A stretch of DNA of 64,000 nt, taken from Clostridiales bacterium (GTDB lineage: Bacteria > Bacillota > Clostridia > Oscillospirales > Oscillospiraceae). This document shows positions 1-64,000 of the stretch, piece after piece. How positions within the stretch are numbered: position 1 is the first letter of the stretch; every line of letters begins with the position of its first letter. The notes below the pieces were generated by a model. It saw only the letters and a list, made by a program, of their open reading frames with translations, did not search any database and was not told the origin of the DNA. The position numbers were made by a program, and so were the translations under genes. Location of the stretch: NCBI GenBank assembly GCA_029268065.1, contig JAJUHC010000015.1:1-64000 (forward strand). The letters are read 5' to 3'.

Positions 1-292
1 ATGCTGCCATGAATCTCAAAAAGCTGGCCATTTGGGTCTCAAATAGCCCTTTGTTTTCTCGGATTTGGCTTATTTTTGCCTGTTATACGCAAAGAACCGC
101 GGTTTTCGTAAGCTGAAAACCGCCGTTCTTTGACAGGCTGCGGCATACTTTACACCATGTGTAGAGTATGCCTTTCTTTAAGCGAAAAGCGCCGCCGCTA
201 TCCCGGGTCGGTTGCCGCAAATAAAAAGAGAAAATTTAAATAATTAAATAGCATCCGTCTTATATGATGCATCGTATTAGGGAGAATTTTTC
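1..292. other. Non-coding lead-in with two strong stem-loops
   Basis: No gene is supported here. Two inverted repeats stand out. Positions 91-107 pair with 115-131 (17 bp, one mismatch, 7-nt loop). Positions 142-155 pair with 159-172 (14 bp, one mismatch), followed by a T-rich stretch at 173-179, so the second could end a transcript entering from outside the window. The last 50 bases before the gene at 293 are AT-rich and include a TATGAT-like element near 262. Confidence 0.5.
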
Positions 293-1849
293 ATGAAAAA
301 AATCTTTGCTCTATTTATCGCCGCTTCTTTGTCGCTGTCTGTTTTCCATTTGCCCGCGTATGCGGCGAAGGACCCGGCAGTTCATGTCGCAATCGACAAT
401 GAGATCGTCCTTTTCCCGGATGCACAGCCCTTGACAGACGCCGGCGGCAATGTGCTTGTGCCTTTGTTCTTTATCGGTCAAAAGCTCGGGGCATCGGTTG
501 AATGGAACGATACCGCAGGCGCCGTCACGGTTAAGCATTTATCCGACGTTATCATTATCTCGCTGCCATCGGCTTCAGTTGGAAATGCCTCGGTTATGCT
601 GAATAATGAGATAGTTCCCGCCGATGTCGCGCCCTTTATAAAAAGCGACCGAACCTACATATCGTTAAAACTTCTCAGCGAGCTTATGCATTGCCAGACG
701 TCATGGGATAACAGGACCCGCACCGCCTTTATTACGTCGCCCAAGCGCAGGGGGCCTGATGCCGCCCCGACAGTACAGGCTGCGACCAGTTCAGAAGTCC
801 TGAAAATCAGATCCTTTGACGGCTGCACGCTTTCGGGAAAGCTGGATTTTCCGACAGGCGCTTCTTCTGTGTCCACTCTAGTCATATTTGTTCCCGGCAC
901 GGGACCGAACACCTACGACAATCACAGGCTGATCGGCAATCAAGAGTTTAACTATTACGACCTGTTCGCACAGGAGCTCGGCAAAAGGCAAATAGCTTTT
1001 TTCCGCTATAATACCCGCGGCGTTGAAGCAGGCGACAAACCGCCGATGTACAATAGCGTCAACATGGAAGAATACAAAAAGTATACTCCGGAAAACCAGG
1101 CGAAGGATATCGAGGTCATGGTTACAGAGCTCAAGAAAAACGAAAAGCTGAAAAACGCGAAGGTTGTCCTGCTTGGCTGGAGCGAAGGCACCATTATCGC
1201 TCCCCTGGTAGCGGAAAGAAAAATCGTCGATATTTCATCTTTGATGCTGGCCGGATACTGTAATGAGAAGATGCAGGACATTATCGAGTGGCAGCTCTCG
1301 GGCGCTTCCTCAATGATTTTTTACTGCAGGTATTTTGACACGGACTCAGACGGTACAATATCAAAACAGGAATTCTGCGCGGACCCGTACGGGGTGGCAA
1401 AGGAGGCGCTTGGCGGGGTTTTGTTTGAACAGCTGGATGCCGACGGGGACGGCTCGCTAACAGACGCTGATTTCGCTATCATTTTGGCGGAGCGCAAAAA
1501 ACAGGTAATGGATGCGATTTCAAAAAAGGATGATGAATGGATTTGGAACAACTATTTTCAAATCACCTCGGAATGGCTCGCCGGTCATGCCCAGCTTGAG
1601 GCAAACAGGGACATGCTTCTGAAGCTGGATATACCCGTCAACATATTTCACGGTGTTTACGACCAGAACGTACCGCTTCAGGGAGTATATGATATCTACG
1701 ATTCATGCAGGGTTAACGGGAAAACGAATCTGAAGGCCTTTGTGTTCGACCAGCACGATCATGACCTGAATTATATTCTCTATCCTATGAAAAATGTAAT
1801 CTCAGACGGTCTGGCCCGTATATTTGATGAATGTGAAAAAGTCAGATGA
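293..1849 (+). CDS. Secreted alpha/beta hydrolase with copper-amine-oxidase-N-type domain and EF-hand pair
   Basis: The protein has 518 residues. A signal peptide (charged MKK, hydrophobic core, AYAA cleavage region) covers about residues 1-25. Residues ~28-150 resemble the copper amine oxidase N-terminal-like domain common in exported Firmicute proteins. A serine alpha/beta hydrolase follows: the nucleophile elbow is GWSEG (Ser297), a likely acid lies in the FHGVYDQ segment and the His in FDQHDHD near the C-terminus. Two canonical EF-hand loops, D349-T-D-S-D-G to E360 and D382-A-D-G-D-G to D393, sit inside the cap region between nucleophile and acid. The start is an ATG preceded by an AGGGAG site. 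The substrate is unknown; ester or peptide hydrolysis at the cell surface is an inference from the fold. Confidence 0.8.
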   Translation: MKKIFALFIAASLSLSVFHLPAYAAKDPAVHVAIDNEIVLFPDAQPLTDAGGNVLVPLFFIGQKLGASVEWNDTAGAVTVKHLSDVIIISLPSASVGNASVMLNNEIVPADVAPFIKSDRTYISLKLLSELMHCQTSWDNRTRTAFITSPKRRGPDAAPTVQAATSSEVLKIRSFDGCTLSGKLDFPTGASSVSTLVIFVPGTGPNTYDNHRLIGNQEFNYYDLFAQELGKRQIAFFRYNTRGVEAGDKPPMYNSVNMEEYKKYTPENQAKDIEVMVTELKKNEKLKNAKVVLLGWSEGTIIAPLVAERKIVDISSLMLAGYCNEKMQDIIEWQLSGASSMIFYCRYFDTDSDGTISKQEFCADPYGVAKEALGGVLFEQLDADGDGSLTDADFAIILAERKKQVMDAISKKDDEWIWNNYFQITSEWLAGHAQLEANRDMLLKLDIPVNIFHGVYDQNVPLQGVYDIYDSCRVNGKTNLKAFVFDQHDHDLNYILYPMKNVISDGLARIFDECEKVR

Positions 1850-1935
1850 GCGCTTTTTTTCATAAGCATAGAAAAATTAACATTTTTGCTTTATAATTAC
1901 TCGTGATAAAAATTTTAAACCTGGAGGGCACAAAT

Positions 1936-2226
1936 ATGAAATGTCCCTATTGCGGAGGGGAAATGGAGCAGGGCGTGATTCAGAGCCCTCATGAAATTTG
2001 CTGGAAGCATGAGAAGGCTTTTTTGGGAAACGCGGAGTTTAACGAGGACGCGGTAATTCTATCGGAATTATCCATGCTGAGAGGTTCCGCAGCGGAGGCT
2101 TTCCGCTGCCGTGCCTGTGAGAAAATAGTGATAGACTATAAAAACGGCGATTGCGACATGAACCGAAGGGCGGGTCTCTCCTCCGATTTCGCCGTCGTGC
2201 GCAAAATGTTCAGGAAGCGTTCCTAG
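1936..2226 (+). CDS. Small zinc-ribbon protein (DUF6487-like)
   Basis: This 96-residue protein begins with a CPYCGG knuckle and has a second CRAC pair near residue 57, together a likely four-Cys zinc site. The spacing resembles the PF20097/DUF6487 small zinc-ribbon family found in Clostridia, whose function is not known. The ATG at 1936 is chosen because a GGAGG site lies about 10 bases upstream; a longer in-frame start at 1903 has no such site. It is a stand-alone gene followed by a GC-rich hairpin. No enzymatic motif is visible. Confidence 0.7.
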   Translation: MKCPYCGGEMEQGVIQSPHEICWKHEKAFLGNAEFNEDAVILSELSMLRGSAAEAFRCRACEKIVIDYKNGDCDMNRRAGLSSDFAVVRKMFRKRS

Positions 2227-2424
2227 CCTTTGCTTTTCACGTGCCGGGAAACGCATTGGTTTTGCGTCGGAAAGTCATTTACTATTATGCGTGGTACAAC
2301 GGGCTTGCGCATTTGCCTTCCTCATAAGCGGGGAATTGCCGCTGGGCTTTGGAGCGAACGCGGCATCCGCTCGGCCGCCGGCCGCCGATTTGGCTGCGGT
2401 TTCCGAAAACAAACATTGAAAAAT

Positions 2425-2462
2425 GCCCCCGGAAGTAGGATAATATACCTGCTCCGGGGGGC
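2425..2462 (+). terminator. GC-rich stem-loop between zinc-ribbon gene and YjdF-like gene
   Basis: GCCCCCGGA (2425-2433) pairs with TCCGGGGGGC (2453-2462, one extra G), and an inner AGTAGG/CCTGCT helix extends the stem. A short T-rich stretch follows. It could end the transcript of the zinc-ribbon gene, or be a leader structure of the gene at 2487, whose G-rich Shine-Dalgarno lies only 14 bases further on. The rest of 2227-2424 shows nothing recognisable. Confidence 0.45.
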
Positions 2463-2486
2463 GCTCGTATTTTATGGGGGGGTTTT

Positions 2487-3350
2487 ATGGCAAAAGGAAT
2501 CAGGAGAAGCCGTACATTCAGGATTCTGCGCATCAATTACAAAAAGGACAAGTCCGTTTTCGTCACATATTTTATCTTGAGGCTGCTTGTAATAGCCGTA
2601 ATGATAAATCAGTTCATCAACAAGTCTTACGATTCGGTTTTTATGTGCCTGCTCACGCTTATACTCTTCCTGCTGCCGTCCTTCATAGAAAAGAGGCTGA
2701 GGATCGACCTTCCCAGCGTGCTTGAGATAATAATTCTGCTCTTTATATTTTCGGCTCAGATTCTGGGCGAAATAAGCGAATATTACATAATCTACCCTTA
2801 CTGGGACACCATGCTCCACACCGTTAACGGCTTCCTCTGCGCCGCGATCGGCATTGCGATGATTGATATTTTGAATCAGAGCGAGCGGTTCAAGTTCAAT
2901 ATGTCGCCGGCGTTTGTCGCAATGGTAGCTTTCTGCTTTTCGATGACCATAGGCGTGATCTGGGAGTTCTTCGAGTTCGGGATGGACACTTTTTTCAGAT
3001 TTGACATGCAGAAGGACGCCGTCCTTAAATCCATAAGCTCCATTGCCCTCCGTCCGGATGGGAAAAACATTCCCGTAGTGCTGGATATACGCGAAGTAAT
3101 AGTTAACGGTGAGCGCTGGAACCTGGGCGGCTACCTGGACATCGGACTTATCGATACGATGATGGATCTGCTCGTAAATTTCGTCGGCGCTCTCGTGTTT
3201 TCGATAATCGGTTATTTCTATATCAAAAACCGCGGCAAGGGGCGCTTCGCGAAGGTATTTATGCCGACGCGCAAAAGGGACTTTTCCTCTAAAAATCCCC
3301 CGGAAAAGACTTTGAAAACAGCCGGCGAAAGGGGCAATCGGCAAGCTTAA
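2487..3350 (+). CDS. Six-segment membrane protein, YjdF/DUF2238-like
   Basis: The 287-residue protein has a basic N-terminus and about six hydrophobic segments. The central part carries WDTMLHTVNGF followed by a WEFFEF motif, the pattern of YjdF-type (DUF2238) integral membrane proteins, in which the His and Glu lie within or near the membrane. The C-terminal ~40 residues are strongly basic and probably cytoplasmic. The ATG is preceded by a run of seven G as ribosome-binding site. The family has no established function. A clear terminator follows. Confidence 0.65.
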   Translation: MAKGIRRSRTFRILRINYKKDKSVFVTYFILRLLVIAVMINQFINKSYDSVFMCLLTLILFLLPSFIEKRLRIDLPSVLEIIILLFIFSAQILGEISEYYIIYPYWDTMLHTVNGFLCAAIGIAMIDILNQSERFKFNMSPAFVAMVAFCFSMTIGVIWEFFEFGMDTFFRFDMQKDAVLKSISSIALRPDGKNIPVVLDIREVIVNGERWNLGGYLDIGLIDTMMDLLVNFVGALVFSIIGYFYIKNRGKGRFAKVFMPTRKRDFSSKNPPEKTLKTAGERGNRQA

Positions 3351-3372
3351 GCCCAAATCCGACCAATATATC

Positions 3373-3412
3373 AACCCGGGCGCAATGTTTCAGTCAATTG
3401 CGTCCGGGTTTT
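3373..3412 (+). terminator. Rho-independent terminator
   Basis: AACCCGGGCGCAAT pairs with ATTGCGTCCGGGTT across a 9-nt loop (one G-T wobble), then TT. It lies 22 bases after the YjdF-like gene. Confidence 0.7.
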
Positions 3413-3451
3413 ACAAACAGCATCGCTAAAATCCTGCGATTTACAGTTTTG

Positions 3452-3495
3452 CCAATTAATTGGTAATTATTAACATTTGCACAGCGTTATCCACA
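3452..3495. promoter_or_regulatory. 12-bp palindrome and isolated DnaA box
   Basis: CCAATTAATTGG (3452-3463) is a perfect palindrome, and TTATCCACA (3487-3495) is an exact match to the DnaA-box consensus. Both lie in the 155-bp gap between two converging genes. A single box is weak evidence for DnaA binding; it is noted because three more boxes lie 1.5 kb away. Confidence 0.3.
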
Positions 3496-3567
3496 ATCGG
3501 TGTATCAATTTTCGTCGAAAATGCCTGTTCCCCGTCGAAGACGTCTTCCCGAAACGCATTATTTGCT

Positions 3568-4128
3568 TTATACCGACCTGCCCTTGCGGTCATAAATGCT
3601 TTCTCCAAAGCAGTCTATACCCACTGTCAGCGGCAGTTTTTCAATTTCCATAAGCTTTACGGACTCGCAGCCGAGTTCGGGAAACGCCACTACCTCGGCG
3701 GATTTTATGTGCCTTGCTATAAGAGCGCCCGCCCCGCCTACGGCACAGAGATATATGGCTCTGTTCCTGACGATGGCCGAAACCACATCGGCGCTCCTCT
3801 CGCCCTTTCCTATCATCCCCAGAAGCCCCAGATCCAGAAGGCGCGGCGAGAACTTATCCATACGGCTCGAAGTCGTGGGACCGCAGGAACCGACGGCCAT
3901 GCCCGCCCTTGCCGGCGTAGGCCCCGCATAATAGATGACCGCGCCGCGAACGTCAAAGGGCGGCTCCCTTCCTTCGTCCAGAAGCTCAAATATCCTTTTA
4001 TGCGCCGCGTCCCTGGCCGTATATATGGCGCCGGATAAAATAACCCTGTCTCCGGCCCTCAGCTCGGGTATAGCGTCCTTAAGACCTGAAGTATTTATTT
4101 CCGCCGTTTTCCGAGGCAATACCAGCAC
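3568..4128 (-). CDS. fumB: Class I fumarate hydratase beta subunit (orphan)
   Basis: At 186 residues this is a complete Fumerase_C domain (C-terminal half of class I [4Fe-4S] fumarases and tartrate dehydratases). The conserved segments are present: DRVILSGAIYTARDAAHKR, the GPTTSSRMD loop, IGKG, and VVAFPELGCESV near the end. Class I enzymes need an alpha subunit that binds the iron-sulfur cluster, normally encoded immediately upstream. Here the upstream neighbour is instead a DivIVA-like gene, 5 bp away, so the alpha subunit must be elsewhere. The start is GTG at 4128. Tartrate or a related hydroxyacid is an alternative substrate. Confidence 0.85.
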   Translation of the reverse strand: MLVLPRKTAEINTSGLKDAIPELRAGDRVILSGAIYTARDAAHKRIFELLDEGREPPFDVRGAVIYYAGPTPARAGMAVGSCGPTTSSRMDKFSPRLLDLGLLGMIGKGERSADVVSAIVRNRAIYLCAVGGAGALIARHIKSAEVVAFPELGCESVKLMEIEKLPLTVGIDCFGESIYDRKGRSV

Positions 4129-4133
4129 CCCCG

Positions 4134-4739
4134 CTATTCCGCCTTTTCCGGCTCCGCGTTCTTTACGAACCTCTCAAGCTCGTTGAAATCATCCGCCGTC
4201 TTGTCAAGCACGGAGCTTACAAGCCCAATGCGCTTGTCGATGTTGCTTATTTCTCCCCTGAGATGCGCCGCCGTTATCTCCGTTCCACAACGGATGTCCT
4301 CATATTCTATTTTGAGCGCCGCGATAGTATTCATGAGCTTGCTCATGATGCGCTCGTATTTTTCCGTCGCGGCGGCCTCGATTTCCTGAGCCCTTTTGCA
4401 GGCCTCAACCTCCAGGGATGACAACCTGCCCTTCAGCTTATTGAAGGTCTCTATGGTCTTGGCGTCCTCGTCGACCTTCGCCTTAAGAGCGGCTAAGCGC
4501 TCCTTCATCGCTTCAACATCCTCGCTTTGCCTGCTGATCTCGTCGTTTTCGCGCATCAGCTTGGAAACCTGATCCGACAGAAAATCGATTTTTGAAAGCA
4601 ATTCCTTTTTTTCGGTCTTAAGCACTTCGCATTCGGATTTGTATTCGTTGAGCTCCTTCGACATCGCGGTTATATAAGCCGCGACGTCGCTGCGGTTGAA
4701 CCCGCCGAACATACTGCTCCTGAAACCGCTGACATCCAT
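4134..4739 (-). CDS. DivIVA-like coiled-coil protein
   Basis: This 201-residue protein starts at 4739, where an AAGGGCGGGG site precedes ATG. Residues 1-30 (FRSSMFGGFNRSDVAAYITAM) match the N-terminal DivIVA/GpsB motif, in which a short hydrophobic tip contacts the membrane and an FxRxDVxxY segment opens the coiled coil. The rest is an almost continuous heptad-rich coiled coil. Such proteins mark poles or septa and recruit cell-wall or chromosome-segregation factors. It is the first gene of a probable operon with the fumarase beta subunit, reading from the promoter at 4774-4802. The functional link between the two is not obvious. Confidence 0.7.
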   Translation of the reverse strand: MDVSGFRSSMFGGFNRSDVAAYITAMSKELNEYKSECEVLKTEKKELLSKIDFLSDQVSKLMRENDEISRQSEDVEAMKERLAALKAKVDEDAKTIETFNKLKGRLSSLEVEACKRAQEIEAAATEKYERIMSKLMNTIAALKIEYEDIRCGTEITAAHLRGEISNIDKRIGLVSSVLDKTADDFNELERFVKNAEPEKAE

Positions 4740-4773
4740 GCCGTCCCCGCCCTTCAACCGGAAATTATTAATG

Positions 4774-4802
4774 ATTCTATCACAAAGCGACCAAAATGGC
4801 AA
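4774..4802 (-). promoter_or_regulatory. Sigma-A-type promoter for DivIVA-like/fumarase operon
   Basis: Read on the minus strand: TTGCCA (4802-4797), 17-bp spacer, TAGAAT (4779-4774), about 35 bases before the start codon. Confidence 0.5.
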
Positions 4803-5051
4803 TAAAATATGTATGATGCCGCTTTATTAGGAAGAAAATAATATTTTAAGATATCGGTTTGGTTTTTTCCAGTTATGAAATATTCATTGTTGTCTGAATA
4901 ACGCATAATATTGTTAATTTTAAAAAATCTTGATTTTTTGCGAGTTGTACACATTGTCCACATAATTATCCACACAATTTATGTTAACCGTACGAATAAA
5001 ATATTCAGCCGTGATTAACATAATATCCTCGACGCTTGTCAACAATAGCAC
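4803..5051. other. AT-rich divergent intergenic region
   Basis: This is a markedly AT-rich gap between a minus-strand and a plus-strand operon. No gene is supported. It contains the DnaA-box cluster at 4945-4974 and several TTAAC/GTTAA stretches between 4982 and 5022. With the T-box leader that follows, the gene-free stretch runs from 4740 to 5399. Confidence 0.5.
4945..4974 (+). promoter_or_regulatory. Cluster of three DnaA boxes
   Basis: Three 9-mers lie in the same orientation: TTGTACACA (4945-4953), TTGTCCACA (4954-4962, directly abutting) and TTATCCACA (4966-4974, exact consensus). The second differs from consensus at one base, the first at two. They sit in AT-rich DNA about 80 bp upstream of the Trp T-box promoter. 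No dnaA, dnaN or rpmH is in the window, so this is not shown to be oriC; a DnaA-titration or DnaA-controlled regulatory site is more likely. Confidence 0.5.
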
Positions 5052-5079
5052 TTGACAATTCATTTTTTCATATTATAAT
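5052..5079 (+). promoter_or_regulatory. Promoter of the T-box/trpB2 transcript
   Basis: TTGACA (5052-5057), 16-bp spacer, TATAAT (5074-5079): both hexamers are exact sigma-A consensus. Transcription should start just before the T-box stem I. Confidence 0.8.
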
Positions 5080-5085
5080 GGTGGT

Positions 5086-5360
5086 ACGTTAAACTGATGA
5101 GCGGAAATAGTAACTGCAGATCCAACTTCAAAGAGAGCCGCGGGCGGTGGAAAGCGGCAGGGCGGATTGCGGCGAATGGCTCCGCGAGGGCAAACCCAAA
5201 GGATTTTTCCGAGTAGGGGCGACGGAGAGGGCGCTTCGTTAAAAAACGCCGGCACATCAAGTGTGCACTGAGAGGGCGCAAAAGCGCCAAGCCGGGTGGC
5301 ACCGCAGGAGCATAGGCTCTTGTCCCTGCAGCATAATGTTGGGGGACAGGGGCATTTTTT
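5086..5360 (+). promoter_or_regulatory. Tryptophan T-box leader (tRNA-sensing riboswitch)
   Basis: All the hallmarks are present. Stem I opens with CTGATGAGCGGA and the AGTA bulge. Its distal region contains GGTGGAA. The returning strand reads GCGAA-TGG-C-TCCGC, placing TGG (5177-5179), the Trp codon, in the specifier loop. The T-box core GGGTGGCACCGC is at 5294-5305, pairing with the uncharged tRNA 3' end in the antiterminator. The terminator pairs GCTCTTGTCCC (5316-5326) with GGGACAGGGGC (5343-5353), followed by six T. Low charged tRNA-Trp should allow read-through into the TrpB2 gene. Confidence 0.92.
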
Positions 5361-5399
5361 GTTGTCCGTCCCCAAGATGAAAGAAAGGGGAAAAACGAC

Positions 5400-6785
5400 A
5401 TGTCAAAAAGCGAAATTCCTTACAAAATCAATCTCAGCGAATCGGAGCTTCCCAAGGCCTGGTACAACGTTCGCGCCGATATGAAGACAGACCACCGTCC
5501 CATACTCAATCCCGGCACCCTTAAGCCGGTTACCCTCGAGGATCTCAGCCCCGTCTTCTGTACCGAGCTTGCAAAGCAGGAGCTGAACGCCACCGACGCT
5601 TATGTGGAGATCCCTTACGAGATCCGCGAATTTTACAAGATGTACCGCCCCTCGCCGCTGGTGCGCGCCTACTGCCTTGAAAAAGAACTCAAAACGCCCG
5701 CAAAGATATACTATAAATTCGAGGGCGGCAACACCTCCGGCAGCCACAAGCTGAATTCCTCGATAGCCCAGGCCTATTACGCCAAGGAGCAGGGGCTGAA
5801 GGGCGTTACCACCGAAACCGGCGCGGGCCAATGGGGCACGGCGCTCTCGATGGCCTGCGGCTACTTCGGGCTCGACTGCCGCGTATACATGGTGAAGGTT
5901 TCCTATCAGCAAAAGCCATACCGCAAGGGCGTGATGGAAACTTACGGCGCTACCATAATCCCCTCCCCCTCCGACACAACCGAGGTGGGCAGGAAAATAC
6001 TCGCGGAGCACCCCGATACGACGGGAAGCCTCGGCTGCGCCATCTCGGAGGCGGTCGAATACGCGGTCACCCACGAAGGCTACCGCTATGTTCTCGGCAG
6101 CGTTCTGAACCAGGTGCTCCTGCACCAGTCCATAATCGGGCTCGAAGCGAAAGCCGCCATGGAAAAGTACGGCGAGTACCCCGATATTGTGATAGGCTGC
6201 GCCGGCGGCGGCTCCAACCTCGGAGGACTTATGGCGCCGTTTATGGAAGACAGGCTCAAGGGCAGGCACGCCCCCTACTTTATCGCGGTGGAGCCCGCCT
6301 CCTGCCCCTCCATGACCAGAGGCAAGTTCATGTACGATTTCTGCGACACCGGCAAGGTGACTCCGCTTGCAAAAATGTACACGCTCGGCGCGACCTACAT
6401 TCCGTCCCCAAACCACGCCGGGGGCCTGCGCTACCACGGCATGAGCCCGATACTTTCCCAGCTCTATCACGACGGCTATCTGGACGAGGCGAGGGCCGTC
6501 GAGCAGACGAAGGTGTTTGAGGCGGCGACGCTCTTCGCCAGAGTCGAGGGCACGCTTCCCGCTCCCGAAAGCTCCCACGCCATCCGCGTGGCTATCGACG
6601 AGGCAATAAAATGCAGGGAAACAGGCGAGCAAAAGACCATTCTCTTCGGTCTTTCCGGCACGGGCTATTTTGATATCTCCGCCTATATGTCTTACAGGGA
6701 AGGCACGATGACCGACAGCATACCGACCGACGAGGAGCTCGAGGAGGGCTTTAAGGGCATCCCCTCGCTTCCGGGAATCCAGTAA
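5400..6785 (+). CDS. trpB2: TrpB2-type tryptophan synthase beta chain-like enzyme
   Basis: The 461-residue protein belongs to the PLP-dependent TrpB2 branch, which is longer than the ~400-residue TrpB1 of the TrpAB complex. The PLP lysine lies in GNTSGSHKLNSS (around residue 113), and the phosphate-binding glycine loop is GCAGGGSNLGG. TrpB enzymes condense indole with serine to give tryptophan. TrpB2 often works without TrpA, and no trpA or other trp gene is nearby, so indole salvage is a reasonable inference. The tryptophan T-box in the leader strongly supports a tryptophan-related role. The transcript is monocistronic, ending at the hairpin at 6809. Confidence 0.92.
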   Translation: MSKSEIPYKINLSESELPKAWYNVRADMKTDHRPILNPGTLKPVTLEDLSPVFCTELAKQELNATDAYVEIPYEIREFYKMYRPSPLVRAYCLEKELKTPAKIYYKFEGGNTSGSHKLNSSIAQAYYAKEQGLKGVTTETGAGQWGTALSMACGYFGLDCRVYMVKVSYQQKPYRKGVMETYGATIIPSPSDTTEVGRKILAEHPDTTGSLGCAISEAVEYAVTHEGYRYVLGSVLNQVLLHQSIIGLEAKAAMEKYGEYPDIVIGCAGGGSNLGGLMAPFMEDRLKGRHAPYFIAVEPASCPSMTRGKFMYDFCDTGKVTPLAKMYTLGATYIPSPNHAGGLRYHGMSPILSQLYHDGYLDEARAVEQTKVFEAATLFARVEGTLPAPESSHAIRVAIDEAIKCRETGEQKTILFGLSGTGYFDISAYMSYREGTMTDSIPTDEELEEGFKGIPSLPGIQ

Positions 6786-6808
6786 TTGTTATATAGTCAT
6801 TACTCTTT

Positions 6809-6842
6809 GTGTACAGCCGAAAAAGCGGCTGTACACTTTTTT
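6809..6842 (+). terminator. Terminator of trpB2
   Basis: GTGTACAGCCG (6809-6819) pairs perfectly with CGGCTGTACAC (6826-6836), followed by a T run. Confidence 0.85.
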
Positions 6843-6914
6843 ATCGATTCGGCGATATACTTTTTCCGGCCGCGCATAAACTTGTACTGCAATCTTATCG
6901 AAGGGAAAGCCGCC

Positions 6915-7922
6915 ATGAAAAGGTTACTCGCGTTGCTTCTTATTGCCGCAGCAATATTCTTCTTCGCCCCGCTGGGCGGCGTCGGCGCTCCGAAGACGCC
7001 CAAGACGCATTTTTTCGAGCGGCTGGGCGCTATCCTTAATACGCAGGAAGGAAGCTATACCGCGTCTTTGGATGTAAAAATGCCGTCTGCGCTCTTGGGA
7101 AGCGGCGCCGCCACTTATCTCCTCGGCGCTAAAACAAATCTCGAGCTTAATCTTTCCGGCGGCTTTTCGGGGGGCGCCAACAGCCTTGCGGCCAGCGTAG
7201 CGTCAAATCCCGACTCCAGGCTTGACAGCGCCGCCGTTTTGACCGACCTAGTCGCGGATGGTGAAAATATCTATTTAAACCTGCGCTCGGTCTTTAATTA
7301 TCTGACCTCGGTCGGGGGGAAAAAAGTAAACTACGGCCTGTTTTTTCCCGCCGAATACATAACCCTGAGCTTTGACGAGCTCTGCTTTGTTTGCCCCGAA
7401 GCCTCCCTGCTGGGCTTCTTTAAACACGCCACTTTAAAAAGCGCCGTGCCGGGTTCAAGCCTTAACAACGCGCTTTTAGCCTCGCTGACGGAGAACTCCT
7501 TCAGCGAGAGCAACGGCGTATACCGCCTTACGCTCGACAACGCCGGCTTTCTGCGTCTCGCGCGGGCAGCCATTGGGGACATTGCCGAAAACAGCGGGGA
7601 ATACGCAAATCTGCCGGCGGCTCAAATGACCGGAAGCTCTGACAGCGCCGCCGCTGCGGCTCAAATAAAAAACGCGGCGGAGAAGCTGTCTTCGGGCCTT
7701 AATCGCCTTACGGACGTTTCACTCTGTGCGGAGCTCAGCTTTATAAAAGCCGAGAACGCTTATAAAATCTGCGTTTTTTGCGAGAGCGAAAAGGAAGGCT
7801 TGGAGCTCAGCGGCGTCATTAAGCTCGTTCCCGGGGCGGCCGAAAACGCAAGCGTCCCGCGGAAAGCGATGAGCCTCGACGGCATTTTAAACATGCTGGA
7901 GGGCGTCGGCAAGATTATGTGA
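6915..7922 (+). CDS. Exported protein of unknown function
   Basis: The 335-residue protein starts at the ATG at 6915 (GAAGGGAAAG upstream); a longer reading from 6786 would run through the trpB2 terminator. Residues 1-25 form a signal peptide (MKRLLALLLIAAAIFFF core). The rest is rich in Ala, Ser, Leu and Asn with no Cys-based lipobox. Repeated short segments describing tests of leucine-rich beta structure could suggest an outer-surface lipoprotein-like fold (LolA/LppX-like), but no diagnostic motif is seen. It stands alone between two terminators. No function is assigned. Confidence 0.6.
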   Translation: MKRLLALLLIAAAIFFFAPLGGVGAPKTPKTHFFERLGAILNTQEGSYTASLDVKMPSALLGSGAATYLLGAKTNLELNLSGGFSGGANSLAASVASNPDSRLDSAAVLTDLVADGENIYLNLRSVFNYLTSVGGKKVNYGLFFPAEYITLSFDELCFVCPEASLLGFFKHATLKSAVPGSSLNNALLASLTENSFSESNGVYRLTLDNAGFLRLARAAIGDIAENSGEYANLPAAQMTGSSDSAAAAAQIKNAAEKLSSGLNRLTDVSLCAELSFIKAENAYKICVFCESEKEGLELSGVIKLVPGAAENASVPRKAMSLDGILNMLEGVGKIM

Positions 7923-7924
7923 AA

Positions 7925-7961
7925 GGTCCGGAGAGTGCGTTTTACTCTCCGGACCTTTTTT
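7925..7961 (+). terminator. Terminator of exported-protein gene
   Basis: GGTCCGGAGAGT (7925-7936) pairs perfectly with ACTCTCCGGACC (7944-7955), then six T. It lies between converging genes. Confidence 0.85.
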
Positions 7962-8511
7962 ATTCCGCTGGGATCAGCGGTTTGCTTCCGAGAATCTTCT
8001 CGACCTCCTCGAAGCCCTTTAAAAAGGCGTAGTTGTACCTTGCGGGCAGTGCAAACACATATCTTGAGTTTCTCCCCAGCTCGCTCGGGTCGATCGGCGC
8101 CGCGCCTATGTGGAACTTCCCCTCCGAAAGCTCCTTCCACTGCTCCAGGGTGAATACCATTATCGGTATGTCCTGAGTCGGCTCCTTTTCCGTCCAGGCT
8201 GGGTTCCGGATCAGTATCTGTGGCCCGGAATAAGCCGCTGACGGAGTTTTCGCCGGCGTCCCCTCCCAGCTCTGCTCTATAACGGAATAGCCCTTCCAGC
8301 TTGAAGGGAGCGAGAACGAGAAACCATACTGCGAGTTTTTGTAGGCAAGGACGCTCTCGGGCGTCGGCGCCGCGCTTTGCGCCGGCGCAGTCGGTTTTAC
8401 GGATTGCATCGGCGCCGAAGCGTCCTGGCATGCGGCAAAAAACGCCGCAATAAGCGTTATTGATAAAATTACAGCCGCTGCTTTCAGTTTTCCTTCTTTA
8501 TTTGCTCTCAT
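7960..8511 (-). CDS. Putative lipoprotein (PsbP-like region)
   Basis: This 183-residue protein has a lipoprotein signal peptide ending in AFFAAC, with the lipidated Cys near residue 28. A Pro/Ala-rich linker follows, then a domain beginning YKNSQYGFSFSLPSSWKGY, a pattern seen in PsbP-like and related small secreted domains. The function is unknown. It lies 15 bp downstream of mutL and is probably transcribed with it, although no repair role is implied. Confidence 0.65.
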   Translation of the reverse strand: MRANKEGKLKAAAVILSITLIAAFFAACQDASAPMQSVKPTAPAQSAAPTPESVLAYKNSQYGFSFSLPSSWKGYSVIEQSWEGTPAKTPSAAYSGPQILIRNPAWTEKEPTQDIPIMVFTLEQWKELSEGKFHIGAAPIDPSELGRNSRYVFALPARYNYAFLKGFEEVEKILGSKPLIPAE

Positions 8512-8526
8512 ACATTTGCCCCCTGT

Positions 8527-10380
8527 TTACGTCCTCCTGAAATTGTTGTCCAAAGTCCTTTTTGAAAGCTCCATGGTTACCGGTCTGCCGTGAGGGCAGT
8601 ATTTCACCTCGCCCTTCATAACCTTCTCCACGAGCGGAAGATGCTCCATGGCTTCCGAAGAGCGCCCCGCCTTTACCGCCGCCTTGCAGGCTATGCTCGC
8701 AAGTATCTCGTCCCTTATCCCCAGGCTGTTCGGCCGCCTTCCGATTTTTAAATCCTCGGATATTTCCGTGAGCAGCGCGGCTGTATCCGCGGCGCTTATG
8801 CCCATCGGCACGCTGTTCACCGCCACCGCTCCGCCGCCGAAGGGCTCGATGTCAAAGCCGAGCTCGCGGAGCAGGGACGCCTGCGCAAGCAGCGCCGCCG
8901 CTTCCTCGCTGCCTATTTCCGCGACGACCGGCGTGATGAGCTCCTGGGAAGCGATTCCCTCGCCCCGGCTCCTGAGACTGTCGAACAGTATTCGCTCGTG
9001 CGCCGCGTGCTTGTCAATAATGAATATGCTCTCGCCTCTCTCCACGATAATATACGAGCTCATCGCCTCGCCTATGATACGACAGGGCAGATTATCATCG
9101 GCTTCCGCCTCCTCCGCCCGCGGGGCTTCCGAAGGCGGGGCTTCCGAAGGCGGGGGGGCCGCATGCGGCAGGTTATAAACAATCCTGGTCTGTTCGAAGT
9201 CATGCCTCATCACGGTTCCGGATGTTCCCGCTGTTATCGACGTTTTAAAACCGCTTTCTGCTTTGTACGCCTCATGTACGCTTTTCACGGGAGGCGCCGC
9301 CGATTCCGGCGCGGGGGAATATGAACTCTTTGAAGGATAAGCGGCCGTGTCCCTCGCCGCGCCGATCGCGAGCCTCAGCTCAGGCGGCTTTTCCTCCGCG
9401 CCGAGCGCCGACCTCGCGGCGTAATAAACCGCATCGAAGACCTGCCGCTCGCTCAAAAACTTAACTTCAGTCTTTGCGGGATGGACGTTTACGTCCACAG
9501 AAGCGGGGTTCATCTTCAGATAAAGCACGCAGGCGGGAAACCGCCCTGAAAACAGACTGTTCTTGTAAGCCTGCTCCAGAGCTGCCTGAAGCAGCTGCGA
9601 CTTTACGAACCTTCCGTTCACGAAGAAAAACTGATGACTTCTGTTGCCCCTCGCGCCGTTCGGAGATGAAACGTAGCCCTCCGCCGCGATATGCTCGTCC
9701 GAGGCCCGGGCTCTGAGCATCGAGTTTGAGAAATCCCTCCCCAGCGCCGTGTAAATGCAGGATTCCATTCGCCCGTCGCCCGGCGTGTGGAGCTCCTCCC
9801 TCTCGTCCTTAATATACCTGACCGAGAGCTCCGGGTGGGAGAGCGCGCAGCGCACCACGGCCGCAGAAACAGCAGCGCCCTCGCTCGAGTCCTTTTTCAT
9901 GAATTTGAGGCGGGCGGGCGTGTTGAAGAAAAGGTCCCGTATGATTATCGTAGTGCCCTCCGGGCATCCGGCGGGCGCTTTTTCGACTACCCTGCCGCCG
10001 TCCAGCGAAATAAAGGTGCCCTCTGCCGCTCCACGCTCCCTTGTGAACATCTCCGTCCTCGACACCGCGCAGATAGCGGCGAGAGCCTCCCCGCGAAAGC
10101 CCAGCGTTTTAATTGAGGCAAGCTCCTCCTCGGTCCGGAGCTTGCTGGTGGCGTGGCGCAGAAATGCGGTTTCGACGTCGTCGGGCGCTATGCCGCAGCC
10201 GTCGTCCGTCACCCTTATATAGGTCATCCCACCGCTTTTTATTTCGACGGTTATGGCTTTCGCCCCCGCATCTACGGCGTTTTCAACGAGCTCCTTAACG
10301 ACGGAAGACGGCCGCTCGACCACCTCTCCGGCCGCGATGAGATCCGCCATGTGTTGTGACATCTGCAATATTTTCGCCAT
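8527..10380 (-). CDS. mutL: DNA mismatch repair protein MutL
   Basis: The start at 10380 gives 617 residues and has a GGGAGG site; residues 1-20 (ILQMSQHMADLIAAGEVVERP) match the family exactly. The N-terminal GHKL ATPase shows NAVDAGA, DDGCGI and GFRGEAL. The C-terminal endonuclease domain contains DKHAAHER, a variant of DQHA(X)2E, and the zinc-site motif CPHGRP near the end, so this should be a nicking MutL. The linker between domains is Pro/Glu/Ala-rich and contains a 15-bp tandem repeat. It diverges from miaB-mutS. Confidence 0.95.
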   Translation of the reverse strand: MAKILQMSQHMADLIAAGEVVERPSSVVKELVENAVDAGAKAITVEIKSGGMTYIRVTDDGCGIAPDDVETAFLRHATSKLRTEEELASIKTLGFRGEALAAICAVSRTEMFTRERGAAEGTFISLDGGRVVEKAPAGCPEGTTIIIRDLFFNTPARLKFMKKDSSEGAAVSAAVVRCALSHPELSVRYIKDEREELHTPGDGRMESCIYTALGRDFSNSMLRARASDEHIAAEGYVSSPNGARGNRSHQFFFVNGRFVKSQLLQAALEQAYKNSLFSGRFPACVLYLKMNPASVDVNVHPAKTEVKFLSERQVFDAVYYAARSALGAEEKPPELRLAIGAARDTAAYPSKSSYSPAPESAAPPVKSVHEAYKAESGFKTSITAGTSGTVMRHDFEQTRIVYNLPHAAPPPSEAPPSEAPRAEEAEADDNLPCRIIGEAMSSYIIVERGESIFIIDKHAAHERILFDSLRSRGEGIASQELITPVVAEIGSEEAAALLAQASLLRELGFDIEPFGGGAVAVNSVPMGISAADTAALLTEISEDLKIGRRPNSLGIRDEILASIACKAAVKAGRSSEAMEHLPLVEKVMKGEVKYCPHGRPVTMELSKRTLDNNFRRT

Positions 10381-10476
10381 TTGAATGCCTCCCGGCGTAA
10401 AAGCAAATAATTCTGCCATTTGGAACATATGCTTATCATCAGTATAACTTCTGCAGCACATTTCGTCAAACAACCG

Positions 10477-10505
10477 TTGTAAAAAATCGGGGCTAATGTT
10501 AGAAT
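10477..10505 (+). promoter_or_regulatory. Promoter of miaB-mutS operon
   Basis: TTGTAA (10477-10482), 17-bp spacer, TAGAAT (10500-10505). Confidence 0.45.
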
Positions 10506-10543
10506 ATTATATTAATTGTTACTTCAGATCGGAGAACCCTGTC

Positions 10544-11956
10544 TTGAAACGAAATATGGATACGCCTCAAATAGATTTAATGCGCCAGAGTGAAATAATG
10601 GAGCGCATAGCAAGGAGAAACGGCAGCCGCGACAAAATCCCGGCCGCTTTCGTCGATACCTACGGCTGCCAGCAGAACGAAGCCGACAGCGAGCGCATAC
10701 GCGGCATGCTCTCCAAGATGGGCTACTCTTTCACGGACGACGAAACCGCGGCCGACCTTGTCGTAATCAACACCTGCGCCGTACGGGAGCACGCGGAAAT
10801 GCGGGTGCTCGGCAACGTAGGCGCGCTCTCGCACGCCAAAAAGGCAAACCGTGACATGATCATAGCCATATGCGGCTGCATGGTTTCGCAGGAGCATATG
10901 GCTGAAAAGATAAAGAAATCCTACCCCTATGTGGACCTAGTCTTCGGCACCCACGAGCTGCCGCGTTTTCCCGAGCTTCTCGAGAGCGTTTTAAAGCCCG
11001 GGCACAAGCGCGTTTTCGCCGTGACTCACTCGGACGGCGAAATCGCCGAGGGTCTGCCCGTCCACCGCGACAGGGGCGTAAAGGCCTGGCTTCCCGTAAT
11101 GTACGGCTGCAACAATTTCTGCTCTTACTGCATCGTTCCTTATGTAAGAGGCAGGGAGCGCAGCCGCATGCCCGAATACATTATCGCAGAGGCAAAAAGC
11201 ATCGTTGCTGAGGGTTACAAGGACATAACGCTTCTGGGCCAAAACGTCAATTCCTACGGCAGGGACCTGGGTATCGGAGTGGATTTTTCATATCTGATCG
11301 AGGAAATCGACAAAATTGAAGGGGATTTTCTAATCCGATTCATGACAAGCCACCCCAAGGACGCGACGAGAAGGCTTTTTGAGACCATGGCAAGCTGCAG
11401 GAAGGCGGCTCCTCACATACACCTTCCCTTCCAGGCGGGAAACGACCGCGTTCTGAAGGCCATGAACCGCGGATATACGAAGGACGGATACCTTGAGCTT
11501 GTCGCGGCGGCGAAGGAGATTATTCCCGACATAGTGCTGACGAGCGATGTCATCGTAGGCTTTCCCGGAGAAACGGAGGAGGAATTTGAGGACACCCTGG
11601 ATGTTTTGAGAAGGGTGCGCTTCGATTCGCTCTTCACGTTCATATATTCCCCCCGCAAGGGCACTCCCGCGGCAAGCATGCCCGACCCCTTTACAAGGGA
11701 GGACAAGCAGCGCCGCTTTGACCGGCTTCTGGAGCTCCAGAACGCCATTTCCGGCGAAAAGCACGCGGAATACGTCGGCAAAACCGTCAGGGTTCTCGTA
11801 GACGGCGAAACCGGCGACGAGAAGGCGAATCTCTCTTCCCGTACGGCTGGCGGACGCCTCGTCCATCTCAGAGGCGACGCCGCGAATATCGGCAAGTTCA
11901 CGGACGTCAAAATCACAGGCAGCACTACCTGGGCTCTCTTCGGTGAAATAATATAG
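10544..11956 (+). CDS. miaB: tRNA-2-methylthio-N6-dimethylallyladenosine synthase MiaB
   Basis: MiaB adds the 2-methylthio group to i6A37 of tRNAs that read U-starting codons. The N-terminal UPF0004 domain has Cys in DTYGCQQNEAD, NTCAVRE and ICGCM, which hold the second [4Fe-4S] cluster. The radical-SAM motif is CNNFCSYC. A TRAM domain ends the protein. The TTG at 10544 is favoured because GGAG lies 9 bases upstream; the ATG at 10556 is too far from that site. Length is about 470 residues. It is followed 11 bp later by mutS in the same operon, a common clostridial order. Confidence 0.93.
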   Translation: MKRNMDTPQIDLMRQSEIMERIARRNGSRDKIPAAFVDTYGCQQNEADSERIRGMLSKMGYSFTDDETAADLVVINTCAVREHAEMRVLGNVGALSHAKKANRDMIIAICGCMVSQEHMAEKIKKSYPYVDLVFGTHELPRFPELLESVLKPGHKRVFAVTHSDGEIAEGLPVHRDRGVKAWLPVMYGCNNFCSYCIVPYVRGRERSRMPEYIIAEAKSIVAEGYKDITLLGQNVNSYGRDLGIGVDFSYLIEEIDKIEGDFLIRFMTSHPKDATRRLFETMASCRKAAPHIHLPFQAGNDRVLKAMNRGYTKDGYLELVAAAKEIIPDIVLTSDVIVGFPGETEEEFEDTLDVLRRVRFDSLFTFIYSPRKGTPAASMPDPFTREDKQRRFDRLLELQNAISGEKHAEYVGKTVRVLVDGETGDEKANLSSRTAGGRLVHLRGDAANIGKFTDVKITGSTTWALFGEII

Positions 11957-11967
11957 GAGGCTTAGAC

Positions 11968-14568
11968 ATGGCGGAGCTTACCCCAATGATGAGGCAGTAT
12001 CTAGAAATAAAGAGCCAGACTCCGGACTGCATATTGTTTTTCAGGCTGGGCGATTTTTATGAAATGTTCGACGACGACGCCCGCACGGCGTCAAAGGAGC
12101 TGGACCTGACGCTCACCACAAGGGACAGGTCAAAGGAAAACCCCGAGGAACGAACACCCATGTGCGGCGTACCCTACCATTCGAGCGAAGCGTACATAGC
12201 GCGTCTGCTCGCCAAGGGCTACAAGGTAGCCATCTGTGAGCAGACGGAGGATCCCGCACTCGCCAAAGGGCTTGTTTCCCGAGACGTCGTCCGCATAATC
12301 ACCCCCGGGACGGTAATGGAGAGCTCCATGCTCGACGAAAGCAGGTCGAATTACATTGCCTCCGTTTATATGGACGCGTGCGGGGGCGCCGTCTGCTTTG
12401 CAGACATTTCAACCGGTGAATTTCTTCTCGCGGCGTTCTCCCAGGACGCCGAAACGCATATAGTTAACGAGCTGGGGCGCTACCGCCCCGCGGAGGCGGT
12501 TCTCAGCAGCGGGGCCGCGGACAGCGCGAAAATAATCGGAGCCATAAAGGGCCTGCCCGCCTGCCCCTACCAGACAGCTCCCTCCCGCTTCGATTTCATG
12601 GCGGGCGCGGCTTTGATCTGCGACCAATTCAAGGTGCCGGACCTTGACGCCCTGAACCTGAGTGATTCCCATGCCGCCGTATGCGCGGCGGGGGCGCTGC
12701 TCTCATACATACACGAAACGCAGAAAGCGGAGCTTTCGCACATAAACTCCATCGGCTTTTACACCGCCGGCGAATACATGGAGCTCGACGTTCAGACGAG
12801 GCGCAACCTTGAGCTCACCGAAACCATAAGAATGGGAGAAAAGCGCGGCAGCCTCCTTTGGGTGCTGGACAAAACCAGAACGCCCATGGGCGGGAGGCTT
12901 CTTCGTTCGTGGCTTGAGAAGCCCCTTCTCGCTCCCGCGGCGATAAAAAGACGCTTGAACGCTGTCGGCGAGCTTTGCGGGGAGTCGATCATGAGGGGCG
13001 AGCTAATGCTGTCGCTGCGCGAGATCGGCGATATGGAGCGCCTCATGGGCAGGATAGTCTACGGCAGCGCAAACTGCCGCGACCTTACGGCGCTCTCCTC
13101 ATCCATTTCCGTGCTTCCGCAAATAAAAAGGCTGCTTTCGCCTATGAAATCGTCCGCTCTCCGAGAGCTCTCCGCTCTCGACGAGCTTTCCGACATAAGG
13201 TCGCGCATAGACCGGACCATCTGTGACGAGCCGCCCTTCTCCGTCCGCGAGGGCGGTATGATACGAAAGGGTTACAGCGAGGAGGTTGACCGTCTGCGCG
13301 CTCTCGCCGAAAACGGACAGGAAGCGGTTGCCGGCATCGCCTCAAGGGAGCGGGATCGCACGGGCATCAAAAAGCTGCGCATAGGCTACAACAAGGTTTT
13401 CGGATACTATATCGAGATACCGCGCTCCCAGAGCGGCGAGGCGCCGGAGAATTACATCCGCAGGCAGACCCTGGCAAACTGCGAGCGCTTCGTCACCGAA
13501 GAGCTTAAGGAGCTTGAAGCCGAGCTGTTGAACGCCAAGGAGCGTCTATGCGCCCTTGAATACGAGCTGTTCAACGAGCTGCGCGCCGAGATCGCCTCTA
13601 TGGTCGCCAGGGTTCAGGCGGCGGCAGCAGCCGTAGCCGAGGCGGACGTTTTTGCCGCGCTTGCGGAAACCGCCGCGAAAAACAACTACTGCATGCCTGA
13701 AATCGATATGTCGGGCGTCATAGAAATAAGGGACGGCAGGCATCCGGTTGTCGAGCAGACCAAGCCCGACGGACTTTTCGTGCCGAACGACGCGTTTCTC
13801 GACTGCGGCTCAAGCCGCGCCGCCATCATTACGGGTCCCAACATGGCGGGCAAATCCACCTACATGCGTCAGACCGCGCTCATAGCTCTCATGGCGCAGA
13901 TAGGAAGCTTCGTACCCGCAAAATCGGCGCGTCTCGGCGTTGTCGACAGGATTTTTACCCGAATAGGCGCTTCAGACGACCTCTCCGGCGGGCAGTCCAC
14001 CTTCATGGTAGAGATGTCGGAGGTCGCTCAGATGCTGAAAGGCGCAACCTCGAAGAGTCTTCTCATTTTTGACGAGATCGGACGCGGCACCTCCACCTTT
14101 GACGGCATGGCGATAGCGCGCGCTGTGCTCGAATACTGCGCCGACAAAAAGAAGCTCGGCGCAAAAACGCTCTTCGCCACCCATTACCACGAGCTCACCG
14201 CTCTCGAAAGCGAAATCGAGGGCGTCAAAAACTACAATATATCGGCAAAAAAGCGCGGCGACGAGGTCATCTTCCTGCGCAAGATAGTACAGGGCGGAGC
14301 GGACGACAGCTACGGCATTGAGGTCGCGAAGTTAGCGGGAGTTCCCGATTCGGTCATTCGCAGAGCCAAATCCGTTCTGGCGTCTCTTGAGGGGGCGGCT
14401 CCCGTGAGAGGTGAAAAAGCGGCTTTACGCGGCGAGGACAATCAGCTTTCCCTAGGCTTGATGGCGGCCGGCGCGGTCGCGGAGCGCCTCAAAGCCGTAG
14501 ACCTGAACACCATCACGCCGATTGAGGCCATGAACCTGCTTTATGAGTTGAAACGAGGTGTGGAATAA
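11968..14568 (+). CDS. mutS: DNA mismatch recognition protein MutS
   Basis: At 866 residues it is of normal MutS1 length. The mismatch-reading Phe-x-Glu motif is in GDFYEMF (about residues 31-37). The connector, core/lever and clamp regions follow, with the ATPase P-loop GPNMAGKST, Walker B region LLIFDEIGRGTSTFDG and the THYHEL switch. A C-terminal segment probably gives the sliding-clamp and dimer contacts. It pairs functionally with MutL, encoded divergently just upstream of miaB. A GGAGG site precedes the ATG. Confidence 0.97.
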   Translation: MAELTPMMRQYLEIKSQTPDCILFFRLGDFYEMFDDDARTASKELDLTLTTRDRSKENPEERTPMCGVPYHSSEAYIARLLAKGYKVAICEQTEDPALAKGLVSRDVVRIITPGTVMESSMLDESRSNYIASVYMDACGGAVCFADISTGEFLLAAFSQDAETHIVNELGRYRPAEAVLSSGAADSAKIIGAIKGLPACPYQTAPSRFDFMAGAALICDQFKVPDLDALNLSDSHAAVCAAGALLSYIHETQKAELSHINSIGFYTAGEYMELDVQTRRNLELTETIRMGEKRGSLLWVLDKTRTPMGGRLLRSWLEKPLLAPAAIKRRLNAVGELCGESIMRGELMLSLREIGDMERLMGRIVYGSANCRDLTALSSSISVLPQIKRLLSPMKSSALRELSALDELSDIRSRIDRTICDEPPFSVREGGMIRKGYSEEVDRLRALAENGQEAVAGIASRERDRTGIKKLRIGYNKVFGYYIEIPRSQSGEAPENYIRRQTLANCERFVTEELKELEAELLNAKERLCALEYELFNELRAEIASMVARVQAAAAAVAEADVFAALAETAAKNNYCMPEIDMSGVIEIRDGRHPVVEQTKPDGLFVPNDAFLDCGSSRAAIITGPNMAGKSTYMRQTALIALMAQIGSFVPAKSARLGVVDRIFTRIGASDDLSGGQSTFMVEMSEVAQMLKGATSKSLLIFDEIGRGTSTFDGMAIARAVLEYCADKKKLGAKTLFATHYHELTALESEIEGVKNYNISAKKRGDEVIFLRKIVQGGADDSYGIEVAKLAGVPDSVIRRAKSVLASLEGAAPVRGEKAALRGEDNQLSLGLMAAGAVAERLKAVDLNTITPIEAMNLLYELKRGVE

Positions 14569-14569
14569 T

Positions 14570-15277
14570 TTGGATTCCCTATACCCGGCGCATAAAAAAG
14601 AGCTGATTTTCGGTATTGTTTATCTGCCTGTCCACGTCTTTCTGATGCCCATTGTCGTCAGCATATTTTCAAAATATGTCTTTGTCGCGTTCAAGCTGAG
14701 CAATACCGGCGCGAACATGACGCTTATTTATTACGGCGTATCCTTTGTGATTCTTATGATTTTCATGAGGGGCTTCCTCAAGGATTCCTTTTCAGTTCTG
14801 ATAGACAGCGGCGTCAGCGCGATAACCTTCTCACTTGTCGGGTATTTTCAGTATTTCATGCTGGTTTACGCCATGTCGGCCGCCTTCATGCTGATAACAA
14901 AGCAGTCCGGCATCAATCCTAACTCGGCCGCAGTGTCCGAGCAGATTTCCAGCAATTCCAAGGCGATGATCCTTTCCACGGTCGTGCTGGCTCCCATAGT
15001 TGAGGAAACGCTTTTCCGCGGGGCGCTTTTCGGTCTGATACGCAGAAAAAACCGCGTTGCGGCCTTCATAGTGTCTTACCTGTTTTTCTCTGTTTATCAC
15101 CTCTGGGCGTACGCGCTCGAGGGCATAAGCCCGATTTTCGTGTTCTACCTGCTCCAGTACCTCCCCGGCTCCTATATTCTCGCCAGATGCTATGAAAAGA
15201 GCGGTACCATATGGTCCCCTGTCATGCTGCATATGATGATAAACGGGGTGTCTGTCCTGGTAAGCCTATCCCTTTAG
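14570..15277 (+). CDS. CPBP-family intramembrane glutamic endopeptidase
   Basis: This is a roughly 235-residue polytopic membrane protein with the three CPBP/Abi motifs: EETLFRG (EExxxR), FSVYHLW (FxxxH) and HMMINGV (HxxxN), placed late in the sequence as usual. Family members include CAAX prenyl endopeptidases and bacteriocin self-immunity proteins; the substrate is unknown here. The TTG at 14570, one base after the mutS stop, has GAGGTG 9 bases upstream. A GTG at 14558 overlapping mutS is the alternative start. It probably shares the miaB-mutS transcript. Confidence 0.85.
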   Translation: MDSLYPAHKKELIFGIVYLPVHVFLMPIVVSIFSKYVFVAFKLSNTGANMTLIYYGVSFVILMIFMRGFLKDSFSVLIDSGVSAITFSLVGYFQYFMLVYAMSAAFMLITKQSGINPNSAAVSEQISSNSKAMILSTVVLAPIVEETLFRGALFGLIRRKNRVAAFIVSYLFFSVYHLWAYALEGISPIFVFYLLQYLPGSYILARCYEKSGTIWSPVMLHMMINGVSVLVSLSL

Positions 15278-15294
15278 CCGAAATAGCGTGCAAA

Positions 15295-15324
15295 ATCGCC
15301 CCCGGCCTATGCTCCGGGGGCGAT
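15295..15324. terminator. Bidirectional terminator between CPBP protease and clpC
   Basis: ATCGCCCCCGG (15295-15305) pairs with CCGGGGGCGAT (15314-15324), with A/T-rich flanks on both sides. It serves converging genes. Confidence 0.75.
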
Positions 15325-15337
15325 GATTTTATATTGC

Positions 15338-17782
15338 CTATTGCTTTTTTATCTCTATTTTTCCGTCCGAAACCGCCGCCGTTATGCTGTCCCCGGCCGC
15401 AAATTCGCCCTCCAGCACCTTCTCCGCCACGGTATCCTCTATGCTTCCCTGTATTGTGCGGCGGAGGGGTCTCGCGCCGTACATTGGGTCAAAGCCCTTC
15501 TCGGCCAGCAGATCTATCGCGGAGTCGTCGCAGCTCAGCCTGATGCCTATCTTCTCCAGACGCTTTTCAACGTCCTTCAGCATGTTTCCGGCTATCTCGT
15601 GGATGTTCTCGCGGCTCAGGCGGTGGAATACTATGATTTCGTCTATCCTGTTCAGGAATTCCGGCCTGAAGGTGTTCCTGAGTTCCTTCAGTACCTCCTC
15701 CCGTATCTGTGTCATATCCATTTCGGCGCTTTTTCCGCTGTCGTCGGAGAAACCGAGGCGTTTCTTTGTATCGGTTATATTCTTGGCCCCCACGTTCGAC
15801 GTCATGACAATGACCGTGTTCTTAAAATTCACCTTACGCCCCTGCGAATCGGTCAGTATACCGTCCTCCATGATCTGGAGCATGATGTTGAACACATCCT
15901 CGTGCGCCTTTTCTATCTCGTCGAACAGCACGACCGAATACGGCTTGCGGCGCACCTTTTCGGTGAGCTGTCCGCCCTCGTCGTACCCCACATAGCCTGG
16001 GGGCGAGCCTATGAGCTTCGAAACGGTGTGCTTTTCCATGTACTCGGACATATCCACCCTTATCATGGCGTTCTCGTCGCCGAACATGGCCTCCGCAAGC
16101 GCTCTGCAGAGCTCGGTCTTTCCCACTCCGGTTGGGCCCAGGAAGAGGAACGAACCTATCGGGCGCTTGGGATCCTTGAGTCCTACGCGGCCGCGGCGTA
16201 TAGCCTTTGACACGGCCTTGACCGCCTCGTCCTGCCCTATGACGCGCCGATGCAGTATGCTTTCCATCTTAAGGAGTCGCTCGCTTTCGTCCTCGGTAAG
16301 CGCAGTCACCGGGACGCCGGTCCAGCCTGATACAACCGCCGCTATGTCCTCCCGCGTCACGCTCGAGCGTTTCGTGGAGTTTCCCTCCTGCCACTTCGCC
16401 CTGATATCGGTAAGCTCCTTGCGGAGCTTCTTTTCCCTGTCGCGAAGCTCGGCAGCCTTCTCAAAGTTCTGGCTCCTTATCGCCTCTTCCTTGTCCTTGG
16501 CAACCGCGGTTACGCTTTCCTCCATCTCCTTGAGATCCGGAGGCGCCGTCAGGGTCTCCATGCGGACGCGGCTCGCCGCCTCGTCGATAAGGTCTATCGC
16601 CTTGTCGGGCAGGAATCTGTCGTTTATATAGCGGCTGGACATCGTCACGGCCGCCTCTATGGCCTCGTCTGTTATCTTAATCTTGTGGTGCGCCTCGTAT
16701 TTGTCCCGCAGACCCTTCAGAATAAGGACGGCCTCCTCCTCAGTCGGCTCGTTCACCATCACGGGCTGGAAGCGGCGCTCAAGGGCGGCGTCCTTTTCGA
16801 TATACTTGCGGTACTCGTTCAGCGTGGTCGCGCCTATCACCTGCACCTCGCCCCTGCCGAGAGCGGGCTTTATTATGTTTGCGGCGTCTATCGCGCCCTC
16901 GGCGGAGCCTGCTCCGATTATCGTGTGAAGCTCGTCGATAAAGAGTATGATGTCCGTCGCCTTCTTAACCTCTTCGAGAGCGGTCTTTATTCGCTCCTCA
17001 AAATCTCCGCGGTACTTTGTTCCCGCGAGCATGCCCGTAAGGTCGAGCGTAATGACATGCTTGTCTTTGAGGTTTTCGGGAACGTCGCCCGATATTATCT
17101 TCTGTGCGAGCCCCTCGGCTATCGCTGTCTTGCCGACGCCCGGCTCGCCGATAAGTACTGGGTTGTTCTTTGTGCGGCGGCTCAGAATCTGTATGACTCT
17201 CGTAATTTCCTTGTCCCTCCCTATCACGGGGTCAAGCAGCCCCTTCGCCGCCGATTCGGTCAGGTTCCGGCTGAACTGGTCGAGGGTCTTGGTATCCGAG
17301 CGCTTTGAGTATCCCTTTGCTGCGGGCGCCTTCGGACGAAACTCCGAGGTCGAGAGCATATTGATTATTTCGGTGTATATCTTGTTCAGGTCCGCTCCCG
17401 TCGAGAGTATCAGGCGCGCAGCCACGCTGTCGTACTCTCTCAGCACCCCCATCAGAAGATGCTCCGTTCCGACATAGTTATGCCCCAGCCTCGCGGCGTC
17501 GGCGGTGGCAAGCTCTATTATCTGCTTCGCGCGCGGGGTAAGCCCCTGTGTGGGCTGCTGGTTCGCGCCCCTGCCGACGTTTTTGATTATCAGCTCCTGA
17601 ATAAGCGCGCTGTCCAGTCCGTTGTCGCGCAGAACCTTTGCGGCGGCGCCGCCGCCCTCTCTCGAAAGCCCGAGCAGTATATGCTCACTCCCTACATAGC
17701 TGTGTCCGTACTCAGCCGCTGCCTCGTACGCGAGATTCAGAGACTTTTTTGCCCTCTCTGTGAATCTGTCTTCGTATTTCAT
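15338..17782 (-). CDS. clpC: ATP-dependent Clp protease ATPase subunit ClpC
   Basis: The 814-residue HSP100 unfoldase feeds substrates to ClpP. Two Clp_N repeats (residues ~1-145) bind adaptors. The first AAA+ domain has Walker A GEPGVGKT (212-219) and FIDELHTI. A coiled-coil middle domain with a UVR-like segment (~425-460), typical of ClpC, follows. The second AAA+ domain has GPTGVGKT (549-556), and a ClpB-type small D2 domain ends the protein. It is the last gene of ctsR-mcsA-clpC. mcsB, which usually lies between mcsA and clpC and tags substrates with phospho-arginine, is absent. Confidence 0.96.
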
Positions 17783-17882
17783 ATATCCATCTCCCCTCCC
17801 CCCATGCCTGCATACGCATGGGAACCCTTCGTTTTTACTTGCTTCCGACGTTGATGATATGCTTCAATGAGATCTTTTTGCG

Positions 17883-17912
17883 GAGTGTGACAGGCAGCCG
17901 CCTGTCACACTC
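17883..17912. other. Perfect 13-bp stem-loop between mcsA and clpC
   Basis: GAGTGTGACAGGC (17883-17895) pairs with GCCTGTCACACTC (17900-17912) across a 4-nt loop. No T run follows on either strand, so it is unlikely to be a terminator. It lies inside the operon where mcsB would normally be and may affect mRNA processing or stability. Confidence 0.5.
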
Positions 17913-17926
17913 TCGCCTCGCTCGTC

Positions 17927-18361
17927 TTATTTCTCTATTTCGCGTATCCTGTCGCGGAGCTCGGCAGCCTTTTCGAACTCCTCGGCGTCTATCGCGGCTT
18001 TAAGCTGCTCCCGCAGGGCGTTAACCTCGCGGCGGCGGCTCATGTCCTCGTCCTTCTCCGGCGCCGCGCTCCTGGTCTCCGGCTCATCGTTTTTAACCGC
18101 AAACTCTATGCGCGGCATCGTCATAACAGGCATCATCAGCCTGCCGAACTCCGGGAAGAAGGAGCTTCGAGCCGGAGCGAAAAAGTCCCTGAAAAAATCG
18201 CTGAACATGGAATCGAACATATCCCTCCCGAAAAAGCGCTCCTCGGTAAGCCCAGCCTTTTCAGCGCACTCCGCGCAAAGATGCTGTTCGGTGGTCCTTC
18301 CGTTTATGCTTGCCTTATAATGGAACGTAGCGTTATTATTTCCGCAATTTTGGCATTTCAT
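17927..18361 (-). CDS. mcsA: McsA-like protein with UVR motif
   Basis: The 144-residue protein begins with two CxxC pairs (CQNC, CAEC), the zinc or heavy-metal site of McsA. A linker rich in Phe and Arg follows, then a C-terminal UVR motif ([20 protein letters not shown]) like those of UvrB and UvrC. McsA normally activates the arginine kinase McsB and helps inactivate CtsR under stress. Because no mcsB is present beside it, its partner here is uncertain, and it may act on CtsR or ClpC directly. B. subtilis McsA is longer (~185 residues). Confidence 0.85.
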   Translation of the reverse strand: MKCQNCGNNNATFHYKASINGRTTEQHLCAECAEKAGLTEERFFGRDMFDSMFSDFFRDFFAPARSSFFPEFGRLMMPVMTMPRIEFAVKNDEPETRSAAPEKDEDMSRRREVNALREQLKAAIDAEEFEKAAELRDRIREIEK

Positions 18362-18406
18362 AATTATTTCCGTCCTTTCATAAATTAAATATTATACTGT
18401 GTCCAA

Positions 18407-18853
18407 TCAAATGGAAGTTATAAGCATATGTTTCAGAATATTTGCTCTTACCGCGTTTCTGATATCAGCCGGCACCGGTCTCAAGGCGTTGTCGCCAATT
18501 GCAGTCGAAATATACTTTGCCTCCTTTTCAGAGATAACGCCGCCGTAGCAGGCGTTTGAAAGCAGCGCGAGCGCGGTTTTAAGGTCGATTTCCTCTCCTA
18601 TCGCGTTAACCGTGTGCATCAGCAGCTGCTTTGCCGTCGACTGCACCCTGGTTATCCTTATATATCCGCTGCCTCCTCTCCGGCTCTCCACTATGTAGCC
18701 GTGCTCCGGCGAAAACCTCGTGGATATCACATAATTGATCTGGCTCGGAACACAGTTGAAGCGCTGCGCCAGCTCCGAACGCTGCATCTCGGCGTAACCC
18801 TCGTTTTCCAGCAGGTCGCTGATAAAGCCCGCGATCATGTCGCTGATACCCAA
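18407..18853 (-). CDS. ctsR: Transcriptional repressor CtsR
   Basis: CtsR represses clp and other heat-shock genes in Gram-positive bacteria. The N-terminal winged helix (residues ~1-70) shows the family pattern ISDMIAGFISDLLEN, LAQRFNCVPSQINYVISTRF and the glycine-rich wing SRRGGSGYIRI. The C-terminal half is the dimer and McsB-contact domain. Length, 148 residues, is normal. The start is TTG with AAAGGGGG upstream. It heads its own operon, whose promoter is flanked by CtsR-like repeats, so autoregulation is expected. Confidence 0.93.
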   Translation of the reverse strand: MGISDMIAGFISDLLENEGYAEMQRSELAQRFNCVPSQINYVISTRFSPEHGYIVESRRGGSGYIRITRVQSTAKQLLMHTVNAIGEEIDLKTALALLSNACYGGVISEKEAKYISTAIGDNALRPVPADIRNAVRANILKHMLITSI

Positions 18854-18872
18854 CTCAAAGGCCCCCTTTCAG

Positions 18873-18957
18873 TTTGACTTTGACTATCTTTAACCTTCGC
18901 CTTAATAATAGCCTCCCCGGCAGAAACTCGCAAGATCCATTTTGACCATTCCTGACT
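18873..18957 (-). promoter_or_regulatory. ctsR promoter with two CtsR-like operators
   Basis: On the minus strand the promoter is TTGCGA (18933-18928), 17-bp spacer, TATTAT (18910-18905). Upstream of it, 18957-18941 reads AGTCAGG-AAT-GGTCAAA, matching 12 of 14 fixed positions of the CtsR consensus RGTCAAA-NAN-RGTCAAA. Downstream, 18885-18873 reads AGTCAAAGTCAAA, two heptads with abnormal spacing. The two repeats flank the polymerase site. Confidence 0.6.
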
Positions 18958-19066
18958 AATATTTAGCCTTCTACGGCGCTTTGGCTCGCAAAAGCTCTCT
19001 GTTTCATGCCGTTTTAAAATATTTCGGGCTTTTTTATAATTAATTTATTGTGTTTAAAAAATACAT

Positions 19067-19094
19067 TTGATTTTTTTACTCTTTATGATACAAT
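19067..19094 (+). promoter_or_regulatory. Promoter of ferredoxin gene
   Basis: TTGATT (19067-19072), 16-bp spacer, TACAAT (19089-19094). Confidence 0.5.
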
Positions 19095-19125
19095 TTTGCA
19101 TAACAAATTAACGGAGGTGTCTATA

Positions 19126-19296
19126 ATGGCATATGTAATCAGTTCTGATTGTGTAGCTTGCGGCGCTTGCGCCGAGAACTGCCCTGTCAGCGCGATATCT
19201 GAAGGCGATTCTCAGTACATAATCGACGCGGATGTTTGTGTAGATTGCGGCTCTTGCGCGGCCAACTGCCCCGTCGAGGCTATTGCCCAGGCATAA
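19126..19296 (+). CDS. 2[4Fe-4S] ferredoxin
   Basis: This 56-residue clostridial-type ferredoxin carries two CxxCxxCxxxCP motifs (CVACGACAENCP and CVDCGSCAANCP), giving two low-potential [4Fe-4S] clusters. It would be the electron carrier for pyruvate oxidation, hydrogenase or Rnf-type reactions in an anaerobe. The ATG at 19126 is preceded by GGAGGTG; an earlier in-frame start lacks a ribosome-binding site. It is monocistronic, with its own promoter and terminator. The length is typical for the family. Confidence 0.95.
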   Translation: MAYVISSDCVACGACAENCPVSAISEGDSQYIIDADVCVDCGSCAANCPVEAIAQA

Positions 19297-19315
19297 CTTT
19301 AAAACCGGTCGAAGG

Positions 19316-19343
19316 GCGATATGCTTTTTGCATATCGCTTTTT
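19316..19343 (+). terminator. Terminator of ferredoxin gene
   Basis: GCGATATGC (19316-19324) pairs with GCATATCGC (19330-19338), then five T. The next gene starts 22 bases later. Confidence 0.8.
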
Positions 19344-19364
19344 GATTTGATATGGAGGATTATG

Positions 19365-20078
19365 ATGCCTTTGGATGAGCTCTGGCAGGGCGGCCCCCGT
19401 ATCGCTCAGGCGGAGACCGTTTTCAGACTGGGCTCCGATTCGGTGCTGCTGGCCCATTTCGCGTCGGGCATACGCGCGAAGAGGGCGCTTGATCTCGGCT
19501 GCGGAAGCGGCGTTATCGCGCTGTCGCTTGCCTTTCAAAACAAGAACCTTCATGTAGATGCCATAGATATATCGGAGGCTGCGGTTAAGCTGACTGCTCA
19601 AAACGCCGCCGTTAACGGGCTTTCCGACCGCATAAGCGCCGTCTGCGGCGACATCCGCCGTCATCGCGAGCTGCTCGGGGCCGGCGGTTACGACCTGGTC
19701 GTAACGAATCCCCCCTATTTTGCCGCCTCGCGCGGGAAGGCCGCCGGCTCGCCGGAGATGGCTCTCGCAAGAGGCGAATGCGCGTGCGGCCTGAGCGACA
19801 TTTTGCAGGCCGCGGCTTATCTTGTCCGCTGGGGCGGGAGCTTTGCCGCGGTATATCGTCCCGAGAGGCTTTCGGAGCTGCTCTGCAATATGACGGCCGT
19901 TGGCATAGAGCCCAAAAGGCTGCGTATGGTACAGTACAAGGCAGGCTCCGAGCCTAACATGGTGCTCGTCGAGGGCCGGCGCGGCGGCAGGACCGGACTT
20001 AAAATTGAACCGCCCCTGATCATGGCGAATGCGGACGGCTCAGATACGGATGAAATAAAGAAAATCTACCGCAGGTGA
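19365..20078 (+). CDS. TrmN6/YfiC-type tRNA m6A37 methyltransferase
   Basis: The 237-residue class I SAM methyltransferase has the SAM-binding motif LDLGCGSGVIAL near residue 42 and the amino-methylase motif NPPYF. The N-terminal region with GSDSVLLAHF is typical of the tRNA1(Val)-A37 N6-methyltransferase family (COG4123). Two adjacent ATG codons are possible; 19365 has better spacing to GGAGG. It is followed 36 bp later by rsmI, so the two RNA-modification genes are probably co-transcribed. This pairing is common in Firmicutes. Confidence 0.88.
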   Translation: MPLDELWQGGPRIAQAETVFRLGSDSVLLAHFASGIRAKRALDLGCGSGVIALSLAFQNKNLHVDAIDISEAAVKLTAQNAAVNGLSDRISAVCGDIRRHRELLGAGGYDLVVTNPPYFAASRGKAAGSPEMALARGECACGLSDILQAAAYLVRWGGSFAAVYRPERLSELLCNMTAVGIEPKRLRMVQYKAGSEPNMVLVEGRRGGRTGLKIEPPLIMANADGSDTDEIKKIYRR

Positions 20079-20114
20079 TTCTATCTTATCATATACAGGA
20101 GGGGGCGCTTTCCA

Positions 20115-20966
20115 TTGGCCGGCCGTCTATACCTTGTCGCTACTCCCATAGGAAATCTCGGGGATATTTCAAAGCGCTGTGCCGAAACGCTGGAATCCGT
20201 CGACTTTATTGCCGCCGAGGACACAAGGGTAAGCGTGAAGCTGTTAAACCACCTCGGCGTCAAGAAGCAGATGGTGAGCTACTTCGAACACAACAAAGCT
20301 GAAAGCGGAGCCGCCATTTTAAAAAGGCTCCTGGATGGCGAAAGCTGCGCTCTCGTTACCGACGCCGGGACGCCCGCCATCAGCGACCCCGGCGAAGACC
20401 TCGTCGCGCTCTGCGCCGGGAACGGTATCGAGGTTCAAAGCGTACCCGGCTGCTGCGCCGCCGTCGCCGCCCTCTCGGTATCCGGCCTCAAAACCGGACG
20501 CTTTTGCTTCGAGGGTTTTCTTTCAACAAGCAAAAAGAGCCGTGAGGCACATCTCAAATCGCTCAAAAACGAGCAGAGAACCATGATATTCTACGAAGCT
20601 CCCCATAAGCTGAAGGCCACCTTAAGGGATATGTCCGAGGCTTTTGGAGGCGACAGGCGCATCTCGCTCTGCCGTGAAATGACAAAACTCCACGAGGAAA
20701 CCCTTCGCACCACTCTGTCGGACGCATTGTCATATTTTGAGAGCACTCCGCCCAGAGGAGAATTTGTGCTTGTCATCGAGGGAGCAAAGCCTGAGCTTAA
20801 GGAGAAGGTCAGTCTGGAGGAAGCGGTTTCGCGGGTAATGGAGCTGAAGGCAGGCGGCATGCCGCTCAGAGAGGCCGCCCGAAAATGCGCCGAGGAAACA
20901 GGCTTTCCGAAAAATGACCTCTACAATGCTTCCATAAGCAGGCAGTTTTATCAATCATATGAATAA
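20115..20966 (+). CDS. rsmI: 16S rRNA (cytidine1402-2'-O)-methyltransferase RsmI
   Basis: The 283-residue tetrapyrrole-methylase fold protein methylates the ribose of C1402 in the ribosomal decoding centre. Family signatures present are YLVATPIGNLGDIS at the start, AAEDTRV, LVTDAGTPAISDPG and a FEGFL segment. The start is TTG with AGGAGGGGG about 9 bases upstream. The C-terminal helical domain ends in a segment with NDLYNASI typical of the family. It lies downstream of the TrmN6-like gene. Confidence 0.95.
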   Translation: MAGRLYLVATPIGNLGDISKRCAETLESVDFIAAEDTRVSVKLLNHLGVKKQMVSYFEHNKAESGAAILKRLLDGESCALVTDAGTPAISDPGEDLVALCAGNGIEVQSVPGCCAAVAALSVSGLKTGRFCFEGFLSTSKKSREAHLKSLKNEQRTMIFYEAPHKLKATLRDMSEAFGGDRRISLCREMTKLHEETLRTTLSDALSYFESTPPRGEFVLVIEGAKPELKEKVSLEEAVSRVMELKAGGMPLREAARKCAEETGFPKNDLYNASISRQFYQSYE

Positions 20967-21128
20967 TTATTAAAAAAGTATTTAAATATTCACCGTTTGT
21001 TTAAACTTCCGCACTAGCCACAGCAGCGTTCTTGTGTTAATATTATTGAGGTTCGTTTTGTTCCGGAAAATCATTCCCGCCGCAAACGGCCTCCGGAAGT
21101 AAAATATTCGATTATACGAGGGGTAATA

Positions 21129-21710
21129 ATGCTTCAAAAATGGAAAAGACATGAGAAAATTCTCGTGGTAGCCGTGTTCATAGTCATAGCTGTGGTCGGG
21201 GCTTACTTTGTATTTAGGGAAGTCAGCTTCGGCGTCGATACAACCATGGACGGCGTTCAGTACAGGATAGGCGATCCCAGCTATGTGGAGCGCGTAACCG
21301 TCAAAATGACCGGCATCTATAAGTCATACCTTTTCAAAGACAGCTCCTTCTACGGCGCCATCGAGATCTCGAACCGCGAGTTCACCACGCAGTACATGGC
21401 GTCTATCACCTTCAACGGCGATTATTCTTACCTTACATATTACGATTACGGGAAAAAGTCGGACAAGGTGGCCGAAACCGGAGTTGTGGCCACCCCGATA
21501 GTGCTTGGCCAGGTAAGCGTGGGGAAAAACTTCAAGCAGATCCTGATCACCGTATTCGACGATTTTGCCGAGCCCAAGGGCACGGGCTGGAATATGAAGA
21601 GCGGAATGGTGATAGTCGCGCCCGCAACTACGCGCTCCGACGCCGTCAAGATAGCCGAAACTCTTGCCGGCGGAAGCAGTATCCTGAAGAAGGTAAAGAG
21701 CTGGAGCTAG
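21129..21710 (+). CDS. Membrane-anchored protein of unknown function
   Basis: The protein has 193 residues. A basic start (MLQKWKRHEK) is followed by one transmembrane segment (about residues 11-30). The remainder is a probable extracytoplasmic beta-rich domain with many Tyr, Thr and Val residues. No motif is recognised. The 160-bp gap before it is AT-rich with no clear RNA structure. A bidirectional terminator follows, so it is transcribed alone. Confidence 0.6.
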   Translation: MLQKWKRHEKILVVAVFIVIAVVGAYFVFREVSFGVDTTMDGVQYRIGDPSYVERVTVKMTGIYKSYLFKDSSFYGAIEISNREFTTQYMASITFNGDYSYLTYYDYGKKSDKVAETGVVATPIVLGQVSVGKNFKQILITVFDDFAEPKGTGWNMKSGMVIVAPATTRSDAVKIAETLAGGSSILKKVKSWS

Positions 21711-21727
21711 CTGAGACAGCAAAATGA

Positions 21728-21765
21728 AAGAGGACGGTTCGCAAAGCGCCGTCCTCTTGCTTTTT
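21728..21765. terminator. Bidirectional terminator before icd
   Basis: AAGAGGACGG (21728-21737) pairs with CCGTCCTCTT (21749-21758); T run at 21761-21765. It lies between converging genes. Confidence 0.75.
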
Positions 21766-22960
21766 ATTTCATTTTTTCCGCGATAGCGCCTATGAACTCC
21801 CAAGTCGTAACGCTTTTTGGCTTCTCCCCCTCGACAAGCAAAGCGAGGTCGCCCGTCATGACGCCTTGCCTTATAGTGTCCAGCGTAGCCTCCTCAAGCC
21901 TGCCGGCAAAGGAGCAAAGCTCCGGCAGCCCGTCAAGTTCCCCGCGCTTCCTGAGCGCCCCGCTCCAGGCAAAGATGGTCGCGACGGGGTTTGTGGAAGT
22001 CTTCTCGCCCTTGAGGTGGCGGTAATAGTGCTTTGTTACGGTGCCGTGTGCCGCCTCAAACTCGTAGCTGCCGTCCGGAGAAACGAGCACGCTCGTCATC
22101 ATGGCGAGGGAACCGAAAGCCGTCGATACCATGTCGCTCATGACGTCGCCGTCATAGTTCTTGAGCGCCCAGATAAATCCGCCCTCTGAGCGGACGACTC
22201 GCGCCACGGCGTCGTCGATAAGCGTATAGAAGTATTCGATACCGAGCCTTGAAAATTCCGACCTGTAATCCTCATAGACTCGCTCGAATATTTCCTTGAA
22301 CGCGCCGTCGTACACCTTGGATATGGTGTCCTTTGCGGAAAACCAGAGATCCTGCCTCGTATCGATGGCGAATTTGAAGCAGGAGTGCGCGAAGCTGCCG
22401 ATGGAGGCCTCTATGTTGTGCATACCCTGCAGAACGCCCGGGCCGCCGAGCTTCTGTACCGTCACCCTTTCCGTTTTTCCGCTTTTGCCGGTGAATACGA
22501 GCTCCGCAGTCCCGCCTTCCGCAGTTCTCAGCTCAGACGCCTTGTAAACGTCGCCGTACGCGTGGCGCGCGATTGTAATCGGCTTCTTCCAAGTCCTTAC
22601 GACGGGCTTGATGCAGTCAAGAGTTACGGGAGTGCGAAACACGGTGCCGTCAAGTATTCCCCTTATCGTCGCATTCGGGCTCTTCCACATTTCCTTCAGC
22701 TTATATTCGGTCATCCTCTGCGCGTTCGGGGTTATCGTCGCGCACTTTACGCCGACGCCGTATTTCCTGATCGCGTTCGCGGCGTCCTCGGTTACCCTGT
22801 CGCCCGTGTTGTCGCGTTCTGTGAGGCCGAGGTCGTAGTACTCCGTCTTAAGCTCCACAAAGGGGAGAATCAGCTCGTCCTTGATGAGCCTCCATATTAT
22901 CCTGGTCATTTCGTCGCCGTCCATCTCGACGAGCGGCGTGGTCATTTTAATCCTATCCAT
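21764..22960 (-). CDS. icd: NADP-dependent isocitrate dehydrogenase
   Basis: The 398-residue enzyme converts isocitrate to 2-oxoglutarate and CO2. It belongs to the eukaryotic-like homodimeric type: TPLVEMDGDEMTRIIW at the N-terminus, the isocitrate-binding stretch PNATIRGILDGTVFR, and the C-terminal FEAAHGTVTKHY segment that sets NADP preference. It overlaps the aconitase stop codon by one base (TAATG), so translation is probably coupled. With aconitase upstream it makes 2-oxoglutarate, the precursor of glutamate. No citrate synthase is in the window. Confidence 0.95.
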   Translation of the reverse strand: MDRIKMTTPLVEMDGDEMTRIIWRLIKDELILPFVELKTEYYDLGLTERDNTGDRVTEDAANAIRKYGVGVKCATITPNAQRMTEYKLKEMWKSPNATIRGILDGTVFRTPVTLDCIKPVVRTWKKPITIARHAYGDVYKASELRTAEGGTAELVFTGKSGKTERVTVQKLGGPGVLQGMHNIEASIGSFAHSCFKFAIDTRQDLWFSAKDTISKVYDGAFKEIFERVYEDYRSEFSRLGIEYFYTLIDDAVARVVRSEGGFIWALKNYDGDVMSDMVSTAFGSLAMMTSVLVSPDGSYEFEAAHGTVTKHYYRHLKGEKTSTNPVATIFAWSGALRKRGELDGLPELCSFAGRLEEATLDTIRQGVMTGDLALLVEGEKPKSVTTWEFIGAIAEKMK

Positions 22961-25218
22961 TACTTACCCTTTCTCAGCGAGGCGTAATAGTTCATAAGGC
23001 AGCCTTCCTTCAGTATGGTCCTGTCCTCGTTTGAAAGCCCCTTCACATACAGGTTTATGTCGTGCACTCCGTTTTTCGTGATGACCTTGGCGGGGATCTT
23101 CTCCCTGCCCCAGACTATTGCAGACCTTATTCCTGGAACGTAGACATAGTCGCCCGGCTCGTAATCGAATTTCGTGTCCCTGTCGATGGTGAAAGGCACT
23201 ATGCCCCAGTTTATGCAGTTCGAGCGGTATCGCTTCGTCGCAAACTCATAGCATATATTGGCGCCGCCTCCAAGCACCTTCTGGCAGGACGCCGCCTGCT
23301 CCCTGGCGCTTCCGTCGCCCGGCTTTTTGGCAAAAACGCAGGATACGAAGTCCGTGGTTTTCGCGAGCTCCTGAGGCTTGCCTGAAATCCTGGAAAGGGC
23401 GTCTATTATCTCTCCCGATATCTTCCCCTCGCGGCGCTCGACGTCCGCCGCCTGCACCGCTTTGGAACGCTTCACATATTCCGGTACGCGGCGCGAAAGA
23501 GCGAATTCCGCAAGCTTCTGAGGGTTGGAACGGTAGGACGAGGTTTCGCCCGAGGGAATCAGCTCGTCGGTCGTGGTCACGTCGTCAAATATTACCGCCG
23601 CAAGCTTCATCAGCATGTTTTCGCCGAGCTCGTACATCTTCGGCCAGTCGGCGATATTCGGCCCGAGCTTAAGCTCATAGTCCGGCTCCGCCTTGCCGAA
23701 GCCGTTGTACACGCGCTTGTCGTAAACCGTCCTGTCGTATCTGTACTCGGATTTCGGAACCTCGTACTCTATCTCGGTCGCGGCCGTGATAACTCCGCCG
23801 TTTCTGGCCGTCGCCGCAATCGAGCGGGCGTCCATGAGCGCCACCGCCGCTATCTGTCCCTGTCCGGGCTTGGAGCCCTCCCTGTTCGGAAAGTTCCGCG
23901 TTGCGTGACGGATACTGAAGGCGTTATGCGCCGGGGTGTCTCCGGCGCCGAAGCACGGTCCGCAAAAGGCGGGCTTCATTACGGCGCCCGAGGAAATGAG
24001 CTTGAGGGCGGTGCCGTCCCTTGTAACCGCGAGGTTAACGGGAGCGGACGCGGGATAAACGGACAGGTCAAAGTATCCGTTCCCTATGGACGCTCCGTCG
24101 AGGATAGCCGCCGCCTCCACGAGGTTGTCGTATGTTCCGCCAGAGCAGCCGACAATCGAGCCCTGGTCGGCGACTATTTTACCGCCAATAATCTTGTCCC
24201 TGAGCCGGAGCTCGACCTTGCCGCCAAGAGTTTCCCTGCACTCCTCTTCCGCGGCCTTCAGTATAGCCTCCGGGTTTGCCTGCAGCTCCTTTATCGTGTA
24301 TGCGTTGGAGGGGTGGAAGGGCATCGCTATCATGCACTCGACCTTTGAAAGGTCTATCTTTACGGCGCCGTCATAGTACGCCGTTCCGTCAATTTTCAGT
24401 TCCTTGTACGCCTCGGGCCTGCCTACATTCTCGTAGTAGGCTCTCACCTTTTCGTCGGTGGTCCAGACAGAGGTCAGGCAGGAGGTTTCAGTGGTCATTA
24501 CGTCTATGCCAATCCGATAGTCCGTCTCAAGCTTGCTGACGCCGGGGCCCGCGAACTCCAGGACCTTGTTTTTTACAAAGCCGTTTTTGAACACAGCACC
24601 GCAGAGGGCTATCGCCACGTCGTGCGGTCCCACCCCGCGCCTCGGCTCTCCCTCCAGCCACACGAGCACCACCTCTGGAGCATCTACGTCGTAGGTGTTC
24701 TCCAAAAGCTGCTTTACAAGCTCGCCGCCGCCTTCCCCTACACCCATGCAGCCGTAGCTGCCGTAGCGGGTATGGCTGTCGCTTCCAAGTATCATTCCGC
24801 CGCAGAAAGCAAGCTCCTCGCGCGCGTACTGGTGTATGACCGCCTGATTTGCGGGCACATAGATGCCTCCGTACTTTTTCGCGGCGGAAAGCCCGAAGAC
24901 ATGGTCGTCCTCGTTGATTGTGCCGCCGACGGCGCAAAGGCTGTTGTGGCAGTTGGTCATTACATAGGGTATGGGGAATCTTTCAAGCCCGCTCGCCCTC
25001 GCCGTCTGGATTATTCCGACATAGGTTATATCATGCGAGATGAGCGCGTCGAATTTAAGCTTCATCTTCTTCGGCTCCCCCGAAGTATCATGCGCGCGCA
25101 TTATGCGATAGGCTATCGTTTTTTCCCTGCCCTCCTCAGGTTTGGGAAGGCCCTCCTGCGGTTTCTCTATGAGGCATCCGTCTTTGACGTAAACGCCCTT
25201 TTTGATAAGCGATACCAT
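22960..25218 (-). CDS. acnA: Aconitate hydratase
   Basis: The 752-residue [4Fe-4S] enzyme interconverts citrate and isocitrate. Cluster ligands are visible as one Cys in IVGCSGGTYDN and the CGPC pair in AFCGPCFGAGD. The N-terminal part shows ISHDITYVGIIQTAR and the SDSHTRYGSYG segment, and the C-terminal swivel domain ends with YEFATKRYRSNCINWG. The protein resembles the mitochondrial-like clade in length; it is not AcnB. The gene symbol is approximate. It is the first gene of the acn-icd operon, read from the promoter at 25257-25285. Confidence 0.92.
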   Translation of the reverse strand: MVSLIKKGVYVKDGCLIEKPQEGLPKPEEGREKTIAYRIMRAHDTSGEPKKMKLKFDALISHDITYVGIIQTARASGLERFPIPYVMTNCHNSLCAVGGTINEDDHVFGLSAAKKYGGIYVPANQAVIHQYAREELAFCGGMILGSDSHTRYGSYGCMGVGEGGGELVKQLLENTYDVDAPEVVLVWLEGEPRRGVGPHDVAIALCGAVFKNGFVKNKVLEFAGPGVSKLETDYRIGIDVMTTETSCLTSVWTTDEKVRAYYENVGRPEAYKELKIDGTAYYDGAVKIDLSKVECMIAMPFHPSNAYTIKELQANPEAILKAAEEECRETLGGKVELRLRDKIIGGKIVADQGSIVGCSGGTYDNLVEAAAILDGASIGNGYFDLSVYPASAPVNLAVTRDGTALKLISSGAVMKPAFCGPCFGAGDTPAHNAFSIRHATRNFPNREGSKPGQGQIAAVALMDARSIAATARNGGVITAATEIEYEVPKSEYRYDRTVYDKRVYNGFGKAEPDYELKLGPNIADWPKMYELGENMLMKLAAVIFDDVTTTDELIPSGETSSYRSNPQKLAEFALSRRVPEYVKRSKAVQAADVERREGKISGEIIDALSRISGKPQELAKTTDFVSCVFAKKPGDGSAREQAASCQKVLGGGANICYEFATKRYRSNCINWGIVPFTIDRDTKFDYEPGDYVYVPGIRSAIVWGREKIPAKVITKNGVHDINLYVKGLSNEDRTILKEGCLMNYYASLRKGK

Positions 25219-25256
25219 GGCTATGCTCCTTTGATGCTTCTGATAGTCAGTTATTT

Positions 25257-25285
25257 ATAATACATTAAAAACGCGGCTTTTTCAA
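25257..25285 (-). promoter_or_regulatory. Promoter of aconitase-icd operon
   Basis: Minus strand: TTGAAA (25285-25280), 17-bp spacer, TATTAT (25262-25257), about 40 bases before the ATG. Confidence 0.55.
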
Positions 25286-25286
25286 C

Positions 25287-25313
25287 AAAAATCGGACGGT
25301 ATGCGCCGTCCGG
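25287..25313 (-). terminator. Terminator of prs-pth operon
   Basis: CGGACGG (25293-25299) pairs with CCGTCCG (25306-25312), extended by G-T wobbles. The minus-strand T run corresponds to 25287-25291. It abuts the aconitase promoter. Confidence 0.7.
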
Positions 25314-25356
25314 TTTCAAATACAGGGATATAGCGGTAAAAGGCTGTCCCAGCCCT

Positions 25357-25950
25357 CTAATTGAATTTGTTCATAGCGGCGTCGACGCCGAGCCCGACGA
25401 TGGCTTCCACCGCCCTGACAGCCTCCCTTGATGACTTCAGCAGCTCGTTATAATCACCGTCGCTCATTCTTCCTATTACCCAGTCTATAAGATCAATGTT
25501 CGGATTGTTGGGAGCTCCGACCCCGATCTTCACGCGTAAAAACGCGTCTGTGCCAAGACTCGATATTATGCTTTTCAGACCGTTGTGCCCGCCGGCGCTG
25601 CCCTGCCTTCTTATCCTCAGCCTGCCGAGGGGAAGCGCCGTATCGTCGCAGACCACAATTATCCGCTCCGGCGCTATCTTATAGAACGCGGCCGCCGGCT
25701 GTATGGCCTCCCCGCTCAAGTTCATAAAGGTCTGCGGCTTCATCACAAAAGCGCCTGCTCCGCCTATCGAGCACTTATCGGTAAGAGCCTTGTACTTAAG
25801 AGTCTTGAACCTTATGCCCTTCTCCGCGGCGAGAAAATCCGCCGCCATAAAACCCGCGTTATGCCTAGTTTTTTCATACTTCTGACCCGGATTTCCAAGA
25901 AAAGCGACGAGCCACTCCGGGCGTGCGGCCCCTTTGAAGCCGAAAAGCAT
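25357..25950 (-). CDS. pth: Peptidyl-tRNA hydrolase
   Basis: This enzyme recycles peptidyl-tRNA released from stalled ribosomes. The 197-residue protein has the catalytic His in KTRHNAGFM, the FMNLSGEA loop, VVCDDTALPLGR and the GSAGGHNGLKSI substrate loop, all diagnostic of bacterial Pth. It lies 9 bp downstream of prs in a two-gene operon, a conserved Firmicute pairing (often with mfd next, which is not seen here). The terminator at 25287-25313 ends the transcript. Confidence 0.96.
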   Translation of the reverse strand: MLFGFKGAARPEWLVAFLGNPGQKYEKTRHNAGFMAADFLAAEKGIRFKTLKYKALTDKCSIGGAGAFVMKPQTFMNLSGEAIQPAAAFYKIAPERIIVVCDDTALPLGRLRIRRQGSAGGHNGLKSIISSLGTDAFLRVKIGVGAPNNPNIDLIDWVIGRMSDGDYNELLKSSREAVRAVEAIVGLGVDAAMNKFN

Positions 25951-25959
25951 GTTTTCTCC

Positions 25960-26919
25960 TTATCTGAACAGCGGGGAAATCGAGACCTCCTCGTACACCC
26001 TGTCGATGGCCTCGGCAAACATATGGGCGGCCGAAATGTAGCCTATCTTATCGCACTTTTTTTCCGAAAGATAAGGGATTGTGTCGAGGAACATCATTTC
26101 TTTGATGCAGCTTTCGTTTATGCGGTCGATGGCGGGGCCGGAGAGCACTCCGTGAGTCGCGCAGGCGTATACTTCCTTTGCGCCGCCCACCTCCATAAGC
26201 GCGTTTGCAGCGCCGCATATGCTGCCCGCCGTGTCCACCATGTCGTCGAACAGTATGACATACTTGTCCTCGACGTTGCCTATTATGTTTTTGACCTCAC
26301 TGGAGTTGGCCTTCTGCCTGCGCTTGTCCACTATGGCGAGCCCGACCCCCAGCTTCTGGGCAAAAGCCCTCGCCCTCGCGACCGAGCCTACGTCGGGCGA
26401 AACGACTATCACATCGTCCAGCATCTTGCCGAACTTGTTTATGTAATACTCAAGGAACAGCGGGTTCCCAAGCATATTGTCAACGGGAATATCGAAAAAG
26501 CCCTGTATCTGAGCCGCATGGAGATCCATCGTCAGAACCCTGTCGGCCCCGGCGCAGGTGATGAGATTGGCTACAAGCTTCGCGGAGATCGGGTCTCTCG
26601 CCTTGGCTTTTCTGTCCTGCCTTGCGTATCCGAAATAAGGCATAACGGCGGTGATTCTTCCCGCCGACGCTCTTTTGAAAGCGTCTATCATAATGAGCAG
26701 TTCGACAAGATTGTCGTTTACCGGAGGGCATGTAGACTGAATGACAAAAACGTCGGCTCCACGAACGGTTTCAAGAATCGAAATAGAAATCTCCCCGTCC
26801 GAAAAGCAAGTCGCCTCCGACTCTCCCAGTCTGAGACCGAGAAAGCGGCAGACATCCTCGGCAAAAGCCGGATGAGAGTTGCCCGCAAAAATCTTGATTT
26901 CCTTGCCATGTGAAATCAT
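25960..26919 (-). CDS. prs: Ribose-phosphate pyrophosphokinase
   Basis: Prs makes PRPP from ribose 5-phosphate and ATP for purine, pyrimidine, His, Trp and NAD synthesis. At 319 residues it is class I length. Motifs are FSDGEISISI, YFGYARQDRKAKARDPISAKLVA (ATP flexible loop, split view), the PRPP loop VILFDDMVDTAGS and the VSPDVGSVARAR loop. The ATG at 26919 follows a 390-bp AT-rich gap shared with the divergent GntR operon. It is followed by pth. Confidence 0.96.
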   Translation of the reverse strand: MISHGKEIKIFAGNSHPAFAEDVCRFLGLRLGESEATCFSDGEISISILETVRGADVFVIQSTCPPVNDNLVELLIMIDAFKRASAGRITAVMPYFGYARQDRKAKARDPISAKLVANLITCAGADRVLTMDLHAAQIQGFFDIPVDNMLGNPLFLEYYINKFGKMLDDVIVVSPDVGSVARARAFAQKLGVGLAIVDKRRQKANSSEVKNIIGNVEDKYVILFDDMVDTAGSICGAANALMEVGGAKEVYACATHGVLSGPAIDRINESCIKEMMFLDTIPYLSEKKCDKIGYISAAHMFAEAIDRVYEEVSISPLFR

Positions 26920-27241
26920 CGTCGAATTCTCCCTTAATTTTTATTGGCATATTTCCGAATTTATTGTAACAGATTTGTTAATAAAATAACAGAGTTTTGA
27001 ACAACTTTCTAATCCTTTTCAAATATTTGAAATATTTTATATAAAAACGCATAAGTAAACCGGATAATACCGCTTTTTTTGCATATTATTAGCATTTTAA
27101 TCGAAATAATTGCATCACGAGCCAAGCAATAAAATAATAAATCCGTTCTTTAACGGCCGACGCGCAACTTTTTTTAATTTTTAAAAAGTATAATGAACAG
27201 GGTGCGCTATGTATTTTTTGCTCTTCCAATGTAAAAATATA
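26920..27241. other. AT-rich divergent intergenic region
   Basis: This gap between prs (minus) and the GntR operon (plus) is strongly AT-rich, with A and T runs and no supported gene, RNA structure or repeat. A TACAAT-like element on the minus strand near 26968 may be the prs -10, but I see no convincing -35. Confidence 0.4.
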
Positions 27242-27291
27242 TTGACAAACGATGGCAAAGGTGTATTATATGTATTAGTTTATATAATACA
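27242..27291 (+). promoter_or_regulatory. Promoter and palindromic operator of the GntR/ABC operon
   Basis: TTGACA (27242-27247), 16-bp spacer, TATTAT (27264-27269). A perfect 10-bp inverted repeat, TGTATTATAT (27262-27271) and ATATAATACA (27282-27291) with a 10-bp centre, covers the -10 and start site. This position and symmetry suit repression by the dimeric GntR protein encoded 40 bases downstream. Confidence 0.7.
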
Positions 27292-27330
27292 GTTTTCATC
27301 ACATCTTGTTTGATTGGAGGTACCCCGCAG

Positions 27331-27714
27331 TTGATAAGCCTCAACAACAGGGATTCGAGGCCGATATATGAGCAGATAAAGGACAGCCTGAGAAGGCTGC
27401 TCATAACCGGCGCCATATCCGAGGGGGAGCGTCTCCCCTCGGTGCGCGAGCTCGCGTCGCGGCTCGCCATCAATCCGAACACCATACAAAGGGCTTACAG
27501 GGAGCTGGAGTCCGAGGGCTATATATATTCCGCGGCGGGAAAGGGCTCGTTTGCCGCACGAGTTTCAGAGGTCGACGCAAAGCGCAAAAACGAGCTGCTG
27601 AAGTGCTTTGACGATGCCGCGCTGGAGCTTTTCCACCTGGGCTTCGGAACAGAAGAGCTGAAAAAGCGCGTCGAAGCCATTGTCGCCGCACTGGAGGTAA
27701 GGGAAAATGATTGA
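27331..27714 (+). CDS. GntR-family (YtrA-type) transcriptional regulator
   Basis: This 127-residue regulator has an N-terminal winged helix (SRPIYEQIKDSLRRLL, LPSVRELASRLAINPNTIQRAYRELE) and a short ~50-residue C-terminal dimerisation tail instead of a ligand domain, the YtrA subfamily pattern. Such regulators sit in operons with ABC exporters and respond to cell-envelope stress or peptide antibiotics. The TTG at 27331 is chosen because GGAGG lies 10 bases upstream. It overlaps the ATPase gene by 8 bp. Autorepression through the palindrome at 27262-27291 is likely. Confidence 0.88.
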   Translation: MISLNNRDSRPIYEQIKDSLRRLLITGAISEGERLPSVRELASRLAINPNTIQRAYRELESEGYIYSAAGKGSFAARVSEVDAKRKNELLKCFDDAALELFHLGFGTEELKKRVEAIVAALEVREND

Positions 27715-28600
27715 TGTAAAAAATGTTGTGAAGCGCTTCGGAGAATTCACCGCGCTTGACAATCTGAGCCTTGAAGTGGAAAAGGGCTCGGTTTACGGAC
27801 TTGTCGGGCCGAACGGCGCCGGCAAATCCACGATAATCCGCCACATAACCGGGGTTTACCGGCCGGATTCGGGAAGCATCCTGATCGACGGCTCGCCAGT
27901 TTATGAAAATCCAGCCGTGAAAAAGCGCATCGCCTGCATCCCGGACGACATTTTCTTTTTCCTGCAGGCAAGCACCCGCGACATGATGAAGTTTTACAGC
28001 GGCATCTACCCCTCCTTCGACCTTGAGCGCTACGAAAAGCTGGGCAGGGTATTCGAGTTTGATGACAAGCGCTCCATGCGGCAGCTTTCAAAGGGCATGC
28101 AGAAGCAGGCAGCTTTCAGGATAGCGGTCTGCATGCGTCCCGAGGTTCTCATACTCGACGAGCCTGTCGACGGGCTCGACCCCGTGATGCGCCGCCAGGT
28201 CTGGAGCATAATTTTGAACGACGTGGCGGAATTCGGCACGACTGTGCTCGTGTCCTCCCACAATCTGCGCGAGCTGGAGGACGTCTGCGACCACGTCGGC
28301 ATCGTGCATAAGGGACGGCTGCTTCTCCAGCGCGCGCTAAGCGAGCTTCAGGACAATATTGCGAAGGTTCAGCTTGTTTTGCCGGAAGGAAAGTCGCTTC
28401 CCGAAAATTTTGGCGCGGTCCACCAGTCCTCGTCCGGGCGCATAATCACCCTCATCATGCGGGGGCACTCCGCGGATATTTCGGCAAGGGTATCGGCGCT
28501 CGAGCCCGTTTTCTTCGACCTTGTGCCGCTTACTCTCGAGGAGATTTTTATTTACGAACTTGGAGGTGTGGATTATGCGCTCAGAGACATCCTTCTTTAA
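27707..28600 (+). CDS. ABC transporter ATP-binding protein
   Basis: The 297-residue ATPase has Walker A GPNGAGKST, a signature region QLSKGMQKQ and Walker B ILDEPVDGLDP, followed by the H-loop SSHNLRELE. The C-terminal ~80 residues form the extra domain often found in drug- or bacteriocin-export ATPases. It overlaps both the GntR gene upstream and the permease downstream, so the three products should be made together. The exported substrate is not known; a peptide or lipid-targeting antibiotic is a family-based guess. Confidence 0.92.
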   Translation: MIDVKNVVKRFGEFTALDNLSLEVEKGSVYGLVGPNGAGKSTIIRHITGVYRPDSGSILIDGSPVYENPAVKKRIACIPDDIFFFLQASTRDMMKFYSGIYPSFDLERYEKLGRVFEFDDKRSMRQLSKGMQKQAAFRIAVCMRPEVLILDEPVDGLDPVMRRQVWSIILNDVAEFGTTVLVSSHNLRELEDVCDHVGIVHKGRLLLQRALSELQDNIAKVQLVLPEGKSLPENFGAVHQSSSGRIITLIMRGHSADISARVSALEPVFFDLVPLTLEEIFIYELGGVDYALRDILL

Positions 28601-30452
28601 TAAAACGATATTCATTAAGAATATCAAGCGGTTTTGGCCCGTCTGGACTCTTTACACGATAGCTTTTACCATCGGCATGCCCGTTGCCCTTGCGAGCAGA
28701 ACCCTCCGATCAAATCCCCACTTCTCGGTCTCCCAGTATATACTCGGCAACGCCCTCTATATGGGGGGCGTCATGAGCTTCATATTCGGCGTAGTATCCG
28801 CCCTGGCCGTCTTCTCCTACCTTTTCACGGCCAGAAGCGTGGGCGCGCACCACACGCTGCCCGTACGCCGCGAGGGGCTTTTCGTGACAAACTTCCTTTC
28901 CGGCTTTGTCTGGCTTTTGGTATCGAACCTCTTCATCTTTGCCGTAACCGCGCTTACCGGAACTCTTATAGGCCTTTCGGTGCTTGAAAGTCTTCTCCGC
29001 TGGCTGCTTATGCTAGTGCTTGAAAACCTTTTCTTCTTCGGCTTCGCGTCGTTCTGTGTAATGCTTACAGGCAACGGCTTCGCTCTGGTGGTCATCTACG
29101 GGGTATTGAATCTCGCGGTCATAATTATTGAGTCGCTCCTCAGGTTCTGCATTTCTGTATTCACCTACGGAATAACGGCCGGCAATTCCTTTACCTTCGG
29201 GGCGCTCTCGCCCATTTACATGCTGATGTTCAGAACGCGTGTGGCCTCTGTGGGAACCTCTCCCCGTGTGTATTATTACAACGGCCTGAACACCCTGCTA
29301 ATCTACGGCGCAGCGGGTCTGCTTTTCGCCTTTGCGGCGGTAATAATCTACCTCAGGCGCCACAGCGAGAGCGCCTCCGAATTCATTGCGATTCCCGCCC
29401 TGCGCTCATTTTTCAAATACTTTTTCGCCGCGTTTGGTTCTCTGGTGCTGGGTTCGCTGTTTTATACCATCATTTTCGGCGCCGCCTCCTACTACCCGGT
29501 CGGGTCCGCCGTTCCGATGACCTTATGCATGGCGCTCGGAGGCTTTCTGGGATATTTTATCACCGCCATGCTGCTCAAAAAGTCGTTCAGGGTGTTCCGC
29601 TCGACATCTCTCGGCTTTCTGGTGTACACGATGTCGCTTGTCGTACTGATGATGGCCTTTGAGTTTGATATCTTCGGAATGGAGAAATATCTCCCGGACC
29701 CCGATTCCGTAGCCTCGCTTGCTTATTCCACAAACGGCGCTGCGGGGAGCTTGGACGACAGGAAGGCAATAGCGGACATGATCGAGACGCATAGAAGCCT
29801 TATCGCGAACAAGCCCGTTTACGAGAGCAATGTCCGCAGGCGCGGGACGGACGATATTTATGGCGAAAGCCTTTCCGTTTCCTACACCTACAAGCTGAAA
29901 AACGGCAAGACAGTTTCAAGGCGCTATGTTCTTTTTAGAGACATAGAATCGAACGCCAGCATAGTCGGCAAATTGGAGGCCGCGCTGAATTCTCCCGAGG
30001 CGGTGCGAAACCGTATGAAGGATATCCTTGCGCTTAAGCCGGAGGATGTTCTTTCCATAAGCTTAAACTATACTGATAACGCTTACGTTAACAGGACGGA
30101 ATATATAAGCCAGGAAAGCATCCGTGAGTTTTTCGTCGATTGCGTTCAGGCTGATATCCTCGACGGAAACCTTGGGAGGGTTTCGCTGATTTACGATACA
30201 GAAAACGAGGACGCCACCGGAAACTGCGCGATTACGATTTATCTTCCCGAGGACAAAAATGACGACGTTGATCCCGCCACGGTATATCCCGAGGGCGCGC
30301 CGGGCAAGTACATTTCAAGCAGCAGGACCATTACGGTCTACCCCAACACCGTGTCCCAAAAAACTCTGGCATACCTTAGGGACATGGGCATAAACCCCAT
30401 ATTCGGAAACAATCCCAAATATTACAGGCCGGTTGTTCGTTCTCCAATGTAA
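28575..30452 (+). CDS. ABC transporter permease with large extracytoplasmic domain
   Basis: The 625-residue protein starts at the ATG at 28575 (GGAGGTG upstream), overlapping the ATPase by 26 bp. About nine hydrophobic segments occupy residues ~15-390. A ~230-residue soluble C-terminal domain follows, rich in Asp, Asn and Tyr and probably outside the membrane. The architecture resembles ABC-2-type permeases paired with YtrA regulators. The stop codon lies within the 5' arm of the terminator hairpin at 30451-30476. Confidence 0.82.
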   Translation: MRSETSFFNKTIFIKNIKRFWPVWTLYTIAFTIGMPVALASRTLRSNPHFSVSQYILGNALYMGGVMSFIFGVVSALAVFSYLFTARSVGAHHTLPVRREGLFVTNFLSGFVWLLVSNLFIFAVTALTGTLIGLSVLESLLRWLLMLVLENLFFFGFASFCVMLTGNGFALVVIYGVLNLAVIIIESLLRFCISVFTYGITAGNSFTFGALSPIYMLMFRTRVASVGTSPRVYYYNGLNTLLIYGAAGLLFAFAAVIIYLRRHSESASEFIAIPALRSFFKYFFAAFGSLVLGSLFYTIIFGAASYYPVGSAVPMTLCMALGGFLGYFITAMLLKKSFRVFRSTSLGFLVYTMSLVVLMMAFEFDIFGMEKYLPDPDSVASLAYSTNGAAGSLDDRKAIADMIETHRSLIANKPVYESNVRRRGTDDIYGESLSVSYTYKLKNGKTVSRRYVLFRDIESNASIVGKLEAALNSPEAVRNRMKDILALKPEDVLSISLNYTDNAYVNRTEYISQESIREFFVDCVQADILDGNLGRVSLIYDTENEDATGNCAITIYLPEDKNDDVDPATVYPEGAPGKYISSSRTITVYPNTVSQKTLAYLRDMGINPIFGNNPKYYRPVVRSPM

Positions 30453-30696
30453 ACGGGAGCATAAAAACTCCCGTTTTAGCGTGTCGAAAAAGTGTTTCGA
30501 CACGCTTCAAGGGGGTATCCAATACCCCCTTGATACGCGGCTGAAGCCGCGATACCCCCGGTCGCGCACAATTGCGCGGGATAATGTATTTTTTCCGGCG
30601 TACACGCCGCCGGAAAATTGTTTTTTTGATGTTATATCATTTTTAAATTCATGTTTGTCGACAATCTGAAGCGGGAGGCCAAAAACTCCCGTTTTT
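30451..30696. repeat. Array of seven stem-loops after the ABC operon
   Basis: Seven inverted repeats lie in 246 bp: 30451-30476 (9 bp, then TTTT, operon terminator); 30478-30506 (12 bp perfect, 5-nt loop); 30508-30532 (11 bp perfect, 3-nt loop); 30536-30551 (6 bp, TGAA loop); 30563-30578 (6 bp); 30591-30617 (10 bp, followed by TTG and seven T); 30672-30691 (6 bp, then TTTTT). The motif ATACCCCC occurs in hairpin 3 and again after hairpin 4. The first and last stems share the CGGGAG/CTCCCG core. No gene is supported. Confidence 0.7.
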
Positions 30697-30734
30697 ATTT
30701 CTTTCGCACACAACATTTAACAAATTATTCACTC

Positions 30735-30762
30735 TTGACGCTTTTTTCTTATCTATTATAAT
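30735..30762 (+). promoter_or_regulatory. Promoter of the two-component/HtrA locus
   Basis: TTGACG (30735-30740), 16-bp spacer, TATAAT (30757-30762). The ~155-nt leader that follows contains GC-rich hairpins at 30796-30812 and 30837-30850. Confidence 0.65.
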
Positions 30763-30924
30763 AGGGTAAAAGCGCAGTATTATTAAATACCTCGGCGCGG
30801 ATTTTCTCCGCGGCGTTAGTAATTATGGCGCGCCGCCCGCCTTCAGGCGGCGTCCGCAAAATTCGCCGAAGCGTCCGATCGTTTTGAGACGCGCCGCTTT
30901 CTTGCGGAACAAACGGAGGTTTTT

Positions 30925-31608
30925 ATGCCCAAAAAAGTGCTTATTGTGGAAGATGAAGCGAATATTGCCGAGCTTTTGCGCCTGTACCTGGAAAAAGACG
31001 GCTTTGAAATAGCGATCGCTTCGGACGGCGGTACCGGAGTTTCGCTCGCGCAGAGCTTTGAGCCCGACCTGATTTTTCTTGACATAATGCTGCCCGTTAT
31101 GGACGGCTGGGCCGTCTGCCGCGAAATACGCAAAACTTCCAAGGTGCCGATTATCATGCTTACCGCGAGAGGCGAAACGACAGAGAAGATATCGGGTCTT
31201 GAGATGGGCGCCGACGACTATATCACGAAGCCCTTTGAGGTTAAGGAGCTCATGGCGCGCGCCCATGCCGTCCTGCGCCGTTACGAGCCCGACGGGGCGC
31301 AGGAGCGCAAGCTCAGCTTTGACAAGCTCGTCATCAATATGGAGTCCTATGAGCTGCTTGTCGACGGGAAAAGGGTCGATACCCCGCCGAAGGAGCTGGA
31401 GCTTCTTTTCCACCTCGCCTCAACACCCAACAGGGTATATACAAGAAACCAGCTCCTTGACGAGGTCTGGGGCTTTGACTATTTCGGTGACTCCAGAACC
31501 GTTGACGTACATATCAAGCGCCTTCGCGAAAAGCTGGAGAACGTCAGTCCCCAGTGGGCGCTTACCACGGTCTGGGGAGTTGGCTACAAGTTTGAGCTGA
31601 CGCAGTAA
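30925..31608 (+). CDS. OmpR/PhoB-family response regulator
   Basis: The 227-residue protein has a receiver domain with acidic pocket EDE (~9-11), phospho-acceptor Asp53 in FLDIMLPVMDG and Lys in TKPFEV. A C-terminal winged helix (residues ~130-227, VWGFDYFGDSRTVDVHIKRL) binds DNA, normally as tandem dimers on direct repeats. The cognate kinase follows 20 bp downstream. GGAGG precedes the ATG. Candidate direct-repeat targets lie upstream of htrA. Confidence 0.93.
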   Translation: MPKKVLIVEDEANIAELLRLYLEKDGFEIAIASDGGTGVSLAQSFEPDLIFLDIMLPVMDGWAVCREIRKTSKVPIIMLTARGETTEKISGLEMGADDYITKPFEVKELMARAHAVLRRYEPDGAQERKLSFDKLVINMESYELLVDGKRVDTPPKELELLFHLASTPNRVYTRNQLLDEVWGFDYFGDSRTVDVHIKRLREKLENVSPQWALTTVWGVGYKFELTQ

Positions 31609-31628
31609 TTTTAAGGGGGCATCCCCAA

Positions 31629-33059
31629 TTGAAGAGCATTTACCTTAAAAACTTTATGCTGACGGTCGGCATGGTACTTTTGAGCTTTCTAATTCTGGGT
31701 ACGGCCTTTATGTCCGTCAGCTATAGTTTTATCGTTTCAGACAAGCGGCAGTCGCTCAAGGTCACCTCTCAGGTGATAGAGAGCACAATATCGGCAAAGC
31801 TAACGGAGTCCGAGCTTGACGACTGGAATCTCCGCATAATAATATCCGCCATCGCCTCGGCTTCCAACGTGGAGGTCACTATCTGCAACTCCCAGGGTAC
31901 CATCGTGAGCAGCTCCGACCACAGAGGCTACGCCAGGAACATTGGAATGGTCATTCCCGGCTCCCTCATATCGTCTTTGAGCTCCTCCTCCACGAGTTCG
32001 ATTTCCGCTTCGGGCACTCTCGGCGGATTCTTCGACTCGCCCCGCCAGTACTATTTCAGTCTAATAAAAAACCCCGACACCGAAGCCACGGAGGGCTATG
32101 TCCTAACTTCCATGGAAGCCTCGTCCATGCTCCAGATATGGCGCTCCTTCGTAGTCATTTTTTTCTTTGCCTCCTGCTTCGTCCTTGTCCTTTCACTGGT
32201 TCTTTCCATGCTGACCACCGGCAGGCAGGTTGCGCCCCTGAAGGAAATGGCCGCGGCTTCAAAGCAGTTTGCCCGGGGCGACTTTTCCGTACGCGTGCGC
32301 CATGTGAACCGCAAGGACGAAATCGGCGAGCTTGCGGCGGCCTTCAACTCCATGGCGGACTCCCTTGAAAGGTCCGACAAGCTCCGCAGCGAATTTATCG
32401 CGAATATTTCGCACGAGCTGAAAACCCCCATGACAACTATAACGGGGTTTATTGACGGCATATTAGACGGCACCATCCCCCCCGAAAAGCAGGCCACCTA
32501 TCTCGGCGTGATTTCTTCTGAGGCGCGGCGTCTGTCGCGGCTCGTCCGCAAAATGCTGGAGCTTTCGAGGCTCAGGTCGGTGGACCGCAGCGCTATCGCC
32601 CGCAGCAGCTTCGATATAAAAAACGTGCTTAAAAGCACCGCTCTCGGGCTGGAAGGCAAGGCTGGCGAGAAAAATATTGAAATAAATATGCTGATTCCGC
32701 AGGAAAAGGTCATCGTAACCGGCGACCCCGACTCCATCACCCAGGTAATCTACAACATCCTTGACAACGCGATAAAATTCTCGACCCCGGGAGAGCCGAT
32801 AACCCTAAGCATATGGAAGCAGGGCGAAAAAGCCTACGTCTCGATCAAAAACCGGGGGGAAACCATCCCCGCCTCCGAGCTCCCGCTTATCTTTGACCGT
32901 TTCCACAAAACAGACCGCAGCCGCGGGCTTGACAAGGACGGCGTGGGCCTCGGGCTGTATATCGTAAAGACCATCATCGACAACCACAACGAGAATGTTT
33001 ATGTTACAAGCGCGGATGGCGTGACGGAGTTCGTTTTTACGCTCGGCCTGAAAAAATGA
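31629..33059 (+). CDS. Membrane sensor histidine kinase
   Basis: The 476-residue kinase has two transmembrane segments (~8-32 and ~175-198) flanking an extracytoplasmic sensor domain of about 140 residues. HAMP, HisKA with phospho-acceptor His262 in SHELKTPM, and HATPase_c with N box (NILDNAIKF) and G boxes (DGVGLGLYI) follow. It starts at TTG 31629 with AAGGGGG 10 bases upstream. It pairs with the regulator just upstream. The signal is unknown; linkage to htrA suggests envelope or secretion stress. Confidence 0.92.
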   Translation: MKSIYLKNFMLTVGMVLLSFLILGTAFMSVSYSFIVSDKRQSLKVTSQVIESTISAKLTESELDDWNLRIIISAIASASNVEVTICNSQGTIVSSSDHRGYARNIGMVIPGSLISSLSSSSTSSISASGTLGGFFDSPRQYYFSLIKNPDTEATEGYVLTSMEASSMLQIWRSFVVIFFFASCFVLVLSLVLSMLTTGRQVAPLKEMAAASKQFARGDFSVRVRHVNRKDEIGELAAAFNSMADSLERSDKLRSEFIANISHELKTPMTTITGFIDGILDGTIPPEKQATYLGVISSEARRLSRLVRKMLELSRLRSVDRSAIARSSFDIKNVLKSTALGLEGKAGEKNIEINMLIPQEKVIVTGDPDSITQVIYNILDNAIKFSTPGEPITLSIWKQGEKAYVSIKNRGETIPASELPLIFDRFHKTDRSRGLDKDGVGLGLYIVKTIIDNHNENVYVTSADGVTEFVFTLGLKK

Positions 33060-33064
33060 CCTTA

Positions 33065-33120
33065 TTTACAAACTATTTACAGGCCATTCATAATTGCTCC
33101 ATAATTGTATTTTATAATTC
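33065..33120 (+). promoter_or_regulatory. Direct repeats upstream of htrA
   Basis: TTTACA occurs at 33065-33070 and 33076-33081, an 11-bp period. ATAATT occurs at 33090-33095, 33101-33106 and 33114-33119. Direct repeats with helical spacing are typical of OmpR-family targets. A TATAAT at 33113-33118 may be the -10. Confidence 0.4.
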
Positions 33121-33144
33121 AGTCAGTCTTGGGAGGCGCCGCTT

Positions 33145-34551
33145 ATGTCCGAAGACAAAAACCGCAAAAAGTCAATCTTCCGGAAAATAAAACGCGACAA
33201 GGTGACCGATACTCCGTCAAATCCGACCCAGCGGGCGGACGAAATCGGATATCCGGCCTATACCTCGCCCGTGGAAAGCGGCTACGCTCCCTATTCCCCG
33301 CAAACCCCGGCTTCTTCGGTTCCTCCCTGCGAAGGCGACGAACAGAGCTCCAAGACGAAAAAGACCGGCCTTGCCAAGTTCTTCGCGATAGGTCTTGTCG
33401 CCGTGGCCCTGATAGTCATATCCTCCTTTGCGACATACCTGTTTTCTCACTTTGATTTCCAGCTCTCTTCCGGCAACGGAGTGATAAAGTTTTCCCTGAT
33501 ACCCAGAAACACTAGGGGTCCTCAGGCTCCGCCCGCCCCATCCCCGGAAACGACCCCCGTTCAGGTAACCGCCCCTTCGCAGACCGTTCCCGTATACTCT
33601 TCAGGGGGAGGCGCCCCGTCCGGCATCGGCATAGTGTCCGGTTCGAACAGTTCACTTACGCTTCAGCAGATATACAAGAAATGCGCCCCCTCGGTCGTGT
33701 CCGTTATAGCGGACGGGCAAAACGGCTCTCAGAGCGGTTCCGGCATCGTCGTTTCGGACAACGGCTTCATCATTACGAACCAGCACATAATTTATAACGC
33801 CTTTTCTTTGAACATTACTCTGCAAAACGGCAACAGGTACGTCGCTGCGATAGTCGGAGAAGACGAGCAGACCGATATAGCCGTACTCAAAATCGACGCC
33901 GCCGGACTCGCTCCCGCGGAGTTCGCGGACTCGCAGAGGCTTGAGGTCGGAGATTCCGTCGTTGCCCTGGGCAACATGACCAATCAGGGCATTTCGATGA
34001 CCGACGGTATAATAACGGCTATAAACAGAAACGTCAGTTACAACGGCTTGTCCACCACGCTGCTCCAGACAAACGCGTCTGTAAGCGGCGGCAACTCGGG
34101 CGGCCCGCTTATAAACATGAGCGGCCAGGTGGTCGGGATGCTGAACTCCGCGCTGCTTGCCGGTTCCTCCGTCAGAGGAGTAAGCTTCGCCTTGCCGATG
34201 ACGTCCGTGAAGCCTATCGTGGACGCCATCCTAAAAGACGGGTATGTAAAGGGCAGACCCTCGCTGGGGCTTCGCCTCTCGGACATCGCGGTTTCCGCCT
34301 ATACGTTTTACAAGCTCCCCAAAGGCGTTTATGTGAACCGTGTTTACTCAAATTCCGACGCTTACGCAAAGGGCGTCCAGCCCGGCGACATTATCAGCGC
34401 CGCCAACAATATCGCTGTCGCTTCCGTAGGCGAGCTGAACGGTCTAATTAACGGCTTCAAGGTGGGCGACACCGTCAGCGTCAAGATTTACAGAAACGGA
34501 AGCTACTTTACGGCGGACATAAAACTGGTCGACAAAGCCGAGCTTAAATAG
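33145..34551 (+). CDS. htrA: HtrA/DegP-like S1C serine protease
   Basis: The 468-residue protein has a cytoplasmic N-terminus rich in Pro and Ser, one membrane segment (~72-98), a Pro/Thr-rich linker, a trypsin-like domain with catalytic His214 (TNQHII), Asp244 (TDIAVLKID) and Ser318 (GGNSGGPL), and a C-terminal PDZ domain. It degrades or refolds misfolded exported proteins at the membrane surface. It follows the two-component genes on the same strand, and control by that system is likely. A GGGAGG site precedes the ATG. Confidence 0.93.
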   Translation: MSEDKNRKKSIFRKIKRDKVTDTPSNPTQRADEIGYPAYTSPVESGYAPYSPQTPASSVPPCEGDEQSSKTKKTGLAKFFAIGLVAVALIVISSFATYLFSHFDFQLSSGNGVIKFSLIPRNTRGPQAPPAPSPETTPVQVTAPSQTVPVYSSGGGAPSGIGIVSGSNSSLTLQQIYKKCAPSVVSVIADGQNGSQSGSGIVVSDNGFIITNQHIIYNAFSLNITLQNGNRYVAAIVGEDEQTDIAVLKIDAAGLAPAEFADSQRLEVGDSVVALGNMTNQGISMTDGIITAINRNVSYNGLSTTLLQTNASVSGGNSGGPLINMSGQVVGMLNSALLAGSSVRGVSFALPMTSVKPIVDAILKDGYVKGRPSLGLRLSDIAVSAYTFYKLPKGVYVNRVYSNSDAYAKGVQPGDIISAANNIAVASVGELNGLINGFKVGDTVSVKIYRNGSYFTADIKLVDKAELK

Positions 34552-34620
34552 ATACTCAGAGCTGCTTGCTCTCATCCAAATAGTACCTTGAGTACAAAAC
34601 TCCTCTCTTTTACTGCACAA

Positions 34621-34646
34621 AACCCCGTCTTTCGACGGGGTTTTGT
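34621..34646. terminator. Bidirectional terminator after htrA
   Basis: AACCCCGTC (34621-34629) pairs with GACGGGGTT (34634-34642), with A run before and T run after. Confidence 0.8.
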
Positions 34647-34676
34647 GTTTGTCTATAAGCTCGGCCTATGCGGCGC

Positions 34677-35453
34677 TTAATGGCTTTCCTTTAAATTTCC
34701 GGCAAGCACAGCTATGTCCCTTATGAGCAGGAGCGCGAGGGATGTGAACAGCAGGGCGCGGGAAAGTCCGGAGGCGCCGGGAACGGCTATTATGCAGAAA
34801 TAGAGCGATAGCTGCATATACATTATGCTCCGCCGCGGCTTAGGCTTCGAGAAGGCGTAGCCCGCCTTATAGTAGAACGCCAGCGCCGCCGAGCAAAGCG
34901 CAAGGAAATCATAGACATAGTCAAGGAGCTCAGGGTCCGCGGAACGGGCTTTGTACTCAAGCACCAGCAAAAGGCATATAAAGACGACAAAAAGCGCGCT
35001 CAGCGCGGCGTTTCCATCGCTTTCGGAGCTTTTTGACGAAACTCGGGACAGAATGAACACCGCCATGGAGGCTATAAGCCCAAAGACGGTCAGTATGATG
35101 TCTATAAGCGCCCTGCCCTCAAAATAATAGAGCACCGAGCCGCAGGCTATGCCAAAGGCCGACACGACCGATACGGCAAAAAGCGCCTGGCTTCCATTTG
35201 TCATCGCGCCCAGGTAGCCTTCGCTCACCTCATACTTTTTTATGCGCGAGGAAAGAACAATAAAAAGCGCCGCAGAAGCGACAGAAAATACGGCGAGAGC
35301 AATTGTTATCGGTTCTCCGCGCCTGGCGAGTCCGGTAGAGGACTCAAAAACCGTGCTGAGCTCAACTTTTCTGAGAACAGCTCCGATAATCCCGAGAACC
35401 GCGGCCGAAACCGGGTATATAAAGCTGCGGCGGATATCAATCATCCCTTTCAT
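34677..35453 (-). CDS. Polytopic membrane protein of unknown function
   Basis: The roughly 258-residue protein has about eight hydrophobic segments and short, partly basic loops. No transporter or enzyme motif is recognised. The start is uncertain: 35453, 35444 and 35483 are all in frame and none has a good ribosome-binding site. I chose 35453, which leaves a short basic leader (MKGMIDIRR) before the first membrane segment. It diverges from the SpoIID-like gene. Confidence 0.6.
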   Translation of the reverse strand: MKGMIDIRRSFIYPVSAAVLGIIGAVLRKVELSTVFESSTGLARRGEPITIALAVFSVASAALFIVLSSRIKKYEVSEGYLGAMTNGSQALFAVSVVSAFGIACGSVLYYFEGRALIDIILTVFGLIASMAVFILSRVSSKSSESDGNAALSALFVVFICLLLVLEYKARSADPELLDYVYDFLALCSAALAFYYKAGYAFSKPKPRRSIMYMQLSLYFCIIAVPGASGLSRALLFTSLALLLIRDIAVLAGNLKESH

Positions 35454-35565
35454 GTGACAGACATAATATAAATGGACATGCATATGCTTTAGCGGGGCAT
35501 GAAATGAATTCTACACCTAAAGTCGCGCTCCGTCAACCGCCTTGAATGGGAGTTGTGCCATAAAA

Positions 35566-36573
35566 ATGAAAAATTTGTTTATTACCTCGCTTCTGCTGCT
35601 TCTCTTTTCCTTTTCCGCGCCCCTCGTCATTGCAAAGCCCATAAATGCGGCCCCTGATGTGACGAGGCAGAATATAGCCGCGCCCTCTCCCTCGCCTTCA
35701 ACTGCCGTATCGTCAAGCCCGGACAGCCGCATGATAAAGCTTTCGCGCGGCGGAGCAGTTACAGGCATCACGCTTTCGGAATATCTGACGTGCGTAGTGG
35801 CGGCCGAGATGCCGGCGTCCTTCGGTCTTGAAGCTCTCAAGGCTCAGGCGGTGGCGTCCAGGACCTACGCGCTCTATAACATACAGCATAAAAAGCACAG
35901 CGGCTTCGACCTCTGCGGCGACCCGGCCTGCTGCAGCGCCTATGCCGATCTTAACTCCCTCCGGGAAAAATGGGGGCCGAATTTCGACGCCTATTATTCC
36001 AAGGTCAAAAGCGCGGTCGAAAGTACCGATGGTCTGTACCTCACGTGGGAGGGCGAGCCTATACTCGCCGCCTTCCACTCCTCCTCATACGGCAGCACGG
36101 AGTCCAGCGAAAACGTCTGGTCTTCCGCCCTGCCCTACCTCAAGTCGGTGCAAAGCCCCGAAGCCGCGGACAGGGTAACGAATCTCTTTACGACGGTAAC
36201 GGTGTCGCATAAGGATTTTCGGGATACCGTGTCCAAAAAATATCCCAAGGCGGAATTCGGTCCTGACCCGACCAAATGGATATCCTCCCTCCTGTATTCG
36301 GAGGGCGGGAGGGTTTCGGAGCTTTCTGTCGGCGGCGTCAGATTGAGCGGCGCCGAGCTGAGGCAGCTCTTCGGCCTGCGTTCCGCCGCCTTTACATACC
36401 GGATAGAGAAGGACTCCGTGGTCTTTTCAGTGGCGGGCTACGGTCACGGCGTAGGCATGAGCCAGTACGGAGCCAATATAATGGCGTCTAAAGGCTCGTC
36501 TTTCGTGCAGATTCTGAAGGCCTATTACAGCGGAGTTCAAATTTCAAGGCTTTCGGACACAGCAAAGCCTTGA
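35566..36573 (+). CDS. spoIID: SpoIID/LytB-domain protein
   Basis: This 335-residue protein has a signal peptide or anchor (MKNLFITSLLLLLFSFS) and an SpoIID domain: LSEYLTCVVAAEMPASFGLEALKAQAVASRTYAL (shown here in outline), the CDPACC-like cysteines and the terminal GYGHGVGMSQYGA. SpoIID is the peptidoglycan lytic transglycosylase that drives engulfment during sporulation. Relatives (LytB) act in vegetative cells, and no spoIIQ or sigma-E promoter is evident, so a non-sporulation role remains possible. The ATG at 35566 was chosen over a TTG at 35542. Confidence 0.8.
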   Translation: MKNLFITSLLLLLFSFSAPLVIAKPINAAPDVTRQNIAAPSPSPSTAVSSSPDSRMIKLSRGGAVTGITLSEYLTCVVAAEMPASFGLEALKAQAVASRTYALYNIQHKKHSGFDLCGDPACCSAYADLNSLREKWGPNFDAYYSKVKSAVESTDGLYLTWEGEPILAAFHSSSYGSTESSENVWSSALPYLKSVQSPEAADRVTNLFTTVTVSHKDFRDTVSKKYPKAEFGPDPTKWISSLLYSEGGRVSELSVGGVRLSGAELRQLFGLRSAAFTYRIEKDSVVFSVAGYGHGVGMSQYGANIMASKGSSFVQILKAYYSGVQISRLSDTAKP

Positions 36574-36635
36574 TAAATCGTTTAATTTACTATAAAATAT
36601 CAGCGTTCAGATATAGACACCGGAAGGATTACGAT

Positions 36636-37805
36636 ATGGATTACATGGCCGAATCTCTTAAAATGCACTACAAATGGGCCGGAAAGCAAACCGTGTGCCC
36701 AAAAATGACTCTTAAAACAAAGGACGATCTGTCCCTTGCCTACACTCCTGGCGTCGCCGCACCCTGTCTTGAAATCCAAAAGGACATAAGCAAGAGCTAC
36801 GAGCTTACGGGGCGGAGCAACCTGGTCGCGGTCGTTACTGACGGGACGGCGGTTTTAGGTCTTGGCGATATCGGCCCCGAGGCGGGCATGCCCGTTATGG
36901 AAGGCAAATGCGTGCTGTTCAAAACCTTCGGGAACGTAGACGCCGTCCCACTCTGCATACGCTCGAAGGACGTGGATGAGATAGTGGACACCGTATCGCT
37001 CATCGCAGGCAGCTTTGGCGGCGTAAACCTTGAGGATATAAGCGCGCCGCGCTGCTTTGAAATTGAAAGAAGGCTCAAGGAACGCTGCGATATCCCTATT
37101 TTTCATGACGACCAGCACGGCACTGCCGTTGTGGTGCTCGCGGCGCTCATGAACGCCCTCAAGCTGACCGGAAAAAGGATAGAGGACCTAAGGGTCGTCA
37201 CGAGCGGAGCCGGGGCCGCCGGAATCGCCATCATAAGGCTCCTTATTAAGACAGGTCTTCGTGAAATCATAATGTGCGACAGCAAGGGCGCGATATACGA
37301 GGGCAGAGGCGACCTCAACCCCGAAAAGCGGGAAATAGCAGCCATTACTAACCGCAGCCTTGTTAAAGGCTCGCTCGCGGACGCGTTGATCGGCGCCGAC
37401 GTCTTTATCGGCGTGTCCAAACCTGATGCAGTAACAAAAGACATGGTCCGCTCCATGGCTCCGAAGCCGATAATTTTTGCCCTCGCCAATCCCATGCCCG
37501 AAATTATGCCTGACGAAGCCTTTGCGGCTGGCGCGGCGATAGTCGGCACGGGCAGAAGCGACTTTCCCAACCAGATAAACAATGTCCTCGCATTCCCCGG
37601 CATCTTCAGGGGCGCGCTTGACGTAAGGGCCTCGGAAATAAACGACGAGATGAAGATAGCCGCCGCCAAAGCGCTTTCGGACTATCAGGGCGACGCTCTC
37701 AGGCCCGACAGTCTCCTCCCCTCGGCGCTTGATATGAACGTCGCCCCCGCCGTAGCCAGGGCGGTCGCGGAAGCTGCGAGAAGGACGGGCGTCGCGAGGG
37801 TATAG
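36636..37805 (+). CDS. NAD(P)-dependent malic enzyme
   Basis: This 389-residue enzyme decarboxylates malate to pyruvate. It belongs to the short bacterial type. The N-terminal malic domain contains LAYTPGVAAPC and the metal-binding region FHDDQHGTAVV. The NAD-binding domain has the GAGAAG nucleotide loop and ALANPMPEI. A GGAAGG site lies upstream of ATG 36636; a longer reading from 36570 lacks one. Together with the fumarase half, aconitase and isocitrate dehydrogenase in this window it fits a partial TCA network linking C4 acids to pyruvate. Confidence 0.95.
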   Translation: MDYMAESLKMHYKWAGKQTVCPKMTLKTKDDLSLAYTPGVAAPCLEIQKDISKSYELTGRSNLVAVVTDGTAVLGLGDIGPEAGMPVMEGKCVLFKTFGNVDAVPLCIRSKDVDEIVDTVSLIAGSFGGVNLEDISAPRCFEIERRLKERCDIPIFHDDQHGTAVVVLAALMNALKLTGKRIEDLRVVTSGAGAAGIAIIRLLIKTGLREIIMCDSKGAIYEGRGDLNPEKREIAAITNRSLVKGSLADALIGADVFIGVSKPDAVTKDMVRSMAPKPIIFALANPMPEIMPDEAFAAGAAIVGTGRSDFPNQINNVLAFPGIFRGALDVRASEINDEMKIAAAKALSDYQGDALRPDSLLPSALDMNVAPAVARAVAEAARRTGVARV

Positions 37806-37820
37806 GGCCATAAAAATCCA

Positions 37821-37845
37821 CAGGGTACGCCTCTTGCGTACCCTG
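37821..37845. terminator. Bidirectional terminator between malic enzyme and yigZ
   Basis: CAGGGTACGC (37821-37830) pairs with GCGTACCCTG (37836-37845), followed by an AT-rich stretch. Confidence 0.75.
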
Positions 37846-37847
37846 CA

Positions 37848-38486
37848 TTATTTTATTCTTACCGGGCGGTAGGTCTCGCCCTTATGTTCAAATTTCAGAG
37901 TTCCGGAGCTTATGTCGTTTAACCTCATTTTAAATCTATCGGTCTGCCCCTTCGGTATAAGCGCGCTGATTTTGACGTTTTCTCCGTAATCCGCGCTCAA
38001 TTCATGCCCGAGAAAAGCGGCTATCTCGTTCCTTACCCGTTCAAAGAGCGGATAGGGGCATGTAATATTTGCCTCGTCCCACAGCCTCATCGCGGAAACG
38101 CCCGCGGCATCCAGCGCAAGCGCGGCGGTGTGAGAATATGCCCTGACAAGCCCGCCCGCGCCAAGCAGAACGCCTCCAAAGTAACGCGTAACGACGCACA
38201 GGACGTTGAAAACCTCCGCCGAGCGGAAAACGCCGAGCACGGGCATGCCCGAGGTGCCCTGCGGCTCGCCGTCGTCAGAATGGCGCATCACGCCCCCGTC
38301 TTTGATAATATAGGCATAGACGTTATGAGTCGCGTCCCAATGCCTGTCGCGCGTCTCCTTTAAAAGCGCAAGCGCCTCCTCCTCGGAACAGACAGGCCAT
38401 ACCCGTCCTATAAAGCGCGAGCGTTTTTCAATAAACTCGGCTTCTCCAAAGCCCGAGGGAATAAAAAACTCGTCGGAGCGTTCCAT
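37848..38486 (-). CDS. yigZ: YigZ/IMPACT-family protein (UPF0029)
   Basis: The 212-residue protein starts at 38486 (GGAGGTGA upstream) and overlaps the hflX stop codon (ATGA), so the two are translationally coupled. The N-terminal UPF0029 domain shows FIEKRSRFIG, a DATHNVYAYI segment, the SDDGEPQGTSGMP signature and TRYFGGVLLGAGGLVRAYS. A C-terminal ferredoxin-like DUF1949 domain follows. IMPACT homologues regulate translation in eukaryotes; the bacterial role is not settled. Pairing with ribosome-associated HflX fits a translation-stress theme. Confidence 0.9.
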   Translation of the reverse strand: MERSDEFFIPSGFGEAEFIEKRSRFIGRVWPVCSEEEALALLKETRDRHWDATHNVYAYIIKDGGVMRHSDDGEPQGTSGMPVLGVFRSAEVFNVLCVVTRYFGGVLLGAGGLVRAYSHTAALALDAAGVSAMRLWDEANITCPYPLFERVRNEIAAFLGHELSADYGENVKISALIPKGQTDRFKMRLNDISSGTLKFEHKGETYRPVRIK

Positions 38487-39766
38487 CACTTCACCTCCGA
38501 GACAAAATCGCGCAGCTTTCCGTATACCTCCGGCGGGCACACGGCTTCAATCTCAATAAAATCCTGCCCGTACTCCGTCCTTTCAACAAGAGCTTCACGA
38601 TGCAGCAGCTCGATAAGCCCCGCCCTGGAATACGGCAGACGCAGGCTTACGCGGCGGTTCTGCCTGCCGATAATCTCATTTATCCGTCCTACGAGGGCGT
38701 CCGTCCCCTGACCCGTCACGGCGGAAACCGCGACGATGTTCTCGCCGTGCGGCAAAATCTCGTCCCGGCAAATGTCCGTTTTGTTGTACACGTCTATTTT
38801 CGGCGTCTTCTCCGCTCCGAGCTCGCATATAAGCTGCTCCACGACCTTTGCTTGGAGCCGCCACTCGGGGTTCGACACATCTATGACATGCAGCAGCAGA
38901 TCAGCGTATTTCAGCTCTTCAAGGGTTGCCTTGAAGGCCTCCACAAGGTGGTGGGGAAGCTTTCTGATAAAACCGACGGTGTCTGAAAGCAGCACCTCCT
39001 GCGTTTCGCTTATCGAAAGGCGCCGCGTCGTTGTGTCCAGCGTGTCAAAAAGCCTGTTGTTAGCCGGGATATCGGCTCCCGTCAGGTAATTGAGCAGCGT
39101 GGATTTGCCCGCGTTCGTATAGCCGACGAGCGCCACGACGGGCATCTTGTTCTTTTCACGCAGGCGGCGCTGTGTGCCGCGCACCTTGCGCACGTTCTCA
39201 AGCTCCTCTTCAAGCTTCTGAATCTTCCGCCTTATATGGCGCCTGTCGGTTTCAAGCTGCGTTTCGCCCGGCCCCCTGGTTCCGATTGGGCTGGAGCCTC
39301 CGCTCGCCGTCTGGCGCACAAGGTGCGTCCACATGCCCGTCAGCCGCGGCAGAAGGTATTTGTACTGCGCAAGCTCTACCTGCAGCTTGCCTTCGCGCGT
39401 CATCGCGCGCTGCGCGAATATATCGAGTATCAGCCCGCTCCTGTCGAGCACCCTTACCCCCAGATCCTCGGACAGGGCGCGCATCTGCGAGGGCGAAAGC
39501 TCGTTGTCGAATACCGCGAGCGTGCAGCCCTCCGACTCGATAAGGGACTTCATCTCGCGAACCTTGCCTTCCCCGATGAAGCTTCTCGGGTCTGGCACCG
39601 CCCTGTTCTGGAAAACCACGCCCAGGCTTTTTCCGCCGGCGGTTTCAAGCAGCGCCTCAAGCTCCGCCATACTGCTTTCCGTGGAGCGTTCTTCCCTGTC
39701 CATGCTGTCGGCGGAAAGCCCTGCGAGCACGGCTTTTTCCAATTCTGTTTTCTCTATGTCCCTCAC
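38486..39766 (-). CDS. hflX: GTPase HflX
   Basis: HflX splits stalled or hibernating 70S ribosomes under stress. The 426-residue protein has the HflX N-terminal nucleotide-binding domain, a coiled coil with QTASGGSSPIGTRGPGETQ, the GTPase P-loop GYTNAGKST, switch motif DTVGFIRKLP and NKTD. A C-terminal domain ends the protein. The start is GTG at 39766; the ribosome-binding site there is weak, but a stop codon closes the frame shortly upstream and the homology begins at once. It is coupled to yigZ. Confidence 0.94.
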   Translation of the reverse strand: MRDIEKTELEKAVLAGLSADSMDREERSTESSMAELEALLETAGGKSLGVVFQNRAVPDPRSFIGEGKVREMKSLIESEGCTLAVFDNELSPSQMRALSEDLGVRVLDRSGLILDIFAQRAMTREGKLQVELAQYKYLLPRLTGMWTHLVRQTASGGSSPIGTRGPGETQLETDRRHIRRKIQKLEEELENVRKVRGTQRRLREKNKMPVVALVGYTNAGKSTLLNYLTGADIPANNRLFDTLDTTTRRLSISETQEVLLSDTVGFIRKLPHHLVEAFKATLEELKYADLLLHVIDVSNPEWRLQAKVVEQLICELGAEKTPKIDVYNKTDICRDEILPHGENIVAVSAVTGQGTDALVGRINEIIGRQNRRVSLRLPYSRAGLIELLHREALVERTEYGQDFIEIEAVCPPEVYGKLRDFVSEVK

Positions 39767-39902
39767 CTGCTTTATGCTTATCTCGTGGGCTCCTGCAGCT
39801 TGCCGATGTAAACGCGTCTAAGATTCTTTCCGGCCTCATCGACTTCTGGGCTCGTCCTCTCAAACGCCATTATGCCCGTGCTTTCCGTTATTAAAAACAA
39901 AA

Positions 39903-39925
39903 ACCCGCACTTTAAAAGTGCGGGT
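39903..39925 (-). terminator. Terminator of rpmE
   Basis: ACCCGCACTT (39903-39912) pairs with AAGTGCGGGT (39916-39925). The minus-strand T run lies at 39895-39902. Confidence 0.85.
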
Positions 39926-39936
39926 CATTCCGGTTA

Positions 39937-40134
39937 TTAAAGTCCGAACCTCTTGTTGAACTTATCAACACGTCCGCTTGTGTCAACAAGCTTCTGCTTG
40001 CCCGTAAAATAGGGGTGACACTTTGAGCAGATTTCAACCTTAATATCCTTCTTTGTTGATCCGGTTTCTATGACCTCGCCGCAGGCGCACTTTATCGTGG
40101 TCTGCTGATATTTGGGATGAATCCCTTCCTTCAT
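39937..40134 (-). CDS. rpmE: 50S ribosomal protein L31 (zinc-binding type)
   Basis: The 65-residue protein has the four zinc-binding Cys of the C+ form, in KCACGE and [12 protein letters not shown], and the typical [12 protein letters not shown] end. The ATG at 40134 is preceded by GAGGTG. The zinc form contrasts with the Cys-free YkrP/RpmE2 form used under zinc limitation. It is monocistronic, with the promoter at 40184-40212 and terminator at 39903-39925. Confidence 0.96.
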
Positions 40135-40183
40135 TATGTTCACCTCTTTCGTATGCAGAAAGCCGTCTTTGACAGCAAATTGT

Positions 40184-40212
40184 ATTGTAGCACAAACATA
40201 TCTAAATTGCAA
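40184..40212 (-). promoter_or_regulatory. Promoter of rpmE
   Basis: Minus strand: TTGCAA (40212-40207), 17-bp spacer, TACAAT (40189-40184). Confidence 0.6.
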
Positions 40213-40219
40213 GTATTTT

Positions 40220-43200
40220 TTATTGCTTCTGCCGGCATATTTCTACGGCCTGATTTGTGCGGAAAAAGTACAGTATGCTTTTTGCGACGGGCTTGCCCGT
40301 TATGCGCTCCATTGCCTTTGCATAGGCCTCGAGCTGCGGCCTGTAGGTCTCCGCCCTTTCATACTGGCTCTCTTCCGTAACAAAATCGGTCTTGAAGTCT
40401 ATCACCGTAAGAAAACCGTCCTTTTCAAAGCAGCAGTCCACAACGCCCTGGAGCAGGATCTTTTCCCCCTCGCCGCCGCCGAAGTATTCCTCGGCGGGGA
40501 CAAGCAGCGAGAACTTGAATTCCCGCAGGATGTCTTCCGCCTCAAGCAGGCTCCTTCCGAGCTCCGACCTGAAAAATCCGAGTATCTTATCCGGCTCCGC
40601 CGCCTCCGCCTGCCGGGCTGTTATTATTTTTCGGGCCGAAAGCCGCTCTATTTCGGCTTTTATACCCTCAATGCTCCCGCATTTTTTATAGTCAATGTAC
40701 TGCATCACGAGATGCAGGGCTACGCCCCGCTCCGCGCCTCTGAGCGGCGAATCCTCCGCGGCGAATTTTGGGCGGTCGAAAACGTAGCTTTTTGCCCCAG
40801 TTTCAAGCATTTCGGCTTCTTCAGCGGCTTCCTTGTCAAGAAAACGCCCCTTAAGACCGGTCGCGGTGAGCTTCGACGGCAGCCTCACCGCCGCCTCGTG
40901 CGGATAGGCAAAGCCGAGCTTGCGTTTTATTTCCTCCAGCTCCGCTTCCAGGCCATCTCCCTCCGGCGGCTCCGCGGATACGCATTCTGGTGTTTCCGTC
41001 TCGGGAACGGAAACATTTTCACGCTCTATGTAGCGTATGTCCCAGGGGCTGTCGCCGCTTTCCTCCATAGTCAGGGTGTCCGTATCCCTGAACGCGCACG
41101 CCTCTTTCCTCAAAAGCGCGGCGAGCAGGAGCCATTCGCCCATGGAAGCGCAGCCGGACAGCACCTGCGGCGCGACGGGCGCCTTCGCGCAGAGCCTCAG
41201 CTTCTCAAGAAGCCGGTCTGCATTTTTCGACGAGCAGGTGACTATCAGCTTTTCCCTCGCCCTCGTCATCGCGACATAAAGGACCCGCAGCTCTTCCGCC
41301 ATCATTTCATCATTCATTCGTTTTGCTATCGCCATGCGCGGCAGCGTCGTGTATTCTATTTTCCGCTCAAGATCAAGCCTTTTCGGACCCACTCCAAGCT
41401 CCGAATGCACCAAAAGCGGCCTTCTCAGATCGTCCCTGTTGAACTGCTTGCCGGTATCGGCAATAATTACGACCGGATACTCCAAGCCCTTTGACTTGTG
41501 TATGCTGGTTATGGTGACGGCGTTGCCCGGGTCGCTCAGGCTTTGCGACGCGACCTCGCCGCCGCGCTTCATCAGCTTATTAAGCTGCGCCACAAAATCG
41601 AATAGCCCCTTGTAGCCCGCGCTTTCAAACTGCCTCGCCATTTCCAGCAGCGCCATGAGGTTGTTCCTTCGCTCGGCTCCGCCGTCCATCGCACCGAACA
41701 CGGCAAGCGCGGAGGTTTTTGTATAGATATGCCACACAAATTCGTCAACGCTCATATCGGAGGCGTCCAGCCTGAGCCCGTTCAGAAAATCGACGAACTC
41801 CGCGTACTTCGCGCTGCCGTCGGAGGCCTTTTTCAGCGCCGAATAGAAGTCCCCGTGCTTGTCTGCGGCCCTTATTTCCGCAAGCTCGTCGGGAGTGAAG
41901 CCGAAAAGCGGAGAGCGCAGAACCGAAATAAGCGCAACGTCCTGTCTTGGGTTGTCTATGACGGCAAGCAGGGAAACCATCACGCATATTTCGGTTTTGT
42001 TCCAGAAGCCGCCTCCGCTTTCTGTGTAAACCGGTATGTTGAGCCGACGGAGCGCCGCCGAATATACCTCAGCCTTTCCCCTGACGCTTCGAAGCAGTAT
42101 CGCTATGTCACCATAGGCAAGTCGGCGCTGCCCGTCCTTCTCCGTAACGAGCATTCCTCCGTCCACGAGCTCCCGTATACGCTCTGCCACAAAATCGGCT
42201 TCTATCTCTGACTTCTCGGGCTCGTCATCATCCTCCGATTTCGGGATCCCGATCAGGTTCAGCTCGAACGCCGCGTCCGGGCTGTCGGGGTAGTCTGTTT
42301 TTCCCTGATTGAGGCGCTCGTTCTCAGTGTAGTCCATTTCGCCAAACTCTTTTGACATTATGCTCGAAAAAACGAAATTAACGGCGTCCAGAACATTTTT
42401 GCGCGACCTGAAGTTGTCCTGGAGTATTATTTTTCTCGGTTCACCCTCGCCTGCACGGGCCGCGTCCGAAAACCCCTCGTATTTTCTGAGGAATATCGTA
42501 GGGTCGGCCAGCCTGAAGCGGTATATGGACTGCTTTACGTCGCCGACCATAAAAACGTTTCTCCCGTTTTTTGAAACCGCGCTTATTAAAAGATCCTGTA
42601 TCTCGTTTGCGTCCTGATACTCGTCCACCATTATCTCTATATAGCGTTCGGAAATCTCCTTTGCCTTGTCGCTCGCTTCGCCGTTTTCGCCGATAAGCAG
42701 GCGCAGGGCGAGATGTTCCATATCGCTGAAATCGAGTATGCGCCGTCTTGCCTTCTCCTGGGAAAACGCCTTGTCGAAATCAAGTGTGAGCGCCATGAGT
42801 CCCCGCACCGCAGGAAGCACGGCGGCTATATCCTCTAAAAGCTCGTCCGATGAGGCGTCAAAGGTTTCTCCGAGCTTCTCCATAGCCTTCTTGCAGGATT
42901 CGCGCACGCGCTTTGCCTCCTCGGCCTCGGGGCTTGAGCCGCCTCGCAGAGGCTTAAGCTTGGGAAAGGGAAGAGGAAGCAGTCCGCGCGCTTTGTCCCA
43001 GCCCTCGGAGAGGGCGCGCGCAAGGCCTTTCAGCGCCTCGAGGGTTTCGCTGAAGCTGTCGTAATAAGCGGCGCGAAGCGCGGCGTCGGCTTCCAGGGAT
43101 TTTACCGCCCGGGAGAGCTGCCCCAGCCAGTATTCGACGTCCGCCGCTGACTTCTCCAGAATTATTTTGCCCCAGGGCGTTTCCGCGACGTCCTTCGCTT

Positions 43201-43813
43201 TTGAGCACGTTTCAAGCTCATATATCCGCTCCGACGCCCATTTTTCCGGCCAGGGGTGGCTTTTCAGCTTTGAGTAGAACTCAAATACAAGGGGCTGCAG
43301 CTTAGAGTCGTCTCTGCCCGCCGCCATCGTGTCCGCAAGCAGCTCAAAATCGCCGTCCATGTCCTCATAGCGGCTGTTCAGCAAATCGTCCAGCACCTTC
43401 TGCATAATCAGTTCGCTCTCGTCGGACTCCGCCACCCTGAAGTCGGGAGAAATGCCGAGGATATGCGCGTTCTCTCGCAGAATGGCGCCGCAGAAGGAGT
43501 GTATGGTCGAAATCGGCGCCTTGTAAACCAGGGGTATCTGCCGGCGGAGATGGCTGCTTGCGGGGTTTTCAGCCAGGCGTTCGTTTATTTCATCCAGAAT
43601 TTTGGAGCGCAGCTCCGCCGCCGCCGATTTTGTATATGTGATTATGAGAAATTTGTCAATATCCACAGGATTTTGGGCGGCCGCGACTCTTGACAGGAGC
43701 CTTTCCACCAGCACCTTGGTCTTTCCGGAACCCGCCGCCGCCGCGACGAGCAGGGCGCCTCCCCTGTTCTCTATCGCTGCCCGCTGGCTGGGAGTGTAAT
43801 TGACGGAGCCCAT
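40220..43813 (-). CDS. addA: ATP-dependent helicase/nuclease subunit A (AddA)
   Basis: The 1197-residue UvrD-family helicase-nuclease is the motor of the AddAB double-strand-break resection complex, the Firmicute counterpart of RecBCD. Walker A is [15 protein letters not shown] near residue 30. Helicase motifs [18 protein letters not shown] and [12 protein letters not shown] follow. The C-terminal RecB-type nuclease carries VIDFKTDFV. It overlaps the addB stop by four bases (ATGA), ensuring co-translation. Length matches the family (~1200). Confidence 0.96.
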
Positions 43814-46800
43814 CAGTCACCCCTCCTCTCTACCGCTTCCCAGAACTCGGAGGCCTTGAGATGCTTCAAATACCTTCTTTTATCCTTTCTTTCGTCAAAG
43901 TGGCAGGCCGCCGTATAGTCGCAGTAATCGCAGGGGCCGCCGCCGTATTTGCAGAACGGATCCGCGCTTATGTTTCCTTTGAGCATCTCTTCTCCAATCT
44001 CCCTGAGCGATCTTTCAATGTGAGCGCCGAGCTTTCCGAGCTGTTCAAGCGTCGCGAGGTTGTCCGCCTTAAGCTGGCCGTCCTTTGTAAACTTCACGGG
44101 CAGAAACACCTTCTCGCCCTTTTCCATCGCCTCTATTACTTCAGGCTCGTTCAAAAGTATCCCGCTTCGCACAAGGCTTTTCCTGCGTGCCGCTTTTATC
44201 TCCTCCTCGCTCGCGCTCCGGCCCAGCCCCAGATAAACGTCCCTGGCCGGAGCATAAAGCACGCCCGCCGGGACTATCTCGCGCCCGTAAAGCTCTCCGC
44301 CGTATTTTTCCAGCGTAAAGAGGTATATAAGCATCTGCATTCCCATGCCGTACCATATGTCGGACAAATCGAAAGCCTTTTTGCCCGTCTTGTAGTCCAC
44401 CACGCGAAGGTAGAGCTTATCGTTTCTGAGCCAGCCGTCTATGCGGTCTACGACTCCGCTCACGCTGATTTCCATGCCGCCGCTCCTTACCATGGCGGGG
44501 GGCACTTTTCCGTCTCCAAATTCAAGCTCAAAGCTGAGCGGAGTGAACTCGGAGCGCTTCAGCTCCTCTACCATATCGTCGACAATCGTGTATACGTCCT
44601 TTACAAGCCGGTTAAAGAGGTATGTAAAGCGCCCGCCCTTGTCGTTTGTCCCGCCAAGTCTCTCCTCCGCGTATTTTTGGACGTAGAACGCCGTGAGAGC
44701 AAAATAGTCCTTTCTCTCGGCCGAGCTCAAAGGGCCCTTTTTCTTCAAATCTCCTATGACGCTTTCCAGCACATAGTGCAGAAAGGTGCCCATTTCCGGA
44801 GCATCAAAGCCCGCTTCCTTCCTTGGCTCCGCCTTAAGTCCGTACTGGAGGAAGTATGAGAACTTGCAGGAGTAGAACCTGTCGATTCGGGAGGCCGAAA
44901 GTCGGAGCCTGCTCCCGTATATGCTCTGGACCGATGATGGAGAGAGAGAGCCTCTGTCGGCTCCCGCAGCCATAAGAATCCTCTCCATTTCATGCTTTTT
45001 TCCGGCGTCGCCTTCAAAATACAGCCGCGCCGCTCTCGCGCGCGGGGTATCCGCGCCGGATAACGCAAGCTCAAAGCAGGGTGCGGCTGCCGCCGTAAGA
45101 TATGATGCGTTAAGAGAGCTCTCGTCCTCGGTCTTTACGCCGAGCAAAGCCTCCATCCTGCCAATAATGTAAGAAGGGCGCTTTTTCGTCCCTCCGACGC
45201 TTTTTGGATAACTTAGCACGAGCCGCTCCGTCGCCCTTGTAAGGCAGGAGTACATCGTGAGATACTCGCGCATGATACGCTCCTCCGTTCCTCCGCTGAG
45301 CTCAAAGCCAAGGCGGAGCAGCTCTTCGCGCTCCGTATCGTTGATTATGCCGGAGCCTTCTCCCACCATAGGAAGCGCATCGTCAGTCGCGCCGAGAACG
45401 AGAAGGCACTTTATGCCGCCGGCGCGCATCCTCGTCATATCCCCGGCCGACACCGCGTCCAGGGTCAGCGGTATTGTCGCGACTCCGTAGCTTGAAAGCA
45501 CCGTCCTGAAAAGTCTTGAAAACTCGTCGGCGCTCATCGGAAGCTCTCCCAGTATGGCGGCGCACTGTTCCATTACCCTTACCAGTATGCCCCAAAGCTG
45601 GGAGTACTCCTCCGCAGTCTTTTCGCGCCCGAGAGCCCTGAATTGCTCCGTCTTTTCCTTCAGCCTCTCCGGAAGCCCGATATCCTCTACGAACGAATAG
45701 AGCGCCTTTATTATACCGACGGCGGTTCCCGCCGCGCTTACGGCTCCGTCGAGGCGTTTCAGCGGTCCCGCAGCCAAGCGGCGCAGCCTGTCTATTTCAG
45801 CGAGCCTCAGCGCATCCTCGTCGGTAATTTCCGGAACGTAGCCGCGCGGGCTCATGCTCCATGGCTCTTCCCTGTTCCACAGCTTCGCACCGCGTATGTT
45901 CCACTTCAGCACATAGTTTTCGAGCTGGTCACACTCCTCGGCGGAAACTCCCGCGAGTCCCGTCTTCAGATACCTGAAGACGCTCGGGTAGTCCCAGTCC
46001 TGCGTAACGACATCGAGCGCCGAGCTCATAAGGCTGAGGACAGGCTTTTGAAGTATGTCAGCTTTCCGGTTAAGAAAAAGCGGTATCCCGTATTTTGAAA
46101 ACACATTTTCAATGACGGCCTCGTATTTTTCAAAGCCCCTGGCCGTCACCGCGAGCTCGCGCCACCTGTAACCTTCGTCACGCACAAGCCTTATAAGCTC
46201 CGCCGCCGCAATCGCGCATTCGGAATCCATCGTGTCCGCCGCGATCAGCCTCACGGCCGAGCTTTCGCCCTTAAACGGCGTTTTATCACGCCCGAAGAGC
46301 TTCTGCTCCAAATACTCAAGCTCAGGCGCCGCCGTGCCGCTTATCGGCTTTAGCTCGATCGTTGAGCACCTTACCCCGAGAGCGTCCGCAAGCCGTACAA
46401 GCTTGAACCGCGTTTTTTCCGCTATATAGAAGGCATCCTCGTCCCCTCTGCCGGGGAGGGTCACGGTAAGGTCGGCGCCCTTCCTGAGAAGCTCGCCCAG
46501 CACCTTCATTTCGAGAGCCGTAAAGTCCGAAAAGCCGTCGATATAAATATGTCCTCCGACACCAACGGAGCTCCCGCCTATTTGCTCCGCAAGCTTTTCG
46601 AGCCGAAGCGAGGGATCCTGCATCCCGCTTTGGAGCATCGCCTCAAAGGCTCCGGATATGAGCGAAAGATCGTGTAATTTGTCCTTCAGGGAGCCTTCCG
46701 GCAATTCTCCGCCGAGAAGCTCCTCCGGCATTATGCAGCAGCTCTTAAGCTCGTCCGCAGCCTTCAGCAGCCCCTTGAGAAAGTCTGCCTTCGCCGCTAC

Positions 46801-47127
46801 GTTGCCGTAAACCTTCAGACTCGGCAAAACGCTCGAGAACGCAAGGCTCATAACGAGCAGCCTTCCGCCCTCGTCCATAACGGTTTCCGAAAGACCGCCC
46901 GTTTCGGCAAAAACACGGTCGGCGAGCAGCAGAAAGGTCACGACCTCCCCGTACAAGCTGAGGCTGTCGCCGCAAAATTCCGAAAGCGCCCGCGCGGCCG
47001 CGTGCGAATACTGCTCGGGCACAAGCAGGTATGTCCCGCCCTTTTTCGCGTCCACGCACTTTTTTATTTCGCTCATTATGCGGCTTGTCTTGCCGCTGCG
47101 CGCTCTGCCCGTGATTATAGTAAGCAT
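43813..47127 (-). CDS. addB: ATP-dependent helicase/nuclease subunit B (AddB)
   Basis: The 1104-residue partner of AddA reads the Chi-like recombination signal. It has an N-terminal Walker A (GRARSGKT, residues ~7-14) and a degenerate helicase region. The C-terminal nuclease domain includes VVDYKTGKKAF. The [4Fe-4S] site that staples this nuclease domain is visible as the Cys of FYSCKFSYFLQ plus the closing cluster CKYGGGPCDYCDYTAAC. It is the first gene of addB-addA. The start has GGGTGAGAAA upstream. Confidence 0.95.
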   Translation of the reverse strand: MLTIITGRARSGKTSRIMSEIKKCVDAKKGGTYLLVPEQYSHAAARALSEFCGDSLSLYGEVVTFLLLADRVFAETGGLSETVMDEGGRLLVMSLAFSSVLPSLKVYGNVAAKADFLKGLLKAADELKSCCIMPEELLGGELPEGSLKDKLHDLSLISGAFEAMLQSGMQDPSLRLEKLAEQIGGSSVGVGGHIYIDGFSDFTALEMKVLGELLRKGADLTVTLPGRGDEDAFYIAEKTRFKLVRLADALGVRCSTIELKPISGTAAPELEYLEQKLFGRDKTPFKGESSAVRLIAADTMDSECAIAAAELIRLVRDEGYRWRELAVTARGFEKYEAVIENVFSKYGIPLFLNRKADILQKPVLSLMSSALDVVTQDWDYPSVFRYLKTGLAGVSAEECDQLENYVLKWNIRGAKLWNREEPWSMSPRGYVPEITDEDALRLAEIDRLRRLAAGPLKRLDGAVSAAGTAVGIIKALYSFVEDIGLPERLKEKTEQFRALGREKTAEEYSQLWGILVRVMEQCAAILGELPMSADEFSRLFRTVLSSYGVATIPLTLDAVSAGDMTRMRAGGIKCLLVLGATDDALPMVGEGSGIINDTEREELLRLGFELSGGTEERIMREYLTMYSCLTRATERLVLSYPKSVGGTKKRPSYIIGRMEALLGVKTEDESSLNASYLTAAAAPCFELALSGADTPRARAARLYFEGDAGKKHEMERILMAAGADRGSLSPSSVQSIYGSRLRLSASRIDRFYSCKFSYFLQYGLKAEPRKEAGFDAPEMGTFLHYVLESVIGDLKKKGPLSSAERKDYFALTAFYVQKYAEERLGGTNDKGGRFTYLFNRLVKDVYTIVDDMVEELKRSEFTPLSFELEFGDGKVPPAMVRSGGMEISVSGVVDRIDGWLRNDKLYLRVVDYKTGKKAFDLSDIWYGMGMQMLIYLFTLEKYGGELYGREIVPAGVLYAPARDVYLGLGRSASEEEIKAARRKSLVRSGILLNEPEVIEAMEKGEKVFLPVKFTKDGQLKADNLATLEQLGKLGAHIERSLREIGEEMLKGNISADPFCKYGGGPCDYCDYTAACHFDERKDKRRYLKHLKASEFWEAVERRGD

Positions 47128-47211
47128 TTTCTCACCCGCACGTCGATTGATAAGCTTATTATATCAAAAAGAAGCTGAAAAGGCACTTGAAAATCGGTTT
47201 TCACAAACAAA

Positions 47212-47237
47212 AAGCAGCCCCGCCCAAGGGGCCGCTT
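47212..47237 (-). terminator. Terminator of spoIIR
   Basis: GCAGCCCC (47214-47221) pairs with GGGGCCGC (47228-47235) with one mismatch. The minus-strand T run follows. Confidence 0.65.
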
Positions 47238-47254
47238 CGTTTGCTCTGATTTGA

Positions 47255-47887
47255 TTACGATATCGCGTACTCCGCCGCTTCGCTTTGGCTCATCGCAAGC
47301 TCCAACCGGGACAAAAGCTCCAGAAGCTTGAACTTGACGACATAACCCTCTGAGTCCTCAGTGATGATTTTTATGGTTTCTTCGCTGAGCCCGAGCTTTT
47401 TGAAATCAGTTTTTTTCTCCGCGGCGGTCAGGCACAATGGAGGGAACACGACGCACCACCAGTTTTTGCCCGCCCCGTTTCCTATTATCACTCGAAGCGA
47501 GGTATAGCTGCCCGCGGGAAGGCTGAAGCTTCCGTACCTTACTGTGGGAAAGCTCTCCACCCCGAGGCTCGCAGAAACCGGATAGTCTTTTCCGAGTTCA
47601 CCTACCTTCTCCAAGGCGGCGGCAACGAGAAGCTCTCTGTTTTCCTTTATTATTTTTTCCGCCGCGCTCTTGTCGCGGCAACCATCAAGAAGCGCATTCA
47701 GTTTTCTGAGCACCTCATCCCGCACAGCGAGCTTGATGCTCTGGTCTTCGGGGCTGTCCGAATTTGCGACGACGTGGAGCCTTATAAGGTTTTCGCTCAG
47801 CTCCGCCCGCCGCGCGGACACCTGACCGCCGAGCACGGAAAGAATTATCGCGATAAAAAGGGCTATCTCCCAGGCTTTGATCTTCAT
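47255..47887 (-). CDS. spoIIR: Stage II sporulation protein R (SpoIIR)
   Basis: SpoIIR is the forespore signal protein that crosses the septum and triggers SpoIIGA to process pro-sigma-E in the mother cell. The 210-residue protein has a membrane or signal segment (IALFIAIILSVLGG, ~8-22) and the family core LIRLHVVANSDSPEDQSIKLAVRDEVL, given here as two parts: RLHVVANSDS and QSIKLAVRD. WWCVVFPPLCL is also conserved. The ATG directly follows the T run of a hairpin whose 3' arm holds the GGAG ribosome-binding site. Confidence 0.93.
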   Translation of the reverse strand: MKIKAWEIALFIAIILSVLGGQVSARRAELSENLIRLHVVANSDSPEDQSIKLAVRDEVLRKLNALLDGCRDKSAAEKIIKENRELLVAAALEKVGELGKDYPVSASLGVESFPTVRYGSFSLPAGSYTSLRVIIGNGAGKNWWCVVFPPLCLTAAEKKTDFKKLGLSEETIKIITEDSEGYVVKFKLLELLSRLELAMSQSEAAEYAIS

Positions 47888-47929
47888 AAAAAAACTCCGA
47901 TACTATGTAAAATTCATTTACAGTATCGG
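47888..47929 (-). terminator. Stem-loop between ispE and spoIIR that contains the spoIIR ribosome-binding site
   Basis: On the minus strand CCGATAC (47929-47923) pairs with GTATCGG (47903-47897) and TGTAAA pairs with TTTACA inside, with a 2-nt bulge and 5-nt loop. GAG and seven T follow, ending at the spoIIR ATG. GGAG (47898-47895), the only Shine-Dalgarno for spoIIR, straddles the end of the 3' arm. It can act as an ispE terminator. Confidence 0.7.
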
Positions 47930-47950
47930 CGTTTTTGTTCAGTTTTATAC
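47922..47950 (-). promoter_or_regulatory. Candidate sigma-F promoter of spoIIR
   Basis: Minus strand: GTATA (47950-47946), 15-bp spacer, GCCGATACT (47930-47922). The B. subtilis sigma-F consensus is GYWTA, N15, GGNRANANT. All strongly conserved positions fit except the second G of the -10. SpoIIR is sigma-F-dependent in B. subtilis. The -35 overlaps the ispE stop codon, and the -10 is the 5' arm of the hairpin. Confidence 0.6.
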
Positions 47951-48814
47951 ATATTTTTCCATGGTCTCCGCCAGAAAGCACTCGTCATACTGTTTTTTCA
48001 TAAGGGCAAACGCTTTTTCCGCTGTTTCCTCATCGTCGTAAAGCCCGAACACGGCCGAGCCCGTACCTGTCATGGAGGCTCCGAGCGCTCCTGTGTCCAG
48101 CAATTTGGATTTTATACTCCGGATTTCAGAGTACCTTTGAGGAAGCACATCCTCGAACACATTATACATTCGGCGCGCCACCCCCGCAAGGCAGCCCTGT
48201 TCTATGGAAATAAGCATACCGTCAATATCGGGGCGGTGTTTCAGCGCCGAGCTGTCTATCACTGAAAACAGCTCCGCCGTGGATATGGGAAACGGCGGCT
48301 TGCATATAAGCACGCGGCACCTCGGCATAGCTTTCAGCTCCGTCATTATTTCTCCCCGCCCTTTGCAGAGGACGGTTCCTCCCCCGACGCAGAAGGGCAG
48401 ATCCGAACCAAGCTTTTCCGCAAGCGACTCAAGCTCCTTCTGCTTGAAGCCTATCGAAAAATAATCGTTCAGCGCCCTCAGGACAGCCGCTCCGTCGGTG
48501 CTCCCCCCCGCCATACCGGCGCATACGGGAATCCTCTTTTTGATTTTTATCACGCAGCCGCGCGGAGGCGTCCCGGAGGCCTCAAAAAACAGCCTTACCG
48601 CCCTTACGGCGATGTTTTTGTCGCCCTTCGGCAGAAAATAGAGGTTTGACTCCGCCGTTATTGAGGCCTGGTCATTGAACGTGATGTCGATATCGTCGCA
48701 AAGGTCCACGCTCTGCATAACCGTGGCTATCTCGTGGTAGCCGCTGTCCATTTTCCGCACCACGTCAAGGCAGAGGTTTATCTTTGCATACGCCTTTACG
48801 CTGATATCGCCCAT
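47945..48814 (-). CDS. ispE: 4-diphosphocytidyl-2-C-methyl-D-erythritol kinase
   Basis: IspE phosphorylates CDP-ME in the MEP pathway for isoprenoids. This 289-residue GHMP kinase has KAYAKINLCLDV at the start, the ATP-loop PVCAGMAGGSTDGAAVLRALN (shown by its PVCAGMAGGS core) and the C-terminal GASMTGTGSAVFGLY motif. The ATG at 48814 has GAGG upstream; earlier in-frame starts lack a site. spoIIR lies 57 bp downstream on the same strand, a neighbourhood also seen in other clostridia as far as I recall. Confidence 0.95.
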   Translation of the reverse strand: MGDISVKAYAKINLCLDVVRKMDSGYHEIATVMQSVDLCDDIDITFNDQASITAESNLYFLPKGDKNIAVRAVRLFFEASGTPPRGCVIKIKKRIPVCAGMAGGSTDGAAVLRALNDYFSIGFKQKELESLAEKLGSDLPFCVGGGTVLCKGRGEIMTELKAMPRCRVLICKPPFPISTAELFSVIDSSALKHRPDIDGMLISIEQGCLAGVARRMYNVFEDVLPQRYSEIRSIKSKLLDTGALGASMTGTGSAVFGLYDDEETAEKAFALMKKQYDECFLAETMEKYV

Positions 48815-48987
48815 GTTAACCTCACACGCACTTTCACGCACAATTTGTTATATAAGCCTGCCGTGCAGATACACATTTCGGTTTTCCCCGGTTCCGTTAA
48901 CCCGAAAAACCGTCCCGGCCCGCCCAATCGCGCACAACTTAGGAAAACGCTTGCAAGGCGGCGCTTCCGCCAGTAATCAGATGCCGT

Positions 48988-50274
48988 CTAGAGCACTATT
49001 TTCCTGCACTCCAGATAATATCTCTTGTCGTTGGCGCTGCCCATGGAGAAGGTCTTTCTCGGCAGCACGCCATCCTTGATTATCGAGGGAAAAAGGCTGC
49101 CTTTTTCTATCGCGGGAAGCACGAAGCCGAGCCTTCCGGGCTTCTGCGAGAGCTTCACCACAACGTCGTCGCCGTGGACATAGTCTATCCTTCCTCCGGC
49201 TTTCGGAACATATTCGTCAAGGAACTTGGAAAGCGCGCCTATCGCGAGCTCCCCGTTTAATTTTGAAAGGCTGACTATTCCTGCGCAGCCGTTGTAAACG
49301 TAGACTATCTCGTGATCTCCTCCGGGACCCGTGTGGGCGTCCGGATAGTATTCAAGCAGCGCGTCGAGCATAGCCTTGGGGTCGACGTCAAACACCACTC
49401 GGTTGATCGGCTGGAATTCAAGAGATTCGTCGCAGAGATTCACTATTTCCACAATGGCGTAGCGCGCGGGATGCGCTTTCCGCTCCTCCTCGCTCAGCGT
49501 CTGCTTAAGCTGCTCCCACCACGCCTTGGCGGAGGCGAGGGAGTGGTTGCCGTCCCCCACGGCGAATATCATGACCGGCTCGCCCTTAAGCCCGTAGCGC
49601 CTGTTGAAGTCCTCGCAGCAGCCGAATTCGGCCACCGAATCCCTGACCCTTTCCGCAAGCTCACCCGAAACCTGATAACCCGTTATGTGTCCGCCCTTTT
49701 CCATAAGCTCAAAGTCGTAGAGCATCTTCATGGCGCCCTTCTCCTTCGAAAGGGGGGCTATCAGCCTCTCCTCAGGGTCGTCGGCCAGCATGAGCACATG
49801 CGTAAGCTCTAGCGGAGCGCCGTCGCGCAGCTTTATGCGCACGGGAAGCTTCTCCACGACCGTGCCCTCCGTTGCCCTTACGGCCGGTTTTGAGCCCTTG
49901 GCAAAGTCGTACGCCTCTAAATCGACCGCTCCCACTATGCCTCTCCGGAGCTTGCCGTTATATAGTCTCCGCTCCACATACACATATGAATCCCTGCACA
50001 GCTTGAAAACTCCACGGCTTTCGTATTCCGCCATGGTCTTTTTTGTGCCGGATATAAGCTCATCCAGATTCAGGTACTTGTATGTATGCTCCGGCAGCAT
50101 GAGCCTGAGCGTGCTTGGGCTGTCGCCTACAAAGGCGTCCGCCCTCTCCCAGTATTCCGGCTCTGAGGTATGCTGGTCGCAGGCCACAACGCTCCATTTC
50201 ACCATATCGCAGTCTGCGGGTATCAGAAAATCGCAAGGCATAAACAGGTTTCTGAAGTCGCTTTTATCCATCAA
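48988..50274 (-). CDS. DUF1015-family protein
   Basis: The 428-residue DUF1015 member shows FMPCDFLIPADCDMVKWSVVACDQHTSEPEYW near the start (key elements CDFLIP and ACDQHTSEPEYW), AVGDGNHSLASAKAWWE in the middle and HGDD near the end. The biochemical function is not established. In many clostridia these genes lie beside serine-biosynthesis genes. Here it is the last gene of an Lrp-aminotransferase-ApgM operon, 18 bp after apgM, which supports a role in amino-acid metabolism. Either of two adjacent ATG codons may be used. Confidence 0.88.
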   Translation of the reverse strand: MMDKSDFRNLFMPCDFLIPADCDMVKWSVVACDQHTSEPEYWERADAFVGDSPSTLRLMLPEHTYKYLNLDELISGTKKTMAEYESRGVFKLCRDSYVYVERRLYNGKLRRGIVGAVDLEAYDFAKGSKPAVRATEGTVVEKLPVRIKLRDGAPLELTHVLMLADDPEERLIAPLSKEKGAMKMLYDFELMEKGGHITGYQVSGELAERVRDSVAEFGCCEDFNRRYGLKGEPVMIFAVGDGNHSLASAKAWWEQLKQTLSEEERKAHPARYAIVEIVNLCDESLEFQPINRVVFDVDPKAMLDALLEYYPDAHTGPGGDHEIVYVYNGCAGIVSLSKLNGELAIGALSKFLDEYVPKAGGRIDYVHGDDVVVKLSQKPGRLGFVLPAIEKGSLFPSIIKDGVLPRKTFSMGSANDKRYYLECRKIVL

Positions 50275-50292
50275 TCTTTATCCCATCTGTCA

Positions 50293-51522
50293 TTATTTAA
50301 AAAGCATGCCCAAAAGCTCGATCCCGGCCTTTACATAAGACCCTTTGCAACCGTTGGCCTCGCTGAAGGGCAGTCCCGAGCCGCGGCTTTCGCGGCTGTC
50401 GTAAAGTATATACGGGACGGGATCCCCGTCGTGTCCCCTTGTGGATGTCAGCGTCTTGTGATCGCTCAGTATGAGCATCCTGAATTCAAATCCCTCGGCT
50501 TTAAGCTTTTCGCAAAGAGGTCCTACCACCCTGCTGTCCAAATACTCTATCGCCTTTATTTTCCCTTCGGTATCCCCGTTATGGGTGCACTCGTCCGGAG
50601 CCTCGACATGCACGGCGGCAAAGTCCCCGCCCTTTCTGAGTATCTCCATCGCGGCCTCGACCTTGCCCTCGAGGTTCGTGTCGAGCTCGCCCGTCGCCCC
50701 CTCAACCGTTATCATATCGAGTCCCGTAAGAGCCGCTATGCCGTGGCAGAGCGGCACCGCGCTCACCACTCCGCCGCGCTTGCCGTAATTTTCGGCGAAG
50801 CCGGGGAGCTTTACGGCCGTACCTTCGGCCCAAAACCAGATTCCGTTCGCCGGAAGCCTGCCTTCAGACCTCCTCTTTTTATTTATGGGATGCCCGTCGA
50901 GTTTCCTGTGGGCGAGGAGCATGAGCCTTTTGAGCACTTCGGCGTTTTCGCAGCCTGACGGAAGGAGCCCGCCGATTTTTTCTCCAAGGTGGTCGTGAGG
51001 CGGAATAAGCTTTATGCCGCTGACATTCGCACCCTTCTGGACGGCGATATGCCTGAAGGAATGCCCCGGCTTCACGGACAGCCGCGCCTTTTCGGCCTCG
51101 GCACCGAACTCGGGGTCATTAAAAAGCGTGGCGATTATCTCGTCCGACACCTCGCCCTCTATCGAGCCCGCGCTGTGGGACAGTATACGCTTTTCCTCAA
51201 ACGGCATGTCCCCGTCCTCATACGAAACCATATTGCAGCGGTAAGCCACGTCTCCCGGTTCGAGTTTAATTCCTGTCGCGGCGGCTTCGAGCGGGGCGCG
51301 TCCGGTATAGCATTGCTTCGGATCGCAACCGAATATAGAGAGTATGGCCGTATCGCTCCCCGGCGGGAGCCCCTCGGGCACGTTAAGCACGCTTCCCTGC
51401 TCCCCGCGCTCTGCCAGATAGTCCATGATCGGCGTTTTTGCGCATTCTATCGGCGTTTTTCCCCCCAGCGCTTCAACAGGGTTGTCCGCCATTCCGTCTC
51501 CGATAACAAGTAGGTATTTCAA
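50293..51522 (-). CDS. apgM: ApgM-type phosphoglycerate mutase / proposed homoserine kinase
   Basis: The 409-residue protein belongs to the alkaline-phosphatase superfamily, archaeal-type cofactor-independent phosphoglycerate mutase branch. Metal-site segments are LVIGDGMADNP at the start, SDTAILSIFG (probable catalytic Ser), HVEAPDECTHNGD and SDHKT. One subfamily of these proteins has been proposed to act as homoserine kinase. The operon, with an aminotransferase and Lrp regulator rather than glycolytic genes, makes an amino-acid role credible, but the sequence alone does not decide. Confidence 0.85.
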   Translation of the reverse strand: MKYLLVIGDGMADNPVEALGGKTPIECAKTPIMDYLAERGEQGSVLNVPEGLPPGSDTAILSIFGCDPKQCYTGRAPLEAAATGIKLEPGDVAYRCNMVSYEDGDMPFEEKRILSHSAGSIEGEVSDEIIATLFNDPEFGAEAEKARLSVKPGHSFRHIAVQKGANVSGIKLIPPHDHLGEKIGGLLPSGCENAEVLKRLMLLAHRKLDGHPINKKRRSEGRLPANGIWFWAEGTAVKLPGFAENYGKRGGVVSAVPLCHGIAALTGLDMITVEGATGELDTNLEGKVEAAMEILRKGGDFAAVHVEAPDECTHNGDTEGKIKAIEYLDSRVVGPLCEKLKAEGFEFRMLILSDHKTLTSTRGHDGDPVPYILYDSRESRGSGLPFSEANGCKGSYVKAGIELLGMLFK

Positions 51523-51535
51523 TTCTCTTTATCCT

Positions 51536-52702
51536 TTACAAGCTTTTTATAAACCGCTCTATCCTGACGAGAGCCTCTTGGATATCGGCTATCGAAGCCG
51601 CGTAGCACATGCGGACGAAGCCCTCCCCGCCGGGTCCGAAGGCCGTTCCCGAAATAACCGCGACCTTTTCCGCAACAAGCAGCTTTTCGCAGAACTCGTC
51701 GGAGCACAGCCCCGTGCTCTTAATGCTCGGGAAGACGTAGAAGGCGCCCCTGGGCTCGAAGCAGTCGAGTCCGATTTTCCGAAGTCCCGACACAAGGAAC
51801 CTGCGCCGTTCATCGTATTCCGTTTTCATAGCCTCTATGTCCGGGTCCCCGTTTCTGAGGGCCTCTATCGCCGCGTACTGGCTCATCGTCGGTGCGGACA
51901 TTATCCCGTACTGGTGGAGCTTTAAGAGATGACTGATAACCTCTTTCGGGCCGCAGACATAGCCGAGGCGCCAGCCGGTCATTGCGTAGCACTTGGAAAA
52001 GCCGTTGACCACGATCGTGCGGTCGCGCAGTCCTGCGATGTTTGCCGGCGACGTATGATGCGGCCCGTATGTGAGCTCAGCGTATATTTCGTCTGAAAGC
52101 ACAACAATATCAGTGCCCTTAAGCACCTCCCAGATCGCCTCAAGGTCTTTCCGCTCCATTATTCCGCCTGTCGGATTGCAGGGGAAGGGCAGTATAAGCA
52201 GCTTTGTTTTCGGCGTTATAGCCGATCTGAGCTCCTCGGGAGTCAGGCGGAATTCGTTTTCCGCCTTTGTCTGGAGCCGTACGGGCGTCCCACCCGACAT
52301 GGTGACGAGGGCGTCGTAGCAGACAAAGGAGGGTACCGGAATTATTACTTCATCCCCCTCGTTCACAAAGGCTCTTATCGTAAGATCAATGGCCTCGCTG
52401 CCGCCCACGGTAACGACTATCTGACTCTTAGGGTCATAATGCAGATCGAAGCGGCGGCTGAGATAATTTGATATCTCCTTTCTGAGATTCATCATGCCGG
52501 CGTTTGATGTGTACTTTGTATAGCCCTTTTCGAGGGAATATATGCCGGCGTCCCGTATATGCCAGGGGGTAACAAAATCCGGCTCTCCTATGCCGAGAGA
52601 AATGGCGTCCTCCATCTCCTCGAGTATGTCAAAAAACTTCCTTATGCCCGAAGGCTTGATGCTCTGTATCTCCTTCGTCATAAGCGAGCTGTAATCCATC
52701 AT
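51536..52702 (-). CDS. Class I/II PLP-dependent aminotransferase
   Basis: The 388-residue fold-type I aminotransferase has SLGIGEPDFVTP, FPCNPTGG, LSDEIYAELTY and the PLP lysine in NGFSKCYAMTGWRLGY. The C-terminal motif is GFVRMCYAAS. It resembles the aspartate/aromatic/alanine aminotransferases (AspB-like); the exact substrate cannot be read from the sequence. ATG 52702 overlaps the Lrp stop codon by four bases. It sits between an Lrp regulator and apgM. Confidence 0.93.
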   Translation of the reverse strand: MMDYSSLMTKEIQSIKPSGIRKFFDILEEMEDAISLGIGEPDFVTPWHIRDAGIYSLEKGYTKYTSNAGMMNLRKEISNYLSRRFDLHYDPKSQIVVTVGGSEAIDLTIRAFVNEGDEVIIPVPSFVCYDALVTMSGGTPVRLQTKAENEFRLTPEELRSAITPKTKLLILPFPCNPTGGIMERKDLEAIWEVLKGTDIVVLSDEIYAELTYGPHHTSPANIAGLRDRTIVVNGFSKCYAMTGWRLGYVCGPKEVISHLLKLHQYGIMSAPTMSQYAAIEALRNGDPDIEAMKTEYDERRRFLVSGLRKIGLDCFEPRGAFYVFPSIKSTGLCSDEFCEKLLVAEKVAVISGTAFGPGGEGFVRMCYAASIADIQEALVRIERFIKSL

Positions 52703-53178
52703 ACGAACAGCACCCTCTCCTCCTGTTCGGTCCTCTTGTTGAACAGGCAATTTTTTTCTTTGTATTTTTTCAGTATAAAATGGGTAGCGGTCGAAATAAC
52801 GCCGTCTATTGTGGAAAGACGCGCCGACACAAACTGCGCTACCTCTTTGAGGCTCTTTCCTGAAATTATGACGCAGAGGTCATAGGCTCCCGACATAAGA
52901 TATACGCTTTCGACTTCCTCAAACTGATATATACGCTCCGCGATACGGTCAAAACCATTTCCGCGCTGAGGGGTGACCTTGACTTCGATAAGCGCGGTGA
53001 CAAATTCCTCGCCCGCTTTGTCCCAATCGACAAGCGCCTGATAGCCCAGTATCACGTTGTTCTTTTCGTATTCCGCTATTGCCGCCTTTACCGCCGCCTC
53101 ATCCATACCGAGCATCGCCGCAAGCTGCTGCGCTGTGAGTCTGGAATCGTGCTCCAAGTGCTTAAGTATTTCGTTCAT
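52699..53178 (-). CDS. Lrp/AsnC-family transcriptional regulator
   Basis: The 159-residue protein has an N-terminal winged helix (residues ~1-55, LTAQQLAAMLGMDEAAVKAAIAEYEK) and a C-terminal RAM amino-acid-binding domain (TALIEVKVTPQRGNGFDRIAERI to SGAYDLCVIISG). The ATG at 53178 has GGAGG 7 bases upstream. It is the first gene of a four-gene operon with an aminotransferase, ApgM and DUF1015 protein, so it probably senses the amino acid those enzymes make or use. Confidence 0.92.
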   Translation of the reverse strand: MNEILKHLEHDSRLTAQQLAAMLGMDEAAVKAAIAEYEKNNVILGYQALVDWDKAGEEFVTALIEVKVTPQRGNGFDRIAERIYQFEEVESVYLMSGAYDLCVIISGKSLKEVAQFVSARLSTIDGVISTATHFILKKYKEKNCLFNKRTEQEERVLFV

Positions 53179-53233
53179 TTTAAATCCTCCCTGCGGTACC
53201 TTCAGCATTTGCTGCCGAATCAATTTAAAGGTC

Positions 53234-53298
53234 ATTTTATCATATTTTTTTCATAATTCCAATACAAAATTGAATGTAAAACCGCAAATGAATATAAT
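53234..53298. promoter_or_regulatory. Divergent promoters for the Lrp operon and the DUF378 gene
   Basis: Minus strand (Lrp): TTGGAA (53262-53257), 17 bp, TAAAAT (53239-53234). Plus strand (DUF378): TTGAAT (53270-53275), 17 bp, TATAAT (53293-53298). The two -35 boxes are only 7 bp apart, so one bound regulator could affect both. Confidence 0.55.
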
Positions 53299-53356
53299 TG
53301 TATCATAAGGGAATATTAATCACGCTACAAATACATTTTTACACGGAGGAATTGCT

Positions 53357-53566
53357 GTGATAATGGACAGAATCTCGCTCATTCTCGTGATAATCGGAGC
53401 GCTCAACTGGGGAGGCCTCGGCATTTTCGGCTTCGACACGGTGGCTTATCTGTTCGGAGGTCAGGACGCGACCGTAAGCCGCGTCATCTACACGATCGTC
53501 GGGCTTGCGGGAATTTGGTGCATATCCCTGCTGTTTCGCGAACGCGAGCACGCCGACGAAACCTGA
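53357..53566 (+). CDS. DUF378 family membrane protein
   Basis: This 69-residue protein has two membrane segments (~5-30 and ~43-62) and the DUF378 pattern: LNWGGLGIFGFDTVAYLFGG, then IVGLAGIW. The family is widespread in Firmicutes and of unknown function (B. subtilis YuzA is a relative). GTG 53357 has GGAGGA 6 bases upstream; an ATG two codons later is the alternative. It has its own promoter and terminator. Confidence 0.85.
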   Translation: MIMDRISLILVIIGALNWGGLGIFGFDTVAYLFGGQDATVSRVIYTIVGLAGIWCISLLFREREHADET

Positions 53567-53572
53567 TAACGG

Positions 53573-53603
53573 AACGGAGGAGCCGACGCTCCTCCGTTTT
53601 TTT
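53573..53603 (+). terminator. Terminator of DUF378 gene
   Basis: AACGGAGGAG (53573-53582) pairs with CTCCTCCGTT (53589-53598), followed by T. Confidence 0.85.
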
Positions 53604-53687
53604 GCGAAGCCGCAGGGATAATCAAACTTTACAACTCACCGCCCTTGAAGTAAAATATAACTCAATATTAAAGCAAGGAGCCGTGCC

Positions 53688-55541
53688 GTGGATAAGAGCA
53701 GATTTCTTCCCGTGAGCCGCGCAGATATGACGGAGCGCGGATGGGAGGATTACGATTTTCTTCTCATAACTGGCGACGCATATGTGGACCACCCCTCCTT
53801 CGGCACCCCCCTTATAGGACGGATGCTCGAAGCGGAGGGCTTCCGCGTCGCACTGCTTTCTCAGCCTGAGTGGCGCAGCACAAAAGCTTTCAAGGCGCTC
53901 GGCCGGCCCCGGCTCGGGGTTCTTTTGTCGGCGGGAAACCTCGATTCCATGGTGGCGCACTATACTGCGGCGAAAAAGCCAAGAAGCGAGGACTTTTACA
54001 GCCCGGGCAAAAAAGCGGGGCTTCGCCCCGACCGCGCTTCGATAGTCTACGCGAACCGCGCGAGAGAGGCCTTCCCGGGCCTTCCCGTCATTATCGGGGG
54101 ACTTGAAGCCTCGCTGCGGCGCTTTGCCCACTATGATTACTGGGACAACAAGGTTCGGCGCAGCGTTCTTGTGGATTCCAAGGCGGACATATTGGTTTAC
54201 GGAATGGGGGAACGCGCCACGCTTCAAATCGCACAGCTCCTCAAAAGCGGGACGCCCGTTTCAGAAATCACGGATATCAGAGGCACCGCCGTTCTGGTCT
54301 CCGACAAAAGCGTCTGCGCTTTTCCTTTTGTGGAATGCCCCTCCTGCGAGGATGTGCGCGAGAGCAAGCGGGACTATGCCGCCGCGACAAAAATACAGTA
54401 CGATGAGCACGACCCCATAAGGGGCAGGGCAGTCATTCAGCGGCATGGCGACAGGTTCCTTATCGTCAACCCCCCTCAGATGCCGCTTGACACGGCGGAG
54501 CTCGACAGGCTTGCCGCCCTGCCGTTCACGCGCGAGTCTCACCCCGATTATGACGATATCGGCGGCGTCCCCGCAATAGAGGAAGTGCGCTTTTCGGTCA
54601 TTCACAACCGGGGCTGCTTCGGTGCGTGCAACTTCTGCTCTCTCGCCTTTCATCAGGGAAGAATGGTGACCTCCCGCAGCCATGAATCGGTGGTAAACGA
54701 GGTTAAGGGTTTCTTGAAGCACCCCGAATTTAAGGGTTATGTCCACGATGTGGGAGGACCAACGGCAAATTTCAGGCATACCGCCTGCGTGGAACAGCTA
54801 AAAAACGGCGTCTGCAAGGGCAAAGCCTGCCTCGCCCCCGTCCCCTGCAAGAACCTTGACGCCGACCATACGGATTACCTGGAGCTTTTGCGTAAGCTTC
54901 GTAAAATTGAGGGAGTAAAAAAGGTCTTCGTCCGCTCCGGAATCAGATACGACTACATGCTTCTGGACAAAAAGGGCGAGTTTTTTCCCGAGCTCGTAAA
55001 GCATCATATAAGCGGTCAGCTCAAGGTCGCTCCCGAACACTGCGCAGCAGGCGTTCTCGATTACATGGGCAAACCTCATATCGGGGTATATGAGCAGTTC
55101 CTGGAAAAATATCGCAGTCTGAACAAAAAATACGGCAAGGAGCAGTATGTGGTGCCTTATCTGATGTCGTCCCACCCCGGCTGCACTCTGAAGGACGCTG
55201 TAAGGCTCGCGGAGTATCTCCATAAAAACGGCCGCCAGCCCGAGCAGGTGCAGGACTTTTATCCTACGCCGGGCACCCTCTCCACCTCGATGTACTACAC
55301 CGAAATCGACCCGAGGACCATGAAGCCCGTATATGTGGCAAAAACCTTCCACGAAAAAGCGCTTCAGAGGGCGATGCTCCAGTGGGCGCGCCCCGAAAAC
55401 AGAAGGCTCGTTATGGAAGCTCTCAAGGCAGCGGGGCGCGAGGACCTAATCGGCTACGGAAAGGAATGTCTGATAAGACCCGCGGGCAGGTCTCCGTTAA
55501 GCCGTAAGGGCGGGCGTAATAACAAAAATCGATGCAAATAA
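53688..55541 (+). CDS. YgiQ-family radical SAM protein
   Basis: At 617 residues this is a full-length UPF0313/YgiQ protein. The N-terminal domain (FLPVSRADMTERGWEDYDFLL region) is followed by the radical SAM site CFGACNFC, and the C-terminal region contains YPTPGTLSTSMYYT and the DUF3362 tail. The reaction is unknown. The N-terminal B12-like fold is often noted in the family, but I see no DxHxxG cobalamin motif. The start is GTG with AAGGAG upstream. It is monocistronic. Confidence 0.9.
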   Translation: MDKSRFLPVSRADMTERGWEDYDFLLITGDAYVDHPSFGTPLIGRMLEAEGFRVALLSQPEWRSTKAFKALGRPRLGVLLSAGNLDSMVAHYTAAKKPRSEDFYSPGKKAGLRPDRASIVYANRAREAFPGLPVIIGGLEASLRRFAHYDYWDNKVRRSVLVDSKADILVYGMGERATLQIAQLLKSGTPVSEITDIRGTAVLVSDKSVCAFPFVECPSCEDVRESKRDYAAATKIQYDEHDPIRGRAVIQRHGDRFLIVNPPQMPLDTAELDRLAALPFTRESHPDYDDIGGVPAIEEVRFSVIHNRGCFGACNFCSLAFHQGRMVTSRSHESVVNEVKGFLKHPEFKGYVHDVGGPTANFRHTACVEQLKNGVCKGKACLAPVPCKNLDADHTDYLELLRKLRKIEGVKKVFVRSGIRYDYMLLDKKGEFFPELVKHHISGQLKVAPEHCAAGVLDYMGKPHIGVYEQFLEKYRSLNKKYGKEQYVVPYLMSSHPGCTLKDAVRLAEYLHKNGRQPEQVQDFYPTPGTLSTSMYYTEIDPRTMKPVYVAKTFHEKALQRAMLQWARPENRRLVMEALKAAGREDLIGYGKECLIRPAGRSPLSRKGGRNNKNRCK

Positions 55542-55544
55542 AAA

Positions 55545-55579
55545 AGCGGCGGAGACCTCTCTTCTCCGCCGCTGTTTTT
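55545..55579. terminator. Bidirectional terminator between YgiQ and abrB genes
   Basis: AGCGGCGGAGA (55545-55555) pairs with TCTCCGCCGCT (55563-55573); A run before, T run after. Confidence 0.85.
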
Positions 55580-55587
55580 CCGGGTCT

Positions 55588-55827
55588 TTATGCCTTAAGC
55601 TCTTTTAAGCATTCCGCACAAATGTTTTTACCCTTGTAGGACGAAACGTTCTTCGCGCTGTCGCAGAAAATGCATGCAGGCTCATACTTTTTAAGTACTA
55701 TTGAAGACTCCTCAACGTATATCTCCAACGCATCCTTTTCTGCGATGTCAAGCGTACGGCGCAGTTCTATCGGCAAAACAATGCGCCCAAGCTCGTCCAC
55801 CCTTCTGACAATACCTGTCGATTTCAT
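55588..55827 (-). CDS. abrB: AbrB-family transition-state regulator
   Basis: The 79-residue protein has an N-terminal SpoVT/AbrB swapped-hairpin DNA-binding domain (KSTGIVRRVDELGRIVLP, residues 1-50) and a C-terminal CIFC...CAEC zinc ribbon, the form common in clostridia. AbrB represses post-exponential genes, including those for sporulation and toxins, in related organisms. It has its own strong promoter (55894-55921). Confidence 0.93.
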   Translation of the reverse strand: MKSTGIVRRVDELGRIVLPIELRRTLDIAEKDALEIYVEESSIVLKKYEPACIFCDSAKNVSSYKGKNICAECLKELKA

Positions 55828-55893
55828 ACTTAATCCTCCGTAATATATATATTCAAGGGCCTCATACTCCCTTGTTTTCTATATCTGATGGCA

Positions 55894-55921
55894 ATTATAG
55901 CATATTTCAATTTTTTGTCAA
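55894..55921 (-). promoter_or_regulatory. Promoter of abrB
   Basis: Minus strand: TTGACA (55921-55916), 16-bp spacer, TATAAT (55899-55894). Both hexamers are exact consensus. The untranslated leader is about 60 nt. Confidence 0.75.
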
Positions 55922-56011
55922 GACAGGAATGTAATTTTCTGCCTATTTTGCAAAAATTTCAAATTTTTTCCTCCCAAACAGGGATTTTTCACAATTATTT
56001 GCCTCTTGAGA

Positions 56012-56863
56012 TTATTTTATTTCAGCCGCGAGGGCGGAAATATGGTCTTTGTTCGTGCCGCAGCAGCCGCCGAGAATATCGGCTCCGAGCTTTCTTATCT
56101 CCGCCATCTGTTTCGCAAACGACTCCGGACTAAGGTCGTATCTGGGTTTCCCGCCCGCAACGACGGGCTTGCCCGCATTGGGTTTTGCTATGAGCGGTAT
56201 TTTAGCCGCCGCCTTCATTTCCTTCACAAGACGTTTTAGCAGCTCGAAGTCTCCGCAGCAGTTGATCCCGAACGCAGAAGCTCCCAGTTCCTCGAAAGTG
56301 GAGAGGAGCCCCGCAAAATCCTCGCCGTAATAAGACTTCCCGCCTTCTGTGCATGTGAAGCTGACAAGCACCGGCTTTTTGGAATTTTGCTTTATTGCCG
56401 TTACCGCGGCCTTCGCCTCCTCGCAGGAAAGCTGGGTCTCGACTGCGTAAAAGCCGACGCCCGCCTCCTCAAGGGCCTTGACCTGCTCGGAATAGACCTC
56501 GACCAGCTCCTCGAACTTTGCGTCACCGAAGGGTTCCAGCGCCTCGCCCGCCGGCGCGATGTCGCCTCCTACCGGCACTCTTCCCTCCGAAGCTTCAAGC
56601 GACAGTCCGGCCAGGCGAAGATTCATCTCGCGCACCGAGCCGCCAAGCCCGTACTTTTGAAGCAACACTCGGTTGGCGCCGAAGGTCGGTGCATAAATCA
56701 GGTCGGAGCCGGCGGAAATATAACCGCGCTGAAGCTCTATCAAATGCTCAGGATGCTCCAGTATCCACTTTTCGAGGCTGCTTCCGATTGAGTATCCGTG
56801 CTTTACCATCTCCGTGCCCGTCGCGCCGTCCAGGATCAGGGGAAGCTTTTCTAAAAACTCCAT
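56012..56863 (-). CDS. Homocysteine S-methyltransferase-family protein
   Basis: This 283-residue protein is a single homocysteine-methyltransferase barrel like the N-terminal domain of MetH. The start is ILDGATGTEM, and the zinc ligands are a Cys in FGINCCGD and the GGCCGTN pair at the C-terminal end. It lacks the folate, cobalamin and activation domains, so the methyl donor may be S-methylmethionine, a methyl-corrinoid protein or separately encoded MetH parts. It lies 42 bp after argS on the same strand and may share the murI-argS transcript. Confidence 0.88.
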   Translation of the reverse strand: MEFLEKLPLILDGATGTEMVKHGYSIGSSLEKWILEHPEHLIELQRGYISAGSDLIYAPTFGANRVLLQKYGLGGSVREMNLRLAGLSLEASEGRVPVGGDIAPAGEALEPFGDAKFEELVEVYSEQVKALEEAGVGFYAVETQLSCEEAKAAVTAIKQNSKKPVLVSFTCTEGGKSYYGEDFAGLLSTFEELGASAFGINCCGDFELLKRLVKEMKAAAKIPLIAKPNAGKPVVAGGKPRYDLSPESFAKQMAEIRKLGADILGGCCGTNKDHISALAAEIK

Positions 56864-56905
56864 GCCGTGCTCCTTTCAATAATGCATAATGTAATAATCT
56901 CAATA

Positions 56906-58603
56906 TTACATCTTCTCCGGCGCCGTTACGCCCAAAATGTCAAGGCTGTTCGCGATTGCGCGCCTCGTCGCATCTGCGAGCTTGAGCCTTGCAGACAGTA
57001 TTTCCGGAGCCTCGCCCTTTATTCGGTTTGAGTTGTAAAAGCGGTGGAACCGGGCCGCAAGCTCGATGACATAGCGGTTTATCCTTGACGGATCGTAATC
57101 GCGGGCCGCAAGTCTTATCTCCTCCGGCAGCAGCGCTATCTGCTTAATGAGCTCCTGCTCAAAAACCGTAGATATGTTCGAAACGTCTACATCCTTTATG
57201 TCCGGCACGCCGTAGCCCTCAGCCGCAAGAGCCGCTATCAGGCTGCATATCCTTGCGTGCGCGTACTGAACATAATAAACAGGATTCTCGCTGTCCTGCC
57301 GCACCGCAAGCCCCATATCGAACTCGAGATGCGTATCCGGCCTCGCGTTGAAGAAAAAGCGGCAGGCGTCCACTGAAATCTCGTCGAGAAGGTCGTTCAG
57401 GGTTAAGGCCTTGCCCGTGCGCTTTGAAACCTTTATGGTCTCGCCGTCCCGGGTTAATCTCACCATCTGCATAATGAGAAAGTCCAGCTTTGAACTGTCT
57501 ATGCCGAGGGCGGGGGCCGACATAGTCGCCTTGAAGCGTATTGAGTGCCCGTGGTGGTCGGCGCCCCATATATCGATCACGCGGTCAAAGCCGCGCTCTA
57601 TGAATTTATTCCTGTGATAGGCTATGTCCACTGCATAATAGGTATAAAAGCCGTTTGAGCGCCGCAGCACCTCGTCCTTGTCGGCGCCGAAATCGGTGTT
57701 CCGGAGCCAGATGGCGCCGTCCTTCTCATAGGTGCAGCCGTTTTCCTCAAGCAGCCTCACGGTTTCCTCGACATAGCCGCTCTTGTGGAGCTCGCTCTCC
57801 AGAAACCAGTTGTCGAACCTGATTCGATAGCGTTCAAGGTGCTTTTTCATCAGAGCTATGTTGTGGGGCAGGGCGAAATCGACGAAGGCGCGCCTTCTTT
57901 CCTCCCCGTCCTTTTCCGCATAGGAGTCTCCGTATTTTTCATACAGCATCCGCGCAAGCTCCCTGATATCCTCTCCGTGGTAGCCGTCCTCGGGGAAGGG
58001 CACGGCGTCCTCGCCCTTAACTATCTGAAGATATCTCGCCTCTATCGAGCGTCCGAAAAGGTCCACCTGATTGCCCGCGTCGTTTACATAGAATTCCCGC
58101 CACACGCTGCAGCCCGCTCTGTCCAGGACCGAAGCCAGCGCATCGCCCAAAACCCCTCCGCGCGCGTTGCCTATCGTCATTGGTCCGGTCGGGTTTGCGG
58201 ATACGAATTCCACCATCACGCGCTCGCCGGTTTTTTTGTCGGCCCGCCCATAGTCCTGACCCTCCGACTGAACGGCCGCAAGCACCTCGGCGTACCATTT
58301 GTCGGACAGGCGGAAGTTTATGAATCCGGCTCCGGCAACCTCCGCGCTCCTGAAATAGCTCCCGGATAGCTCCATCTCCTTAAGCAGGGCTTCCGCAATC
58401 CTTCTGGGCTGCATCTTCATGGTCTTCGCCGCAGCCATCGCATATGAGCAGGCGTAGTCTCCGAGAGCGGGGTCCTTGGGTATCTCAACGGTTCCCGTCA
58501 TCTCGGCTCCTCCGGGCAGCTCGCCCTTCCGCGCCGCTCCCTCATACGCCGCCTTTACAATTTCATCTATCTGGCTTTTTGCCTTTTCAATAAGATTTGC
58601 CAT
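56906..58603 (-). CDS. argS: Arginyl-tRNA synthetase
   Basis: At 565 residues this is a class I synthetase. The N-terminal Add1 domain contains VEIPKDPALGDYAC. The catalytic core has NPTGPMTIGNARGG in place of the usual NPTGPLHxGHxRG, so both His of the HIGH signature are replaced (Thr143 and Asn146). The KMSKS equivalent is KVSKRTG, as is common in ArgRS. The C-terminal DALR anticodon-binding domain ends with ILGVTAPEKM. It is the third gene of murI-DUF1934-argS, 9 bp after the DUF1934 gene. Confidence 0.94.
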   Translation of the reverse strand: MANLIEKAKSQIDEIVKAAYEGAARKGELPGGAEMTGTVEIPKDPALGDYACSYAMAAAKTMKMQPRRIAEALLKEMELSGSYFRSAEVAGAGFINFRLSDKWYAEVLAAVQSEGQDYGRADKKTGERVMVEFVSANPTGPMTIGNARGGVLGDALASVLDRAGCSVWREFYVNDAGNQVDLFGRSIEARYLQIVKGEDAVPFPEDGYHGEDIRELARMLYEKYGDSYAEKDGEERRRAFVDFALPHNIALMKKHLERYRIRFDNWFLESELHKSGYVEETVRLLEENGCTYEKDGAIWLRNTDFGADKDEVLRRSNGFYTYYAVDIAYHRNKFIERGFDRVIDIWGADHHGHSIRFKATMSAPALGIDSSKLDFLIMQMVRLTRDGETIKVSKRTGKALTLNDLLDEISVDACRFFFNARPDTHLEFDMGLAVRQDSENPVYYVQYAHARICSLIAALAAEGYGVPDIKDVDVSNISTVFEQELIKQIALLPEEIRLAARDYDPSRINRYVIELAARFHRFYNSNRIKGEAPEILSARLKLADATRRAIANSLDILGVTAPEKM

Positions 58604-58612
58604 TCTAGGTTC

Positions 58613-59035
58613 CTACGCTTCCCGTATATTTATCATGAAATCGTTCTTTCCCAAAGTCACGCTGTCGACGTCGACCGCGTAGGAAAGCTCGATATCGCCC
58701 CCGTGCTCGTTAAGGCCCGATTTAATTTTATGCGTGCGCACTCCGAGCGTCGCGGCGCCGTAGGGCGTTTCGTACAGAAAGTAGTGCTTCTTCCCGTTTT
58801 CAAATATCATCTGCGAGTTTACGCTGCCCTCGCGGGTCAGCCTTACCTGCTTGTCGTCTATGCGGAAGGTGGTTTTTGTGCCCTCCAGCCCCGTAAGCTC
58901 GCTCTCCATATATGTGAACTCGCAGGCAGAGTCATCGAACCTGTATGTCCCGTCAGTAACGAATTCATAGTAATCGTTTTCGTTCTCAGAAGTCTGGGAC
59001 CCCTTTATCGATATTATCACATCTTTGTTTTCCAT
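58613..59035 (-). CDS. DUF1934 (calycin-like) protein
   Basis: The 140-residue beta-rich protein of the DUF1934 family (B. subtilis YwiB) has a predicted calycin-type barrel. Typical features are the VIISIKGSQ start, the YEFVTDGTY segment and the ELSYAVDV end. The function is unknown. As in many Firmicutes it lies directly upstream of argS. murI is 11 bp upstream. Confidence 0.88.
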   Translation of the reverse strand: MENKDVIISIKGSQTSENENDYYEFVTDGTYRFDDSACEFTYMESELTGLEGTKTTFRIDDKQVRLTREGSVNSQMIFENGKKHYFLYETPYGAATLGVRTHKIKSGLNEHGGDIELSYAVDVDSVTLGKNDFMINIREA

Positions 59036-59046
59036 CTGCTTCCTCT

Positions 59047-59868
59047 TCAGTCTTCGTAAACGCTGAGATCCGTCTTGCTCACTTCTCCACTCACATCCTT
59101 GCTTAAAAACATTGATGCCGCGCTCGCAAAGCCGTCCACGCTGTCCGTCACATAATAGCGGTACTTAGGATTGTGCCCGTGCTCGGCTGAAATATCCCTT
59201 TCCTCAAGCAGCTTCTTGACAAAATACGCGGTTTCGGCTCCCGGGCTCACAAGGCTGACCCCATTCCCCATATAGTGCTGTATGACGTCTTTCAGAAGCG
59301 GATAATGCGTGCAGCCAAGTATAAGTGTGTCCACGCCCACCGCCTTAATAGGCTCAAGGTACTCTCGAACCGCCGTTTCTATCATTATATCCCCGCGGTT
59401 TATCCGCCCGTTTTCCACAAGAGGAACCAGAAGCGGGCAGGCCGTAGAATATATTTCGGCCTCCGGCATGCTTTCCAGAATCATTTTCTCATATGCTTTG
59501 CTGTTAATGGACGCCACCGTGCCTATGAGCCCTATCTTTCTGTTTTTGGTAAGCTCCACAGCCCTTTTTACCGCCGGAGAAACGACTCCGATTATTGGCA
59601 CCTCATATTTTCCCTCAATTTCTCCGAAGGCGGCTGTGCTGACCGTCCCGCAGGCCACAACTATCGCCTTTATATCGAAGCTTGTAAGAAACGCCATGTC
59701 CTGTTTCGCGTATTTTACTATCGTATCTTTTGAACGGCCGCCGTAAGGAACGCGGCCGGTATCTCCAAGGTAGATTATGTCCTCGCTCGGGAGCACCTCC
59801 ATAAGCTGCCGGACGGCCGTAAGCCCTCCGAGTCCCGAATCGAAAACCCCTATGGGCCGATTATCCAC
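59047..59868 (-). CDS. murI: Glutamate racemase
   Basis: MurI makes D-glutamate for peptidoglycan. The 273-residue protein has PIGVFDSGLGGLTAV at the start, the first catalytic Cys in VVACGTVST (most MurI have ACNT), and the second in LGCTHYPLL. The start is GTG at 59868 with AGGAGG upstream. It is the first gene of murI-DUF1934-argS, read from the promoter at 59900-59928. Confidence 0.95.
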   Translation of the reverse strand: MDNRPIGVFDSGLGGLTAVRQLMEVLPSEDIIYLGDTGRVPYGGRSKDTIVKYAKQDMAFLTSFDIKAIVVACGTVSTAAFGEIEGKYEVPIIGVVSPAVKRAVELTKNRKIGLIGTVASINSKAYEKMILESMPEAEIYSTACPLLVPLVENGRINRGDIMIETAVREYLEPIKAVGVDTLILGCTHYPLLKDVIQHYMGNGVSLVSPGAETAYFVKKLLEERDISAEHGHNPKYRYYVTDSVDGFASAASMFLSKDVSGEVSKTDLSVYED

Positions 59869-59899
59869 GATTTTTCCTCCTATTTGTCGTATAACTTTT

Positions 59900-59928
59900 A
59901 TCTTACCTCATATGGCAAAATAAAACAA
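59900..59928 (-). promoter_or_regulatory. Promoter of murI operon
   Basis: Minus strand: TTGTTT (59928-59923), 17-bp spacer, TAAGAT (59905-59900). Confidence 0.5.
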
Positions 59929-60081
59929 GCAATTTTTATATATCCTTCGATTTTGAATATGATTTCATATTTTTTTAATATGCTCCAAAAAATAATATGT
60001 AGAATTTTTTTCCCGTATGCGCTATAATAATACTGTATAAAAGCGAATGCATATTCTATCCTTAAGCAGGGAGGGCTCGTT

Positions 60082-60489
60082 ATGAACATCGAATTGACGG
60101 ATAAAGAATTTCGCCGCCTTCTTGACATGGTGTATATCGGCAACTGGATACTCAATTCCACCCGTGGGCAGGATCGTTTCACCGAATACGACGAGGTCGA
60201 ATCTAAAATTTTTTCCTACTGCGCCGCGAACGGAATGCGCAAGCTTTTCGAGGTCAAAGACGGAGTGGTCCTGCCCTCAAGGGCTTTCTCGGAGGGCGGA
60301 ATCCACGAAGCCATTATGGATTATGAGGACACGGTTTTTTACGAGATCCTTGCGGAGGAGCTGGCGCGCAGGGATATGAACTTTGAGCCTATAAGCCAGG
60401 AAAACTTCGATGAGCTGGCAAACCGAATAGACGAATACATCGAGGAATTCGAGCAGAACGGAGTCGAAAACATTTCTCTGAATCTATAA
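60082..60489 (+). CDS. Small conserved cytoplasmic protein of unknown function
   Basis: The 135-residue acidic protein is mostly helical, beginning MNIELTDKEFRRLLDMVYIGNWILNS (first part MNIELTDKEFRRL). It lacks membrane segments and metal motifs. The Glu/Asp-rich C-terminus is amphipathic. A GGGAGGG site precedes the ATG, and a TATAAT at 60023-60028 may be its -10. I do not recognise a named domain. It is monocistronic with a terminator at 60509. Confidence 0.65.
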   Translation: MNIELTDKEFRRLLDMVYIGNWILNSTRGQDRFTEYDEVESKIFSYCAANGMRKLFEVKDGVVLPSRAFSEGGIHEAIMDYEDTVFYEILAEELARRDMNFEPISQENFDELANRIDEYIEEFEQNGVENISLNL

Positions 60490-60508
60490 TCTCAGTCAAA
60501 TTTTCAAG

Positions 60509-60536
60509 GCCGCTTCCTCCCGAGGAAGCGGCTTTT
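60509..60536 (+). terminator. Terminator
   Basis: GCCGCTTCCT (60509-60518) pairs with AGGAAGCGGC (60523-60532), then TTTT. Confidence 0.85.
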
Positions 60537-60591
60537 CGCGCCGAAAGTCAAATAAATAATTACAAAATTCAATATTATTTCCAACGCCATA

Positions 60592-60620
60592 TTTACTTTT
60601 TCTTATTTTTGCTATATAAT
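60592..60620 (+). promoter_or_regulatory. Promoter of the glutamate-synthase-like gene
   Basis: TTTACT (60592-60597), 17-bp spacer, TATAAT (60615-60620). The ~70-nt leader has a small CACGC/GCGTG hairpin (60663-60678) followed by AATTTTT, a possible attenuator. Confidence 0.55.
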
Positions 60621-60697
60621 TAGACGGTTTCTGTAAGCGTACCGCACTTACTGGAATAAATACACGCAAAGGCGCGTGAATTTTTAAGGAGGATAAA

Positions 60698-62290
60698 ATG
60701 AATCTGCAACAACCTAACGGCAATGACGCCACGAGGTCCGCGAACCGTTCCAGGAACGTCGTCCCGTCAAGCGGTCTGTGTTCGAGATGCATTGACGGCT
60801 GCAAGGGAAACTGTGAGGTTTTCAAGGCCACCTTCAGAGGGAGAGAGCTCATCTATCCCGGTCCCTTCGGAGATATAACCGCCGGAGGCGATAAGGATTA
60901 CCCCGTCGATTACTCCCATCTTAACATTCACGGCTACGCCTTGGGCGCCAAGGGACTGCCAGCCGGAGTGGAGGGCAACCCTGACACCGCAAGATTCCCG
61001 AACGTATCCACCGAATGCGAGTACGGCTGGGACAAAAAGGTTAAAATGACGGTTCCCATATTCACAGGCGCTCTCGGCTCGACCGAAATCGCAAGAAAAA
61101 ACTGGGAACACTTCGCGGTAGGCGCCGCCATCTCCGGCGTGACCATAGTATGCGGCGAAAACGTTTGCGGGATAGACCCGAAGCTCGTTCTGGACAAGAA
61201 CAACAAGGTCGTCGAAGCTCCTGACATGGACAGGCGCATAGCCGCTTACAGGAAGTATTACAGGGGCTACGGCGAAATCCTCATCCAGATGAACGTTGAA
61301 GACACGAGACTCGGTGTTGCGGAATACATTATCAACAAGCACGGGATCGAAACAATCGAGCTGAAATGGGGCCAGGGCGCTAAGTGCATAGGCGGCGAGA
61401 TAAAGGTCGCGTCTCTCGAGAGAGCTATCGAGCTCCAGAAGAGAGGCTATATCGTCACTCCGGATCCCTCCGACCCCGTCAACCAGAAGGCCTTCAAGGA
61501 CGGCGCCATCAAGGAATTCGAAAGGCACAGCCGCCTTGGCTTCATAGACGAGGCGAGCTTCTACGCAGAGGTCGAAAGGCTTAGGAAGCTCGGCTTCAAG
61601 CGCATCACGCTCAAGACCGGCGCCTATGGTCTGCGCGAGCTTGCAATGGCTCTGAAATGGTCCTCGAACGCCAAAATCGACCTTCTCACCATAGACGGCG
61701 CGTCCGGCGGAACCGGAATGAGTCCCTGGCGCATGATGGAGGAGTGGGGTATGCCCTCCATATACCTGCACTCGGCGGCATACGAGTTTGCAGAGATTCT
61801 GAACAGCAAGGGTGCCAGAGTCCCCGATCTCGCCTTCGCGGGCGGCTTCAGCTCTGAGGACGGCGTTTTCAAGGCGCTGGCTTTGGGCGCCCCCTATGTA
61901 AAGGCGGTCTGCATGGGAAGAGCTCTTATGATTCCCGGCATGGTCGGCAAAAACATCGAGCAGTGGATGAAGGACGGAGATCTGCCCAAAACCGTAAGCG
62001 AATTCGGGACAACCAAGGAAGAAATCTTCGTCTGCTACGAAAAGGTAAAGGATATCGTGGGGGCCGACGAGATTGACAAGATTCCGCTCGGTGCCATCGG
62101 CATATTCAGCTACTCGGATAAGATTAAGGTCGGGCTCCAGCAGCTTATGGCCGGCGCGAGATGCTTCAACACCTCCGTCATTAGCAGGAAAGACCTTATG
62201 TCGCTTACCGAGGAATGCGCCAAGGTCACAAAAATACCCTACCTGATGGACTCCTACCGTGAGGAAGCGTTGCAGGTTCTCAACGGATAA
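60698..62290 (+). CDS. FMN-binding glutamate synthase-family protein
   Basis: The 530-residue protein matches the GltB2 (PF01645) FMN barrel, with GGTGMSPWRMMEEWGMPS and an IELKWGQGAKCIGG segment. It lacks the glutaminase domain and the GXGXG domain of full GltB. The N-terminal ~35 residues contain a Cys cluster, CSRCIDGCKGNC, that may bind an iron-sulfur cluster. Stand-alone proteins of this type occur widely in anaerobes and archaea, and their reaction is not certain; ferredoxin-dependent glutamate synthesis or another FMN oxidoreduction is possible. AAGGAGG precedes the ATG. Confidence 0.88.
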   Translation: MNLQQPNGNDATRSANRSRNVVPSSGLCSRCIDGCKGNCEVFKATFRGRELIYPGPFGDITAGGDKDYPVDYSHLNIHGYALGAKGLPAGVEGNPDTARFPNVSTECEYGWDKKVKMTVPIFTGALGSTEIARKNWEHFAVGAAISGVTIVCGENVCGIDPKLVLDKNNKVVEAPDMDRRIAAYRKYYRGYGEILIQMNVEDTRLGVAEYIINKHGIETIELKWGQGAKCIGGEIKVASLERAIELQKRGYIVTPDPSDPVNQKAFKDGAIKEFERHSRLGFIDEASFYAEVERLRKLGFKRITLKTGAYGLRELAMALKWSSNAKIDLLTIDGASGGTGMSPWRMMEEWGMPSIYLHSAAYEFAEILNSKGARVPDLAFAGGFSSEDGVFKALALGAPYVKAVCMGRALMIPGMVGKNIEQWMKDGDLPKTVSEFGTTKEEIFVCYEKVKDIVGADEIDKIPLGAIGIFSYSDKIKVGLQQLMAGARCFNTSVISRKDLMSLTEECAKVTKIPYLMDSYREEALQVLNG

Positions 62291-62301
62291 AATATGTAAC
62301 G

Positions 62302-62354
62302 AGGGGCAGCTGGCACGCTGCCCCTTTTAATAAACCGGGTTTTCCCGGTTTATT
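62302..62354. terminator. Two consecutive terminator hairpins between converging genes
   Basis: AGGGGCAGC (62302-62310) pairs with GCTGCCCCT (62317-62325), then TTT. AATAAACCGGG (62329-62339) pairs with CCCGGTTTATT (62344-62354); this second one serves spoVAC from the minus strand and overlaps its stop region. Confidence 0.8.
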
Positions 62355-62790
62355 ATTTTAATATGGCGTAGAATATGCCGTAGATCACTGAGGCGGCGAC
62401 ACCGAAAACAAGAACGGGTCCCGCTATCACGAACATTTTTGCGCTCATGCCCATCACAAAGCCTTCGCTTTTAAATTCAAGCGCGGGCGATACTATCGAG
62501 TTTGCAAAGCCCGTTATCGGCACCAGTGTTCCCGCCCCTGAAAACTTCGCTATCTTGTCATAGATGCCTATTCCAGTGAGGAGCGCTCCGAGAAAAACGA
62601 GAGTAACCGAGGTGGCGGCGCCTGCGCTTTCAGCGTCCAGTCCGTAATACTTATAAAGGTTGAGTATCCCCTGGCCTATCGTGCATATTAGTCCGCCGCT
62701 GACAAAAGCCCTTATAAGATTCGCCGTCATGCGGGAGTTCGGGGACATCTTCTTGATATACTCCCCGTATTCGCGCTGCGTCATTTTCAC
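62353..62790 (-). CDS. spoVAC: Stage V sporulation protein AC (SpoVAC)
   Basis: The 145-residue membrane protein is part of the SpoVA channel that moves dipicolinic acid across the spore inner membrane. It has about four hydrophobic segments and the SpoVAC pattern SPNSRMTANLIRAFVSGGLIC, in part SGGLICTIGQG, and GAGTLVPITGFANSIVSPALE. The start is GTG with AAAGGGGG 7 bases upstream; an ATG two codons later is possible. spoVAD and spoVAE normally follow but do not here. It lies downstream of rplQ on the same strand, after a terminator. Confidence 0.88.
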   Translation of the reverse strand: MKMTQREYGEYIKKMSPNSRMTANLIRAFVSGGLICTIGQGILNLYKYYGLDAESAGAATSVTLVFLGALLTGIGIYDKIAKFSGAGTLVPITGFANSIVSPALEFKSEGFVMGMSAKMFVIAGPVLVFGVAASVIYGIFYAILK

Positions 62791-62858
62791 TTGTATTCCC
62801 CCTTTGCGTTATTTTTTCAGGAATTCGGGCGAAATATCCGAAAATCCGCAACAACATA

Positions 62859-62888
62859 AAAGAACCGTACCTTTCCGTACGGTTCTTT
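62859..62888 (-). terminator. Terminator after rplQ
   Basis: AAAGAACCGTAC (62859-62870) pairs perfectly with GTACGGTTCTTT (62877-62888), 6-nt loop. It lies right after the rplQ stop on the minus strand and ends the ribosomal-protein operon. Confidence 0.8.
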
Positions 62889-62893
62889 GGTCC

Positions 62894-63235
62894 CTACACC
62901 AGTTCAATTACCGCCATCTCCGCGGCGTCGCCCCTGCGGGGGCCGATTCTTGTTATGCGTGTATAGCCGCCGTTGCGCTCAGAATATTTCGGCGCAATCT
63001 CGGAATATACCTTGGTGACGACATCTTCCTTGGTAATGAACGCCAGAGCCTGGCGGCGCGACGCAAGGGTGTTTGTCTTTCCAAGGGTTATCATTTTCTC
63101 GGTAAGAGGCGCGATCTCCTTAGCTCTCGTAATGGTCGTTTCTATACGGCCGTTTTCGAGAAGCGCGGTAACCTGCTGTCTTAGCATGGCCATGCGCTGA
63201 TCGGTCGTCTTTCCGAGCTTCCGTGTACCGGGCAT
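62894..63235 (-). CDS. rplQ: 50S ribosomal protein L17
   Basis: At 113 residues this is the short bacterial L17. The family start is [38 protein letters not shown] and ARRQAL follow. It is the last gene of the S10/alpha ribosomal operon, 24 bp after rpoA. The end VIELV is typical. Confidence 0.97.
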
Positions 63236-63259
63236 TTTATTCTCCTCCTCGTAAAGAGT

Positions 63260-64000
63260 TTAATTATTGTTGTTGTCATCGCTGGCCAGGGAAAGCCCCA
63301 TCATAGCGAGTTTGTTGATGACCTCTTCAAGCGACTTTCGGCCGAGGTTTCTGACCTTTATCATCTCGTCCTCGGTTTTGCTGATAAGATCCTCAACCGT
63401 ATTTATATTTGCGCGCTTTAAGCAGTTGAAGCTGCGCACGCTGAGGTCCATTTCCTCTATCGTCATCTCAAGCACCTTGTCGCGCTGAGTCTCGGCCTTT
63501 TCCACCACCGTGGCACGGCTTCCGACCGTTTCACTCAAATTTGTGAACAGCGCGATATGGTCGCAGAGTATTTTCGCGCCGAGCGATATCGCGTCGCGCG
63601 CCGAAATGGTCCTGTTGGTCCAGACCTCTATCGTCAGTTTGTCAAAATCCGTCATGTTGCCCACGCGGGTGTTCTCAACCGTGTAATTCACCTTGAGAAC
63701 CGGCGTGTAAACCGAATCGACCGGGATGACGCCTATTACCGCCTGCTGCGGCTTGTTGCGCTCCGCCGGAACATAACCGCGTCCCGTGCCGAGCGTCAGC
63801 TCCATATTTAAGTTCGCGTCGGGACCAAGCGTCGCAATGTGGAGATCAGGGTTCAATATTTCAACCTCGCTGTCGGTTTTAATATCTCCCGCCTTGACCT
63901 CGCATTCTCCGCTTGCCTCAATATGAACCGTCTTTGTCCCTTCGGAGTGAAGCCTTGCAATTATGCCCTTCACGTTCAGGACAATCTCCGTTACGTCTTC
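63260..64000 (-). CDS. rpoA: RNA polymerase alpha subunit (partial, N-terminus beyond window)
   Basis: The frame is open to the window edge, giving the last 246 residues; the N-terminal ~70 lie outside. Visible are the rest of the alpha-NTD dimerisation domain ([37 protein letters not shown]) and the full C-terminal domain that binds UP elements and activators ([32 protein letters not shown]). The gene order rpoA-rplQ is the usual end of the alpha operon. Confidence 0.97.

Follow-up and report, generated by a model that had tools for sequence, protein, structure and literature searches.

In Bacillus subtilis, transcription of spoIIR depends on sigma-F, and the expression of SpoIIR together with SpoIIGA and pro-sigma-E turns on sigma-E in growing cells (PMC4703394). 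Among the clostridia, sigma-E activity in C. difficile and SpoIIR production in C. acetobutylicum are reported to be partly independent of sigma-F (PMC3789829), and start sites in C. difficile are covered in PMC7438776. For the B. subtilis forespore gene sigG (spoIIIG), a long hairpin was proposed by Masuda in 1988 to block the translation of read-through RNA (as related in PMC5942855). In phage T4, the long early RNA of gene e and of I-TevI masks the ribosome site, late promoters lie within the region encoding the 5' strand of the hairpin, and a 100-fold reduction in lysozyme synthesis was reported for gene e (PMC3014915, PMC2988022). In the open-licence PMC literature, judged by title and the start of the abstract, neither a description of a hairpin at spoIIR nor a measured effect of stray spoIIR RNA in this group was found.

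Here, the gap between ispE and spoIIR was analysed in a clostridial genome. This gap is probably a start-site-dependent lock, made of a terminator and a ribosome-site mask, by which spoIIR would be expressed only when sigma-F initiates transcription within the hairpin.

Layout and fold of the ispE-spoIIR junction

The window, that is, the whole stretch of DNA analysed, is 64,000 nucleotides long. Within 66 bases of its minus strand (47950-47885) lie the ispE stop, a sigma-F-type promoter, a hairpin, GGAG, a T7 run and the spoIIR ATG. The features are as follows:

47945..48814, minus strand: ispE coding sequence, from the open reading frame; possible source of read-through
47946..47950, minus strand: sigma-F-type -35 GTATA, from the sequence and a position weight matrix over 131 loci
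47945-47931, minus strand: 15-nt spacer between -35 and -10, from the sequence
47922..47930, minus strand: sigma-F-type -10 GCCGATACT, from the sequence; its CCGATACT belongs to the 5' arm of the hairpin
47917..47936, minus strand: 5' arm of the hairpin (AAAAAC, G mismatch, CCGATACT, GTAAA), from the fold and covariation
47912..47916, minus strand: hairpin loop TGAAT, from the fold
about 47915, minus strand: predicted sigma-F transcript start in the loop, placed by spacing seven bases past the -10
47890..47911, minus strand: 3' arm of the hairpin (TTTAC, AT bulge, AGTATCGG, A mismatch, GTTTTT), from the fold
47895..47898, minus strand: Shine-Dalgarno sequence GGAG, predicted to be paired within the hairpin of read-through RNA
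47888..47894, minus strand: T7 run, a terminator-like U tract that separates GGAG from the ATG, from the sequence
47255..47887, minus strand: spoIIR coding sequence, 210 aa, ATG at 47887, from the open reading frame and TIGR02837

The identity of spoIIR was given by TIGR02837 (E 4.1e-49, above the cut-off). From its sequence, and with no family search behind the name, we take ispE to encode 4-diphosphocytidyl-2-C-methyl-D-erythritol kinase; its frame as listed opens at GTG 48841, and ATG 48814 begins MGDISVKAYAKINLCL. The -35 element GTATA consists of the last ispE codon, GTA, and the TA of its stop TAA (47947-47945).

The original prediction had placed GTATA, 15 nt and GCCGATACT on the minus strand over the ispE stop, and had the 3' arm of a hairpin run into GGAG, a T run and the spoIIR ATG. 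Both were confirmed, the promoter at 47950-47922 and the others at 47898-47895, 47894-47888 and 47887, respectively. The -10 was also found in the 5' arm as claimed, but the hairpin described as 13 bp really consists of 8 bp (CCGATACT/AGTATCGG) and 5 bp (GTAAA/TTTAC) separated by a 2-nt bulge, and folding adds six outer pairs (AAAAAC/GTTTTT) beyond a G.A mismatch. The resulting structure of 19 pairs has an energy of -18.3 kcal/mol and a z of -3.43, and was equalled or beaten by 1 of 200 shuffles. A simple terminator scan did not have this hairpin among its listed sites. A known RNA element or riboswitch was discarded as a candidate because no curated RNA family of Rfam 15 matched the hairpin site when positions 47000-49000 were searched with E up to 1; a single unrelated match, below threshold, was found at 48522-48605. 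When the inner helix of the stem was moved (structure B, model R1), the score fell below that of the continuous stem, and for this reason the search model used below, R2, was built on the continuous stem.

The -10 consensus of sigma-F is GGNNANANT, and the home -10 agrees with it at 4 of the 5 fixed bases. With a GTATA-like -35, a 15-nt spacer and a GNNNANANT-like -10, the junction has the sequence of a sigma-F promoter as judged by the consensus, from which we infer that spoIIR depends on sigma-F here. The combination GTATA-N15-GNNNANANT occurred a single time in the 64 kb, counting both strands. Its stricter GTATAAA form occurred three times in the 2.44-Mb genome: at spoIIR, on contig C23, and behind a gene presumed to be enolase-like, where it is part of a terminator-like hairpin and the adjoining frames are all short.

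Conservation and covariation of the promoter and the hairpin

Matches to spoIIR were found in 161 of 200 family genomes. The 131 loci analysed, from 131 genomes, comprised 130 from this family search and one from a further genome of the genus; all but the 30 weakest of the 161 matches were studied as sequences, L006, a piece of the G004 spoIIR, and L071, whose start could not be placed, were excluded, and for L111 and L136 an almost equally good ATG farther upstream was chosen manually as the start codon. Of the 80 protein matches retained, most of those from named relatives were labelled as Oscillospiraceae or one of its genera, Oscillibacter, Pseudoflavonifractor, Flavonifractor, Lawsonibacter and Papillibacter, which suggests that the home family is Oscillospiraceae.

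When scored by leave-one-out with a promoter matrix trained on these same loci, 116 of the 131 reached at least 8, compared to 0 of 494 controls drawn from more distant upstream sequence and read both forward and reversed; as the matrix comes from the loci that it scores, with relatives staying in the training set, the control rate outweighs the score itself. A significant hairpin over the -10 (z < -2, relative to shuffled versions of the sequence past the -10) was present in 106 of these 116 promoter-bearing loci, with a mean z of -5.9. Bare pair counts were uninformative, since at least six pairs were found in 112/116 loci, with a mean of 15.6, but shuffles already average 9.0. As a control within the same genomes (123 of them), the ispE start was treated in parallel with the spoIIR start: z was below -2 in 12 versus 113 genomes, the median z was -0.27 versus -5.16, and the median opening cost was 3.6 versus 17.5 kcal/mol.

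In two sister families of the order, represented by the best 30 loci each from 49 and 50 genomes with a match, the same arrangement was seen in many loci, the home-family matrix recognising fewer promoters there and a looser start motif being needed in 16 of the 60. The arrangement is conserved well beyond the genus. Absence of the hairpin or of the sigma-F elements in close relatives had been set beforehand as the outcome that should sink the original prediction, which survived this test, as both were kept in 5/5 genomes of the genus and in most of the family loci examined. A TACATA-like motif was also noticed by eye between the -10 and the ATG in L031, L082, L095, L111 and others, including loci that have a weak hairpin or none.

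A comparison of the ispE-spoIIR gap across relatives, for covariation of the hairpin together with promoter spacing, had been asked for from the outset, and its result was positive on both sides. The spacer was exactly 15 nt in 78 of 80 regular-expression hits, although 14-17 nt were allowed. Covariation was followed in a set (A3) of 87 home-family loci with a close ispE, a promoter score of at least 8 and 45-85 nt from the -35 to the ATG, aligned by sequence only; 91 loci qualified and four longer ones were dropped. This set was relied on instead of another alignment (A1) that had been chosen in part for having the hairpin, although a set filtered by promoter is not fully independent of the hairpin either, because the promoter matrix overlaps part of the 5' arm. 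In A3, z was below -2 in 86/87 loci. Cells changed on both sides of a pair numbered 205, compared to 68.7 in shuffled and at most 102 in slid controls, and the covariation score was 0.340, compared to 0.146 and at most 0.119, respectively; the number of pairs changed on both sides (16/19, compared to 12.8 in shuffled and at most 15 in slid controls) is a weak measure. Variants of the -10 (GTCC, GCCG, GTCA and others) were matched by compensating changes in the 3' arm, and a G at the second base of the -10 was found in 5/116 loci with the hairpin versus 7/27 without it. The hairpin is thus conserved with compensating changes, as the lock calls for.

These data bear on two other explanations. 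The home sequence alone, with its z of just -3.4, would allow the hairpin to be a product of chance or base composition, but the conservation of promoter and hairpin, a covariation beyond both shuffled and slid controls and the ispE-start control in the same genomes led us to reject such an origin, which we now regard as having a negligible probability. Alternatively, an inverted repeat that spans a -10 element could be an operator in the DNA, bound by a dimeric regulator over the -10. Against this, two facing arm positions lay anywhere from 13 to 41 nt apart in the 77 of 87 sequences in which they pair, and such variable spacing suits an RNA better than the fixed operator of a protein; moreover, the letters of the arms covary instead of being fixed, and the repeat was mostly missing behind divergent open reading frames, yet 13/15 such cases in the home family still had a promoter-like site, with a lower score (median 12.6 versus 24.4). 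An operator is therefore very improbable, and the preferred reading is that of a structure acting in the RNA.

Predicted behaviour of read-through and sigma-F transcripts

According to the lock proposed here, a polymerase reading through ispE would make an RNA containing both arms, and the hairpin with its U7 should stop much of this RNA. In the RNA that escapes, GGAG would be held in the 3' arm and SpoIIR would not be made. In the forespore, active sigma-F would bring the polymerase to GTATA-15-GCCGATACT, with a start in the loop (about 47915). As the resulting RNA would lack the 5' arm, the terminator could not form and GGAG could not be masked, so that SpoIIR would be made. In this way, neither growing cells nor mother cells would contain the signal for pro-sigma-E activation. 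A need to mask stray spoIIR RNA is plausible because SpoIIR, with SpoIIGA and pro-sigma-E, activates sigma-E in growing cells of B. subtilis.

Both RNAs were modelled in 116 loci with promoter and hairpin from three families (99, 6 and 11), a set that differs from the 116 promoter-bearing loci of the home family, and the sigma-F start was placed seven bases after the -10. The predicted sigma-F leader had a median length of 28 nt without the 5' arm. The start removed all the hairpin pairs in 93/116 loci, at least 90% of them in 100/116, and all 19 at the home locus, and the earlier claim that sigma-F transcripts would lack the 5' arm holds in this model. The median cost of opening the ribosome site was 18.1 kcal/mol in read-through RNA versus 3.8 in the predicted sigma-F RNA, compared to 6.9 versus 3.8 in 25 hairpin-negative loci; at the home locus, it was 11.6 versus 1.7 kcal/mol, with mean unpaired probabilities of 0.18 and 0.32, respectively. 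Across the 116 loci, the mean accessibility of the site in the predicted sigma-F RNA was only moderate (0.46 versus 0.11 in read-through RNA). By these predictions, the ribosome site is paired in upstream-initiated RNA, and the promoter of spoIIR, given the start expected from spacing, is placed so that its RNA escapes the pairing.

A stem followed by a U-rich tract, T7 at the home locus, is also the sequence of an intrinsic terminator, and in 89 of the 116 loci the 8 nt that follow the final G-C pair contain five or more T. The hairpin could then be only the terminator of ispE, forced by the short gap to overlap with the promoter and the ribosome site of spoIIR, with masking as a functionless by-product. 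The frequent T run, the association of the hairpin with a close ispE and the position of the ribosome site downstream of hairpin and T run in L078, L094 and L133 (by eye) fit this explanation. However, the ribosome site lay inside the arm in 108/116 loci; L009, L010, L017, L100, L129, L214 and L225 retain the arm and the masked site with a T run that is slight or missing, as does Oscillibacter sp. 1-3 (L280) by eye; and the best sigG matches in many family genomes mask the site, often without a long T run (by eye). We therefore consider a terminator alone unlikely. By a strict rule, T run and masked site occurred together in 87 loci, the masked site only in 21, the T run only in 2 and neither in 6, some of the failures being artefacts caused by terminal C pairs beyond the T run. 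Because of these counts, partly artefactual as they are, we regard the terminator and the mask as the two parts of a single gate, and either part can disappear.

The gene context of the hairpin was surveyed in parallel. In 108/131 family loci, spoIIR is preceded on its own strand by an ispE homologue, at no more than 350 nt in 102. Among 191 loci of the three families, the hairpin (z < -2) was present in 118/129 with ispE at this distance (97/102 in the home family with no promoter filter, and 7/10 and 14/17 in the others), in 11/26 behind another codirectional open reading frame, in 8/32 behind a divergent one and in 3/4 where no upstream frame was called, the contexts without a close ispE being assigned by an open reading frame heuristic. 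The difference between ispE and divergent contexts was significant (Fisher p 9e-14), also after removal of five 'divergent' loci with ispE farther upstream (5/27, p 3e-14). The strongest hairpins among divergent loci were those of L057, L100 and L129, and L057 has ispE 1 kb upstream. A tree-aware test on independent branches agreed with this but was underpowered, giving on average 2.9 pairs in the same direction, 0.1 in the opposite and 2.0 with no difference (five supported pairs, median p 0.25). By eye, ispE has a terminator-like hairpin of its own in L031 and L246, where the promoter is present without the lock hairpin. The matrix performs poorly in the sister families, and a sigma-F-like site was found in 2/11 and 3/6 of their divergent loci. 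The low rate behind other codirectional frames speaks against a simple rule by which any upstream gene would do. Overall, the hairpin tracks the possibility of read-through, in agreement with the lock.

Further copies and comparison with known systems

In the home genome, R2 detected no site other than spoIIR below E 0.3; the next match (E 0.32) was the terminator-like site behind the enolase-like gene. The model did not detect the sigG element described below and is specific to the spoIIR form. In the family, 63/120 genomes were matched at E 0.001, with 69 hits. Eleven hits that did not coincide with a known spoIIR were inspected: four lay before a shrunken SpoIIR, one before a spoIIR fragment, one before a nucleotidyltransferase-like gene and five at ordinary-looking terminators; the rest were assigned to spoIIR by coordinates alone, where its place was listed. 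Class-wide, with strict filters, 18/293 genomes were matched at E 0.01. Two matches of family f4 (E 4e-6 and 2e-5) precede spoIIR and one of family f5 (E 8e-5) does not; the weaker ones were terminator-like or stood before unrelated genes.

Several of these sites deserve description. Open reading frames of 66-91 aa follow the same promoter-hairpin in L232, L233, L234 and L235 (genomes G037, G045, G083 and G043), which have no TIGR02837 match. In this shrunken SpoIIR, the membrane segment at the N-terminus, a WW motif and a C-terminal segment are retained and the central RLHV..NSD domain is missing; no Pfam family was matched at its cut-off. The protein of G037 is up to 51% identical to the C-terminal part of full SpoIIR; as a query it also matched frames of 74-93 aa in G124, G156 and G185, again without a TIGR02837 match, and did not recover that of G045. 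A second promoter-hairpin copy in G049 (L236, C9:7612-7676) precedes what we take from its sequence to be a sugar-nucleotidyltransferase-like gene. In another family, a similar promoter-hairpin (L163 in G371, by eye) stands before a gene presumed from its sequence to encode a DacF-like D-Ala-D-Ala carboxypeptidase; with an E of 0.003, it may be due to chance.

For sigG, the best TIGR02850 match was taken in each of 30 family genomes, none of them at the curated cut-off. A sigma-F-like site was found in 26/30 by a loose pattern with no chance control, and a significant hairpin in 17 of these 26; 11/26, including the home genome, combined a -10 located in the arm with masking of half or more of the ribosome site. 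The home-genome match (L326, G000:C4:10611-11369) has a sigma-F-like promoter, and its ribosome site is masked by a hairpin whose 5' arm includes the -10. It is quite possible, and we suggest it tentatively, that the order has a reusable design for forespore genes located behind other genes, in which a terminator and ribosome-site hairpin contains the sigma-F -10 in its 5' arm and is opened only by starting inside it, that spoIIR and sigG use it in the same genome, and that the need for pairing shifted the spoIIR -10 off the GG consensus. In G026, sigG seems to be split into N- and C-terminal pieces (C20:473-793 and 7154-7642, 6.4 kb apart), and also in G007, G008 and G043 with the pieces on different contigs, possibly due to a skin-like intervening element or an assembly break.

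A conserved promoter-terminator-ribosome-site element would add a second gate independent of promoter strength, and the lock predicts a tighter gating in this order than in C. difficile or C. acetobutylicum. R2 provides a searchable model, a mutational test of the two arms is feasible, and the group includes cultured gut commensals.

Among known systems, a likeness is seen to the read-through hairpin of B. subtilis sigG, also a forespore gene behind another transcription unit, whose hairpin cannot form in the RNA from its own promoter. The likeness is one of arrangement, and the differences are that spoIIR here lies behind the housekeeping gene ispE, that the -10 is inside the 5' arm and that the U tract adds terminator character. 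The small hairpin of B. subtilis sigG likewise masks the ribosome site of a sigma-F target, but it lies inside the gene's own RNA and dampens expression, whereas the spoIIR hairpin cannot form in the predicted sigma-F RNA (PMC5942855). As in T4 gene e and I-TevI, an internal promoter would yield an RNA free of the mask; in T4, however, it serves phage timing by a late sigma factor instead of sporulation by sigma-F, and no terminator role is mentioned in the available parts of those sources. The hairpin shares with intrinsic (rho-independent) terminators a G+C-containing stem followed by a U tract and preceded by an A tract, and differs from ordinary ones in that it holds a promoter -10 and the ribosome site of the next gene at a conserved distance from the -35. 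The principle is therefore known from T4 gene e and B. subtilis sigG; what is new is its probable presence at spoIIR, with the -10 within the arm and a putative terminator added.
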